DNA of 64,000 bases from Sipunculus nudus (lineage: Eukaryota > Annelida > Sipuncula > Golfingiida > Sipunculidae). Numbering within the stretch: position 1 is the stretch's first letter; each line of letters begins with the position of its first letter. The translations under genes and the position numbers were made by a program. Of the stretch, positions 1-64,000 are shown one piece after another. The notes beneath the pieces are model-generated. The model saw nothing but the letters and a program-made list of their open reading frames with translations, did no database searches and was not told the origin of the DNA. The DNA lies in NCBI GenBank assembly GCA_026874595.1, contig CM049308.1:14405501-14469500 (forward strand), in the 5' to 3' direction.

Positions 1-330
1 AACCAAATGGACTTTGAAGCAGAATCTTTACAAATATTTATTAATCCCCGTCCATAAAGGAGGAAGGACTGCTAAAATGGCCGGCATGTGTTTAGCTGTT
101 CTTTTGTACGTCCGTCCTTAGTGCTGGCCTTCTATCCATCCATCCTGCCCCATTCTTTTATCACATATCTCTTAGACCCTTGAAGCCTTCTTCATGAAAT
201 TTTACAGACTTACTCAGCACATGACTGACATATGATTATAACCCTTAAGGTGGTGCCACCTGTGTTAGCAAATTTCTGGTCTCTTTCACTTTATCACTGA
301 TGCTACACTTTTCTAGTTAAACATATGGCA
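1..330 (+). repeat. Degenerate hairpin/VNTR-family repeat fragment
   Basis: The segment has a short tGTACGTCCGTCC-type tract near 108-118, and AGGTGGTGCCACCT at 248-261, a one-base variant of the palindrome found in the Helitron arrays further on. It ends near ttCTAGTTAA (313-316 is CTAG followed by T), like the 3' ends of the Helitrons at 28428 and 63051, but no clear 3' hairpin is visible. I read it as an old, diverged member of the same repeat community. No coding sequence is recognised. Confidence 0.4.
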
Positions 331-1055
331 GGGGACTATTTGTGTCACTAGGCCCTTGTTATGGTTGCAAAGCACTGTAGTGCAGATATATCAGTACAGA
401 GTAAGGACTGATGTAGACAGTCCGGGACATTCGAGGGGTAGAACACTCATCTCTCCACTACAGACTATCGAACGCCATCATCTGAGCCATGGAGAATGCA
501 GTGATATTTGTACAATCCATGTTAAAGTTTATACAAGTTGTTATTAAATTTTTTAGAGCACCACCACTCCACTATCCATCTTGTTAGTCAAGTTTTGGAT
601 TGCTTTTTGGATAAAGTCACATCTAACAAGAGAAAAATACCAATCCAATCATATCATAATTTGGAAGTGTGAGAGTTAATGGTTTTAATTTATTATTATG
701 AAGTAGCCATGTCTCAGAAAAAATGTTTGGTCCTTGAAAATTACATTGAAGGTGTGGAAATTAAAAATCTTCAGTTCATTTCACAGTACATGTATAGTCT
801 TAAATAAATATTACAAATATTAAATATTATTAGTTATGAATATCACACAGAGAGTTTATTTATTTTAATTTTACTTCTCTTACCTGATTGATTTTGCCTC
901 CTCACAGTCAAATATTAATTAGGTTCTCTTTCTTTAATTAAAAATTAGCTTATCTTTTGTTTATTTTTCAGTTTTAATAACAGATATTTTCCATACTATG
1001 TTAATATACTTTGTATATTATTTCTTGTTGTTTATCTTATCTTTATCTGTTGCAG
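331..1055. other. AT-rich sequence, no recognised gene
   Basis: No repeat family or gene is recognised. A short ATG-initiated frame at 709-807 (32 codons, starting MSQKKCLVLENY) looks mildly protein-like but has no good splice donor, so it is not called. Confidence 0.4.
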
Positions 1056-1122
1056 GGAGGAAAGAAGAAAGGAAAGTGATAAGGAAGAAGAATCATTTTC
1101 CAGTGCCATTGAATGTATTAAA
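1056..1122 (+). CDS. Possible internal coding exon, gene unknown
   Basis: A long pyrimidine run ending tctgttgcag (acceptor AG at 1054-1055) precedes an open frame of one base plus 22 codons rich in Glu, Lys and Ser, starting EERRKESDKEEESF and ending AIECIK. GTATAT follows at 1123, a weak donor. The exon ends in phase 0, which does not fit the next candidate exon at 1391, so either a boundary is wrong or an exon is missing. I do not recognise the protein. Support is a good acceptor and charged, exon-like composition in otherwise AT-rich DNA; chance is a real alternative. Confidence 0.3.
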
Positions 1123-1390
1123 GTATATATGTATATCAGTGATATTTTCTCTAACAGCCTTGAGTATGCAAAAGTCAGTACCAAACTGATCATGAAAAAT
1201 ACATTTTCCTCTGATTAATAGTGACACATTCAGTTCCTAAATGTTTTCAGGATCTATTGGCTAAAAATCTTTGTCAATTAAATGCACTTGCAGTGGTCAA
1301 AAATACGAGATACTATATATAACAAGAATATGAATTTTATATTTCCTGATTTTTTCCATAATTCTGACCATTGTCTGTTGTCTCTGCTAG

Positions 1391-1449
1391 GTTTAACCTG
1401 GCAAGAAAAATGAAAATAGTGGAATTACTTAACATAATTAATGTTCTAG
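1391..1449 (+). CDS. Possible internal coding exon, gene unknown
   Basis: The acceptor ttgtctctgctag ends at 1390 and a CTAG|GTATAT donor lies at 1449/1450. One frame is open, giving FNLARKMKIVELLNIINVL, with one base carried over at the donor. That leftover G joins the GA that opens the next candidate exon (2059) to form a glycine codon, so the two exons are phase-compatible. No family recognised. The call rests on splice signals and phase only. Confidence 0.3.
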
Positions 1450-2058
1450 GTATATGTCTGGTTTAATACCAGTTAATCAGTGTGTTACCACTGTCCAGCT
1501 GTTTTTTTCCTTATTACATTTTTAACATTTAACATATTTTTGTTCAAAAGGCAGGACAAGAAAAATGCATGTTGACTGGAATTAGATTAAACCTGATTTT
1601 GCTTGGACATCATCCAAAAAATTAGAACATGAGAAAACATTTTTATATTTCAACAACTGATAAAGTCATTAAAAGAAGATGTTATTTTCATTATTATCAC
1701 TGGACATTATCAAAAGTTCAGTTACATTATGTTAAGACTTATCAAGGTAGTTAACTTGATAATTCATATTTTCCAATTTGCTTTTGTAGCAAAATGAAAG
1801 AAATATATATTAAAAAAAACAGATGGACAGGCATGTTAGAATAGAATAGAGATAACCAACCCTTGACATTATGTATTAAGGCAGTTATATGTTTTTGCAG
1901 ATGGAAACTTTATTTAAAAACAGATATTGCCTTATAACATTATCACAAAGTTTTACTTGATGGATAAGTACAAGAGGGGGTGGGTGTTTTGCCAAACTAC
2001 ATTTATTTTGGCTCTGTATAGCTGCAGATTAAAATATGTTTTTCCTTCTGCTTTTTAG

Positions 2059-2154
2059 GAGCTCTTGTGTTCATAAAACATAACAAAATACTCAATATTA
2101 TCACTGTGCTATACTGTCTGCCTGTACGAAATGAGAGAAGCACCACAGCTGAAG
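2059..2154 (+). CDS. Possible internal coding exon, gene unknown
   Basis: It is preceded by a strong pyrimidine tract and acceptor (ccttctgctttttag, ending 2058). The open frame has two bases, 31 codons (starting ALVFIKHNKILNIITVLYCL, ending NERSTTAE) and one base, then an AAG|GTTATT donor. It is phase-compatible with the exon at 1391-1449. Joining it to the next plausible acceptor (ccag, ending 2293) reaches a stop after about ten codons, so it could lie near a gene's 3' end or belong to a decayed gene. Protein not recognised. Confidence 0.35.
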
Positions 2155-2465
2155 GTTATTTTATAACATTTATACATTTTATAAAGAACATTTAGAATTT
2201 CTGTTTATATTTGTATTTGTTTTATAAATCTTGCCAGATAAAATCCTGTAGGATTTATAATTGTTATTAAATAAAACATTGTTTTTAATCCAGGTTATCC
2301 ACTGATATTGATAAAAAAATGATAAGTAAGGAAATCAATGGACCTTTTCACATGATGTTTGCCGTTTTGTATCTCTTTTAGTTATACTTAAAAGAAAATT
2401 CTGCTCTTGAAAACAAAAGCAAAGTATAAATGATATTTTATAAAATCTGTGAAAATGTTTCAGGA

Positions 2466-2769
2466 GACACTCCTCATACAGCGGTCATACAATGCAGATG
2501 TTCTGGATCTCCTTCGTTTTAACCGCTGCAGTCTTTAGCAAGTTCCTCAGTTTTTCAACACCAGGTCTGGCACGGCCAAGAAACAGGCAACAAGAGCGAG
2601 GGCTTAAACTTGGGGGTTGGATACACAGTGGGATATCATGATCTGATTTGTCTGATTAAAACTGTTTGCCCTGGTGGTAAGACCTAGAAAATCTTGCAAT
2701 TCCAAGCAGCGGTTAAAACTAAGGAGACTTGGTATGACTGCAGTGTATAATCGCAGCATGTGGAGTGAA
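2466..2769. mobile_element. MULE-like MITE with long terminal inverted repeats
   Basis: The two ends are imperfect inverted repeats of about 65 bp. Left begins GACACTCCTCATACAG; right, reverse-complemented, begins TTCACTCCACATGCTG. They share the inner block GTTTTAACCGCTGC. The element is flanked by perfect 9-bp direct repeats GTTTCAGGA at 2457-2465 and 2770-2778, taken as a target-site duplication. Length is 304 bp with no open reading frame. Long TIRs with a 9-bp duplication are typical of Mutator-like elements. It would lie in or beside an intron of the candidate gene at 1056-2154. Confidence 0.7.
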
Positions 2770-2778
2770 GTTTCAGGA

Positions 2779-4550
2779 CAATAGTGTCAGTGAGACAACA
2801 GATATCAGACTAAGTATTGTTTTTCATAAGTTTACCAAATTAGTCTCTTGAAATTCTTATACTCTGAGAGAATAGATCAGTTTAGTATGTGTAATAATCA
2901 TGTTTGTATTTTTCAAGCTCTTTAGGCACCCCCTGTTGTACATGTTAAGTATTATTTTGCTCAGGTTGTTCTCATGAGTCCTTGGATACAAACTTATTGT
3001 CCATGAACAGATATGGTCCTATAAGCCATCTTTATCATGTTTTCACTTCAGGCTACAGCTAATCCACTACCACCATTCAGCAGGTTTGAATAGGTTGGTG
3101 AACTGAATACAGAATACATGTACATTTATCAATGTAGAATCTAGGCAGGTTGATTGAATATTGTAATCTGTTTCTTATGTCAGTAAGAGAAGGGAGGGGG
3201 GCATTTCAGTGAAGAGAAAATTGAAAAGGTTATTGCATTTTGTCAAGCGTTTGTCTAGAGTATACAGACATTGCCTCCTGAAAATATTGCATTTCTTAAA
3301 TCGATATCTTCATGTTACATGCAACATCGTTCTCAACAAATGAGTGACACGTATTGGCGACCAACTATACTGAGTGTTCAGGTCTGGCAGAATCCCAGAC
3401 AACCCAGAAAGATCCATCAAACAAATCTGAACGTATTTGCATGCCCTTCTTTTAAGGAAAAGCCTTTTTTCGCTAATGGGACTTACAGCATGTATTAGTT
3501 AAGTTTCTCCAAAGGCTGCAGCTACAAGCACACAAAGAGTTTCCTTATATTTGTTTTCACTTTATATCAGTCACAGTGGAATAATAACTTTACTGGAGAA
3601 CTTTGTAACATCGATTGTGAATGGGAAATATAACATCAGGTTTGATTACCAGATCTTTATGACAGAATGCAGTATGTATGGGAACATATCTTGTATCTAA
3701 AGGGCATTCATGCTTATATAAGGCTTCATAACCAGTAACCAATCAGATTGTGTGAAACGGTTGTTTTGGTTACACAAAAACATCTAGTGTCCAGTTGGAT
3801 CCTTGCTGGCTTGTTTCATAGTGGTTACTGAAGCTACACGCTTCATACAGGGATGAATAAAAGAACATTTTCAACAAAGACAGTCTTATTAAATTTGTAC
3901 TGGTGTCTTAACCAAAAAAGTTACATAATTACAAAGTTGTGTCATACCAAAAAATTCAGACTATGGATAAATTAGGCCATAACCGATATACACTACAGGC
4001 AGAGTTAAAGAATGGAAATAGGGAAAGATTATTGAAATATCTGATTTTCGTGATACAGTTTTGTCCATTTTCATTGGTTGTTCAGTACTTATCGTTTTAA
4101 CATCATTATTGAAGGGAAGGAAAATATTTTCTTCTAGTTTAAAATGTGCCTCATTATTTTCTTAAATGTTTTGTGATTTTGGTAAATTAAGGCGGTGCTG
4201 AGTTTAGGGACCTGGTTCATCTTCATTTTATATAATGTTTCCCAGCATCTAGAATATAATTGTGTATTTCTACTATGTAAAAGTTAAAAAATCTTGTTTT
4301 AATGTATAACAATTCCGCTCTGTTCGGTATGTCATCAGCCTCATGAGAGTTTAAAGGGCTGGCTGCAATGTATGACCAACATGTTAACAGATCAAATGTT
4401 AATGAGAGGGTTCTGTTACGATGATATGATTGGTATTAGGAAAAACTGTAGTGTAGGGCCGGTACGGTATGGGCCATTTGTCTTTGTATTAATTCCGAAT
4501 TTAGGTCCCCATGGATGCACTGAGTCATGCGTAAAATTTGAATATCTCTA
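2779..4550. other. AT-rich sequence without recognised features
   Basis: A weak pyrimidine tract and acceptor ends at 3051, followed by a short frame ending at TAG (ATANPLPPFSRFE), which could be a terminal exon but does not match the phase of the exon at 2154. Otherwise nothing is recognised. Confidence 0.35.
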
Positions 4551-4681
4551 AATCTTATATTGTCTCTTTCTCCGTCTTCGTCACGTGACTACGTTTGTAT
4601 GGGGCATAATTAGCATGGGATGTCGCGTCAGCGCACTCTGCATGTGGTCTTTTCATGATGATTAAGATAATGTTGTCCCAG

Positions 4682-4900
4682 TTAAATGAGAGTTGAACCG
4701 CCACATACTCCTGTTCTTTCTCTTCCTTGCATATCATAAAGGTATAGCGCTTCTGTGATCTGACGGTCAACCATTGATGGAAACGCAAATTTTGGCAACA
4801 GGGCTCCATTTAAACGGGATATTCTATACTTGATCCATGCTGTTCTGACCAGCAGTTGCTCGACAGACTTTGTGATGTGAAGCTTCTCATTGAACACGTC
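4682..4900 (-). CDS. Possible terminal coding exon, gene unknown
   Basis: Read on the minus strand, the acceptor ttgtattttatacag is followed from 4900 by an open frame of 72 codons ending at TAA (4682-4684). It starts DVFNEKLHITKSVEQLLVRT and later has PKFAFPSMVDRQITEAL. Base composition is more balanced than the surroundings. A second frame across 4555-4809 is also open and looks protein-like (with QWLTVRSQKRYTFMICKEEK), so the reading frame is uncertain and a frameshifted or decayed exon is possible. No domain recognised. Confidence 0.3.
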   Translation of the reverse strand, partial: DVFNEKLHITKSVEQLLVRTAWIKYRISRLNGALLPKFAFPSMVDRQITEALYLYDMQGRERTGVCGGSTLI

Positions 4901-4916
4901 CTGTATAAAATACAAT

Positions 4917-6985
4917 TGGTATATGAGGGCTGAAACATTTAACAGTAACTATAACAGAAAATATGTTTCCTCTAAGTGGCACAACCGTTCAGATGAAATG
5001 TTTTCAGCTGTAAAGGGTGCTACGGAAGGGCAAGCACCTTTTGCGAAATAAAATTAAATACCGGTAATAAAATTAAAGTGGCCCGTTCCGATATCCCACT
5101 TACGTTAACTAATGATATCCTCTTTACCCTTTAGAAATAAGACACAAAATGCTGACGCTTCACAGGCTGCTCCTTTTGTTGTTGCGGAGTCAACAAATGT
5201 GATACAAGCAGAGCGAATTGGAATAAAGCGTCTTGGGACGAGTCACCTGTTTGTAACATGTGTGGGCCAACCAAAATAGTCGCTGGTCATAATCCAAATA
5301 CATTCATCAAGGACATCTGGCGGTTAAGACGAACCAGAGTTTGCTAATGGCGTTTTGAATCTCGTGACCTTTCAGCTTCCGGACATACACAACCGAACAC
5401 GTTCGATTACAAGGTTTTTATGTTTGGGCGTATGTACCGTGTATACTTACAACTAGTATAGATAAACAAGCTCAAAGATCTGTCACAGGTGTGTTATATG
5501 AGCATTTCGTAGCAGGAATTACCGATAGTTCATTAATATGCACGCAAAGTCAGGAATCGCATCACACCAACCACTGGGGAAGGTGGATAGCTGGCTTTAA
5601 GAATCATATAGAAAACTATTTTATTTTGGCATTTGTACACATTTTGTTTGTGTTGTCGCATCCATCAGCGCAGATCACGCTCGCTGCAACGATTAAAATT
5701 TATCCAGGTAAGACATGAAAAGGGACAAAGAGGTTTAAAGATATTCATATCTGCGGACTATGGTTGCGTTTACGGGGACCAAAAGTCATATATACAGAAG
5801 GTAGCTAGCTTGTACACTGTTAAAGCAAGGAGTTATACTCCATGGTTAAAAGAATTACTCCGTTGCCCATTATATCATTAATATACAATCTTACAATACG
5901 TATATTAAAGTTGCATTTACATGTAGGGGATTAATATGATCATGTCTGAGATGTATGATATTCTGGTTTAGCAGATACACGGACATGTTACACTGAATTG
6001 ATTTTATCAGAACCCAGGCTATCTGTGTATAACATATATAGAGATTTTTGGGTAAAATATGTACAATTTATAAACAAGATGGTGAATAAAATATTATTTG
6101 ATTATATATAGTTTGATACATGTGCTGTGTAATATAAGGATTACAGGAAGCGTGCTTCTTCGATGAATGAAGTGTCCATTTTTTTTTTTCGCTCAGCTAA
6201 TTTTCAGTCCTACTGAGCTATAGTGATGACTGTCCGTTCTGGCAATCAGACTTTGAGGGTCGGGATAATGAGATTTATTTTGTCACCCACACAGTTGGCG
6301 AATATATATATAATTTCCCATGACTGTAATTCTACCCTTTGTCTCTGTCTGCATTATAGTAATTGGGGTACCAAGGCGCTATTTGAAGAAATTATAGCGT
6401 AAAGTTCTATCTCTATTCAAATCAGTCGTAACATAAATTAGTTGGTTTGCCTTGTACTTTGTAAACATAAGGGATGTAATTTTTTCAAGATCAAAAGTTC
6501 CATTGACATTTTATGCTCGCTTGTATGTTATAGCTGATTTTATCAGATGAGATCAAAGGATTTCGAATTAATTTGCAATTCTAATTATAAGCACTAGCAA
6601 AATACATGGATTTTAATGGATAAGAATCGGGTAACAACCTTTGCCCATGACCATACATTGTTTTTCATGACCATACATTGAACATATATTATGACGACAA
6701 CAGTATTTATCAAAATCAAAAGCTCTCGAATGAGAACATTGAATTAAATAATCATCAATGTATAAGCAATGTAATCACCCCCCACCCCCCACCCCCACTG
6801 TTATTCAGAGAATAATATTTATATATTGGATTTGAAAAATTTAAAACTTGGAATTATAGACTTCCATTTTTATGAGGTTATTGTGAAATGTTTTTTTTTT
6901 ATCTAAACCTGGTTTAGAATTAACCTACTGGATATATAATACCTTATTTTCTAAAAACATATGTACTTAATTGTAATATATTTGA
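4917..6985. other. No recognised gene; mixed composition
   Basis: Sequence around 5150-5420 is relatively CpG-rich and could be regulatory for the minus-strand candidate exon, but no specific site can be defended. CCAG|GTAAGA at 5707/5708 is a good donor by consensus, but the open frame before it has no ATG. A C-rich tract lies at 6778-6797. Nothing else is recognised. Confidence 0.35.
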
Positions 6986-6989
6986 AATG

Positions 6990-7090
6990 TATATACCGTA
7001 ATGACTTAATAAGCGCCCCGGGCGCTTTCAAAATTGATTTTTTCCTAATATTTTTTAGACATTAAGAAGCGCATTTGTCACTTCCAAAGT
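6990..7090. repeat. Fragment of a dispersed repeat with an AAGCGCCC motif
   Basis: The string TACCGTAATGACTTAATAAG leads into a near-palindrome AAGCGCCCCGGGCGCTT at 7012-7028. This resembles short non-autonomous DNA elements I know from invertebrate genomes, but only one end is visible and no target duplication was found. Confidence 0.35.
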
Positions 7091-7236
7091 GCGTTACGAT
7101 CCTCTAACACTGCGGCTTGTATACTTGTGTTTGACTTCACAGCACATTCACGGCAATACAGAAAAAAATGCTGATCTTTAGCGATGGTTGAGTGAATGGA
7201 TGTGTGAAGTTGTGAAAAATAAACACCTAAAATTAA

Positions 7237-8724
7237 TTGTTGTGTAACATTACAGAATTGAAACAACAGTTAGCAGAAAAGACTGTTGCATCCCCTCAGT
7301 CTGTTATAAGCTTACTTGGCCACAAGACCAACTTCAAGCTTTCTAGCACTCAAAAAACAGAGGGATATTTTCCGGAGGCTTTCAAGTCTGCTGTTGTGAC
7401 TCCTCTGCTAAAAAAAACACACTTTAGATCCAAATTGTCCGAAAAACTACCGACCAGTCTCCAATCTGTCATTCATTTCAAAGGTGCTTGAGAAGGTGAA
7501 CAGATTGGGCAATATTTTAATAGCAACGGTCTCTAAGCGCCTTTTCAATCTACCTACAGGAAAGGAATAGCAACGAGACAGCTCTTGATCGCGTTAAGAA
7601 AGATATTGTCCGTGCAGTTGGTGAATGCAAAGTTGTGCTCCTTGTGTTACTGGACCTTTCAGCTGCATTTGACACAGCTGTAATCACATCTTTCTTCTGA
7701 CAGCATTACAAAATTTAGGAATCGGAGGAACTGTGTTGAAAGTGGTTTACATCTTACCTAAAAGATCTTTCTCAGAGTGTCCATGTCAAGGGAGAGAAAT
7801 CAGGAACAAAGTTGCTAAATTGTGGTGTTCCTCACGGGTCAGTATTGGGGCCCACCCTTTTCACCATCTACACAACACCATAAGGATGTCGGTTTCGTAA
7901 AATAGGCATAAATTACCATCTATATGTTGACGACACTCGGATTTTTATGCAAACCTACCGACATTGATGGAGTCATCAGTCAGTTTGGAACCTGTATAAT
8001 ATCAATGCAAAGCTAGATGAGTAGACATCCCCTTCAGTTGAACAGTGACAAGACAGAGTTCTCAGTGATTTCATCTCAGTCAATGAGAAACAAGCTCGCA
8101 TCAACTACACTTAACAATGGAAAATGTAATATTTTAATCTCATATTCTGCAAGGTATATTGGTATCATTGGTGAACTCCAATGCACCAATGGATGCCCAT
8201 GTCTCTTCGGTGTGAAAATCAGCTTATATGCACATCCGGAATTTCGGCAAACTAAAGATATATTTGGATAGTGATTCTCTTGAAACGTTCATTCATTCAT
8301 TTATAACGAATAAGCTGGATTACTGCAATTCAATCTTATGCGGTGTAACATCTGTTCAGTTGAATCGCCTGCAACGTATTCAAAATCAAATTCGGAACAC
8401 ATCAAACCAGTTTTGTATGCTCTTCACTGGTTGCCAGTTGAGCAGTCAGTGAAATTTAAAGTTCTGAATCTGGTATATCAGTGTGTCTGGGCTTGCACCC
8501 CAGCATCTTCAGGAATTAATGCAACCATGCAAACCATGCAAGCACTGCGTTCTGCTGACCAATATGTATTGAATGTCCCTTTCACAAAATCATCTCGAGT
8601 GAAAATTGGTGCCCTCAGCGTTGCGGGGCCTAAAATGTCGAATGATCTCCCAGTGTACTTGAGGTCCATGTCAAGTTACTCTCGGTTTAAGAGTCAGTTG
8701 AAAAATTCTTATTCATTATTTTAG
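7237..8724 (+). pseudogene. Broken LINE reverse transcriptase ORF
   Basis: This is the coding part of the CR1/jockey-type element. RT core motifs run from about 7363 to 7960 with YVDD in place of the commoner YADD; the post-RT C-terminal domain is readable in frame from 8338 to its stop at 8724, closing with MSSYSRFKSQLKNSYSLF. At least four frame changes separate the recognisable blocks, so no full-length product can be made. Confidence 0.8.
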
Positions 8725-8900
8725 TACCATTATTAGTATTATAAATTATAAAAGACTTTTATTTTGTATAAAAATACCTTTTTATCTTAAATGATATAAG
8801 CATACACTTATATATTTTTATGATGTTTATTCATATCATTTGTATAGCGAGTTAGAGAACTCGATGGATTTTACGCTATATAAAATAAATTATTATTTTA

Positions 8901-8904
<4 letters not shown>

Positions 8905-8931
<27 letters not shown>
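8905..8931. repeat. (ATT)n microsatellite, LINE tail
   Basis: An uninterrupted ATT run directly follows the 3' end of the CR1/jockey-type LINE and fits the element's own tail repeat. Confidence 0.85.
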
Positions 8932-8932
<1 letters not shown>

Positions 8933-9059
8933 TAAAATTTAGTGACCCAGATTTATTCTTATACAACTGGGAGAACCCTACAGTTGGATAATTTGGACGA
9001 AAAAAATTAAAAAAAAATGGTTGACAGTTTCATGATAAAACATTTGGTGGCTGAAAGAG

Positions 9060-9300
9060 TTTTATTTATTTTTTTGTTCTTTTTTTGTTCTTTTTTTTTT
9101 TTTTTTGCCCGTAAAAGCAGTTTGATGTAGATGGTGCCACATAAACCTCAATTTCATATAAACCTCAATCCGACAACATTTTACATATGACTGATTTTTG
9201 CATAAAAGATGGTATGAAATTATGGGGTAATGTACTGATAACCACTGACCCCCCCCCCCCCCTACAAAAAAGGTCTTTGTAGGTGGCGCATCCAATACCT
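9060..9300 (-). repeat. Diverged VNTR-type repeat with homopolymers
   Basis: It contains T-rich runs (9063-9106), a C tract near 9248-9261, GATGGTGCCACATAA near 9130 and GTAGGTGGCGCATCC near 9279. The last two are decayed forms of the GGTGGCGCCACC palindrome. It is contiguous with the next repeat and probably part of the same old insertion. Confidence 0.35.
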
Positions 9301-9337
9301 CAGTTTCAAATATGACTCATGTGAACAATATTTGCAT

Positions 9338-9361
9338 TAAAATTAAAATTAAAATTAAAAT
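9338..9361. repeat. (AAAATT)n short microsatellite
   Basis: Four consecutive AAAATT-type units precede the TTTGGTGATGATAGCTCC repeat body. Confidence 0.6.
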
Positions 9362-9780
9362 TTGGTGATGATAGCTCCTGCCGTTTCCGAGACTGTAATT
9401 TTAGCATGCTTATTTGGCCAAATGACTAAGTTCAGCTTCCTGTAACTTGGCCAAAAATCACCGAACTGGAACCATTCGAACAAACACGAGCGACATTGTT
9501 TCTGGGATTATTTCTGTAAAAATATTGAACAATTTGGTTGGACAGTTTTAGGGAAGAAGATTTTAAAGTTTTAAGCTTTTTCCCTAAAAATCTAAGTCAA
9601 TGTAGAGAGCAAAAAATAAGCTCAATCCGATAAAGTCTGACATGTGACTGATTCTGTCACAAAATTTGGCACTGCTAGCTCAGACAGTTTCTGTGGTAGC
9701 ATGGGTAAACGTATACAGATGACGGCGGACGGTTGACGGACGACGCAGAGCCATCGCGTAAGCTCACAGGGTCGCCAAAT
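9362..9780 (-). repeat. Mollusc-type hairpin/GTCCGTC repeat, reversed
   Basis: The right end reads GACGGACGACGCAGAGCC then ATCGCGTAAGCTCACAGGG. Reverse-complemented, this is an AGCTTACGCGATGGCTC start followed by a GTCGTCCGTC tract, the layout of the hairpin-ended family at 40-51 kb but a different subfamily. The body has the same style of ~100-bp phrases (for example CAATCCGATAAAGTCTGAC). No ORF. Confidence 0.45.
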
Positions 9781-10179
9781 TTCAGTTTCTTTTAAATTCA
9801 GTTTATATATCTTATGATATGAACCAAACGAAGGATAAATAAGGATGCAACTCTGAATTCACTTAAATTTTCTATGGCAAATTTGATAACATTTGTAAAA
9901 AAACAAATGAATATGATGAAAAGCATTAATTAAACAATCATTATTCCCTGCCAAAATGGATCTGCTGATAAATAGGGATGGATATACACTTAAAAGCATT
10001 GTTCCTCTGCCTCAGCAGAAAGTGAAATCAAGTGATCAGTTCTTTCTGCCCACCTTTCCCTCTTTAAAAAATTCATATGCAACACAGTATCTCATAAACT
10101 TTTACTGTTTTTTGTTCATTGAAGTAATGTCTGAGCATTAGTTTGTTAATCATATATCTAGTACTGGTTTATCACTAAA
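9781..10179. other. No recognised features
   Basis: AT-rich sequence; no gene, repeat family or regulatory signal recognised. Confidence 0.5.
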
Positions 10180-10322
10180 TAGCGGGGCCATTTCCTTCTA
10201 GCTTTTCAAATTCTTATATAATTTATATATATAAGATTAAACAATAATAATAGAAATACGTATATTTTGCATTAGTTAAAATATTATAAAATTCAGCAGA
10301 GCGCCGTGACCAGTTGTTTTGT
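10180..10322 (+). repeat. Orphan 3' end of hairpin-ended element (family C)
   Basis: GGGGCCATTTCCTTCTAGC near 10182 matches CCCCTTTCCTCTTAGC at 42942 in the full-length copy, and CAGCAGAGCGCCGTGACCAG (10294-10313) matches that copy's 3' terminus CAGCTGAGCGCCGTGACCCA. The intervening sequence is much shorter than in the full copy, so this is a deleted remnant. Confidence 0.55.
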
Positions 10323-10334
10323 GAATTAAGGATT

Positions 10335-10390
10335 TTAGGACGACGGACAGACGCCGCATCGCCTTGACACTCGCCCTTGCAAGATTGAGT
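10335..10390 (-). repeat. GTCGTCC-tract repeat end, reversed
   Basis: GGACGACGGACAGACGCCGC followed by ATCGCCTTGACACTCGCC is, in reverse complement, the start-and-GTCCGTCGTCC layout of the mollusc-type repeats. It abuts the orphan family C 3' end. Confidence 0.4.
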
Positions 10391-11299
10391 TTTATGTTGC
10401 TTTTTAATGTTTATGAAAGGTTTGGCACAACCTCCCAAGAGGAAAAGGAAGGGAAGGGAAGAAGCACTTTCTCCCCGGGAGGGAAGAAAAACATTCTTCG
10501 AACAATATCTACCCAAGATGGAAATACAGTCACATTTTTTCTTTTGATATTTTGAACTTTCAGTACAAATCAGGAGGATTGTTTTACCAACTTTAATATG
10601 TAAAGGATGTGTGTGCAGTGACAACTTTGGGTGTCTGAGAAAGAAACTGGGGTGTGACTGTGGGGCTCAGTTGGTTAGTCTGTAGTTGAACAATTAAGAT
10701 GAACACAGTCAAAGGGGTGGAATGTGGTGTGTATATTTTGTAGTCTTCAGTTGAGTATTGTAGGTCATCTTTACTAGAGTTTATATACACCCCAGGGGTG
10801 TTTTATACAGTAGGGTTAGCCTTAAGCTGAGAAATTATACTTTAAATCAAATTAAATAATCACTTCAGTTTAATTTCGTTGAGAAAAAGCATACAGTGTT
10901 TGAGAATTTACTGACTTTTGAAAGATTGCTCATTTATTTGTCAAGTGATGAGCAGATCTCACCTGTCGATACAAATCACTGAGGCCTCCCTATAATGTCT
11001 TGTCCCAAAATATCTACTCAACATTCTCCGAAAACATCTACAATAGAAAATGAGTGCAATCCTAAAATGTCTAAAGGATGCTATTAATAATCTTTTTCTT
11101 ATTATTTTTATTCTTAAATCAAAATTAATAATCAAAGGCTTTTTACACTTCAGCCTGCTTAACAAAGATTTGTTCTATTATTTAGCATTGTGAACATGTG
11201 GGAATCCATTCATCTATGAATTATTATCAAACTTTAAGGTCGGGAGTAGCTTATAAATTTATTATTGGTACTAACTGGTTAATTAAAAATTATATGTTT

Positions 11300-11302
<3 letters not shown>
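10391..11302. other. No recognised gene
   Basis: A purine-rich patch (about 10437-10465) and otherwise AT-rich sequence. Short overlapping frames on both strands show no recognisable protein. Confidence 0.45.

Positions 11303-11366
<64 letters not shown>
11303..11366. repeat. (AT)n microsatellite
   Basis: An uninterrupted AT dinucleotide run of about 64 bp. An apparent open frame through it is an artefact of the repeat. Confidence 0.95.
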
Positions 11367-11368
<2 letters not shown>

Positions 11369-11476
11369 TATAACGTGCAGTAAACATTTTGGGAGTGGAT
11401 TTGTTTTTGGCATGAACCCAAAACTGATGGAACTGATCTGTCTCAGTCTTAATGAGTGAGTCATACACTTAAAACA

Positions 11477-11699
11477 TAGGGTTGTCAAATGGGTGTACCT
11501 AAAACAACAATCCAGGTTGTCAAAATATCAATTGTCCAACACGCTGTCACGCTGCAAGGGAGCTGCTCGAAGCCTGACACTTCACGGAGAGCCAGCATGC
11601 ACTCGCCTGTGGCAGTTAAGGCTGTGTTATGACAACCATAGCTATTTCACCCTCCGACTCCCCGTTTGGGTGTCATAATTGGGACATTCGACAACCCTA
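11477..11699. mobile_element. Possible short MITE with TAGGGTTGTC ends
   Basis: The left end TAGGGTTGTCAAATG and the right end, reverse-complemented TAGGGTTGTCGAATG, form a 15-bp inverted pair with one mismatch, about 220 bp apart. TAGGGTTG-type termini recall hAT-like elements. I could not find an 8-bp target duplication (flanks cttaaaaca and cgttttcag differ), so chance similarity or decay remains possible. Confidence 0.35.
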
Positions 11700-13380
11700 C
11701 GTTTTCAGTGTATTGTCTGTGTTACGGTTCTCATATTGTCAGTTCTTACAATTAATTATGCTCCCGAGGCAGCGGAAATCTTGCGCTTCTAAAGAAGCTA
11801 CTGATTTTCCCGCTGCCTGCTTTGACCGTTTATGATGCACTTAAACATTAGGTGGTGCACATGGGCCTGTCTGCTGAAAAAACTGCTGATGTGACAAGCA
11901 GCTAATCAAATGCAAGTCAACCAACACTCGCCAGGCATCAGGCTCCGCCCAGAAACCACGTGCGGGGCAATTCTCTGAGCCTGTGGCCTGTTCAAACTTT
12001 CGCCGGGGCGATGAGCTGTCACTCAAAACGAAATATAGAACATTGGCCTCGTGTATTCTTCGCTTGGCTGGTAAACCGTTTTGTCTTCCAGCACAGGGTC
12101 TCATCTGATTGGACCAAAATACAGTGCTCCCCCTCTGGTGTAGAGATTCAGGATACAAGGTCATTACAAAGAGCGTTGACGATATAGGTAGTTTGCCTAT
12201 GTAAAACGCTGTGTAAAGAGCGTCATAATTAATTAATTAAATTAGTAAAAATTCCAGTCTAATTGAATGTATAAATGATAAATAACAATGTGTAAATAAT
12301 GAATATTTGTAATACATTATTCAGTGATCCTCTGTTAAATATGTGTATATGTTAAACAATTTTTTTTGAAAATGTTAATAGTTTCATCCCTAGCTTCCAT
12401 CCCTTCTCAGAAACTAACTTCCATAACTTCCTTTTCTTCCTGGACATTTCCCTAACTTCCCTGGAATGCCAATCCTAGTTTACGAGTTAACATCTTTCTG
12501 TACGTAAACCGGGCCTCCTCCGTCACGGATTCATATACAATTTGCGTACAGGAAATCTATTTTTTATTTCTTTCGTCGGAAATCATAGAGAACACTTTGG
12601 AGGCCTGCTTAATTAATTAATTATATATTATGCTCATTGTCCTTATAGTGTGATCCAAAGCAAGTTTGGCTTTAGCGTACAGGTTTAAAAAATGATTTGT
12701 ACTTTATAAAAAAACATGGTTTCATGTGGCTTGAGTGTAATTAAGAAAGCTTGCATTTCGATGATGTAATGTCTCTAAAGAAACAACAAAACAATAGAAA
12801 TTTGCACTCACAGAGCGCAGAACTCCCCCAAGGCAAAAGAAAAAATTATTTGTGAAGTGCAAGCAAAGTTCTATATTATTTCAAGCATTACATATATCTG
12901 TTTCCTATACATGTATATGATTATTAAAAAAGAGTAAAGTGGTATTATTCATATTATTAATGTTTTTCATAAATAAGGACATCATTGTATGTGTGCGAGT
13001 TCTGTGAGACAGTCCAGGTACGTGTGTCCGTTTATGTAATTAACCATGGTAAGACTACGTTATTAGAGGTCCGATCATGAGCATGCGTGACAATTTCCTA
13101 AGAAGAAGTAGAAATATGGAAGAAGAAACCAAGAAGAAACACTGGATTTAAGCAGGAAAACCTTTAGATTTGAGAAGCTGCGTGGTGCGGCCACCAGATA
13201 TTGCGTACACGTTGTTATATCGCTTGATGAAAGCTTTTTTCCAATCATGTGCAGGAGTGAGCAAGCGGTTTTAGAAACGAAATGTTGGCAAATACCATAA
13301 CAAATTCAGCAGAGCACATTATATATCCTGTATACTATAAACACCTGGTATGTGATGAGACCCCTTTAAATAATATATAC
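11700..13380. other. Moderate-GC and AT-rich DNA, no recognised gene
   Basis: 11760-12180 is less AT-rich than its surroundings and has open frames on both strands (minus 11841-12164, plus 11960-12187), but neither has a recognisable protein or convincing splice context. 12200-13380 is AT-rich with AATTAATTAATTA runs at about 12226 and 12611. Nothing further is supported. Confidence 0.35.
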
Positions 13381-13381
13381 A

Positions 13382-13612
13382 CTAAGAAGAGGCTTTGTGG
13401 CTTGCTGTGTTTAATGATGCTTTGTCTGCAGCAAAGGAAAGATACTGGACAAGGCTTAGCCTCACTTTTGCCAGTGAGTTCTCACTGGCTGTGACAATAT
13501 TCTCATCATAGTCTGACTCACCATGTATATATATAAGGATGTCGTCAAAAGATGTCGTAATGCGCCCTGGAGGGTCCACATACGTTGTTCTAAATCTTGG
13601 AAATTCTTGCAC
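13382..13612 (-). CDS. Weak candidate exon region, minus strand
   Basis: On the minus strand a 76-codon frame (containing RFRTTYVDPPGRITTSFDDI) holds an ACATG|GTGAGT donor-like site and, about 90 bp further, a strong acceptor ttcctttgctgcag before ACAAAGCATC. This could be two short exons around a small intron, or a decayed gene. No family recognised; the frame is open even without splicing, so coding status is uncertain. Confidence 0.2.
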   Translation of the reverse strand: MQEFPRFRTTYVDPPGRITTSFDDILIYIHGESDYDENIVTASENSLAKVRLSLVQYLSFAADKASLNTASHKASS

Positions 13613-13639
13613 TCCTCATCGCTGCTGCTAGCCACCAAG

Positions 13640-13690
13640 GGTGACTAAAATGTTAAATATATCTGATACCGGTAGTACATTTTAGTCACC
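13640..13690. other. Perfect 14-bp inverted repeat (hairpin)
   Basis: GGTGACTAAAATGT at 13640-13653 is exactly complementary to ACATTTTAGTCACC at 13677-13690, with a 23-base spacer. It could be the ends of a tiny decayed element or an RNA hairpin; no neighbour explains it. Confidence 0.7.
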
Positions 13691-14925
13691 ACCTCACTTG
13701 TGCATTTGCTTTGGCATATAAGCACCATACGATATGTATCTGTAAAAGGGAGAACATCTATAATAATCTCTGTAATTTTTAATTTATTTAGACCCAGTTC
13801 ATATATATTCTTGGTTTTCATACGTGTTATCCTAAATATCCATAAATAGTACAGTAATAGTACACAAAAACATGTCGCTATAAAACTTTCCTACTGCTTA
13901 TGTCATGGCGGCTGTGAGCAGCATGCATGGCCCCTGTCTTTTTGGACTCAAACATTTAAGAACTGAGGTAAAAAACAGTTCCTGTTGCCAATAGGTAGCA
14001 GTTATGTTCTGCATAAGATACTTGTACAATGCTACAGAAGTCTTTTAAAACGCTGCAATATCCACAGAACTGATAACACAGCTCCACTTTCCGATCGTAT
14101 CGAGGTCCTCTATATGAGAAGGCAATGAAACAGTCGACATATCACCAGTTATGAGACGTTTCGTCGCTGGAGGCGCGGCCACACTGCTGCCTGTGTTTCA
14201 AAATAGGTTCAATTTTAATTTAGATTTTTTTTAGGTTTTTAGGTTTACCGGTTATGATTAGTGCCCTTACTACTTACTTCATTATTTTTGTTCTTTGTTA
14301 TTCATGTCATGTAAATGTGTTATTTTACTAATAAGGTTTTTCACAACATGCTTAACAGAAGATATAAACATTATTGAAATATTATCGCCCATGGACACCA
14401 TTACAAACTTTGATACCAATACTGGTGTTGTGAATGAAACTAATTCTCAGTTCAAAATATGTCACAATGTTTTTTCTTATTATTACAATGTGTATAACTA
14501 TTTCTTAATAATGGTTCCCTGGAATGCTGATTTTAAAGAGTTTTGGGACTCCTATGAAAACCTGGACACGTCAGTCATTTGCCACTCACACTAGCAGACA
14601 AACTCAGTTATAAATAATACTTGTATTAGTACTATTTATAATGCATATACCCGGCAGCTGAGTAACTCATACAAGTGTATATATGAACATCAACAGGAGA
14701 TGTTGGTACTAGCTGTAATATCACAGATTTCAAAAGTTTTCCGCAATGTTGACCGTAAAATACTGGTCAAGTCTGTGCAGTTTAACAAACACACAAACAA
14801 CAGAATCAGCAGGCTGTGTAGAGAGTTTCTCTTTACAAGAGAACAATGGTGTTCAAACTTGTAATATTATACATTTTTCTTCTTAATTGAAATTAAAGCC
14901 TACAATATACTTTTAGTTTATATTT
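13691..14925. other. No recognised gene upstream of LINE
   Basis: A frame at 14304-14594 (first ATG at 14304, about 96 codons) shows no recognisable domain. 14700-14925 precedes the L1/Tx1 element and may include part of its 5' region, but no ORF1 protein could be read. Confidence 0.35.
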
Positions 14926-14928
14926 AAG

Positions 14929-15803
14929 GTTGACATAATTTCATTAAATGTTAGAGGGATTGCAGACTCTATTAAAAGGAGTGAAAGATTCCATTGGTTC
15001 CATCTTGGCAAAGCTAACATTATACTTTTACAAGAAACACACAGCATTTTAAAACATGAAACACAATGGCAAGCAGAATGAGTAGGACAGATTATTTTCT
15101 CACATGGTAAAAGTAACGCTAAAGGGGTGTGTATTCTGATTAAAAATAACATAAACTTTGAAAACCATGACATAATTCGAAGTCAAGAAGGACAATAGAG
15201 CAGACACGCCTAACTTTGGCAAATAAATATGGTCCCAATCGAGACCGACCAACCATGTTCCATACATGCATGGACAACATTGAATCTTTATCAAATGATA
15301 ACAGAATAATAGGCGGAGATTTTAATTTAGTACTTAACATATAAAAAGATAAAAGAGGAGGTAACCCTGTGACTCACAAAAAATCACAAGAAGTTATACA
15401 ATCATGGATTGAAAATATGGATCTGATGGATATATGGCGAAACCAACACCCACAGTCATTACAATATACATGGAAAAGATATAACCCAACAAAAATTTTC
15501 TGTAGATTAGACTTTTTTCTCATATCATTAGGTCTGACAGCAAATGTCGAGAAAACATGGATAGGATCAAGTGTCATAACTGATCACTCAACTGTAGGGA
15601 TTGATTTGAATCTAAAACAAGAAAAAAGAGGTCCAGGGTTTTGGAAATTAAACTGTAAACACTTAAATGACCCAAATTATAGTATTCTTACAAAACAAAC
15701 CATACTAGAAACTAAAGAATTCAATCCAAACTCTAATCCTGCTTTGTTATGGGATACTATTAAATGCAAAATAAGGGGGGGCAACAATAAATTATGCTGC
15801 TAA
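14929..15803 (+). pseudogene. L1/Tx1 endonuclease domain, broken
   Basis: Seen in order: ISLNVRGIADSIKRSERFHW with the first metal-binding Asn (about 14938), ILLQETH with the catalytic Glu (about 15028), IIGGDFNLV (about 15307), RLDFFLIS (about 15508) and the DHSTVGID motif with catalytic Asp-His (about 15583). An internal stop lies at about 15079 and a frame change near 15190-15360. The later part is an uninterrupted 145-codon frame (15369-15803). These are the hallmark residues of AP-like LINE endonucleases that nick the target DNA. Confidence 0.85.
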
Positions 15804-16235
15804 AATAAATAAACAAAAAAGGAATTCCCTGTCGGAATTGGAAAAAAAGGTGACACAATTAGAGACGCAATATGATTTAAATTCGGACATTAAAATTCTA
15901 GAAGAAATTAAAAAAAATAAACTTATAATTGAGAATATTTTACAGAAGGAGCCATGTTCAGATGTAAAACGAGATGGCACATGGATGGAGAAAAGCCATC
16001 AAAATACTTTCTGAATTTAGAAAAAAATATCACTATATAACAGACAAAGTTTTGAAAGAAACAAGAAATTTTTATGAAACCCTGTATACATCCAGCCAAC
16101 TTAATTCATCAGAAAATCAATGTTCCGAGTTCTTTAAGGATGGAGAGAATTTTAAAATCCTTTCTGAAAGAGAACAGTTTAGCTGTAATCAGGAGTTAAC
16201 TGAAAAAGAACTGTTTACCTTAAAACCTTTCAAAA

Positions 16236-16960
16236 TGGTAAAACTCTTGGCACTGATGGACTGCCCTGTGAGTTCTACAAATTTTTTTTGGAAGATATTA
16301 AATCAGAGCTGAAGGCATCCTATAAACATTCACTCTCTCTGGGAAAACTAAATATATCTCAAAGACAAAGCATTTTTACTTTAATTCCTAAAAAATCAAA
16401 AGACCCCCTACTATTGAAAAACTGGAGACCTATATCATAACTTAATTTTGACTATAAATTAATAACTAAATGTATAGCGCTGAGACTGCAGAAAGTACTT
16501 CAAAGATTAATCCATCCAGACCAAACAGGTTTCTTACCAAAACGATACATTGGGGAAAACATAAACAGAATTTATAATTAAATGACTTTCTGTATAAAAA
16601 AATGAAATTAAAGGCAACCTTATGTTAATATATTTTGAAAAAGCGTTCGATTTGTTAGAATGGTCATTTATACAAAAAACACTTAAATTTTACAACTTTG
16701 GAAACACTTTCTGTAAGTGGATTGAGATTTTCTATTATGATATCTCCTCATGTGTCATAACAATGAGTGGGCTTCAAGCTTCTTTCCAGTAAGCAGGGGG
16801 GTAAGACAAGTTTGCTTACTTTCACCGTATTTGTTTATTATATGTGCAGAAATATTGGAAACTAGAATAAGGGATAGCCCTGATATCAGTGGTATAAAGA
16901 TAAATAATGTAGATATCACAATATGCTGACGATACTGTATTATTTTTTAATAATGAATGA
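16236..16960 (+). pseudogene. L1/Tx1 reverse transcriptase core, broken
   Basis: Blocks in order: LGTDGLPCEFYKFF (about 16247), LIPKKSKDPLLLKNWRPIS (about 16383) followed by a stop, IHPDQTGFLPKRYIGENI (about 16512), YFEKAFDLLEWSFI with the first catalytic Asp (about 16630) and YADDTVLFF with the Asp pair (about 16922). Several stops and frameshifts separate them, so no active enzyme can be produced. Confidence 0.88.
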
Positions 16961-17590
16961 GAAACAGTAAAACATATCCTAAAATTATTCCATAGATTTT
17001 ATTCTATTAGTGGTTTAAAGATAAATGTAGAAAAAAAAAACTATTATTATGCCAATAGGAAGCCATGTGCAAGGAAAAGATAAAATAACAAGTTTAGGTA
17101 TTAAGTGGACAAAAGGATCAGTTACAATCTTGGGGGTCCAGATTAATAACAAACTTGAAAATCTATATCAACTTAATTACAAACCAGCATTGGAAAGAAT
17201 TAAAAATTTAATTAAAATTTGGTCAAAAAGGAATCTGACACCGTGATGAAAAATTACAATTATCAAAGCAGAACCTGTGTCACAAAGACAATACCAAATG
17301 ACAGTTTGCCAGAACCACCCAAGACATTTTTAATAGAATTAGAAAGACTTCTTTTTATGATCCTTATGGAACTCAAAAACTGATAAAATAAAAAGGGCGA
17401 CTGTCATAGCATCATAACATCATGGTGGCTTAAATATGATAGATATACATATAAAACTTTAGGCAACAAAACTAGCATGGGTAAACAGATTATTTAAAGA
17501 TCAGTTGAATCATGGATGGAGACAGATTATTGATACTAGTTTGAATAATATGGCTTCATATTTTTCTCCTTTAATCTCCGAGAAGCTGAT

Positions 17591-18310
17591 TTGATGCAGC
17601 TTGCATTGTTAAAGAAAATGAACACTTTTTGGATAGAAATTATCACTGAATGGTGTAATTATAATTTTCATAATCCAGAAACTGTTGGTGAATATTTAAG
17701 CCAGACTCTGTGGTTCAATTTACATATTAAGATTAACAACTCCGTTGTTTTGTATAAAGATTGGTATCATGCAAGATATATAAGATATATTCAAGATATT
17801 ACAAAAAATGTTAATAATACTTATTTATTCTACACTATCAGTGAACTGGAAGAGTTATACAAGATAAAAATTAAAATAATGGCTTATAATAGTATCATAC
17901 AAACTATACCTAACATATTGAAATGGAAAATTAAGAGGTCTAAAACAAATCCTGTTCCGAAACATAAAATTCACTAGATAATGCAGATAAAAAAAAACTG
18001 TGAAAACAATATATGCTGAACTTTTGAATAAAAAATACACACTGCCTATTAGAGTTATGATAAAATGGCAGCAAGAAATAGGAGTTATCAATCAAGATCA
18101 AGTGTTAAAAGCTTTTGTAAATATTCCATCATTAACATTAGCTACAAAATTAATTTATTTCCAGTTTAATATTACATAGGATAATAGCATTAAACCGTTC
18201 TTTGGCTTAGTTGGGATTAGCTGAAAATGACCTATGCACTTTTTGCAGAAGAGAGAAAGTTACCATAACACACTTGTTTTATCAATGTGATCAAATTACA
18301 ACTCGTGGAC
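17591..18310 (+). pseudogene. L1/Tx1 ORF2 C-terminal region with zinc knuckle
   Basis: A 128-codon frame (17591-17977) covers the region after the RT thumb. Further on, LCTFCRREKVTITHLFYQC (about 18240-18293) gives the Cys-x2-Cys...His...Cys arrangement found at the C terminus of L1-type ORF2. Frame changes separate the two parts. Confidence 0.75.
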
Positions 18311-18753
18311 AGCATTTTTTAACTGGCTGGGAATTTTTTATATCCCTAGAATATTCCCTTTAGAAGTGATTTTGATGAATTTGAGCACAGATAGATTACT
18401 TAATAAAATTATATTGCTTGTGAAATATTATATATATATAACAAAGTGTAAAAAGCAAACACCGTGTTTAAAAGGTGTGATCAGTTTTATTCGTTTAAAC
18501 TATAAAATAGAAAAAAAACCATTGCAATAAGCAAAGAGAAATTAGCAAAATATAACATGTTGTGGAATAGATATACATGCTGCTAAAAAAAATTCTGATT
18601 ACATATTGGATGTAGTTGTGTGTTGCATATATGTGTAGATTATTTTTATTTTATGGATGTGTTGAGTTTTTTTGTTATTTTGTGTTTTTAATGTGATATT
18701 GTACTTTTTTGTACTTTATTTGAATGGAATAAAAGCTTCATTAAAAAAAAAAA

Positions 18754-19500
18754 GATTCGTGCCCTCGTAATGGATGGAGACTGGAGAAAGGCCTCTCGAT
18801 ATAACTCTTTCGGCTGTCTGAGCTAAAAATCTAGAGAAAAAATCATATTTTCATTAAACGTATTAATATAATTTAAATACTATCATCATTACAAATATTG
18901 TAAATGAATTATGAATAAAAATATGACAAACAACCGGTTATATGGAGTATAGTCTTGATATTAAATTCGGTTATTCACTCACTGGCATAAAAGTGATTGG
19001 CACAAAACTTTAAGAACTGTACATATCCAAAATTACAAGTTCGCATTATCCATTTAAAGCTGCACAAACAAAGGTCAACTGCACGTTAGAATATACCCTG
19101 CTATTCAGACTGCATTCATGATTTGGCCTGGACCAGATATCAGACACGTTACATTATTTGTAAACTGTTAGATTTTATTCTTGACTGCGCCAGGGCGCTC
19201 TGCACATGAGCAACCACGGGCAAAGCTGAACCTCTAATTTAATTGAAGTATATACGGGTTATTTTCTAAACAGTTGTTACTGCTCCGGTTTCTGTTATAT
19301 ATATATTTTTTTCTGGTCCATATATATTTTTTTCTGCATTCTGGTAAAAAGTTGGAAAAGAGCCCTTAAGTGCTTATTAATCGACCCCGCCCCTTTATTG
19401 TGTAAAGTGCCTTCATATGGTCTGTAGTACTTTAAATTCAGTACACGTGCAGCTGTTTTCAGATTTTACCCTGACTGCTGTCATTTCAGAACGTAGAAGT
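18754..19500. other. No recognised features
   Basis: AT-rich sequence between the LINE tail and the open-frame gene. Near 19299-19336 TATATATATTTTTTTCTG occurs twice as a short direct repeat. No promoter element can be assigned confidently. Confidence 0.4.
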
Positions 19501-19504
19501 CGTG

Positions 19505-19570
19505 TTTGGGGCAGATTCGAACGCACGGCGCCACCTAATGAGGTTGGTTACACTAACACCCATTGTATCC
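19505..19570 (-). repeat. tRNA-like (SINE) fragment with B box
   Basis: On the minus strand, GTTAGTGTAACCAACC (partial A box) is followed at tRNA-like spacing by GTGCGTTCGAATCTG, a good pol III B box. GGTGGCGCCG lies between them. This pattern matches tRNA-derived SINE heads as I remember them, but no full tRNA fold could be drawn, so it is called a fragment. It lies about 170-230 bp upstream of the ATG of the gene at 19734. Confidence 0.4.
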
Positions 19571-19733
19571 GGTGACCTCCGGATGGAATCCCCCCCCTTA
19601 GTTCGGATAGTTTGAGCATGGTGTCTTGCTTCCTCCATCAGGGTGTTACCAGTCGTTACCGCTGTGTGTTTGCTTGCTTGGGATCATAAAAGCTCGGTCC
19701 GGTGTAAGGACGTTGTTTCAGTCGCGGTTAAAA

Positions 19734-20513
19734 ATGGCTGAAGCTGGGGCGAGGCGAAGAGGTTTGGAACCGGAGGAATTTGAGGCTGGAGTTACCAGGA
19801 AAATCACAAATTTGTTTGATGACCATTTTAGATATCACGAGGTAAAGATAGGAAAAATTTTGAAAGACATAAAAAAAGTGGTTGTAAAAAGAGACAAAAA
19901 AACTGATGATGGGACGACAGTGGACAAGCGAAGATCAAGTTCCTCACATTACTCGTTAGCAGGTATGTTACCGGCAGATCACGACATACTCAAGTCACCA
20001 AAGCAAGCACAGGCAGATACAACTGGTCACCAGGGCGTCACTCGAGTCAAGAAACTGATCCACCAAACCTACCACGCAGAACAATATGAGCTATTTATCA
20101 AACTAAAAGAAATCACAGAAAACTGCTCTGTCGGCCCGGACGGATCGCTGTACGAAGGTAACAACAAGATAGATTCGGATGCATTTGGTGAGAAGATTGA
20201 CTGCGTATGCAAGAGCCTCTTCGAAGATTTCAAGAACGCAGAGCCACCCCAAGGTATACCGACAGATGACCAGATATCTCTGGCTGGAAAACTGGCGAGC
20301 CAAGCTGAGAGATGCCGGAATATTCTGATGGGGCGCTTTCAGGGTGACATGATCGTGGAAAATGATTTGAATAACCCAGGTCAGCGAGAATTATGGCAGC
20401 AACATGTGAATATAATGTTTAGTTTCGCTGCCCTCTGGGTTGTCTTAATTTTGTACAGAGAAAAGGTGACAGGTAATGCCGACGTTAACCCTACTGGACC
20501 CTGTAAAGTGTAG
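19734..20513 (+). CDS. Hypothetical 259-aa protein, intact single open exon
   Basis: The best gene candidate in the window. ATG at 19734 sits in a strong context (aaaATGG), with an in-frame TAG upstream at 19608, so this is the first usable start. The product begins MAEAGARRRGLEPEEFEAGV. It has a charged Lys/Asp stretch about residues 40-65, a Ser run (RRSSSSHYS, about residues 69-77) that could be phosphorylated, a probable helical middle (KKLIHQTYHAEQYELFIKLK, about 110-130) and a short hydrophobic stretch near the C terminus (IMFSFAALWVVLILY, about 228-242) suiting a weak membrane anchor or a buried helix. Composition is more GC-balanced than neighbours. Possible donors at 20465/20466 (AAAAG|GTGACA) and 20472/20473 (ACAG|GTAATG) mean it could be a first exon instead of a complete gene. 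I do not recognise the family and assign no function. Confidence 0.75.
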   Translation: MAEAGARRRGLEPEEFEAGVTRKITNLFDDHFRYHEVKIGKILKDIKKVVVKRDKKTDDGTTVDKRRSSSSHYSLAGMLPADHDILKSPKQAQADTTGHQGVTRVKKLIHQTYHAEQYELFIKLKEITENCSVGPDGSLYEGNNKIDSDAFGEKIDCVCKSLFEDFKNAEPPQGIPTDDQISLAGKLASQAERCRNILMGRFQGDMIVENDLNNPGQRELWQQHVNIMFSFAALWVVLILYREKVTGNADVNPTGPCKV

Positions 20514-21693
20514 GTAACTCCTTGCAAAATCTAATGTACCATATGTTATGATTATAGGATATGGTCAGTTAACAATGCTAATCATAGTTAGATGATACAG
20601 TACTTATTGACATGTTTGATTACCTTACTTTGTTTAATTAGAGATATTATATAAATTTTCTTCCAAATATTTTATATATTATATGAAAGAATGATACATG
20701 GCTTATAGATGCTTGTAGCTGCTAGTCCAGCCCGTGTCATGGCTTTAAGACACCTGATGGATCCATGAATCTAAGACACAAGGTCAGTTAATAAGATGTT
20801 ATATCTGTTTCTTCTGTTATCACATATTTTGTCCACTGTACCAGATTCTATTAAATATGCCACCCAGAGTTTGTATAGCACAGCCTGGCATTTGTGTGAC
20901 TGTCCGTCTTTTAGGGGAGAGCAAATTACCAGTACCAGGCTTAAAATCTTGTTTCAGCCCAGTTCAGCAATAGATGGCATTTAGTTTTGAAAACTATCCC
21001 TAGCTTATCAACAGTTGCACCCGGTAAGTTGTCAGAATTGGTAACAGTGTCATTTGTTGGTTCATTAAATCTTGATTAAGTTTACTGTCTGGTAATTATG
21101 TTAAGATATTCAGATGTATAAATGCCTTACACTTTTGCTAGCTCCTGAATAGACAATCTTTAGTATCCAGGTCAAAAGCATGTATTTCAATATTCAATAG
21201 GGTAACTTCAGGAATTTGGTTGGTTGAACTGATGGACAGACTAGTATATATAAGCACAGCCAGACTTTACTCTGGGAGCACTTCGGGATATTTTCTAAAT
21301 TTACAAATGGCTCCGTTTCAATATATTAGTTTCAATGAAAGATCAACAGATCACAGTGTAGTGAGCAAGTTCCACTTTTATTTTTTTTAAGATGTTCTGC
21401 TGGAATGAACTTTATTGTATGAATCATCAGAATAAATCTTTAGTTTTACCATCAAATTGGACTTTCATTGGACTCGTGTGAACAGGAATGTGGAATGGAA
21501 GCAAACCTGAATGCATTTTTAAACTTTGAGCTAAATTTCCGTTCCATTAGGATCCTCAGGTGGTGATAGAGAGGAGGGAACGTAACACATAAAAGATCAG
21601 TCAGAAGGCTTAAAATTCGATTCAACCAAGCAAGCAAATATGATTGATGTGCTCTTAAAACACCGGAGTGTTGTAAGTATATAATATACTATA

Positions 21694-21696
<3 letters not shown>

Positions 21697-21748
<52 letters not shown>
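21697..21748. repeat. (TA)n microsatellite
   Basis: A TA dinucleotide run of about 52 bp, followed by a short ACACACA patch. Confidence 0.95.
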
Positions 21749-21751
<3 letters not shown>

Positions 21752-21998
21752 ACACACAAAGCGGGTTTGCCCTGAAGGCCTACACAGTGCATGCTCTGCT
21801 CGTGTTTTTGTAAAGTTTCATAATCGGCCCTGATGTTTTAACATACAAACTGCATGGGCCGAAGCATCCAGACTATATGAACTGAAATTATAGTAAAGGC
21901 CTAGTGTTTTATTTCGTTCCGTCATTCAATGTTAAAGAATAATTAATAATTTTCAATTCAGTTACGGTGTTAAACTTAGGTATATCAATTTTTTTTTT

Positions 21999-22025
21999 TG
22001 GGGGGGAGGGGGGGGGAGTGGGGGG
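21999..22025. repeat. G-rich tract
   Basis: A T run is followed by G tracts broken by single A or T bases. Several runs of four or more G could fold as a quadruplex. Confidence 0.8.
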
Positions 22026-22951
22026 TTGTATTGATAAGGATTAAATTTTCAGTTATCAAAATCCTGACGCTCGATATCTACATGGTTTGGAAATTTGGGA
22101 AACTATTTACTCTGCCATGGAGTCTCCTTGTCTGTAAGCAACATTATTAAAAAGATATCAATGAATTTTTCACAATAGGTCGGCAATTATAAAAGGAAAA
22201 ATTTATTAAATTTTGGTGATGATCCGGATCACCTGGTTCCAGGATTTTTTAAAAGCAAAAATGCTACATTTCTGACAATGCCGTATGGCTTAGGTATGCG
22301 CTCCATGAGTGCTTTTCTAGTTAACCGCATTTATCGGGGAAAGCGTTTTTTTTTTTTATTTGCAGTAACTGATAATTTGGTGTTTTCTATATTTGAACCT
22401 TACGATCCATGTAACAGCATTGTTATTAATTATTTCACAATATATGTTCTCATATGTATATATTATCTTGAAACTTATGCCACATATATGCAGTAGAAGT
22501 CTAATTAATGGTTTCTTGTATGATGCAATTTAATCTTAGCTAAACAGTCTTTATAGTCTTTCCTGTGTAATGTTTAATGTTTTAATCTTTTATGCTAATG
22601 GTACTTTGTTATCTTGATACAACCATATCTTGTATATCTTGGTATCAATGGTTTGGCGTAATCTTGATGTATGTATATAATAGTTTTTAGTATTACCTGT
22701 ACTGATCTTAACAGATTTACTGTCTTAGTTTAAAATGTTGTGTCATTAGTGTACATTTAATAGGATAATGGCTTGTCAACAGCAAACACACTCCTGTATA
22801 TTTTATACGAATATTAATAAATATATTTATCTTATAGTATTAAAGATAATTAGACATAAAACTGTAATCAGTTTAGCCTTTATCACTTGTGTTTGATACA
22901 CCCCTTGTATTATGCCTATAATAATAACAACTGAGACTGTATATGGAGAAC

Positions 22952-22957
22952 AATAAA
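22952..22957 (+). terminator. Candidate poly(A) signal AATAAA
   Basis: AATAAA in the context gaacAATAAAaagt, about 2.4 kb downstream of the stop codon at 20513. It could serve the 19734 gene, but distance and AT-richness make chance likely. Confidence 0.25.
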
Positions 22958-22980
22958 AAGTAAACCCTATTGACTGTCGG

Positions 22981-24240
22981 TTTTTTTTTTTTTTAATATG
23001 ATTCCCGTCACTGATGTGACTGTCGTTTATCTGAGAAGGGTGGTTTAATTGCTCCCGCCAGGATCACATCGTCAGCGTCAAACCCCGTTCATGTTTTTTA
23101 GTGTGCTTGTATTTGAGTGTTGCTTATAACATAACTCAATCATGAACAGAACCTCGTGAAATTTTTAGGGCATTTAGAGATTGGGGCAATGAAGAATAGT
23201 TTATATCTTGATGTGGATCCGGCATATGATTCGGATTCACGAACGTCAACAAGGAACATTTACAAATGTACCGGTTTGGAACATCCCATAATATGGACCC
23301 CCCCCCCCCCCCCACCACCACCCCCATTTTGAAGACATGCAAATACAAAACTTGCAAATGTGCAACGAAAAATAAAATATATGATACATTTTTCGGCAAT
23401 CCTTCCATTATAATTCATTAATTATTTTTAGTCCAGCAGACGCTTTACAAGCCTTTAAATGGATTTATAACGTGCTTCTAAAGTGAAAGCCTCACCTAAT
23501 TTTAATTATAATTATAATTATGTAAACAATCAAATTATATTGATATTAGGAAATAAATCTAGATAGGCCTACTAAACTTAAGTTTACACTTCACAATTAA
23601 GAGATCAGGTGTAATATTTCACTGGTCGCCTTATTTCTAATATATTATGTCCGTTACAGTGCCAGAACAGTACACAATTTAAAATCCGGTGTAAATTAAA
23701 TTTGTTAATAAAAATAAAGTTAAAATGTAAGACCAGACAGTCAGATGGACTGAATGCATCAACATTATTCGTTGCATTGTCCCTGCAAGCATTAAAATCA
23801 GAGAATTAAATATGAATAAAAATTTTTCTCCGGAAAAAAATCCAGGTTTTTTTCACTATTATACTTTGAAAGTGTAAAGGGGGAGGGAGGGGGAGGGGGT
23901 GGGGGGGGGGGGGGGTGGGGATCATGACCCCTTGCTCTCCAACACCATTATTTATTTAAACAAATTTATGGTCCAAATATGATATTTTGTCCATTTACAA
24001 TTTACACAGAGAATCGTGTTCATGACTGCAAATGTTAATTAAACGTATATTGACTCATTTCATGAGTAAATGTGATGATTTTTTTTTTTAATTTTAAATT
24101 TGAATAAAGAAAGATTTTGCCAAAGGATTTCAAAGTGGCGCATTTTCATTTGTTACCAATCCAAGGAAAAAGAATAAACAATTTAATAAAATAAACAAAA
24201 TTAAAAATGTTTTGGTATCTAGTACGTGTTTCCTGTGCCG
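22981..24240. other. No recognised gene; homopolymer-rich
   Basis: Contains a C tract at about 23298-23313, a G-rich tract at 23878-23920 and AT-rich filler. No protein, repeat family or splice context recognised. Confidence 0.4.
23878..23920. repeat. G-rich tract with quadruplex potential
   Basis: Runs of G broken by single A or T bases over about 43 bp. The plus strand has more than four G runs of three or longer with very short loops. Confidence 0.85.
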
Positions 24241-24264
24241 CTCTTTTTGTCCATTTTTTTTCAA

Positions 24265-24664
24265 TATTTATCCCGCCCTAAAACTGCATAGCAGGTGCGA
24301 GGTGCGAGGACACTGTTCACAGTTTGATTCTATTGGTGAAAAGCCGCCGGGAGATGGCGCTCCATGACTGACCAACCAGACTGTTCTCCTGCCAGTGTCG
24401 GTGGAAGTCAGAGAAGGGATTTCCCCAACTGAGTTCACAAGTGCCGGATCGGTGACGGCCTGAAATGTGGTGATCCTGTGATGTCACGTGTATGAAGTTG
24501 ACAGATATAATTTGGATTTACCAAGTTACGTCACACTGACAGTCAACTGCTGTTTGACACAAGCTGACAGGGCAGGAGTTGCAGTAAATAATTTAATCGA
24601 GTACGTGACGTCACTTGAAAGTAACTTATCTGTGCCGCAGATTGTGGAGTATTGGTGACACCCG
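24265..24664 (+). promoter_or_regulatory. Candidate inducible promoter and first exon
   Basis: A GC-balanced, CpG-containing block in AT-rich DNA. Sites seen: GC/E2F-like TCCCGCCC (24271-24278), inverted CCAAT box ATTGG (24332-24336), canonical Rel/NF-kappaB site GGGATTTCCC (24416-24425), CRE-like TGATGTCA (24479-24486) overlapping E-box CACGTG (24485-24490), CRE half-site TTACGTCAC (24526-24534) and the full palindromic CRE TGACGTCA (24606-24613). The block ends in ACACCCG|GTAAGTGAAC, a near-consensus donor with GT at 24665-24666. The reading is a promoter plus non-coding 5' exon of a plus-strand gene with a large first intron. No TATA box or downstream coding exon was identified. Confidence 0.5.
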
Positions 24665-24672
24665 GTAAGTGA
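24665..24672 (+). promoter_or_regulatory. Strong 5' splice donor
   Basis: CCG|GTAAGTGA matches the donor consensus over GTAAGT and closes the candidate first exon ending at 24664. Confidence 0.5.
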
Positions 24673-26975
24673 ACGTGTTATCTTTATCACCGATATATGT
24701 GTGTGTGTGTGTGTTAGTTCTAAACCAAATCAGACTATTTAATTCATCCTCACTGGTACAGGACAAAAGTACACTTTAGGATTGTTGTTAATATGACCCA
24801 TCAAGAATTATGGCCAATTATGCAATGGCTAAAGTAATATTATATATAAATAGGCTAATATTAAATTAGTATTAGTAATAGGAGAGCTAAGCGAGCAACA
24901 TTTTACACAGGGATTAACAAACCATCATGAAAACTCTTCATTGGCATCCCAGTGGAAGGAAGGGGGGGGGGGGGGGGGGGGATGTCAATATTATTAACTG
25001 TCAAAGGAAATTTTTTTTTTTGGGGGGGGGGGGGGGGGTTAGGTGTTTGGCTTATTAATTAGAACTCTGCTGCTAGCATGAACACTTCAGTTGTGACTTA
25101 TTATAATGTCTTAAATGGAAGGTTCTTTTAAGTATTGATTTAAATTCCTTGTGCTTGATTTGAGATCTGCAACTTTATAACTGTATAACAATTAACATGC
25201 AGTGTATGCCGAGCTATTTCTGTTGAAAATTCATGACGAGGCTAATGTTCCCTGGTGACACGTTCACTACATTCATGACACCCCAGGGAAATTTGAAGGT
25301 TTGAAAAACTTTTGGAAAGGTTTGAAGGTCATTTGAATGGGCAAGCTGGTGTGAACTGCTGGAAAATCGGTGCCACCAGAAATGACATGAGGTCAGGGAT
25401 GGTAAGATTCTGCCATTGCTTTTTCTGCCGTAGGTTTATGCCCGGCAACTGCTGCAGCAAAAATACCTTATTGCCCTTGTTTCTGTCATAAGGGCAGAAA
25501 TACCCTGAAAACTGCCATAAAATAAATATATAAATTAACTATTTTAAATATGATACAGCAAATACATCAGTAATATAACAGCAATGAAAATGAACAAGGT
25601 GTAAACTTGTAACAGAATATATTGATAATTACTGTAAGGTCAAGGTACTCCCTGAAGGCCTAAGAAACCTCAACTATAGGGGGGGGGGGGGGAGGATGAC
25701 TGATCACTCAGTCAATAATAATAAGTTAAACTTGAGCAAGGTTCTGGGCAAAAAGTCAGAGGCTCTGTTAGCATCATCATAGTCAGCAATACTAGTATGT
25801 CATGCATGAAAGAGCACATTATCTTTCCACATCACTCTCATCAGTAGTAACCACTGGACTTGTGAACCTTATCCCCTTAAATGGAAAGCCCTACTGGAGC
25901 TAGGCTCTGATATATCATTACAGGTACAGGAATAATGACTATGTTAACAAGTTATCGCATATCAGCAAATCTAAAGGGCTGTGATAATGACTTTACCTGA
26001 GCCTAGGAACCCATGTGCCACACATACACATGGTCTGGAGCAGAACCTACAGGACACTACAGGCTCTAAGAGCTGAGACTGCATAATCCCAGTCAACTGG
26101 AATGATTATAATCATGCGTTACATACACCCGACCTTTTCAAGTCAAGAAGAGCCCTGTGACTATACCACATGAGTCACAATAGTTTTATTATCAATCTCT
26201 TAGTCATAAATTTGGGCAAATTTTTTTTGCAAAGTGCTGTTTTCAGTTGTCAATTAAAACCAGTTGCTGAATCCTGGACCCCTCTCCCTACATAGAACAT
26301 GCAAACCTTGTTTGTCACAGAAAGTGAAGAGGAGCATTGGGCATTATTATCATCAACTCAGTTTAATAAAATGACTTTCATTTCTTAACATATTATAAAT
26401 GCTTGTATTTAGGACAGCTTTCGATTTATTAAAGTTACTATCTCTTGTTAAAATACAGTATATATATTTTGATAATTTATATATATATATCTCAATATGT
26501 GTGTGTGTTTATGATATATTCATTTCATTTGTGGTACTTATGACATAAATTCAAAATTTTATTTTATACATATCATAGGTACATATTATATATCATATAA
26601 TATTTAAACTTATTTATTTTAAACATATATATTATATTTATAATCATATAACCATATACATAGTTTATATCTAAATATAATTTATAAATACAACACATTT
26701 ATTTTTTTTACATAAATTATTTTAAAAGGAAAAAAGCAAAACATATAAAAAAATATTATTACATCCTGCAAACACATAGGAGCATAGGAAAAAATTACAT
26801 CAAAGCCTTGTCTAGCCCTAATAATTTCTTTTTTTAAACTAATTAAATATAAATTTGGGCAAGTTAATAGTTTCATTTATTTCTTAGATATAGTTTCATT
26901 TATTTCTTAGATAAGGAAAAAAAATTGGATTTAAATTGAATTACCCTGTATAGCTTTATTAATGGTTTTATTGTT
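24666..26975. other. Putative intron, no recognised gene
   Basis: Includes a (GT)n run near 24698-24713, three G tracts (24962-24981, 25022-25038, 25679-25692) and a very AT-rich stretch at 26400-26940 with many TATATA strings. 26882-26911 is a short direct duplication (AGATATAGTTTCATTTATTT). No exon recognised. Confidence 0.4.
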
Positions 26976-28428
26976 TCCGCCAAAACAGAGTTTTGCGGAT
27001 GCTATGTTTTCAGCCCACCGCCGCCGCCGCCCGAAGGTGTCCGGAGAACTCCTCCGTAACCGCTGGGCGGAATTTTATGAAACCCGGGATTATGTTCGGG
27101 TCACATGTGAACTGCTGCGCCCCGATTTTGTTTTGACCTCTGACCTTTCCTCTGCGCTCTGCCTCCGTTTGTGCATCTGTTTCCACACATAAACCCACAT
27201 ATCTCGGGAACCGTTTGACTGATCAGGAAAATTTTTTTGCACAAATGTAGCCCTTGGCGAGCTTTATAACATACACAAAAAATAGTGGGGCCACCTGTAA
27301 CCATGTTTGCACAGTGTCCATCTGTTCGTCTGCCTTGGGTTAAAATCACTCATATCTCTGCAGTGACTTGACTAATTCACCTGAAATTTGGCATGCATAT
27401 ACATCCTGGATAGCTTTTCTGATTTTATGACAGGTGGCGCCACCTACATTCATGTTTACGCTGCAGACATCCAAGCTCATATCTTGGGAACCGTTTGACC
27501 GATCAGGAAAATTTTTTTGCACAAATGTAGCCCTTGGAGAGCTTTATAACATACACAAAAAATGGTGGCGCCACCTGCAACCATGTTTGCACAGTGTCCA
27601 TCTGTTCGTCTGCCTTTGGTTAAAATCACTCATATCTCTGCAGTGACTTGACAAATTCACCTGAAATTCGGCATGCATATACATCCTGGATAGCTTTTCT
27701 GATTTTATGACAGGTGGCGCCACCTACATTCACGTTTACGCTGCAGACATCCAAGCTCATATCTCGGGAACCGTTTGACCGATTGGGCCAAAATTTTGCA
27801 TGTGTATAGATCTCACATAGCTCTTTATCATACGCAAAACTGGTGGCGCCACCTGCAGACATTTATGCACAGCTCCTGTCTGTTTGTCTGCCATGGGATA
27901 AAATCACTCATATCTCGGCAGTGGTTTGACATATCTGCCTAAAATTTTGCAGGTTTATACATCCCCGACAGCTCTCTTGATTTTATGACAGGTGGCGCCA
28001 CCTGCATTCTAGTTTATGCAGCAGACATCCAAGCTCATATCTGGGGAACCGTTTGACCGATTGGGCCAAAGTTTTGCATGTGTATAGTTCTCACATAGCT
28101 CTCTATCATAAGCAAAACTGGTGGCGTCACCTGCAACCATTTTTGCTCAGCATCCATCTGTTTGTCTGCCACGGGCTAAAATCACTCATATACATGTAGT
28201 GGTTTGACTTATCTGCCTTAAATTTTGCATATGTATACAACTTGGACGGCTTTCTGGATTTTGTGCTAGGGGGGGCAACCTACATACACAATTTGGCTGC
28301 AGTCATCCATGCTAATATGCAACACTTCACTCTATTTCCCCTTGCCATTCAATCCATGTCTCACTTCACCCGTTCCACTCTGATTTAGGCAGATACACAT
28401 AGTCGCTTGTCGACTACCCGTATTCTAG
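26976..28428 (+). mobile_element. Non-autonomous Helitron, copy 1
   Basis: The 5' terminus starts TC and folds at once: TCCGCCAAAAC, loop AGA, GTTTTGCGGA (26976-26999). The 3' terminus has stem AGTCG (28401-28405), loop CTTGT, stem CGACT (28411-28415), nine bases (ACCCGTATT), then CTAG, followed by T. A 3' hairpin plus CTRR|T is the Helitron signature. The body is a tandem array of a ~278-bp dimer of two related half-units, each carrying GGTGGCGCCACC. No Rep/helicase coding sequence, so it needs an autonomous partner. The base before TC is T, not the usual A. Confidence 0.8.
27284..28280 (+). repeat. Tandem dimer array with phased GGTGGCGCCACC
   Basis: Palindrome cores start at 27284 (variant), 27433, 27564, 27713, 27842, 27991, 28120 (variant) and 28269 (variant). 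Spacings alternate about 149 and 129-131 bp. The phrases AAGCTCATATCTCGGGAACC and AAATCACTCATATCTC alternate with the same period, showing that the two half-units are diverged copies of one ~140-bp ancestor. Confidence 0.85.
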
Positions 28429-30640
28429 TTAACATTATTTTTAGTAATATTAGGTCTTGTAGAAATTTAAAGTATATAAAATAATTAAGACAATGTATGA
28501 TTTATGATTAACATTTATGATTATGTTTATATAATTATTATATTATCTGGTATCATAATTAGCTTATTATAATTATTGTTATAAATTATCATCAATTATA
28601 ATTATTATTATTATTATTATACTCATTTGATTTTCTGTTATTATCTAACATACAAACAACAGATAAATTTTATTAATAATGATCAAGCTCATGGTAATTT
28701 CATGTACTTCTACTCCAGGTCAAGGTACATCTAACTGTTGGTTTGTTTATGTTACATCATGTTGCACAATCAAAATATCAAAGTGGGCGTGGTTCGTGTG
28801 AGACTGGAATCTGGCCTCGTGTGCCATAAATAAGGAAACATTTGTTAAATTGTAACTTAAAGTTATTAGTTGTCTCTTTTTTTTTATGTGGCAGCAGGCT
28901 CAAGCATATTGAATCGCTGTGTTCTGTGAAAAGCTGGCCATATTACCATGTGAAGCGGGGTCTGCATGACGTATGTTGTTATCAGGTTGTACCCAGAAGT
29001 ATTTCCCAAACAGCCTTTTCTTCCTCCATCCAAGAGAGATAAAATGAGACTTTCTTTCCCTATTGAGGAATGAGACATATGCCTAATTATCCAGAGTAAA
29101 ACCAAAACCATACCTTGTAAAATATTTATGTGATCCAGTATAATCAATATATGGGAAAACAGTATTTTTTTCAACATCTCCAACCCATTGATAAAAGTCA
29201 AGGTTACTGGTCACATGCTCTAACAACATCATAAAAAAAACTGCTGATTGGTTGTTGAGTGTCATAAATACTCTAAAAAATGTGACTGTCAAAGTGAGGC
29301 TGCTAAACCAGGACAGATGCCATGTCACCTGGTCACAAGATTCAAAAGAACCAGAACATTGCAAAGTATAAATATTGCATTTTGCTAAGAAGTTTTATCA
29401 TATGAGGCTGTTGGCCCCTGTCAAACTGTATGATAATTATAAATGAATGATCAACAGATTTCATGGACCACTACTGGTGGAACAGACTGTACAGATCACA
29501 TCATCATATCAATGCAAATTCTTTCAAGCGCCATTGAAGATAGCTGACTTCTTGCCAAGTTGAGCCAAGTCACAAAGTCGGCTTTGTCCGAACCGGCCAC
29601 AACTGTGTGATTCAAACAAGACTCAGGGCTTTAGTAATTTCAGTTAAATGTCAACCATAATATTCAAGATATCATCATTGTATTGACTATTGATTGGGGT
29701 CATGTGATAATACCAATATAATATTTGACTGTCAGTTATGAATTTGTGCTTTATATTGATGCAGTGTTATTTTGTTGCAGCCCTTATTTATAAAATGGCA
29801 GGTCAATAGCTTTGTTTTCTCTCTGTGGTAATATGACACTTATTGAGTGCTCAGATCTGTACCTAACTGCTGCCAATTGCAGCCTTACTGTTTGGGTGTG
29901 CCATATTGGTTTGTAGATCGTGGGATCATTAGTGTCATTGCAAGATCAATAAAACTGTCTTTTATTTGCTTTATTGTAATTACAATCAGTTCTTGCCTTG
30001 GTATGTACAATGCTGTGTGGCAGCCAGTAAAAGTTTTATGTGGTAATCAGAAGCTTTAATTAATCCAGGCTAATCTCTGTTGCAATCTGATGCACCAAAG
30101 TCAAGCAATGACACAGTACTGTGTATCCGGATTATGTGGGTTCGTTTTAAAGTGTCCAGATTAATCAGTTTCATGTTTAGTTTCAAAAACTTTGTCACTG
30201 TTTATGTTTCCAAGTGTGGGTTGCTTTTTAATCTCATCCAGACTTATTCCAGCTAAATAAAATATGTCACCGTGACAACTGTGTCATTGAGCAAACATTG
30301 ATAACATCTTAATTTCATTTGATTAAATGTGTCCCAGGCATTGACGTCAGACAGCCAGAGAAACTGGGTTCATACAAAGTAGACCTGTTAAAACACCAAA
30401 AAATCAATGAAACAGAAGACCTTTTTGTATATCAGATGACAGTATGAATCACTGAGGAACAGATATTCAATAAATGTGCAGATTGTAAAATCTGTCTTGG
30501 TAGTTCCTGGTAGTCACCTGTATCTTTCATTGCCTTGCAAGTTGTTATAGCAACTTTGAGCAGGAAGTAATGATTTTTTTTTGCACTCGCAAGGGTATAC
30601 CTTTCACACCTGTTCTTCAGTCTCTACTTCTTTTTTCAGT
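28429..30640. other. No recognised gene
   Basis: AT-rich, with ATT/TTA-rich simple sequence at 28550-28625. Overlapping minus frames at 28884-29364 have no recognisable protein content and no supporting splice signals. Nothing else supported. Confidence 0.4.
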
Positions 30641-31190
30641 CTTTTCTCCATAAATTTTATGGCAGTTTGATTGTTTGTCAGTTTGTTTTTATATATCAGT
30701 TTGTTTGTTCACCAGTTTAATTGTTTGTCCTTTTGTCTCTGTATATTAGTTTTCAGTTTGTCTGTCTGTCTTCCTCTTTATTTTTATCAGTATGTTTGTC
30801 TGTCTTCCTCTTTATTTTTATCAGTTTTTTTGTCTGTCTCTCTCTCTCTGTCTTCTTTTATCATTTTGTTTGTCTGTCTCACTCTCTGTCTTCTTTAATA
30901 AGTTTGTTTGCCTGTCTCTCTCTCTCTTTAATCAGATTTTTTGTATGTGTCTCAATGTCTTCTTTTATCATTAGGTTAGTCTGTCTCTCTCTGTCTTCTT
31001 TCATCTGTTTGCTGGTCTGTCTCTCTCTCTGTCTTTCTTTTATCACTTTGGTTGCAGTGTATCTTTCTGTCTTCTTTTATCAGTTTGTCTGTCTATATAT
31101 TTGCATGTTTGTTTGTCTATTTCTGCATGTATTCTTGTCAGTCTGTTTATCTGCCTGCCTGTCTCTGAGTGTCTGTCAGTTAATCAGTTT
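30640..31190. repeat. Pyrimidine-rich degenerate tandem repeat
   Basis: Repeats of about 38 bp of the form TTTGTCTGTCTCTCTCTCTG then TCTTCTTTTATCA, cleanest between 30828 and 31090. It keeps a frame open for 162 codons of Leu, Ser, Cys, Phe and Val, but all three plus frames show the same bias, so it is simple sequence and not a membrane protein gene. Confidence 0.8.
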
Positions 31191-32680
31191 ATCGTCAACT
31201 GTCTTTTAGTAGGATCAAGCAAGGGAGAGTTCATTTATTTTAGATTTAATTTGATGTTGTTATTCTATTATTCTGATTGTTTTAGCTTACAACTGTCTTC
31301 TATCTAGCCTCTAGGAACTACCACTGTACTAATGAGGTAGTTTGACCATTGATATAGACGGCCTGGGAAGGTCTAGCATTAAATGAGGTGTTATTTCTGA
31401 TTGTTGTCTTTCCATATGAAGTAATCAAGCAAGTTTAGAAGGGGATCCGTATAGAGCAAACACCCCCACCAAGGGATTTTTTAGGCTCCTTGTAGAACTC
31501 ACAGGTGAACACCGGCTGGCCAATAAATATACCTCCTTATAAGCAGCATTTAAATTTCATTAAAGTTAGTATAGCAATTCACCATTTATAGCATATATAT
31601 AAGACATTATAGAAAAAAAACATTTGAAATAGGTTCCGAGTAGGTTTGCGCCTACTATAATTTGCATAACCAAAATAACATAAAAAACCATGATGAAATG
31701 ATCATAGGCCTACATTAATTCTAATAACTACTACCCTTGAATATTAATAACCATAAAAAGGACACACCTCCAAAACATTATTTTCCTGTTGAATAATATG
31801 GAAATAACTTAAATTACCTAAATGGGACAATACAATTTAGTGGCACCTATATAATATGAGATAAACTAAATCTGTCAGAACTGATTGGCATGGTGCCCAG
31901 GGTGTCTTGAGTACTGAGTTTTTAGGAAGTATGTTTTCTGTTAATACTGGTAGGTGTTTATTGTTTCTGCAGAGTCACTTTGCACTAGTAATTATCATGC
32001 CATATAGCCCATTAATATGAAGTGATCATTTGAGTGTCCTGTGATCTGATACAGATGTTGACTTTTTTATTCTTTATATGGTTTTATGTGAAAATTATAT
32101 GTTGATTTCATAACATTAGTACCGGTATAATTAACCTACTTATTATGTTGTAAAATTTTCATATATAGATTGTTCTGGGTCTCGACATATACATTTATAC
32201 ATATATATGTATTTCAGTTGCTGCAAGTAAGGAGTAAAAATAACTTGCACAAACAGATATACTCACATTATTAAAATTAAAATAAAAAAAAATCAGTTTA
32301 AAGTCAGATATATGTAAATCCTTGAAGCTTTTTGTTTTTCTTCCAAATCATTCCAGCCAAAAATCTGGGGTCAAGGTTATATATCTGTAAATCCTTGGAA
32401 TTTTTTGTTCTTCATCAAAATCATTTAAAGATGAATGTCAAGATCTTGTATATCCTTTGAAATTGTTTTTACATTGTTATATCCTTGTAACATCATTATA
32501 AATGATTTATTCACAAAAACTGTATGGCTGACAGTGTTTCTTTTTATTCTTTGAGATTGTCAAAGGTCATTGGTTGCAAGGTCACTTTATACTGTTACCA
32601 GCAAGTGCTTATCCTTTTGCCTGCAGTTTGATTACTGGTGTGTTTCTTTTGATATAGGTCTTTTTTACCAAACCTTTTAG
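31191..32680. other. No recognised gene
   Basis: AT-rich. GCATGGTGCCCAGGGTGTCT near 31889 resembles ACCATGATGCCCAGGGTGTC at 55619 in a dispersed repeat, so a fragment of that family may lie here. Nothing else supported. Confidence 0.35.
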
Positions 32681-33480
32681 CCTGCGATGGTGTGGCATAG
32701 TCCCTCATCTGTTGCCCATTGTCCATACGTTAACCCCTACCATCTCAAAAACAGAAGGAGCTATCATCACCATTTTTCATGCAAAAAGTTAGTAATCTAA
32801 AAAACTCTATCAGACTTTGCTTATAAGTTTGCTTTATGCATTTACCTAAATTTTATTGGGAAAAAGCTAAAAAGCTTGATAACCTTTGAAAATCATCTTC
32901 TCTGAAACCATTTATCTAAATTGTTCAGTATTTCACAGAAATTATCCCAGAGAAAAGGTCTCTCAAGTTTGTTCATATGGTATTGGTTTGATGAATTTTG
33001 GCTGAGTAACAGGAATCTGAACTTAGTCATTTGGACAAGAAAGCATAATAATATAACAGTCTCAGAAACAACAGTAGATAGCATCACTAAGTTTTGTGCA
33101 AATGTTGGTCACATGACTCATATTTGAAATTGCTGTTTTTGTGGCACCACCTACATCAACCAATTTTTTTAAAGGCAAAAACCTTGTAATTTTTAGCCTC
33201 TTTCATTATAAAAATGTTTTAAGATGAAATTGTCAAGCTGAATGGTTTAATGTTTTCAGAAGAATTATCCTAGAGTATAGTTCATTGGGTTCATTGATTT
33301 TTGGTAGAGTCTTGGAAAGCTGAAGTTGGTCTTGTAGCCATTAGTAAGCCTATTTTAAACTGCGGGGTGCAATAGACTTCTTGGGCAAAACTGTTGTTTC
33401 AACTTCTGGAACTTGTGCAAAAATTATCCTTAGGTGGCATAGTGATAAAAGAAAGACAGACAGAGAGACAGACAAGCAAA
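32680..33480 (+). repeat. Diverged VNTR-type repeat
   Basis: Begins TTAGCCTGCGATGGTGTGGC and contains TCTCAAAAACAGAAGGAGCT and ATCATCACCATTTTTCATGC, phrasing like the satellite monomers at 47-50 kb (an 'exact effort' motif then a 'catgatttttggcata' motif). GTGGCACCACCTACATC at 33141 is a decayed copy of the palindrome. Confidence 0.4.
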
Positions 33481-33800
33481 CAGATGTTCAAATTTAATTA
33501 AATGAATTTTGCCAGAATTATTCGACCTTTAACAATGAAAGGACTGTGAGGAACTTTAGTAAAAAACCATTCAATACTCTGCCATTTGTCTGATATCACC
33601 TTTTTTGGCATAGGGCCAAGAATCAGACCAATGAGACTGTGAGAGGTTGTGTCTGGGTGAAATCAAACCAACAAGGAAAGGTGTCACATGTGTAAAATTT
33701 CAGCTGGATGCACAATGCATTTTCAGTGGTCCAAATACCCTACTTTGCTCTGTGCACACCCTGGTGTTCCTGCCCAGAGAACCTTGCCACAACAGACAGT
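33481..33800. other. No recognised features
   Basis: Nothing recognised apart from an adjacent TIR-like fragment. Confidence 0.4.
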
Positions 33801-33819
33801 GGTTACAAAATGATGTCTG

Positions 33820-33862
33820 GGACGACTGCAGTGTATAACCGCTGCATGAGGAGCGTACTTGA
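33820..33862 (+). repeat. Solo MITE end related to 2466-2769
   Basis: GGACGACTGCAGTGTATAAC followed by CGCTGCATGAGGAGCGTACT matches the right terminal inverted repeat of the MITE at 2466-2769 (TGACTGCAGTGTATAATCGC, then AGCATGTGGAGTGAAGT). The opposite end was not found, so this is a fragment of the same family. Confidence 0.55.
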
Positions 33863-36800
33863 ATCAGTGGATTGCCAGTTTTGTTTTATTTTTAAATACG
33901 TGACATCATTTTGCAGGATTAAAAGAAAAACCAAGATTATTGTTAAAATGTTAGATTTTTGTTAGAATGTTAATGTTAGTTATGTTGAATTACTTTACTA
34001 TGAAGTAAATATACAGAATCTAGGAGAATCTTTTTGTTTTGTCTACAGATTATCATTACATATCAAAACAGTGACAATGTGCCTGTAAAATTTATTATCA
34101 TATTAAAAAAGTATGAGCACTTCAGTAAAATAAACCTGATGCACAATTCCACTTCTTCAATAAGCTTCTAGATGCATGCAAAAATGAAAATAAAACAAAA
34201 CAAATGAAACAGAATATAAATCTAATGAATAGGGATATCCTGTGAATAGGGAGTTGAAGTTCATACTATATCCTGCTTTACACAAGAATTATATATAACA
34301 GTAAACATTCAGCCATCACTTCATATATCAGTTGGTTAATGGATTGAAAACCACTGTGACATCCTGACTCCTATTGCTGGCACGGAATATTCTACATTTA
34401 TAGAGGTGTCTGCAATACACATTTCGGCCTGAGTGGAGGATTTGCCTGGAACATCGATCTGAGTTCCGCAGAACATCAAGTTATTACTCAGAGTTGTTAT
34501 TTAATTAACTGGTGTCTGCAGGTGAAGGGCTATAAAACATTTCTTGATGGACCCCAGTAAAACACAAACATGTCAGGTAAACAGGTAAAAAAAATAACAA
34601 GAACACACCCACATGGCCAAGACTACTGTATGTAAAGGGCAACTGTTATGTTAAAATAAAGCAAATACGTAGTTAAATAAAAAAAATCTGAAATATTGCT
34701 TCCCAGCGAAGATCGAGCCCATGAACATTGAATGTTAATAACATCCAGTGCTCATGTAAACCTTTAGTGTTTCACTGTGGTGTTAGGCTAACCTGTAGTG
34801 AAGTCTTTTTTTATAAATAAAAGTACTGTACAATCTTGTTGTGTCAAGTTCACTTGAATTGAATAACCAATTTTTGTCAAAGTGTCATGCTCTAAGATCT
34901 ATTTTAAAGATTACCATTTGAAGCCTATTTATGTTGAACCTCTGGTGTGCGTCAACGCTTTTATTTTAGGTTCTTTTGGCCTGAACGATATTAGGTTTCA
35001 CTATGTTTTTAAATTTCAACACACGACTTTTGATGTGGCTGCCTTTGAATCAATATATACAAAATCACTGATGTATGCTGACGTTCTTACACCTTTCACA
35101 AAAGGATGGTCATTTTCTATATGACATCACAAATCATGCTACATAGACAGCCATGTGATAACAATATATTACCAATAGAGGTAATTGGTACTGTCAAAGC
35201 TCCTGAAATGCTCATACTAGAGTTAAATGTAAATGAATCTAGATGGGTATACCCATGAATTACCCTACCTACTTGTATTCCAAATTTCATTAAAATCCAT
35301 GAAACTGTTCCTCAGATGTCTTGTGAATTTATATACCCACAATTAAATGAAGAGAACTAGCATATTAACTTTTTAATCATTGGGACAAGTACATGTGACA
35401 TTGGTCGGATTTGTCCAGTTTTTCTTGTACCAATTTACTTCAAACTGTGGTAGTTTCTGATATAAAGCTCTGCTATATACCGGACACCCTTCATAAAATT
35501 TTCGCAAATAATGTCAAAATACTAAGGATTCCTGGGAAGTTATGGGATAGGACCCCTTGGCTAAGACACTCCTCAATTATACCCCCTCCCACCTTAGCTC
35601 TTTTGTTTCAGTGGATAAGATTGAAGATTGAAGGAATTATTTCAGATGTTGCAATTTACAGTTTTTTTTATATTCCCAGGAATAACAGTCTCTTTAATTA
35701 TATTACCCTTCATTTACTTGATTTTGTTAAGGCCTTTGACCAGTTGTTTCACCACTTGTCACACAAGTTCAGAAATGAACCCTTTGACTGTGCAGTTATA
35801 AAGACATTGCTAACACTTGAAACATTTAAAGATAAAATAATTTATTATAAACAAGAAAAGTGGCCTACTTAGAACACTAAATGCAAAATAATTGAAATAA
35901 ATATTTAAATGGTAGCAAATATAATGTGAAAAAATATAATTATAAGTGGCTGAGATGTGACATCTGTGGGAATGCCTGACTTATTATGTAAACCACTGTC
36001 AAATATGTTAAGGTGCAGCATGTCATTGCCAGGGTCTTGCATTTTCCACACTGTCACTGCATCTGAAGATAAATAAAATTCAGATACTAGGACCACACCT
36101 TATAAAACAGACATCAGGTCACTTGACCTTTGGTAAGTTTGATAGCAGATTAAAAAAAATGAAATAAAAATTATGACATCCCCAGACCCTGCATGCATCA
36201 GGTGATGGGATTATTATTTTTATTCTGCATATGAAAACATATCAACACCAAATGTTCCAGTACTATTCTCCATTCCACCACCCCTGTCCACGAAAATTTA
36301 TTGTAATAATTTTTATACAATGCACTAAAACTTACCTTTATTTACCCAAGAAGCATATCAAACAAATGTGGCAATTACCTAAGAAGAGTATATAATACTC
36401 TCCCGTGTATGGATTCAAAATGATTAATCCAGGAAGAAAAATGACTAAGCAGATGTATGGTCTTGCGACATAACAGTGACGACCTAAGATGACTGCCTAA
36501 ATCTACATCCACTTGATGATTCGTAAAAATGACTTAACAGTGGTATTTGTACATCATATGATTGTTACATTACACATACATCCCTAATTCATTACATATT
36601 AACAGATATTGCCACTTGAACTGACGCCATCATTTTTGCACCTCTTTCTTGACAGGTCAGCACCGTCCTGGCAACGCAAAGTAAATATATTTATTTTATT
36701 TTTATTTAAATCTTCCTTAATCACCACATTACTTCCTTGTATAAAACCTAATTTGTAGTGGCAAACAAAATATATGTGAAAGAGATATTGTGAACAATTA

Positions 36801-37230
36801 GGTGGACAGGGGTGTTGGAACAGAATATAGTTTCAAGTACCAAATTAGTTCACCTCTTAAACTTGAGATGTGTGAATATGTAAAACAATAATTCTGGCCA
36901 CACCTCAGTTATACAAGTGGCAAACCCTAACTATTTTTATCCCTGATAAAACAAGAAGAAATGCCACACCTTTAAAATACACCTTAAAGTACACCTGAAA
37001 GTACAGATATATGGGCTAATAATTCTCATGGGCTGTTGAATTTTGTTTATACAATCAGTATAAAATTGATAAACTGCCACACCTTAAAGTACAAGCTTGT
37101 CATAAAACTGTGGCCTAATAGTTCTTATGGAAAGTTACATATTTTGGTTATAGAAACAGTATCAAATTGATAAATTATCCGTGGGTATCATATAACAAAC
37201 TTAAGACGTGTTGATTGTTTAGGGGTTCAG
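33863..37230. other. No recognised gene; possible tRNA-like fragment
   Basis: Near 34705-34730 the minus strand reads GGGCTCGATCTTCGCTGGG, a weak pol III B-box-like string without a convincing A box. An ATG-less frame of 153 codons at 35411-35872 has no recognisable domain. The rest is AT-rich. Confidence 0.3.
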
Positions 37231-37232
37231 GG

Positions 37233-37574
37233 TCAACTACAAAGTGAATTATCCCAGCTAGCACAAACAGAAACATAAATATAACAAAGCTCTGGTACTA
37301 TTATTATGAGAAGTATTGCCAGTAAGCCTGCTGCAAATACAAGTGTATTGACAAAAAAGTGTTTTCTGATTCTTGATGCCGGCAAAACTAGGTCACACAT
37401 GTTGCCAAGTTCAAGTTCGACAGGCAGGCCTAGTTTACTATCATCAGTGAGCTGAGCTAGTAATGTGGATCCTGTATAGAATGCTATACACAGGGAAACC
37501 AGTACTTTGGTCGGATGGTTACAGGGACACCCGAGTGTGTGTGCACTAAGGTATTGCATGCACTGATACTGCAT
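37233..37574 (-). CDS. Possible small membrane protein or exon, unknown
   Basis: A 113-codon minus-strand frame starting with ATG (MQYQCMQYLSAH). It ends with a strong hydrophobic segment, FFVNTLVFAAGLLAILLIII, about residues 72-91 and continuing a few residues further, after a polar middle with GLPVELELGNMCDLVLPASR. Composition is protein-like, and both the hydrophobic block and Cys-containing loop could belong to one exon of a multi-pass protein. No family recognised, and no conserved splice boundary was pinned down. Chance in a window this long cannot be excluded. Confidence 0.3.
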   Translation of the reverse strand: MQYQCMQYLSAHTLGCPCNHPTKVLVSLCIAFYTGSTLLAQLTDDSKLGLPVELELGNMCDLVLPASRIRKHFFVNTLVFAAGLLAILLIIIVPELCYIYVSVCASWDNSLCS

Positions 37575-37631
37575 CTTGTTCCTCGCTACGTCATTTTGGC
37601 ATTTACTTTATTTAGAGGCTCATTTGGTAAA

Positions 37632-37646
37632 CCCCCCCCCCCCCCC
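37632..37646. repeat. C homopolymer
   Basis: An uninterrupted run of about 15 C. Confidence 0.9.
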
Positions 37647-38315
37647 AGCAGGTAAGTGTGTCTTATAAAGCCTGTAAGATACTCATTTAGTGTTAGTGAC
37701 TGGTGTCACTATATATGACTACACTGCATGTTGTGTCCAGTTAGTTGCTGTCATTGTGTCATACTTACTTACAAATATGATTGTTCTTGTTATTAAGTGT
37801 TTTTCACTCTTGCAAATACTATAGGGTCTTGTTATCACTAGTCTATTTAACCTACGGTAGTCTTAATTATTCTTTACTAGCTGCAGGTAAACATATTACA
37901 TGGCCTGTATGGCAATTGAAGTTAGTCCACAAATGTCAATGACCTGTGTTTGTATATTTATAACAATGCAGCCTTCATGTCAGTTTAGATGCTGTTAATA
38001 AGTGGTGACATAATATATCAGAAATAGTGATTAACTGGTCATGTTATAGTCATTGATAGACAGTGTCACAAAATAAGGGTTCCATATATTATTAATCATG
38101 CTATATTTAAATGAGTAGCGTGCAAGATATATTAAAGGATCCCTTCAGTGCATGCATTGATCACCAAACTGAGACAAATATTAATGCAATTGACCTATCC
38201 ACCAGAGCCAAAATGCACCGCCCTTTTAACCTAATTATTACAATGAGCCCCCAAAACACTCCTAAACAGAAGGTCTTCCATGCCCATGGTAGCGAGAGCT
38301 GCTTATTAAATAATA
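37647..38315. other. No recognised features
   Basis: AT-rich sequence upstream of the CRE cluster; nothing recognised. Confidence 0.4.
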
Positions 38316-38453
38316 ATGACGTCACAAAGGTCAATGTCACATGACGTCGTATTGACTGACGTCATCAACTGGTATCGCTGTCCTCATATTGCAGTCTTTA
38401 TCAACTGTTTTGCACTATTTTTGTTTATTTGTCTCATACAAATTAAATGCCAG
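38316..38453 (+). CDS. Possible first coding exon with CRE cluster
   Basis: Two perfect CRE palindromes TGACGTCA (38317-38324 and 38357-38364, 40 bp apart) flank a third, TGACGTCG (38342-38349). An ATG at 38316 opens a frame of 46 codons with a hydrophobic run HIAVFINCFALFLFICLIQI resembling a signal peptide or anchor. It reaches ATGCCAG|GTAAGA (GT at 38454-38455), a strong donor. Alternatively only 38395-38453 is an exon, using the acceptor tcctcatattgcag. The CREs overlap the frame, so both roles may not be real together. Protein not recognised. Confidence 0.3.
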
Positions 38454-38459
38454 GTAAGA

Positions 38460-39800
38460 CATAATCATTTACTCGGTATTCAAGAGGAATGGCTCCTAAA
38501 TTCTATAGCCTAGAATTTTTTTACTGTCTCCTTTGTATAAAAAAAAATATTGCGGAAAACATGCCGACCTTGGTACTGCCTACTGGTTCAGACTACACGT
38601 GTTTTGTTTGACAGAGCTCTGTCAAATTATGCAAAATTTAGTTTTTGTCAGATGATTGATGCTTTACAGTGTTTAAGGACATCTGATTGGTTGCTCGTTG
38701 GTTCAATGCTGATGATTATTCATTGAATGAATTTGCAATTAAGGTCACTTAGAGTTCAGGGATATGTCAATTAGTGGCCATTGGATTTTATTCAGAAAGA
38801 ACTACACAAAGGTACATACACCACCTGAGATTATCTAAAATATATATATATATATATATCTAATATTATCTATATGTACAAACCTAATCTGGCTGCCAGG
38901 TTTTTCTGGTCCCTATATTCTCATCTTCTGCAAGGCAAAAGCTTAGATGGACCAGAGAGGCCCTGAGCCCTGTGGGACAGATACTGCATGTCTACAGTGT
39001 TTTGTGTCCCAGGCATAAAGGAGAGGGCTAGTCTGATACATGGCTTATGTATCAGTCATTCCAGCCCTGTGTTGCCAGCTCTGTGGGCATTGGTCAACCC
39101 AAGAGATCTGCATCTGGTAGCATTATTACCAAGAGAATCTCCCCTGGTACCCATGATGTCATAGGGTGCCCCCCCCCCCCAAGTAATACCAGGGGTAGGG
39201 CATTAGTGTAACAATAGTTACATTGCTAACAATCCTATTTATTTCAGTCACTGGCCTCATTAAGCCAGTTGCTGGTCATGTTAATCCTGGTTTCACTGTT
39301 AGAAGCTTCAGAAATTCAGATTCAGAAATTATGAAACCAACTGTGGAGCAGGATTTAAGACAAGTTGTCTAGTTTCTCCCTCTGAAAATGATTTTATTTC
39401 TATATTTTACTAATCTTTTAAATTGGTTTAAGTTTATGTAGGATTCACCATTTCATAGCTACAGAGTGAAAATATGCAGGACCTTGATATAAAGTCACAG
39501 GTGTTATTAACGTACTTGGCTGATTGAGCAGAGATACCATGCAACTGTACTCCACCTGTCCATTACTGGAGCTGTTTGCTGTCATAAAGAAATATTCAAG
39601 GTTAGCTCCTGATCGCTGTACACATGGGTCACTTGTAAAATCAGGTATATTACAGTTGCAGCTGTAAGCAGTATATGACTACAATAAAGGTGTTCTTTAG
39701 TCCAAACAGCTGTAGGGTTAATTCATTACACTTGTGGGCTTTCTGCTTTCAACACCTTCAGATCACATATTTGTTTTCATATATATATATATATATTTAT
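38460..39800. other. No recognised gene
   Basis: Contains an (AT)n run at 38840-38859, a C tract at 39169-39180 and another AT run near 39779-39796. Nothing coding recognised. Confidence 0.4.
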
Positions 39801-39807
39801 ACACACA

Positions 39808-39995
39808 CATACAGTTGAACCTGTGAATTACAGACAATGATAGAACCAGCTGTTTTTGCCCACAATAGAGGAGTGTCTTTTGTAAGGGGGTTATAGATTT
39901 CGGAACCTACTTTCAAGGGACTGTCCTAAGTGGCCATGAATAGGAGGTGCCCTTAGTACAGAGGTGCCCATAAGGAGAGGTTCCAATGTATAAAT
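39808..39995. repeat. Dispersed repeat with 'gtgcccttagtacagaggtg' core
   Basis: TACAGTTGAACCTGTGAATT... leads to GGACTGTCCTAAGTGGCC and GAGGTGCCCTTAGTACAGAG. Related phrases occur at 55968-56140 and near 63880-63940. This is the style of a widespread invertebrate repeat built on short 'aggaggtgtcc/ggtggtctta' phrases. Confidence 0.4.
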
Positions 39996-40234
39996 ATCCA
40001 AATCCAAATAACCTGAGCAGTTATGACAATCCACATGATTTTTAATCTCCGTTCTTGAGGAGCATGGTTAGGTTAGGTTGCTGAACTGCTGACCTGGCTG
40101 TCATGTCTGCTGTGCTTGACTGCTCCCCAGTGACTGAAAAAGGTGTACAAGAATGACTAGGCAAAAAAGATTAGGAAGTGTAATGTCAGGTAAAACTGAC
40201 ATGATCAGTCACACAAGAATGTAAACTCATTTTT

Positions 40235-40925
40235 AGCTCAGCTGACTATGAGTCATCTGAGCTATAGTCGTGGTCCATTGGCCATGGTTTGTCCATCTGT
40301 CCGTCCGTTCGTTCCTAGATGTGGCACGTTTTTAAACCGTAAGACCTAGGAATCCAAAATTCGGCATAATGTTAGATGTCCCCAAGATCTCCTACCAAGC
40401 CGAAACCTGGGTCTTTGCGACTTCGTCCTTTGAGAAATTAAGGAAAAAGCTCAATTTTTTATTTAAAAACCTATTTTCACACTTCAGGAGTGCCTAATAT
40501 CAAAACCACTCATCTGTTTTTCCCCATATTTACCATAAATATTCATCTATTTAGTTCCTATGTACATGCCAGAAATTAAGTCTGTTGAGTATAATTTCTT
40601 TAAGTTATGGGCCCAAACATAATGGACTTGGTAGAAAATCAGGAAAAATATTTACTCACTTAACATGAACAATTTTGAAACCAGAGTCTATTTTCCCAAG
40701 TATATAACTTTGTTTAATTAAGATCTGAATTTTGTAAATTTTTTAAGTTATTAGCATAAAAATATAATCAGTACCTTAAATTTTATCCCAACTTTGACCA
40801 TGGCACATTTTTTCCTGTAAGTACCATTGATTTAATTTTCACAGCATATAAACATAAGTATTTAATTTGTTTAAATCTGAAATTTGAAAATCAAAGCTTG
40901 AAAATTAGGCTAGTTATTGATTTTT
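40235..40925 (+). repeat. Family C element, 5' partial copy (C1)
   Basis: Starts with the 29-base hairpin AGCTCAG-C-TGACT-ATG-AGTCA-T-CTGAGCT (40235-40263), then TATAGTCGTGGTCC, a GTCCATCTGTCCGTCC tract and a ~545-bp core containing CCCAAGATCTCCTACCAAGC. It stops at GTTATTGA where the next copy begins with no spacer, so only the 5' portion is present. Confidence 0.75.
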
Positions 40926-43646
40926 AGCTCAGCTGACTTTAAGTCATCTGAGCTATAGTCATGGTCCATTGTCCGTCGTCCGTCCGTCTGTCTGTCCGTC
41001 CGTCCGTCCGTCCGTCCATCTGTCTGTCCGTCTGGATGTCTGTCTGTAAGACTGGCACGTTTCGACACTGTTGGACCTACGAATCTGAATTTTGGCATAC
41101 AGTTAGATGTCCCCATAATCTCCTACCATGCCAAAAATTGGGTCAATAGGACTTCGTTCCTTTGAGATATTAAGGAAAAACCTCAATTTTTTATTAGAAA
41201 TCTATTTTCACACTTCAGGACTGCCTAATATCAAAACCACTCATCTGGTTTTCTTCATATTTACCATAAATATTCCTCTATATAGTTCCTATGTACATGC
41301 CAGATATTAAGTCAGTATTATATAATTTAAAAAAGTTATTGGCCCAAACATAATGCACTTTGTAAAAAAATCAGGAAGATATTTTGTCACTTAAGACCCA
41401 AAGTGTTAAAGGTAGGGACTTTTTTCCAGTAATACAACTTTAATTAATCAAAATTTAATTGTATACCAAAAATTAGATCAAAATCTGTTAAATTTTTTTA
41501 AATATTGGCAAAAATATAAAATTGGTACCTTAAATTTTGCCCAACTTTGGCCATGGCACGTTTTTTTCCTGTAAGTACTGTGGATTTAATTTTCACACCA
41601 TGTATACATAAGGATTTAATCTGTTAAAATCTGAAATTTGAAAATAAAAGCTGCAAAATTAGGCTATAGTTATTGAATTTTTTTGGAGGCTCTTGTTGTA
41701 TTCCCTTACATTGTCAAGCAGTCCACTTTGATGACTGTAGGTCATTCAGTGCACATCTCTATGCTCTCCAGGCTGTTGACATAATTTTAGATGTCCCCAA
41801 AATTTCCTACCATACCAAAAATTGGGTCATTAGGACTTTGTTCCTTCGAGATATTAAGGAAAAAAACTCCGTTTTCCATAAAAAAAAGCCATTGTTACAC
41901 TTCAAGGCTGCCTAATATCAAAACCACTGATCTGTTTTTGATCATATTTAGTATAGACATTCTTTTATACATTTTCTATGAACATACCTAAAATTAGGTC
42001 AGTATTGAGTATTATTTTGAAGTTATGGGCCAAAACATAATGCAATTTTTTTTTAAATCAGGAAATATATTTACTCACATGAGAATTGCTGAACCTAGAG
42101 ACCTTTTTTCAGGAATAGAACTTTATTTAATCAAAATTCAATTGTTTACCCAAAATTAGATCTGAATTTTGCAAATTTTTCAAGTTATTAGCATAAATAA
42201 AAAACAATACCTTAAATTTTGTCCAACTTTGGCACTGTTGATTTAATTTTCCCAGCATATATGCATAAGGATTAAATCTTTTAAAATCTGAACTTTCAAA
42301 AGAAATTGATTGGAATGATTAGCTTTTATTCATGTTTTCACACACCATGTCAAGTGTTGTTTACATCTAGCCCCCCTAGTAGTACAGCCTTCACTTGCAT
42401 TATGTAACCCACCCCAGGCAGCTTACCTTGGCCCAGCTTGGCCACTACTAGCAGGCTTCCCCTCGCCCTGCACTCATCCCCCCCCCATCTGGTGCATAAA
42501 CTAGATGAATGTTATAATTTTTCTGTATTTTATTTTATTCTTGGACATGCTATATTTTAGATTTTGTATTGAACCACCAGGGTTACAATGATTAAAGTGT
42601 ACATTTAATTGTGTCCACAAAGTGGTGTATTGCTGTGAAAGTCTGGATGTTCATGAGATAAGTAATTCCTTACTTCAGAAGAGTAAAAACTTCACCAGGT
42701 GTGAAATTGACTATTAATTCCAGTAATTAATTAAAACTGGGATAGTAATTAGCACAATGGTATTGTTTGTCCCTCATTCAATCAACAGTGTGTATACTTT
42801 ATTTGAAAAGATGTTTTATTTTGTCAAATTTACTTTTATTTTATTTTGGTGAATAAAATTAAGCATGTCCTGAAAACTCCAACTCAGAGTATTAGTTTGC
42901 AATCATATATTTAGAACTTTACTATAACCAAGTAGGAGGGCCCCTTTCCTCTTAGCTTTTCATATTCTTATGTAAATGAAAAACATTACAATAGAATATT
43001 TCTACATCCACCTTCATGCTGCCCTCACTTTTCCCTTCTCCGAACCCCATCCCAAAGTCAGCCTCAGTAAGCAAGAACAAGATGAATCAGATATATTCAT
43101 ACTTTAATATTTTGTATAACTATTCGTCCATAGGTACCTATGTACATGCCAGAAATTATGTCAATATTGTGTAATATGTAGACATAGTGGGCATCACAAT
43201 AATGTACCTTGTCAAGACTAAAGAGATATTGTGTCATACAGTCACATATTCATAAATCACTTCATCAGCATAGTTAATCATAACATCATATCTGTCAAAT
43301 TGAACGCTTGCAGACTACCATACACTTTAGATCCTTCAACAAATAGCCTTATCATCTACTACTGCTTATTACTGCTGTCATTGCATTCATATTTGCTCAA
43401 ATATATCACAATTTTCAGCCCCTCCTATATAAATAAAAAATAAACCACTTTATTTGACTCTATTAATCCATCAGTCAGGTAATTTCATTTATCATTTACT
43501 CACATATTACATTACATTCCTTTATAATAGCCCAACATGTACATGATATTCATAAGCTTTATCGACTCAATATAGTATCACAGTGGAGAAACATTTATAG
43601 TCCAATCACGATCAGCTGAGCGCCGTGACCCATGGGTCCCTTGTTT
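40926..43646 (+). mobile_element. Family C hairpin-ended element, full-length copy (C2)
   Basis: A 5' hairpin with stem AGCTCAG/CTGAGCT (40926-40954) is followed by a (CCGT)n tract, then core monomers of about 680 bp (marker ATGTCCCCATAATCTCCTAC at 41106, variant near 41786) and a 3' unique region. The end is CAGCTGAGCGCCGTGACCCA with the palindrome GACCCATGGGTC at 43627-43638, then CCTTGTTTT. Length 2.7 kb; no ORF for a transposase or helicase. Hairpins at both ends and a tandem-repeat core resemble the Helentron-associated (HINE) type, but no CTRR terminus is seen, so class is uncertain. Confidence 0.7.
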
Positions 43647-43647
43647 T

Positions 43648-44790
43648 CTTAAGGTCTATTGTAGTCATTTGCTTTGATTACAGATTACAGATGCAGGGTC
43701 CCACTACAGGTCACTTGAAGTCAGCTTTGCCAGGGTTTCTGTTTTGTTACAATCACTGAGGGAGATCCCCTGCTGTGACAGGTGTACAGTTATTCTCATA
43801 TCATCACCCCTATCCCCCCCCAAACCCAACCCACCAAGTGTTATGCAGTAATTGTTATTGTTTTCACTGTATCTCGTTAATTGTAATGCTGTTTCCACTC
43901 CAATATACAAAAACTTTCCTTGAAAAAGTATTTCAAGGTGTAATCCAGAAGATTCCATGTTGTGTTAATGTATCATTTTTATAGAAATCAATTTTCTTTT
44001 AAATGAATTAAACAAATATAATTAAACCCATCAGTATGCTTAAATTTATAAAATATGAAGCACATTATGGATTAATAAAGACACAATTTAAAATTGTGAA
44101 ATCTAAACCAAGTATTATTTTTAGATATTTATTGTTTTGCAGATTTAAAAGATATATTTTTTGTGGTAAAAAATAAATAAAAATTTCTATGCATGATGTG
44201 GTGTTATCTGATAAGATTTAGATTTATGACAATGCAACTGAGAATTATAAATCAACTTTTATATTCAGATATATATGTTATATTGGAAATGTATAGAAAT
44301 ATAAACTTATAATAAAAAAAATTGATTTAATAAATAAAAAAGGATCTAATACAAACATTTTTTCATTATTTTCCTGCCTCAGCAGAATTGGAGACCAGGC
44401 TTTGTTCGCCCTGTATGTATGTTGTTAATTAGTTTTATTTCAACTGTATACTTTCATAAAATAAAAAAAATACATATATATTTAATAATATATATTATAC
44501 CAAAAAATAGGTTCAATTGAACAAATGTGTAAACTACTGAAATGTCAACAGTTAATCAAAAAGCCCAACTAATGATCATTGTTATAGTACAGATCATTTG
44601 TTCACAAACTGTGCACATGCTTCAGTTTCAACATTAGAAAACACATGGTAAGGTCACAAATTATTATTTGCAACAATTTCTTGCTAATCAATACAAACCA
44701 ATCATAAAAACCAACCATGGCCTATATTACCTCTTCCTCTTACACTTTACCTCCATTTGATATTATTTTAGATTTTTACCTTCAAGGTCA
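43648..44790. other. AT-rich spacer, possibly a diverged family C body
   Basis: Lies between the 3' end of copy C2 and another family C 3' terminus at 44792-44828. No 5' hairpin is seen, so it may be the body of a 5'-deleted copy. No gene recognised. Confidence 0.35.
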
Positions 44791-44791
44791 A

Positions 44792-44828
44792 CTTCAGCTG
44801 ATCACAGTGACCCAAGGGTCCCTTTTTT
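44792..44828 (+). repeat. Orphan family C 3' terminus
   Basis: CAGCTGATCACAGTGACCCA followed by AGGGTCCCTTTT is a diverged form of the family C end and abuts the next copy's 5' hairpin at 44829 with no spacer. Confidence 0.65.
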
Positions 44829-47455
44829 AGCTCAGCTGACTATAAGTCATCTGAGCTATAGTCGTGGTCCATTGTCCGTCGTCCGTCCGTCTGTCCGTCC
44901 GTCCGTCCGTCCGTCCGTAGATGTGGCACGTTTTGAAACCGTAAGACCTAGGAATCCAAAATTCGGCATAATGTTAGATGTTCCCAAGATCTCCTACCAA
45001 GCCGAAAACTGGGTCTTTGCAACTTTGTTCCTTTGAGAAATTAAGGAAAAACCTCAATTTTTTATTAAAAACCTATTTTCACACTTTAGGACTGCCTAAT
45101 ATCAAAACCACTCATCTGTTTTTCCTCATATTTACCATAAATATTCCTCTATATAGTTCCTATGTACATGCCAGAAATTATGTCTGTATTATTTAATTTA
45201 AAAAAGTTCTGGGCCCAAACATAATGCATTTTGAAAAATATAAGGAAAGATATTTGATCACTTAACACAAAAAATGTTAAAGCTGTGGACCTTTTTTCCA
45301 GTAATATAACTTTAATTAATCAATATTAAACTGTATACCCAAAATTAGATGAAAATCCTTTAAATTTTTTAAAATATTAATAAAAATAAAAAATTGGTAC
45401 CTTAAATTTTGCCCAACTTTGACCATGGCACGTTTTTTTCCTGTAAGTACTGTGGATTTAATTTTCACAGCATGTTTTTGTCAGCATTTCAACTGTTAAC
45501 ACCAAAAATTTGAAACCAGTTGATCAAAAACTGTAGATTTTAATAAAGTTTTCAGGCACCTTGTAACATATTGTTTACATCAAGCTAGTGTTATGCAGTT
45601 TGCAAAAGCTCAGCTCCCCAGCTTCAGCTCTAAGTTCCTTAAATTCAGCATACAGTTAGATGTCTCCAAAATCCCCTACCATGCCAAGAATTTGGTCACT
45701 AGGACTTAATACCTTCAAGATATTAATGAAAAACTTCATTTTTCCATTAAAAACCCATTGTTACACTTCAAGACTGCCTAATATCAAAACCACTGATCTG
45801 ACTTTAATCATAAACAATATACATATTTTTCATTCTCTATGCACATCCCAGAATGATGTCAGTATTGCGTAATTGTTTTAAGTTATGGGCCCAAACATAA
45901 TGCACTTTGTAAAAAATCAAGAAATATATTTACTCCCTTAACAAGGGCATTGCTAGAGATTTTTTTGTCAGGGATGTAACATTATTTAATCAAGATTCAA
46001 TTGAATACCCAAAATTAGTTCTGAATTTTTCAAATTTTATAAGTTATTAGTATAAATATAAAATTAGTACCTTAAATTTTGCCCAACTGTGACCATGGCA
46101 CGTTTGTTTCCCGTGAGCACTGTTGATATAATTTTCATATCATGCACACATAAGGATTTCAGCTTTTTAGTTTAGAAAGCTGAAAGAAATTGGCCAAAAA
46201 TTGTAGCTTTTATTAATGTTTTTTATGAGACCCTGTCAGACTTTGGCTCTCTCCAGCCCCTCTTGAGTCACCTGTATGTTGACCTTGTTGACCTTTCATC
46301 AAATTATGCACGCTTGAGGCGAGGCATACAGGAATCCAGGCAGCTTATGGCCAGCCACAGTTGATCCAGGTGTCCAACCCAACTCATCTAGTAGTTTTAA
46401 CCAACAACATAACAATAAACAACAAATTAATAAATTTTTATTGGTTTTTAATAACAAATTAAAGAAAAATAGAAAAGGAATTTGTTAGTTTATAATAACA
46501 GGAAATTAACTTGCAGTTACTGATGATATAAGGATCTTGTATCCATGGGTAGAATGTCACATATTCCAAATAACACCATGCAGTCACCTATGGCATTTTT
46601 CAGTTCAATTTTAATGATAAAGAAGTAAATCATATTATTCATTACTAATCATTAGGGATCATATGAAGGAAATTAATGATAGACAAAGATGCAGTTGATA
46701 ATATTAATGTAGATTCCCACTGTGTCTAGTGTGTACATTGATGTGAAATTAGTCCAAAATGAATTTTTTACAGTTATTTTTTAATATAAATAAAAGCCAT
46801 AAAACCAGGTACTTATGATCATTATTTAAATGTGTGAATTTTGTATATTCTGGGTTCTCAACATCATTGTTTGGTGAAAATTGAATAAATACCAGACATG
46901 GTGTGAATACTTTGTAATTGTATTTAAATACGAATTTGATTATGTACTCCATTATAAAATTTCTTGCATAAAGAATGGGAATTCAGGTAAAAATGAAAGT
47001 ATATGAATACTCGTGCAGATACTTTCAAAATGTATTCATGAATGCATTCATGAATATATTCTTTAATATTATTTTAATAATCATATCAGTTATATTTCAT
47101 TTTAAAAAATCATATGATTCTCTTATTATTTTTAATAAAAATTATATTTGGGACAATATTTGTAATTTTTTTTAATAAATAGTTAAACTCTTATATTATA
47201 TGTTCTGCTTATAAGTTATATGGCCAAGTCAAAAACTGTGTGACAGTAGTACTCCAGTTGTTAATAAAATAAATGAAATCAATCCTCTTCCCTGTCTCCA
47301 AAGGTTCCATCAAAATCATACATAAGCTAAACAACAACAACTCATAATACAGCTTATATTTATTACCACACAAAACCAGCATGTGCCTCATTTCTAAATA
47401 ATATTTTTTTATAATATATAACAGCTGAGCGTCGTGACCCATAGGTCCCTTGTTT
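44829..47455 (+). mobile_element. Family C hairpin-ended element, full-length copy (C3)
   Basis: 5' hairpin at 44829-44857 (loop ATA), (CCGT)n tract, core monomers with the marker near 44974 and 45655 (681 bp apart), a 3' unique region and the terminus CAGCTGAGCGTCGTGACCCA then TAGGTCCCTTGTTT. Length 2.63 kb, close to copy C2. It abuts copy C4 directly. No coding potential. Confidence 0.75.
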
Positions 47456-47529
47456 AACTCAGCTGACTGTAAGTCATCTGAGCTATAGCGATCACTCTTT
47501 GTCCGTCGTCCGTCCGGCCGTCTGTCCGT

Positions 47530-49062
47530 TAACAGGGCACAAGTCGTAACCACTGGATTTAGAACCTCGTAACTTGGGATTCTGAGAGGTCCATGAAAAA
47601 TCTCCTTGGAAACCAGAAATTAGGTCTCTGTTACCCATATCCTTCGAGCTATGGGGCCCCAAAGTACCCCCCAGAAAAGTAAAAAATTTCATACAAAAAC
47701 TTCAATGTCTCATTAACTACTTGACTGATGGTCATGATTTTTGGCATACATATTGATCATGAGATTTTCCATCACTTCCTGCAGACTGGTGGCGCCACCT
47801 GTATTTTTCGATTTTTTACAAATTTTTTTCTCTATTTTTGAGACCTTTAAAAATGTGAACATCTGTTAACAAGGCACAAATCTTAAAGACTGGACCTAGA
47901 ATCTTAATTCTTGACACACTGAGAGGTCCATGAAAAATCTCCTTGGAAACCAGAAATTAGGACTCTGTTACCCATATCCTTTGAGCTATGGGGCCCCAAA
48001 GTACCCCCCAGAAAAGTGAAAAATTTCATACAAAAACTTCAATATCTCATTAACTACTTGACTGATGGTCATGATTTTTGGCATACATATTGATCATGAG
48101 ATGTACCATCACTTCCTGCAGACTGGTGGCACCACCTGTATTTTTTTATTTTTTACGAATTTTTTTCTCTATTTTCAAGACCTTTAAAAATGAAAACATC
48201 TGTAAACCAGGCACAAATCCTAATGACTGGACCTAGAATCTTAATTCTTGACACACTGAGTGGTCCATGAAAAATCTCCTTGGAAACCAGAAATTAGGTC
48301 TCTGTTACCCATATCCTTAGAGCTATGGGGCCCCAAAGTACCCCCCAGAATAGTAAAAAATTTCATACAAAAACTGCAATATCTCAATAACTACATCACT
48401 GATGGTCATGATTTTTGGCATACATATTGATCATGAGATGTTCCTTCAGTTCTTGCAGACTGGTGGCGCCACCTGTATTGTTCAATTTTTTACGATTTTT
48501 TCCTCTATTTTTTAGATCTTTAAGGATGCTGTCATCTGTTAACTTGGCACAAAACATAAAGACTGGACCTAGAATCTTCATTCTTGACACACTGAGAGGT
48601 CAATGAAAAATCTCCTTGGAAACCAGAAATTAGGTCTCTGTTACCCATATCCTTTGAGCTATGGGGCCCCATAACCCCCCAGAAAAGTAAAAAATTTCAT
48701 ACAAAAACTTCAATATCTCATTAACTACATCACTGATGGTCAAGATTTTTGGCATAAATATTGATCATAAGATGTTCCATCAGTTCCTGCAGACTGGTGG
48801 CACCACCTGTATTTTTCAATTTTTACGAACTGTTTTCTCTATTTTTGAGACCTTTAAAAATGTGAACAGCTGTTAACAGGGCACAAAACATAAAGACTGG
48901 ACCTAGAATCAATCTTGACACACTGAGAGATCCATGAAAAATCTCCTTGGAAACCAGAAATTAGGACTCTGTTACCCATATCCTTAAAGTTATGGGGCCA
49001 CAAAGTACCCCCACAGAAAAGTCAAAAATTTCATACAAAAACTTCAATATCTCATTAACTAC
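47530..49062 (+). repeat. 335-bp satellite array
   Basis: The phrase GTTAACAGGGCACAA recurs near 47527, 47866, 48200, 48537 and 48870. Each unit carries AAATCTCCTTGGAAACCAGA, CTATGGGGCCCCAAAGTACC, CATGATTTTTGGCATACATA and GGTGGCGCCACC or GGTGGCACCACC (48125 and 48796 have the A variant; 47788 and 48462 the perfect form). About 4.5 copies, high similarity, suggesting recent homogenisation. Confidence 0.9.
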
Positions 49063-51148
49063 AACACGATTTTTCTGAAACTTACACCAATTATCGGGTC
49101 ACATGTGAACTGGTGCCTAACCAATTTGCGTTGACCTCTGACCTTTCCTGTCTGCCAAGTGTCCATTTGTGCGTCTGTTTCATCACATGAACCCTCATAT
49201 CTCAGGAACCGTTTGACCGATCAGGAAATAAAATTTATACAAATGTAGTCCTTGGATAGCTTTATAACATACACAAAAAAATGGTGGCGCCACCTGTAAC
49301 CCTGTTTGCACAGTGTCCATCTGTTCATCTGCCTTGCGTTAAAATCACTCATATCTCTAGAGTGAATTGACTAATTCACCTGAAATTCGGCATGCTTATA
49401 CTTCCTGGATAGCTTTCTTGATTTTATGACAGGTGGCGCCACCTATATTCACATTTACGTTGCAGACATCCAAGCTCATATCTCGGGAACTGTTTGACCT
49501 ATCAGGAAATAAAATTTATACAAATGTAGCCCTTGGATAGCTTTATAACATACACAAAAAAATTGGAGGGGCCACCTGTAACCATGTTTGCACAGTGTCC
49601 ATCTGTTCATCTGCCTTGCATTAAAATCACTCATTTCTCTGCAGTGAATTGACTAATTCACCTGAAATTCGGCATGCTTATACATCCTGGATAGCTTTCT
49701 TGATTTTATGATAGATGGCGCCACCTAAAATCTAGTTAACGCTGCACACATCCAAGCTTATATCTCAGGAACAGTTTGACTGATTGGGCCAAAATTGTCT
49801 ATGTGTTTAGATCTCACATAGGTCCTAATCATACAAAACTGGAGTTGCCACCTGCAACCATTTTTGCACAGTGTCTGTCTGTTTGTCTGCCATGGGATAA
49901 TGTCACTCATATCTCGGCAGTGGTTTGACGTATCTGCCTAAAATTTTGCAGCTGTATACATTCATGATAGCTTTCTTGATTTTATGACAGGTGGCGCCAC
50001 CTACACTATAGTTTACGCTGAAGACATCCAAGCTCATATCTCAGGAACCGTTTGACTGATTGGGCCAAAATTTTGCATGTGTATAGATCTCACATAGGTC
50101 TTTATCATACACAAAACTGGAGGGGCCACCTGCAACCATTTTTGCACATTTTGCACAGCGTCTGTCTGTTTGTCTGCTGAGGCCTAAAATCACTCATTTC
50201 TCTGTAGTGGTTTGACATAACTGCCTAAAGTTTTGCAGGTTTATACATCCTGGACAGCTTTCTTGATTTTATGACAGGTGGCGCCACCTAAATTCATGTT
50301 AATGCTGCACACATCCAAGCTCATATCTCAGGAACAGTTTGACTGATTGGGCCAAAATTGTCTATGTGTTTAGATCTCACATAGGTCTTTATCATACAAA
50401 ACTGGAGTTGCCACCTGCAACCATTTTTGCACAGTGTCTGTCTGTTTGTCTGCTATGGGATAATGTCACTCATATCTCAGCAGTGGTTTATTGTATCTGC
50501 CTAAAATGTTGCAGCTTTATACATCCTGGATAGCTTTCTTGATTTTATGACAGGTGGCGCCACCTACATTCTAGTTTACGCTGCAGACATCCAAGCTCAT
50601 ATCTCGGGAACCGTTTGAACGATTGGGCCAAAATTTTGCATGTGTATAGATCTCACATAGGTCTTTATCATACACAAAACTGGAGGGGCCACATGCAACC
50701 ATTTTTGCAAATTTTGCACAGCTTCTGTCTGTTTGTCTGCTGAGGCCTAAAATCACTCATTTCTCTATAGTGGTTTGACATGACTGCCTAAAATTTTGCA
50801 GGTTTATGCATCCTGGACAGCTTTCTTGATTTTATGACAGGTGGCGCCACCTAAATTCTAGTTTGCACGGTGTCTGTCTGTTTGTCTGCCGTGGGTTATA
50901 ATCACTCATACACATGTAGTGGTTTGACTTTTCTGCCTAAAATTTCGCATATGTATACAACTTGAACAGCTTTTTGGATTTGTAGTAGGTGGCACAACCT
51001 ACATACACATTAAGGCTGCAGACATTCAGCTAATATGCGACATACCTCACTCTATTTCCCCTTGCCACTCAATCCATGCCTCACTTCACCCGTTCCACTC
51101 TGATTTTGGCGGATACACATAGTCACTTGTGGGCTACCCATGTTCTAG
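49063..51148 (+). mobile_element. Non-autonomous Helitron, copy 2, nested in C4
   Basis: Body and 3' end match copies 1 and 3. The array has about seven dimers with palindrome cores at 49283, 49432, 49565 (variant), 49714 (variant), 49841 (variant), 49990, 50119 (variant) and on to about 50838. It ends ...TGTTCTAG at 51148 followed by T. The 3' hairpin is degraded (AGTCACTTGTGGGCT). The 5' hairpin is missing: the first recognisable Helitron sequence is TCGGGTCACATGTGAACTGG at about 49098, preceded by ~35 bp of unknown origin, so the 5' end was deleted or replaced. Confidence 0.75.
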
Positions 51149-51332
51149 TTTTTAAAGCTTACACATTTTTTCTCCATTTATAGATATATAAATACAGACT
51201 TAATCTTGGCCTGTTGGTTAATCTGTTTGATGCTTCAGTTGAATGAGTATATACTACCATTCTGATGATAAAATTTCCTTTTGTGAATCTCTTCCCAGTC
51301 AGCTGAGCGTCATGACCCATGGGTCACTTGTT

Positions 51333-53198
51333 AATTAGCTCATATTACTTTCAGTCAATCTCCAATATCTAAATAACTAATGCATTGATTGCCATGATTC
51401 TTTATATATATGTCGAAGCCCAGATCTGGTCCGATTTAAAACTGGGGCTGTCCAGATAAAAGTTTTGATCTTGGCCAGTCCAGATTAAAATCCTGACTTC
51501 ATGATTGAAATCTGGTTTAGACTAATTTTCATTATACTGGGCCCGCCCTGATTAGAATTTTGATCTGGGCCAGTCCAGTTAACAATCCTGTGGTGGACTG
51601 ATTTTAAAACTGGGCAAACCCAAATCAGAATCCTAATCTACACCTGGGCTGGCTTTGGTCACACTATATTTACGTAGCTGGCCTTTAATCAATTCAAAGA
51701 ATGTGCAAAATATTGTAAGTCCATAATTATTAATATTTTGTAAATTTATTTCATATTCTATTAAAATGCCAATGGATGGACCCCTGTCATATGTATGTTG
51801 TAATTTAACCGCTAATGTGAAATGACTAACATATAATGATAAAATGATCATGTTAAACATTGGTAATTTTAAAGCTGAAAACTATAAACATAGCTTGCAG
51901 ATTATTTGCATTAACTCAACAAACCAAAACAAAATTTAATCAATAATTATTAATATATATTACCCGATGTAAAGCTTGTTATCCAGGACCTGTAAATTAA
52001 TAATTTACCCAGCCATTTACTCACCACAGGATTGTAATATTGACTGACCTAGATCAAAATTCTAATCTTGGCTGGCCCAGTTTAAAATTAGACGAGACCA
52101 GGTTTCAATCCTGAAGTCTAAACCACAGGATTGTAATCTGGACTGGCTCAGATCAAAATATTAATCTGGGTTGGCCCAGTTTAAATTTGGTCTGGCCAAG
52201 AACAAAATTTTGATCTGGGCAGGTCTAGATCAACACTAATCTGGGCTGGCCCGGTTTTAAATTGGACCATATAGTAGTCTTAGCCTTGACATGAATATCT
52301 ATCAAATAGTGTTTAATCATTTCCTGAAAGCTGGTGGTGCCATCTGTATTTTTTCTTATTTTTAAGTATTTTTTTCTATTTTTGAGACCTTCAGATGAAG
52401 CAGTTCGTTTGTAACAGGGCACAAAGGGTAACTTGTACATACAGGGAGGTCCTAGGCTAATCTCCTTGGAAACCTGCAATTAGGTCATGGTGACATATAT
52501 TTTGCAAACTACAGGCTGAACTTTTGAGCACCCAGTCAGTCATACTGGAAAAATTATATCTGCTAGGCTTAGAAACTTTTAACATGACATTCAAGGAGGT
52601 CCTGGGTAAATCTTCATGGAAACCTGAAATTAGGTCAAGGTGACCTATATATTGTGACTGCAAATCAGATGTGCACAAATTGTGCTTAATCTGCTTAGCC
52701 TAGAATGTTCAAATGTAATAACTAGGAAGTCTTGGGCAATTCCATAGAAACCTGATATTTTAGGTAATGATGACCGATATTTAGTGTGCTACCAGCAAAA
52801 ACATCTAGGAAAATCTCCATGGAAACCTGAAATTAGATCATAGCGATCTATTCCTGGCCAAAATCATTTTAAGCTCCCAGAGAGTCAGACAGGGTACACA
52901 ACTTTACTGTTAGACCTAGAATCGTATGTCTTGACATCCAGGGATGTCCTACAAAAAAAATGTGCTTGGTCATTTTAAGCACAGCTGACTGCATGCAAAA
53001 AGGCTAGATTTCATGGGAACAGCTGGATATATTATCATAAAACTTTTTCTTCTTGTTGATTTTGAAAAACTCAAATATCTACAGTAAACAGCGGATACCA
53101 CCTACAAAATTTCATACAAAATACCATACAATACCATACCATACAAAATGAATGTCTTCCTAGTCAGCAAGGCATCATGACCCATGGGTTACTTGTTT
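51333..53198 (+). repeat. Diverged family C copy with its own minisatellite
   Basis: Starts TTAGCTCATATTACTTTCAG, a decayed 5' end, includes AATCTCCATGGAAACCTGAA and related monomer phrases between 52270 and 53160, and ends CAGCAAGGCATCATGACCCA then TGGGTTACTTGTTTT (palindrome half lost). It abuts copy C4, so it is another unit of the same head-to-tail cluster. Confidence 0.6.
51420..52260. repeat. Degenerate 'ctgggc(t)ggcccagttTaAa' minisatellite
   Basis: Phrases such as GATCTGGGCCAGTCCAGTTA and AATCTGGGTTGGCCCAGTTT recur every 25-35 bp, with imperfect palindromic symmetry around TGGnCCA. Copies between 51640 and 52010 are interrupted by AT-rich sequence. Confidence 0.65.
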
Positions 53199-53259
53199 TA
53201 CATTTTTAACCCTACACGGAGCAAAATTGTTGTTTTCATTCAATATGGTGTGTTTGTGT

Positions 53260-53520
53260 TTGCAAGTTTTTGAAGAACAGTGTCACAGATGACAGCATAA
53301 AGCATGGTGGGAAGGAGGGGGGGGGGGGGGTCTTTATGGTTGTTGTTTGTTGTGTTTATTGTAAAGGCCAACAATACCACTATTTCCAGGGCATATATCA
53401 AAATATGTTCAAAATAAGTTCCCAGTAAAAACACAGGTTTAATTAACATTCCATGGCACCCCATTTGAACACTATTTTCTGGACAGGTTTTGCATCCCAA
53501 TATCAGACGCTTTTAATTTT
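53260..53520. repeat. Dispersed repeat copy 1
   Basis: Shares TGGTTGTTGTTTGTTGT, AGTTCCCAG(T)AAAACACAGG, and TTTGAACACTAT followed by CTTTTAAT with 55555-55775 in the same order. A G homopolymer (53317-53330) sits near its start. No TIR or ORF recognised. Confidence 0.6.
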
Positions 53521-55554
53521 CTTTTCTTGTACTTCATGATCAGTCTGCTTCAGAAAGCCACATAACTGTTACAGTATATAATAAGTTATATTGTAAGACC
53601 TTCATAAATTTGCACTGTTCTTGTGTTGTACGGATTGAACTGGTGAAATGTTGGTGAAAGGGCTTATTTTTAACAACAAATCCAAACATCTGAGACACTT
53701 TGTTAAATCTTAAATTCAGAAAATATTAATTTATATTTTTGTGCTGTGTCAGCTCAAGGCAAGGGAAAATTGATTGCTCTTCAGGAAAAAAGGAGATCAT
53801 GGGTTTTTTGTACATCTTTCCCCCACCAAAGAACTGCTACAGAATCTGACTTACCATCTGGAAGAGAAGCTGATATTTATATGACAAAGAATGTGCTTGG
53901 ACCAGGAAAGGATTTGTTTAGATTTTTATCCAGGATATACCTGCAGGGCTTTATCAACTCTTTCTTGCTGCAAGGTGTACCTGCCAGAATAATACAAAAT
54001 CCTTCTCTTGGTGTTAATCCTAGTCTAGGCAGCTGAGAATACATGACTTGGTAGACATTTCATGTAGACTATTTGATACCAGTCATATGGAGAACTGCAC
54101 TGCATGGAATCTGAAATTAAACAAATATGCAGGAAGATTTACAAATATGGTTTGATTTATTTGAGAATGTACTCATACAACCTGAGGGGTTGATCTGAGG
54201 CACATTCTCTGATGTCAGAGGGACAACATTTCTGCTAGTTGAGAGGTTAAATTGCCACTTCATATAAATCAGTATTGTATTTAATTAGAAATGGAATAGA
54301 TTGTATTAGAATTTATTCAGGTTACCTCCCAATGTAAACCAACTTTTTTTCCCCCCAACATGTACCTGTCATAATAGTACCAAAATCTTCCACCAGATGC
54401 CAGTCCTAGAAGAGCCCTTGCTGTTACACAGGTATACAAACAGTTTAATCCTCATACAAAAAAGTATTCTGTGTGATATTGATTCTTCTCCATTGTTTCT
54501 GTTCATGCCCATAATGTCAAGAAAAATTTCATTTAAATCTGTCTGTAACTTTTGAGATATCTTGTACCCAGTCAATAATTATATATAATATAAAACACTG
54601 ATATTAAGCAACTTTGACTGACTGTAGCTGTAGTGTTTTGTCATGAACTCAGTCAAACCCCAAGAAGAATTAATAACACAATCTCAGTTTGATAACTTGA
54701 AGCCTTTCTGTTGACTGTTGATCAAATTCGTAAACTAATTACTATGCCCCCTTTTTTTCATGAAATGAATGATAAATGGTCTGGAACCATGAGTTCACTT
54801 GTTCTTAGAAATGTTTGCTAATCAGGAATCATCCAAGAGATTTGTTTTTGGAACATGATATGAAGGTTAATCATTTATCCACACTTGCTTTGTGTTTAAT
54901 GAACTCAAATAATACTCATCTAACTGGAGGAGGCTCCCATAAATTCACAGATTAGGAGGGTCCTTTTTATACTAGTTAATGAAATAGTAATATTTATTGA
55001 AGTGATAATGTACATAATTTCTATCATTATTCAGAATGGAGTTTGGTAAAGATTAACTAGGTGAATTACAGCTTATGGGTCCCTGGTCCACCTGTAAAAA
55101 TAGGAGACACTAAAAAACACTGCAGACAGGTAGGTAGCTGAGTGTTTTATTCAAGCAGGGAGTATTCCCCTTAGCTATCTCCCCTTGTATCTTCTGATGA
55201 TGAAATATTTACATTTTCTTTATTTGTTTGAGACACATTTTTAACTAGTGAGAAGTGAAGTTTATTGTTTTAACTCGATTCTGTGTATGTACACATCCAA
55301 AAGTTATTCTAAGAACAGATTTTATTGAAATTTATCATATAAGTTGGTATTGTGAAAATCTCCATGAAGTTCAATTTTGGCGTAAAGCAAAGTTTAAATA
55401 ACCTGGGAAAGAGTGTGTTATTGGTTTTATAGCACATATTTTATACTAGGACATAGCATGTGGCGATATGACCATCTTTAGAGTGCAGGTCATGATGTCA
55501 CAGAGGACAATGACATAACTCCAGGTGCTGTTTCCCTGAAAGGTGTCAGTAAAC
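53521..55554. other. No recognised gene
   Basis: An ATG-less frame at 53746-54036 follows an acceptor-like ttgtgctgtgtcag but has no recognisable protein. GTACCTGCCAGAATAATACA (53979) and GTACCTGTCATAATAGTACC (54363) are similar segments ~385 bp apart, suggesting an old duplication. Confidence 0.35.
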
Positions 55555-55775
55555 CAACTTCATGGGGGCAGGGGGCATGGTTGTTGTTTGTTGTATTAAT
55601 AGTCAAAGACAGCAATACCATGATGCCCAGGGTGTCTTTCAAATATTTTCAGTTAAAAAGTTCCCAGGATTAACACAGGTTTAACTATTATTCCAAGGCA
55701 TCAGCTTTGAACACTATCAAGATTCTATGCAGGGTTTGCTTCCCCATATAGGTCTCTTTTAATTTATAATGTACA
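55555..55775. repeat. Dispersed repeat copy 2
   Basis: Same order of phrases as 53260-53520: TGGTTGTTGTTTGTTGTATT, GCCCAGGGTGTCTTTCAAAT, AAGTTCCCAGGATTAACACA, TTTGAACACTATCAAG, CTCTTTTAATTTATAATG. About 220 bp. Confidence 0.6.
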
Positions 55776-55967
55776 GATGATAAAAATATTAATGCTTAAC
55801 TTGAGTAATACAACAATATTCTGTTTGAATGATATGTCATGAGACAATATACAGAAAAAGTTTTATTGATCAGTACCATTGGAACAGCTGCATTCTTGGT
55901 GGAAGGTTGGTCTTTAATCTATAAACAAAAATATACTTGTTTTATCATATTGAGAGTGAAATTTTGG

Positions 55968-56140
55968 TACAGTGAAACCTGTGTTAGGAGACCACCCTTG
56001 GGACTGGCCAAAAGTAGTCTTAATTCACAGGTGGTCTTATCAGATAGGTCAGTTATAACCAGTGTGGATGCTCTTCAGTTCACCAAAGGGTTTTTTCATA
56101 GACAGGTGGTCTTAAAACATGAGGTATACTTGTAGACAGA
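55968..56140. repeat. Dispersed 'aggtggtctta' repeat
   Basis: TACAGTGAAACCTGTGTTAG, then GAGACCACCCTTGGGACTGG, and ACAGGTGGTCTTATCAGATA. The phrase CAGGTGGTCTTA occurs twice (56029 and 56103). Related to 39808-39995 and to 63880-63940. Confidence 0.5.
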
Positions 56141-57229
56141 TTCCATATATATATATGTTTTATCAGGAGAACTGCTCATCACAGCTCTATAAAATACAGA
56201 TGCAGGGCATGTGAATATATTTTTCAGCTGCTGCTTGTATATTTCTGTCAAAACATCTGTTATGGATCTCAGGCTCCATTAGTTTGTAATATATTGTCTT
56301 TCTTCACTCATTCTGCCTCCTAAAACAGGAGTGCACTTTGTATGAATATCAGGGCTTGCACAGACTCCTGAATTTCCTATACATCCTAAATTTTCCTGTG
56401 AAAAAATTGCCTCCTCTAATTTCCTATATTTTCCAGCAGTCAGGCCTAATTCTTCCATATTTTTCTATATTATTCACTGCATAATCATGTTTGCAATATA
56501 ACTGTTAATATTGAATGATTATTGTATAGACCTGTTATTATTGTAAACATTCCGCTCTTTTGTAGAACTGTACATTTAAATGTTGCATTAAAAAGTACAG
56601 GTATCTTGACCAATCAAACTGACTTTTAGATGTTGCTTGGAGAACTGATAGTCATGGTAATTAACCAGTTAAACATTATGATTATGCAGCTTAAACTCTT
56701 CTTATTTTTCCTAAATTTTCAGTTGAAAATTCTTATAAAATCCTGAATTTTTTCCTTTATTTCCTTTAATTCTAATGGAGCCTGTTGTGGAATGTTAACC
56801 ATTAAAATTATAAAATATTGACAAAACTATAAAGCTGTTGTCTGAGCCAACATGAACACCTCCGCCAAGACCCTAATAATAATTTTTGTTTTAGAACTAC
56901 ACAATGTCATGTTTCAGCAAACAAATTTCACCGGTACTCAGGCTCTAGACTGGAGACTCTCTCCAATACCAATGAATGGCTCTGACCTTTGGTTGGGATA
57001 AAGAAAATACTGTCTCACATTGAAAAAGAATCCTCTCATCAAACACATGTTATGGTGATCTAGATTACCTGCATTATTCTTTAGGTGTTACCCTTACCCT
57101 AATCAAAATTTCATAAAGATCTCTCATAACTTTTTGGGTTAAAATGATAACAGAAAAAAAAACAAATAAGCAACCAAGAGAAAATATAATACCTTGCAAC
57201 CTGGCAAGGCTCATAAGTAACCATCTAAA
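56141..57229. other. No recognised gene
   Basis: AT-rich. Short phrases with TTTCCTATATTTTCCAG and TTTCCTGTGAAAAAATTG recur around 56370-56470 and 56700-56770, possibly a decayed low-copy repeat. Nothing coding. Confidence 0.35.
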
Positions 57230-58110
57230 GTGACTGATCTACTCAGAGACAGTTCCAGTACACATATCATAGACAATGCATGCAGCTGCAAATTTAAAAG
57301 TGTGACAGGATATACCAGTCAGACAATGTGGTGAAACAAACACTTGTCATCCAACACCCTTAAAAAATTCAAGTCCAATGCAGCTGTTGGTAGAGGATTA
57401 AGGCTAGGTTTAGACAAGACAGGAAATGAATAATCAGGAATAAAACAGTAAGACTGCTGATCTGCTTAGACACAGGAGCAGCACATGTATGACTTTGTGT
57501 GTCAGAAAATTGTATAAAAGTTTGTGTTCTACAGTAAGGCCTATCATCAGTTCCAAAACTTGTGTAAGAAATCTCAGAGAAATTGTGTAAGAAATGTCAT
57601 CTAGATGGAATTAACCACATCACTCCTGTGTAAAAGGGGCAGGAGTGAAATCGCAATTATATGTAAATAAAGCTTTCTACAGTAAGGCTTTTTATCAGCT
57701 CAGAGTAATATGTATGTCACATACATAGGAGTATTAAGGAGAATAAATTGATTCTGGTGCAGGTTGTGCATGATACAGAGGGATATTTTTCTGCAGTAAG
57801 ACTTCTCATCTACTGCAAGCAAAAAGTGGATTGCATTTTTTTGTAAGAAATCCATAATTATAACTTTATTAAGAGGACAATTTAAAATAACACAATTTAC
57901 TTCCTAGAGTAATACAGTGTCTCTCACCTGCTCAGAGCACAATGTGTGGGAGTGTCAACCAGATGAAGTTTATCCTGGGATAAATGAGGTCTATTACTTT
58001 AAATAACCTGTAGAGTATTCTCTTCTACTGTAAGTCTCCTTTCAGCTCTGAGCAATATGTATAACGCATCATGTGGGGGAGTATGGGGGTGATAAAATAA
58101 GTCAGATTAC
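57230..58110. repeat. Degenerate ~115-140-bp tandem repeat
   Basis: The phrase CTACAGTAAGGCCTATCATC and relatives recur near 57535, 57676, 57792, 57906 and 58027 (spacings about 141, 116, 114, 121), with GCTCAGAGnAATATGTATG-type phrases at matching offsets. Divergence between units is high, so this is an old array. Confidence 0.55.
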
Positions 58111-59095
58111 GAGGCCAGAAATACCTAGCTACCTGCAGCAGTAGCACAAGAAGAGTTAATTGGAGCTGATCTAGTGCTGGCATTGTCAGTGTATTGCTGC
58201 TCAGGCCAAAGTACCTGAACTGAATTCTACCTTTAATCTCAGTATGTGGCTCTGTGTACTGGCACGATTGGTACCTTACCTTCCAACAAGATCTTGGTGA
58301 CTATCAAATAAAAACCTAGGCCATATCCGCACTAGAAAATATTCCTCATTGTCAATTTGTTAACTCTGTCTGCATTAGGCCACTAATTTATAATGTGTTT
58401 CATTCCTGCCAACTGTAGCTGACTTTAAAGGTATTCTACAGGAGTTCAGATTTACATTTAGTCAGTTCCTAGTGCATATAGACAAGTCCATATCTAGACT
58501 GTGTGAGGCCAGTGTTGCTACCTTTTGAACGAATCCTTCCTGAGAAATATCACTTTTGGCAGCACAGATTCAGAACCAAGTCTTGACAGCAAATTCATGT
58601 TTTATTAAAACAAAAATTTAATTTTTGTAAATTAAGTGAACTACAGGCAGACACAAAGCAGCTGTCTAGATTGAAGTAAACCATTTAGTATAAAATAATC
58701 AAGATGTGAACCAGGTGCGGAAATGGGCTTAATATAATTTATGAAGTTAGGTTCAGTGATAAGTTCTTAATAAATTAAAGGTTGTTAATGATGATAATTT
58801 TCCTAGGTTCGGCAAAAAAATTTTCAATAAAAAAAATCATTATTTTTATGAAAAGAGTCTGGAAATACATCACCTGACTATAACATGTCTCAAATTGATT
58901 GTTCAGAGGAGAAATATCATGTTTAGGAAGCAGCTCTCATAATCTTCAGTGTAAGGTTTACCATTTGATATAGATTAAAAGTATCTAAAAAATACTCAAA
59001 CATACAGGTAATGAAGATAGCCTTATTAATTTTAATTAATTCTTGTCAAAACTATCAATATCTATATCAGTACTAGTCATATCTGAAGCAAAATT
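58111..59095. other. No recognised features
   Basis: AT-rich; nothing recognised. Confidence 0.45.
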
Positions 59096-59099
59096 GTTA

Positions 59100-59685
59100 T
59101 GATTATTGTCAGAGCCATCAGTGATCAGATTGATTCTTGTCAGAGCCACCAGTAATGGTATTGCTTCTTGTCAGAGCCATCAGTGATCATATTGCTTCTT
59201 GTCAGAGATATCAGAAATCATATTTTTCCATGTCAGTGCCATCAGTGATCATACTGATTCTTGTCAGAACCACCAGTAATCATATTTCTTCTTGTCAGAG
59301 CCATCAGTGATCAGATTGATTCTTCTCAGAGCCACCAGTAATCATATTGCTTCTTGTCAGAGCCATCAGTGATCATATTGCTTCTTGTCAGAGCCAACAA
59401 TGATCATATTGCTTCTTGTCAGAGCCACCAGTAATCATATTGCTTCTTGTCAGAGCCATCAGTAATCATATTGATTCTTATCAGAGCCATCGGTAATCAT
59501 ATTGATTCTTGCCGGAGCCATAAGTAAAACTGATTCTTGTCAAAGCCACCAGTAATATTGATTCTTGTCAAACCACCATTAAAATTGATTCTTGTCATTA
59601 AAGAGTCATTTATAATTTTATGAATATTTGACAGAGCCATCAGTAATCATATTGATTCTTGTCTGAGCCAATGAAAATCATATAA
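59100..59685. repeat. 31-bp minisatellite
   Basis: The unit GTCAGAGCCAyCAGTrATCA then TATTGnTTCTT is 31 bp. It repeats about 13-14 times cleanly from 59110 to about 59520, then degrades to 59685. The period is not a multiple of three and there are no unique spacers, so it is neither coding nor a CRISPR array. Confidence 0.9.
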
Positions 59686-60363
59686 TACCCCTCCATCTTT
59701 CAGTATATCAGTACATCATAACAATCATTTCCAACATTTACTGTTTATTGGAATGTTTTATTCAAATCACATCATTTCCTTTTCTTCTCTGTGTAGCACA
59801 ATCCTGACTGCACAAAAAATTGAACATCATACAACCTAAATAGGTTTACTCAACATATACTCTCATTATCTCTGATTGCCATCTGCTAGGGCCAAAGTCA
59901 ACAACCCTCTCATTGTGAAGAACAGTTGTATAGCCATTAATAAAGTAACCTTGACTCTAGGAGGACCCTTATCATTACAGTGTTGTTGTCCTACATGTTA
60001 GGTCATTATGTTAATTAATTCCATTGATATGAGGATTTTATTAAGCCACTGAATCATCTGAATATCACTTCACATTTTGCAGGTCTATGCCCATACAAAG
60101 CTTATACCCAGAATTTTAATATAGTGTAAGGGGTATTAGAGTGCAATACTTGCTTTGATCAAGGTCAAGGGGGAAAGCATAATTACATACTAAGCATGGT
60201 TCCCCTTTGTGTTTGTGAAAGCTAGGGTTGGCAGTTAATCTTAAAAAAAACCCTGAGTGCTAGATTTGCACAGGTGAGCCCAAAAAATTCAAGCCATAAA
60301 GATTAAATAAGATTCCCACATCCCTACTTGAAAACTTTGAAAGAAAAAAGGTATGGTTTTATT
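59686..60363. other. No recognised features
   Basis: AT-rich sequence between the minisatellite and family C copy C5; nothing recognised. Confidence 0.45.
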
Positions 60364-61737
60364 AGCTCAGCTGACTGTAAGTCATCTGAGCTAAAGCGAT
60401 CACTCTTTGTCCGTCGTCCGTCTGTCTGTCTGTCCATCCGTTTGTCTGTCCGTCCGTTAACCTGGCACAATCGTAACTGCTGGACCTAGAATCTTGTAAC
60501 TTGACATTCCGAGAGGTCCATGAAAAATCTCTACGGAAACCAGAAATGAGGTCTCTGTTACTCATATCCTTCGAGCTATGGGGCCCCAAAGTACCCCCCA
60601 GAAAAGTAAAAAATTTCATACAAAAACTTCAAAATCTTATTAACTACATCACTGATGGTCATGATTTTTGGCATACATATTGATCATGAGATGTTTCATC
60701 AGTTCCTGCAGGCTATTTTTCGTTTTTTAACGAATTTTTTCTCTATTTTTAAGACCGTTAAAGATATGAACATCTGTTAACAGGGCAGAAATCATAACAA
60801 CTGGACCTAGAATCTTCATTCTTGACACACTGAGAGACCTATGAAATGTCTCCATGGAAACCCGAAATTAGGTCTCTGTTACCCATGTCCCTCAAGCTAT
60901 AGGACTCTGAAGTATCCCTCAGAATAATGGACAGTTTGATACAAAAGCTGAAGTATCTGAACAACTAATGCAGAGATCACCATGATTCTTTGCATGGATA
61001 TTGATTATGGAGTGTTTCATAAGTGAAATTAGGTCTCTGTTACCCATATCCCTCAAGCTATAGGACTCCGAAGTATCCCTCAGAATAATGGACAGTTTGA
61101 TACAAAAGCTGAAGTATCTGAACAACTAATGCAGAGATCACCATGATTCTTTGCATGGATATTTATTATGGAGTGTTTCATCAGGTTCTGCAGACTGTTG
61201 GTGCCATTTATAAATTATTCAATTTTTCAAATTTTTTTTCTCCCTTTTTGAGACCTTTAAGGATGTTGTCATCTGTTAACATGGCACAAATTGTAACAAC
61301 AGGACCTAGAATCTTCATTCTTGTCATGCAAGGAGGCCCATGAAAAGCGTCTGTGGAAACCTGAACTTAGGTCTCTGTTACCTATATCCTTCAAGCTATA
61401 GGACTCTGAAGTATCCCTCAGAATAATGGAAAATTTGATTCAGTTGAAGGATCTGAACAACTAATGCAGAGATCACCATGATTCTTTGCATGGATATTGA
61501 TGATTAAGTCTTTTTATTAGTTTCTGCAGACTAGTGGAACCACCTGTATTTTTGTTAAAGTTAATGCATTTTTTTCTCTATTTTTGAGATATATAAATAC
61601 AGTCACAATCTTGGCCTGTTGGTTAATCTGTTTGATGCTTCAGTTGAATGGGTATATACTACCATTCAGATGATAAAATTTCCTTTTGCGAATCCCTTCC
61701 CAGTCAGCTGAGCGTCATGACCCATGGGTCACTTGTT
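60364..61737 (+). mobile_element. Family C element with 335-bp-type core (C5)
   Basis: The 5' hairpin AGCTCAG...CTGAGCT (60364-60392, loop GTA) is followed by AAAGCGATCACTCTTTGTCC, a (GTCT)n tract and core units of the 335-bp satellite type. The 3' terminus has CAGCTGAGCGTCATGACCCA and palindrome TGACCCATGGGTCA (61718-61731). The unit with CTTGGCCTGTTGGTTAATCT near 61613 matches the right flank of the Helitron in copy C4. Length 1.37 kb, no ORF. Confidence 0.75.
60864..61185 (+). repeat. 161-bp near-identical tandem duplication inside C5
   Basis: GAAATTAGGTCTCTGTTACC starts at 60864 and again at 61025, and the sequence between repeats almost exactly (both include CAGAATAATGGACAGTTTGA and CACCATGATTCTTTGCATGG). 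Much more similar than the neighbouring units, so a recent slip or unequal exchange. Confidence 0.85.
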
Positions 61738-61862
61738 TGTGAATCATTGCCTGTTATTCAGTATAATTGATATTATGATTTAAATGAAACATATGTTCAA
61801 AGTAAATCAATGTCAAATGAACTGCTGTTGCCAGGAGTATTTTGATTTATAGTATATTTGTA

Positions 61863-63051
61863 TCCGCCAAAACAGAGTTTTGCTGATACTATGTTTTCAG
61901 CTGCACACCGCCGCGGCCGCCGCGGCCGCGGCCGCGTAGGTGACCGGAGAACTCCTCCGTAACAGCTGGGCGGAATTTTATGAAACCCGGGATTATGTTC
62001 AGGTCACATGTGAACTGCTGCGCCCCGATTTTGTTTTGACCTCTGACCTTTCCTCTGCGCTCTGCGTCCGTTTTTGCGTCTGTTTCCACACATAAACCCA
62101 CATATCTTGGGAACCGTTTGACGGATCAGGAAATTTTTTTTGCACAAATGTAGCCCTTGGAGAGCTTTATAACATACACAAAAAATGGTGGCGCCACCTG
62201 CAACCATGTTTGCACAGTGTCCATCTGTTCGTCTGCCTTGGGTTAAAATCACTCATATCTCTGCAGTGATTTGACTAATTTACCTGAAATTTGGCATGCG
62301 TATACATCCTGGATAGCTTTTCTGATTTTATGACAGGTGGCGCTACCTACATTCATGTTTACGCTGCAGACATCCAAGCTCATATCTTGGGAACCATTTC
62401 ACCGATTGGGCCAAAATTTTGCATGTGTATAGATCTCACATAGCTCTTTATCATACGCAAAACTGGTGGCGCCACCTGCAGCCATTTTTGCACAGCTCCC
62501 ATCTGTTTGTCTGCCATGGGATAAAATCACTCATATCTCCGCAGTGGTTTGACATATCTGCCTAAAATTTTGCAGGTTTATACATCCCCAACAGCTCTCT
62601 TGATTTTATGACAGGTGGCGCCACCTGCATTCTAGTTTATGCAGCAGACATCCAAGCTCATATCTTGGGAACCGTTTGACCGATTGGGCCAAAGTTTTGC
62701 ATGTATATAGTTCTCACATAGCTCTTTATCATACGCCACACTGGTGGCGCCACCTTCAACCATTTTTGCACAGCGTCCAACTGTTTGTCTGCCATGGGCT
62801 AAAATCACTCATAAACATATAGTGGTTTGACTTATCTGCCTCAAATTTTGCATATGTATACAACTTGGACGGCTTTCTGGATTTTGTGGTAGGTGGCGCA
62901 ACCTACATACACCATTTGGCTGCAAACATCCATGCTAATATGCAACACTTCACTCTTTTTCCCCTTGCCACTCAATCCATGCCTCACTTCACCCGTTCCA
63001 CTCTGATTTAGGCGGATACACAAAGTCGCTTGTCGACTACCCGTATTCTAG
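61863..63051 (+). mobile_element. Non-autonomous Helitron, copy 3
   Basis: The 5' TC at 61863-61864 follows A (the canonical A|TC context) with hairpin TCCGCCAAAAC/GTTTTGCTGA. A CG-rich stretch of CCGCGGCC units lies at 61908-61936. Palindrome cores at 62187, 62336 (variant), 62465, 62614 and 62743 are spaced 149, 129, 149, 129 bp. The 3' hairpin is AGTCG (63024-63028), loop CTTGT, CGACT (63034-63038), then ACCCGTATT and CTAG ending at 63051, followed by T. Length 1189 bp, about one dimer shorter than copy 1. No Rep/helicase ORF. Confidence 0.85.
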
Positions 63052-63181
63052 TTAATAATTGTTTTAAGGAGGTAATCAGAGTATATAATTTATTGCATTT
63101 CTACTGGTTGGCTTTTATTTAAAAGCTTTGATTAGTTTTGTAGTATTGTTGGCTTAACGCTCCATAATGGCAGAATCTGTA

Positions 63182-63212
63182 AACTGAGTGTCATGACCCA
63201 TGGGACACTGTG
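63182..63212 (+). repeat. Orphan family C 3' terminus
   Basis: AACTGAGTGTCATGACCCAT then GGGACACTG resembles the family C end. It lies 130 bp after Helitron copy 3, so that Helitron may itself have landed in a family C remnant, as in copy C4. Confidence 0.5.
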
Positions 63213-64000
63213 TGTCTATTTTTAGCACAAAGGTATTGAATTACTCCACACACCCATTGAGAGCTAGGTACTTGTAGAAGTGTCGTAGTGCAGAACGTGA
63301 CATGATGTGAAAAATATTGTGACATTTTATAATTAAACATTTCAGCAGCACCCACACAGCACAAAGATAGATATAATACATGTTAGTTAGAAAGCCACAT
63401 GAACCCTGTTTCCCTGACCACAGCCTTGTCATATCACATAAATCCTTCCCAATATCTTTAAATCAAATTGTCTACATCCTTGAGTCTCAGTTTGCAGTCC
63501 AGCTGTACTTACATGTAACATATGGTAAATTCCTCCCCCGGTTGGAGTGTGGCAGATTTAAGGGTTTTATAACCTAAACGGAAATTTGTGGTCATGTCGT
63601 AATGTGGATCAGCAAAATAGCTTTAACTTTGGGCAGGCTTATTAGTATTTGAAAATATAAATCATGAGACTTGATTATATATGTAGGATCATTTAAGCCT
63701 TACAATAACTGAAATGATGAAATAATTAATAATTGAAATTTTGCACAGATCCTTTTGTTTTCAAGATGAGTGCTTTTTATGTCCTGAGTAATTTACTGAT
63801 GTGTCATTTTTGGACCTAGACTTGAGTGCACTTTCACTTTTGAAGACCTACATTTTAAGATATACACTGATTCCTCTGTTATGTGGACACTCTTAGGACT
63901 TGGCCAAACTGTCTTGTTTAAAGGGAGGTCATGTCTGCAACATAGATAATAAGGAGGAGAAGAAAAAGGACTATAAAAATCTGACCACTATATAGAGGTG
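63213..64000. other. No recognised gene; repeat fragment at the end
   Basis: Mostly AT-rich. 63880-63940 (GTGGACACTCTTAGGACTTG then GCCAAACTGTCTTGTTTAAA) is related to the repeats at 39808 and 55968. Short frames have no recognisable products. Confidence 0.35.

Follow-up and report, generated by a model that had tools for sequence, protein, structure and literature searches.

Non-autonomous Helentrons (HINEs) are described as having subterminal inverted repeats, an inner inverted repeat, a microsatellite, central repeats and a 3' palindrome (PMC7492417, PMC4067079). The DINE-1/HINE elements of Drosophila and mites have the same subterminal inverted repeats (subTIRs), central repeats and 3' palindrome, and the passages describing them mention no common internal palindrome in the central repeats (PMC4067079). 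In the oyster Crassostrea gigas, Cg_HINE and the Cg170/HindIII satellite likewise have the non-autonomous Helentron plan, with satellite-like central repeats and T-rich insertion (PMC7492417, PMC11136912, PMC8268682). Some of their central-repeat clusters have two relatively conserved segments, which are compared here, by description only, with the ATATCTC and GGTGGCGCCACC segments reported below. A widespread central-repeat palindrome of this kind does not figure in the passages that describe the oyster elements. Much of the dispersed satellite DNA of oysters is reported to come from Helentron central repeats (PMC7492417, PMC8268682).

In the Helentron repeats of bivalves, both conserved motifs and palindromes are already on record. 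DTC84 of Donax trunculus, likewise a bivalve tandem-repeat element, has a conserved palindrome near the repeat junction, and among the pearl/CvA tandem-repeat elements of bivalves CvA has a microsatellite-like segment in place of the palindrome (PMC5139131). BIV160 monomers contain two well-conserved motifs while the rest diverges, and two conserved motifs are common to BIV160 and Cg170 (PMC5139131). DTC84 and BIV160 too are compared with our elements by description. More generally, satellite monomers often contain conserved motifs and palindromes, for which a role in spreading has been suggested (PMC12628747, PMC5139131). The module reported here, with its palindrome GGTGGCGCCACC, may or may not equal the motifs of BIV160, Cg170 or DTC84. 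Four short strings of the module are absent from the available text of PMC5139131. Among 5.39 million open-access papers, the exact string GGTGGCGCCACC is listed for a single one, which concerns an endochitinase.

Other mobile elements also carry sites of architectural zinc-finger proteins, such as the Su(Hw) array of gypsy and the CTCF sites of SINE B2, where binding is proven; for the present elements such binding is a proposal. The Su(Hw) array keeps the chromatin of the gypsy retrotransposon open, insulated or transcribed in the germ line.

Here we describe a palindrome in the repeats of Helentron-like elements in the window, a stretch of 64 kb from the genome of Sipunculus nudus. The observation is real and larger than first noted. 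Why Helentron central repeats exist is a question which such a conserved site addresses, and a short site that outlives the rest of its repeat across families offers a handle on what the central repeats are for.

Carrier elements and their palindromes

Judged from their structure, two groups of elements, F1 and F2, have the plan of non-autonomous Helentrons (HINEs), and the assignment covers these two groups. F1 elements start with GTATCCGCCAAAAC...GTTTTGCGGATAC and end with GGCGGATAC...AGTCGCTTGTCGACT...CTAG. F2 elements start with AGCTCAGCTGACTG...CATCTGAGCTA, continue with a GTCC microsatellite and 337-bp repeats, and end with CAGTCAGCTGAGC...TGACCCATGGGTCAC TTGTT. Both have subterminal inverted repeats (AGCTCAGCTGACTG / CAGTCAGCTGAGC in F2, GTATCCGCC / GGCGGATAC in F1), an inverted repeat beside the 5' subTIR (CATCTGAGCTA and GTTTTGCGGATAC, respectively), a microsatellite with central repeats (in F2, GTCC/GTCTGTCC with units of 337 bp; in F1, runs rich in GCC with units of 276-280 bp) and a 3'-end palindrome (TGACCCATGGGTCA in F2, AGTCGCTTGTCGACT in F1). 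T-rich flanks were seen by eye at many of the listed F1 and F2 ends. Canonical Helitrons start with TC, insert between A and T, and end in CTRR, preceded at about 11 bp by a hairpin. A CTRR-type Helitron 3' end, made up of the hairpin, 9 bp and CTAG (window copies 1 and 3), is found in F1 only; the F2 3' end is CTTGTT, unlike the F1 CTAG. Five F1 5' ends read tGTATCCGCC or tGTTTCCGCC, and the F1 start may precede the TC because the bases before it are also common to the ends. The name Helitron, used in the preliminary description, is right at the superfamily level because F1 and F2 have the HINE plan and F1 also has the CTAG of classical Helitrons.

The genome contains at least 143 matches to Helitron_like_N, some within open frames of more than 2,200 aa, so that autonomous partners may be active. 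Three of the matches, at 48.53-48.59 Mb of contig C7, are ~30 kb apart and have nearly equal scores. Protein coding by the repeats was rejected because 3 divides none of the unit lengths (278, 280 and 337 bp). Ten of the 14 stop-to-stop frames of at least 110 aa in the window were scanned against Pfam and matched no family. Rfam gave no match at the gathering threshold in the window, and a known structured RNA was rejected.

The scan of the 64-kb window found 32 sites within two mismatches of GGTGGCGCCACC where 0.37 were expected, a number reached by none of 100 dinucleotide shuffles of the window. In the F1 arrays near 27, 49 and 62 kb the 276-280-bp unit consists of two related half-units, A and B, each with GGTGGCGCCACC in intact or decayed form. 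Successive steps, counted over some palindromes with two or more mismatches as well, are 149, 131, 149, 129, 149, 129 and 149 bp in the array at 27284-28280; 149, 133, 149, 127, 149, 129, 158, 127, 149, 129, 158 and 148 bp in the 49-51 kb array; and 149, 129, 149, 129 and 149 bp in the 62 kb array. The alternation of 149 and about 129 bp first noted in these three Helitron-like arrays is therefore confirmed with exceptions: of the 13 A-to-B steps, 11 measure 149 bp and two 158, and the B-to-A step is 127-133 bp save for one of 148. The proposed origin of the dimer by duplication of a monomer is supported because half-units A and B are homologous. The final B unit of each F1 array (28269, 50988, 62892) has its own decayed form ending in CAACC (GGGGGGGCAACC, GGTGGCACAACC and GGTGGCGCAACC) and looks like a separate lineage.

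Two further carriers had been missed. In the 337-bp array at 47582-49067 the dodecamer, or a form of it with one base changed, recurs every 334-337 bp, and the single-copy element at 165-260 has GGTGGTGCCACC at 249. The F2 copy at 60364..61732 has repeats without a palindrome within two mismatches. Spacing depends on the family (~149, ~130 and ~336 bp in different arrays), yet the palindrome is retained. The suggestion that a mean step of ~139 bp reflects nucleosomes was rejected because of this variation among families. A copy of a terminal signal was likewise rejected, the palindrome being unlike the terminal hairpin of either F1 or F2.

Features of the carrier elements, their palindromes and the module (positions in the window)
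Feature	Position	Strand
F3 single-copy module, ATATCTC to GGTGGTGCCACC	165..260	+
F1 copy 1, Helentron-like non-autonomous: 5' subterminal repeat TTTCCGCCAAAAC and inverted partner, central array, 3' subterminal repeat, hairpin, CTAG	26974..28428	+
Palindrome, A unit, AGTGGGGCCACC, 2 mismatches	27284..27295	+
Palindrome, B unit, perfect	27433..27444	+
Palindrome, A unit, perfect	27564..27575	+
Palindrome, B unit, perfect	27713..27724	+
Example of the ~95-bp module, ATATCTC to palindrome, A unit	27759..27853	+
Palindrome, A unit, perfect	27842..27853	+
Palindrome, B unit, perfect	27991..28002	+
Palindrome, A unit, 1 mismatch	28120..28131	+
Decayed palindrome, terminal B unit, GGGGGGGCAACC, 3 mismatches	28269..28280	+
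F1 copy 1, 3' subterminal repeat GGCAGATACACA and terminal hairpin AGTCGCTTGTCGACT	28388..28415	+
Chimeric element: F2 5' end, 337-bp array, F1 array without F1 5' end, F1 3' end, F2 3' end	47456..51327	+
F2 337-bp central repeats; palindromes at 47788, 48125, 48462, 48796	47582..49067	+
F1 central array within the chimeric element; several A palindromes are GGAGGGGCCACC or GGAGTTGCCACC	49273..50999	+
F2 copy: 5' subTIR AGCTCAGCTGACTG, GTCC microsatellite, repeats, 3' subTIR, terminal palindrome TGACCCATGGGTCA at 61718-61731	60364..61732	+
F1 copy 3, 5' subterminal repeat to CTAG	61861..63051	+
F1 copy 3, palindromes at 62187, 62336, 62465, 62614, 62743, 62892; four perfect, two with 1 mismatch	62187..62903	+
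Module signature: ATATCTC start 81-87 bp before GGTGGCGCCACCT		

The module, its abundance and its conservation

What is conserved is a module of ~95 bp, which starts with ATATCTC and has the palindrome followed by T as its 3' landmark. In the window ATATCTC or a one-base variant begins 81-87 bp upstream of the palindrome (81-87 bp in A, 81 in B, 83 in the 337-bp unit and 84 in the single copy). The preliminary description had the sequence between palindromes drifting, which is right in direction and incomplete, since the ~85 bp upstream form a recognisable homologous module. In 20 stretches of 10 kb chosen by place (L009-L028), 32 palindromes with up to two mismatches are preceded at 75-92 bp by ATATCTC with at most one mismatch. 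By the same rule 17 listed palindromes with up to one mismatch are without it, although in some of them a further decayed form, for example AATCTC, can be seen. Sorting by eye gives at least six repeat groups with the module in common (F1, F2, F3, F5, F6 and F7), those beyond F1 and F2 having first been noticed through the palindrome itself. The sharing of the palindrome by the families and its fixed place are direct observations. The module is taken to be old. From the pairwise table of half-units, computed with free end gaps and including many short pairs, only the clear A-B, A-F2 and B-F2 pairs were used.

Exact GGTGGCGCCACC occurs 111,729 times in the 1.43-Gb genome (153 contigs, with the window on C3), and the reversed word used as a control occurs 14 times. 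The latter is a low yardstick because the reversed word has two CpGs against one and the DNA is CpG-poor (observed/expected 0.40 in the window). Among the first 100 exact places listed, at the start of contig C1, distances of 149 bp occur 14 times, of 129-131 bp 13 times and of 335-337 bp seven times. Patterns that leave out the palindrome find 17,120 F1-B, 7,367 F2 and 933 F1-A units genome-wide, counts that are not comparable because their anchors differ. Unit rows were the first 100 places listed, from the start of C1; the F1-A rows span the whole of C1 and the beginning of C2, and 47 have their letters listed.

A census of 12-mers that was not told the target covered 25 stretches (250 kb) and took words found in at least six stretches, with simple sequence excluded. 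AGGTGGCGCCAC and GGTGGCGCCACC were found in more stretches (8 of 25) and with more flank clusters (6) than any word that does not overlap the palindrome; overlapping words tie with them. Among the non-overlapping words, CCCATGGGTCAC and AACAAGGGACCT came next with 4 clusters, followed with 3 by AGTCAGCTGAGC and others. The runner-up words are mostly F2 terminal signals, which serve as a natural positive control. The exact word was in 8 of 20 stretches at first and in 8 of 25 after the addition of L029-L033, five later stretches from which exact GGTGGCGCCACC is absent. These counts are not independent because the copies are related. A dense satellite is marked by words in L009-L028 like CTTTGGCCACAAAC and ATACTGAAGCAT, each of which occurs 150-180 times, always within one 10-kb stretch. 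Pattern scans of viral, bacterial and archaeal sequence collections gave no match.

Conservation across families was measured in pairs of 103 modules, 15 of the initial 118 having been dropped because they had been fetched through the palindrome (L001, L002, L004); pairs with fewer than 45 common columns were excluded. At an upstream identity of 40-50% the palindrome still reaches 76% (79% if the CpG is left out), compared with 60-65% for the next best 12-column block, which surrounds ATATCTC, and 39-50% for the median block. The palindrome is 70-86% identical at upstream identities of 55%-80%, and 81-88%, somewhat poorer than the rest, at 90-95%. Such a near-flat identity is expected if the site is never missing from source elements and decays independently in each copy. 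To score the palindrome, its closest match was taken within 10 bases of the predicted place for the multi-family model, 4 for the pairwise comparison and 5 for the single-family models, which raises its identity slightly; control places had equal positional freedom in the model tests and the blocks of the pairwise comparison did not.

Models of the upstream part, blind to the palindrome, gave the same picture. A multi-family model found 140 modules and none in reversed DNA. In 104 of 139 modules, a set which includes 10 training units and the L001, L002 and L004 modules, the palindrome was at the predicted place within 3 mismatches, and in 35 it was not; a control place ~60 bp upstream scored 0 of 139. 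Single-family models were judged by their weak matches (E above 1e-7). The F1-only model gave 78 matches and one in reversed DNA; 16 of its 29 weak matches had a palindrome with up to two mismatches, one had three, and 12 had four or more, as expected of matches partly due to chance. Its control places were within 4 mismatches in 0 of 87 cases. Several of the 16 have E values of 0.04 to 0.7 and would not otherwise be credible, and all 16 lie outside the window's three F1 arrays. With the F2-only model (46 matches, none reversed) 7 of 19 weak matches were within two mismatches, and with the F5-only model (22 matches, three reversed) 6 of 14; the respective controls were within three mismatches in 0 of 57 and 0 of 42 cases. 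The weak matches of these last two models include F1 units.

Within families, models with the palindrome masked retained 28 of 35 rows for A, 30 of 47 for B and 31 of 33 for F2, the dropped matches having missed the palindrome or flanks. Without the central CpG, the palindrome diverges from the majority base by 0.082 (A), 0.047 (B) and 0.058 (F2). Non-CpG G/C sites elsewhere in the unit diverge by 0.218, 0.172 and 0.198, respectively, and are thus 2.7-3.7 times more variable. Among 12-base windows the palindrome ranks 4 of 129 (A), 2 of 126 (B) and 25 of 127 (F2), so other stretches are about equally well kept.

Among young copies protection is slight and scarcely present. Of 100 F1-B units picked without reference to the palindrome, six with indels were dropped, which left 94 with 82 unique sequences. 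Their ten non-CpG palindrome sites diverge by 0.026 against 0.074 at outside non-CpG sites, private variants number 0.50 per site in the palindrome against 0.65 outside, and the palindrome is 17th among 50 twelve-base windows. In 100 F2 units the divergence is 0.027 against 0.089 for all 25 outside sites, some of which are diagnostic of subfamilies, and private variants number 0.50 against 1.00 per site. A palindrome changing no more slowly than its flanks was what the preliminary description set against constraint, and by the private variants, the rank of 17 among 50 and the 81-88% identity of the palindrome in the closest pairs this is partly the case in young copies.

The central CpG is the most variable part of the palindrome, with 27 and 30 changes in 247 copies at its two sites; the other sites of AGGTGGCGCCACC have 1 to 15. 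C-to-T or G-to-A transitions account for 48 of the 57 CpG changes, which hints at germ-line methylation. Compared with other CpGs of the units the central one changes at about 0.24 against 0.33 in A, 0.12 against 0.36 in B and 0.31 against 0.23 in F2, and is therefore the steadier in the two F1 half-units, though not in F2. CpG decay thus does not account for the conservation, and the frequent change of the central CpG means that the site tolerates its loss.

The early view of the palindrome as a constrained site holds across families (0.76-0.79 where upstream identity is 0.40-0.50) and in the blind models, and is weak among young copies. The conservation at family level and its weakness at copy level are both observed directly. 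Because the signal is strong across families and weak among young copies, the constraint acts on source elements and not on each insertion: element lineages lend it support, single copies hardly any.

Possible readers of the site

The majority palindrome is identical in F1-A, F1-B and F2. The F1-B site is a full 14-bp palindrome, AGGTGGCGCCACCT. A T follows the palindrome in 63 of 63 and 27 of 28 modules of the two main groups of the pairwise comparison; modules with T as left neighbour invariably have T on the right as well (63 of 63), so that their reverse strand reads AGGTGGCGCCACCA, usually preceded by C. Of 247 copies read in the CAGG orientation, a single one has a change at the A of AGGTGG. 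The next partner pair has 5 against 15 changes and the following pair goes the opposite way, 14 against 8. The asymmetry of the arms is small and inconsistent, and the site is near-symmetric with a mild lean to the AGGTGGC strand. AGG to AGA makes up 12 of the 14 changes at that base, a bias that would fit an AGRTGGC core. The site may be a homodimer dyad or an asymmetric zinc-finger site that is self-complementary by chance.

These patterns suggest that the site is read by something in the cell and is needed for the spread of its carriers, and from them we infer protein binding to the palindrome. Our preferred explanation, held with middling confidence, is that the palindrome is the cis-acting protein-binding site of an ancient ~95-bp HINE-repeat module, kept by selection on source elements. 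The module would build the central tandem repeats of non-autonomous Helentron (HINE) elements and related repeats, with the putative binding site at its 3' side. Elements whose repeats retain the site would leave more copies, and an inserted copy would then decay almost neutrally. The most likely binder would be a C2H2 zinc-finger protein or an architectural protein of the host, to which one strand would present (C/T)AGGTGGC(G/A)CC, and arrays of the site might keep element chromatin open, insulated or transcribed in the germ line. A host-protein site would best fit a sequence that is short, near-symmetric, tolerant of spacing, repeated, kept in sources and lost in copies.

The reader is perhaps a CTCF-like zinc-finger protein, with AGGTGGCGC as core. 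The CTCF consensus is CCASYAGRKGGCRSY, with the core YAGRKGGCRSY and CCA upstream. CTCF disfavours methylated sites, and the hint of germ-line methylation at the central CpG counts against this reading. The (C/T)AGGTGGC(G/A)CC strand of the palindrome corresponds to the CTCF core, and CTCF as the reader is offered as a lead. The oriented majority CAGGTGGCGCC matches YAGRKGGCRSY in F1-A, F1-B and F2; the CCA before the core is not matched in the majority of F1-A, F1-B and F2 rows. Most CTCF sites are described as non-palindromic (PMC5498337), and in a cephalopod CTCF sites are reported at domain borders (PMC10658181). The listing of AGGTGGCGC as a printed CTCF motif was rejected because the listed string is a rice sequence in a table. 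That Helentrons seeded about a hundred thousand, often clustered, CTCF-type or architectural sites, kept by selection at the transposon level and not by host exaptation, we consider doubtful. If the reader is an architectural protein, the elements would be a large source of chromatin-organising sites.

It is possible, if unlikely, that the site is read by the machinery of the element itself (the Helentron Rep/helicase/endonuclease or RPA), as a start or pause of replication or a point at which repeats are gained or lost. The site lies in the amplifying part of rolling-circle elements, and the at least 143 Helitron_like_N matches would supply such machinery. The conserved palindrome of DTC84 near the repeat junction is a parallel, as are the phBglII400 breakpoints, 13 of 16 of which are described as falling inside a 12-bp palindrome (PMC5139131). 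In L019 and L025 an F1 5' end lies ~10 bp past an F2 palindrome, though there is a T-run there too. However, the ends and hairpins of F1 and F2 differ and none is like GGTGGCGCCACC, yet the palindrome is common to both, and the F2-F1 junction in the window (near 49068) lies away from the palindrome.

We think it quite improbable that the palindrome was inherited passively, as an old, slow-changing or conversion-homogenised sequence without function. The nearly equal private changes of young F1-B copies (0.50 in, 0.65 out) are what this would predict, and other stretches are as well kept (ranks 4/129, 2/126, 25/127 and 17/50). Against this, inserted copies mutate in the palindrome much like other sequence, hence it is no cold spot, and the majority is identical in F1-A, F1-B and F2 with a flat identity over deep divergence. 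Non-CpG G/C sites elsewhere vary 2.7-3.7 times more, and conversion tracts of 12-14 bp between unlike flanks would be implausible.

A site for a transcription factor of the E2-box or E2F type is very improbable. CAGGTG is an E2-box and TGGCGCCA an E2F-like motif. Most copies contain CAGGTG when read in one direction (C at position y in 232 of 247), and TGGCGCCA is similar to E2F half-sites; the conservation, however, spans both arms and more than six bases, the T-rich flanks of E2F sites are absent and the central CpG is the least conserved part. Least probable of all is a hairpin or cruciform (GGTG-GCGC-CACC) of DNA or RNA, the cruciform having been raised in the preliminary description. Perfect self-complementarity speaks for it, as does the position of the most variable part in the would-be loop at the centre. 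The stem, however, has four or five bp, and as DNA its -2.5 to -3.7 kcal/mol are ordinary, being equalled by 14 to 84 out of 200 shuffles; variants such as GGAGGGGCCACC and GATGGCGCCACC break it without a change in the partner.

Composite and neighbouring elements

The chimera at 47456-51327 combines two HINE kinds, the F1 array and F1 3' end standing within an F2 element. At 47425-47490 of the window a HINE-like 3' end, GACCCATAGGTCCCTTGTTT, is directly followed head-to-tail by a 5' end, AACTCAGCTGACTG; rolling-circle transposition can leave neighbours of this kind. Three more 5' ends, of an F2-like subfamily (e.g. AGCTCAGCTGACTATAAGTCATCTGAGCTATAGTCGTGG), are found at 40235, 40926 and 44829. 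A 31-bp tandem repeat of 18.6 copies (TGATTCTTGTCAGAGCCATCAGTAATCATAT) occupies 59100-59670, and at 60864-61181 a 161-bp piece of the F2 repeat is tandemly duplicated with 98% matches, a recent event. The two F1-type 5' ends located ~10 bp past an F2 palindrome are near 3117 of L019 (minus strand) and near 7659 of L025 (plus strand), in each case in the T-run that follows the palindrome.
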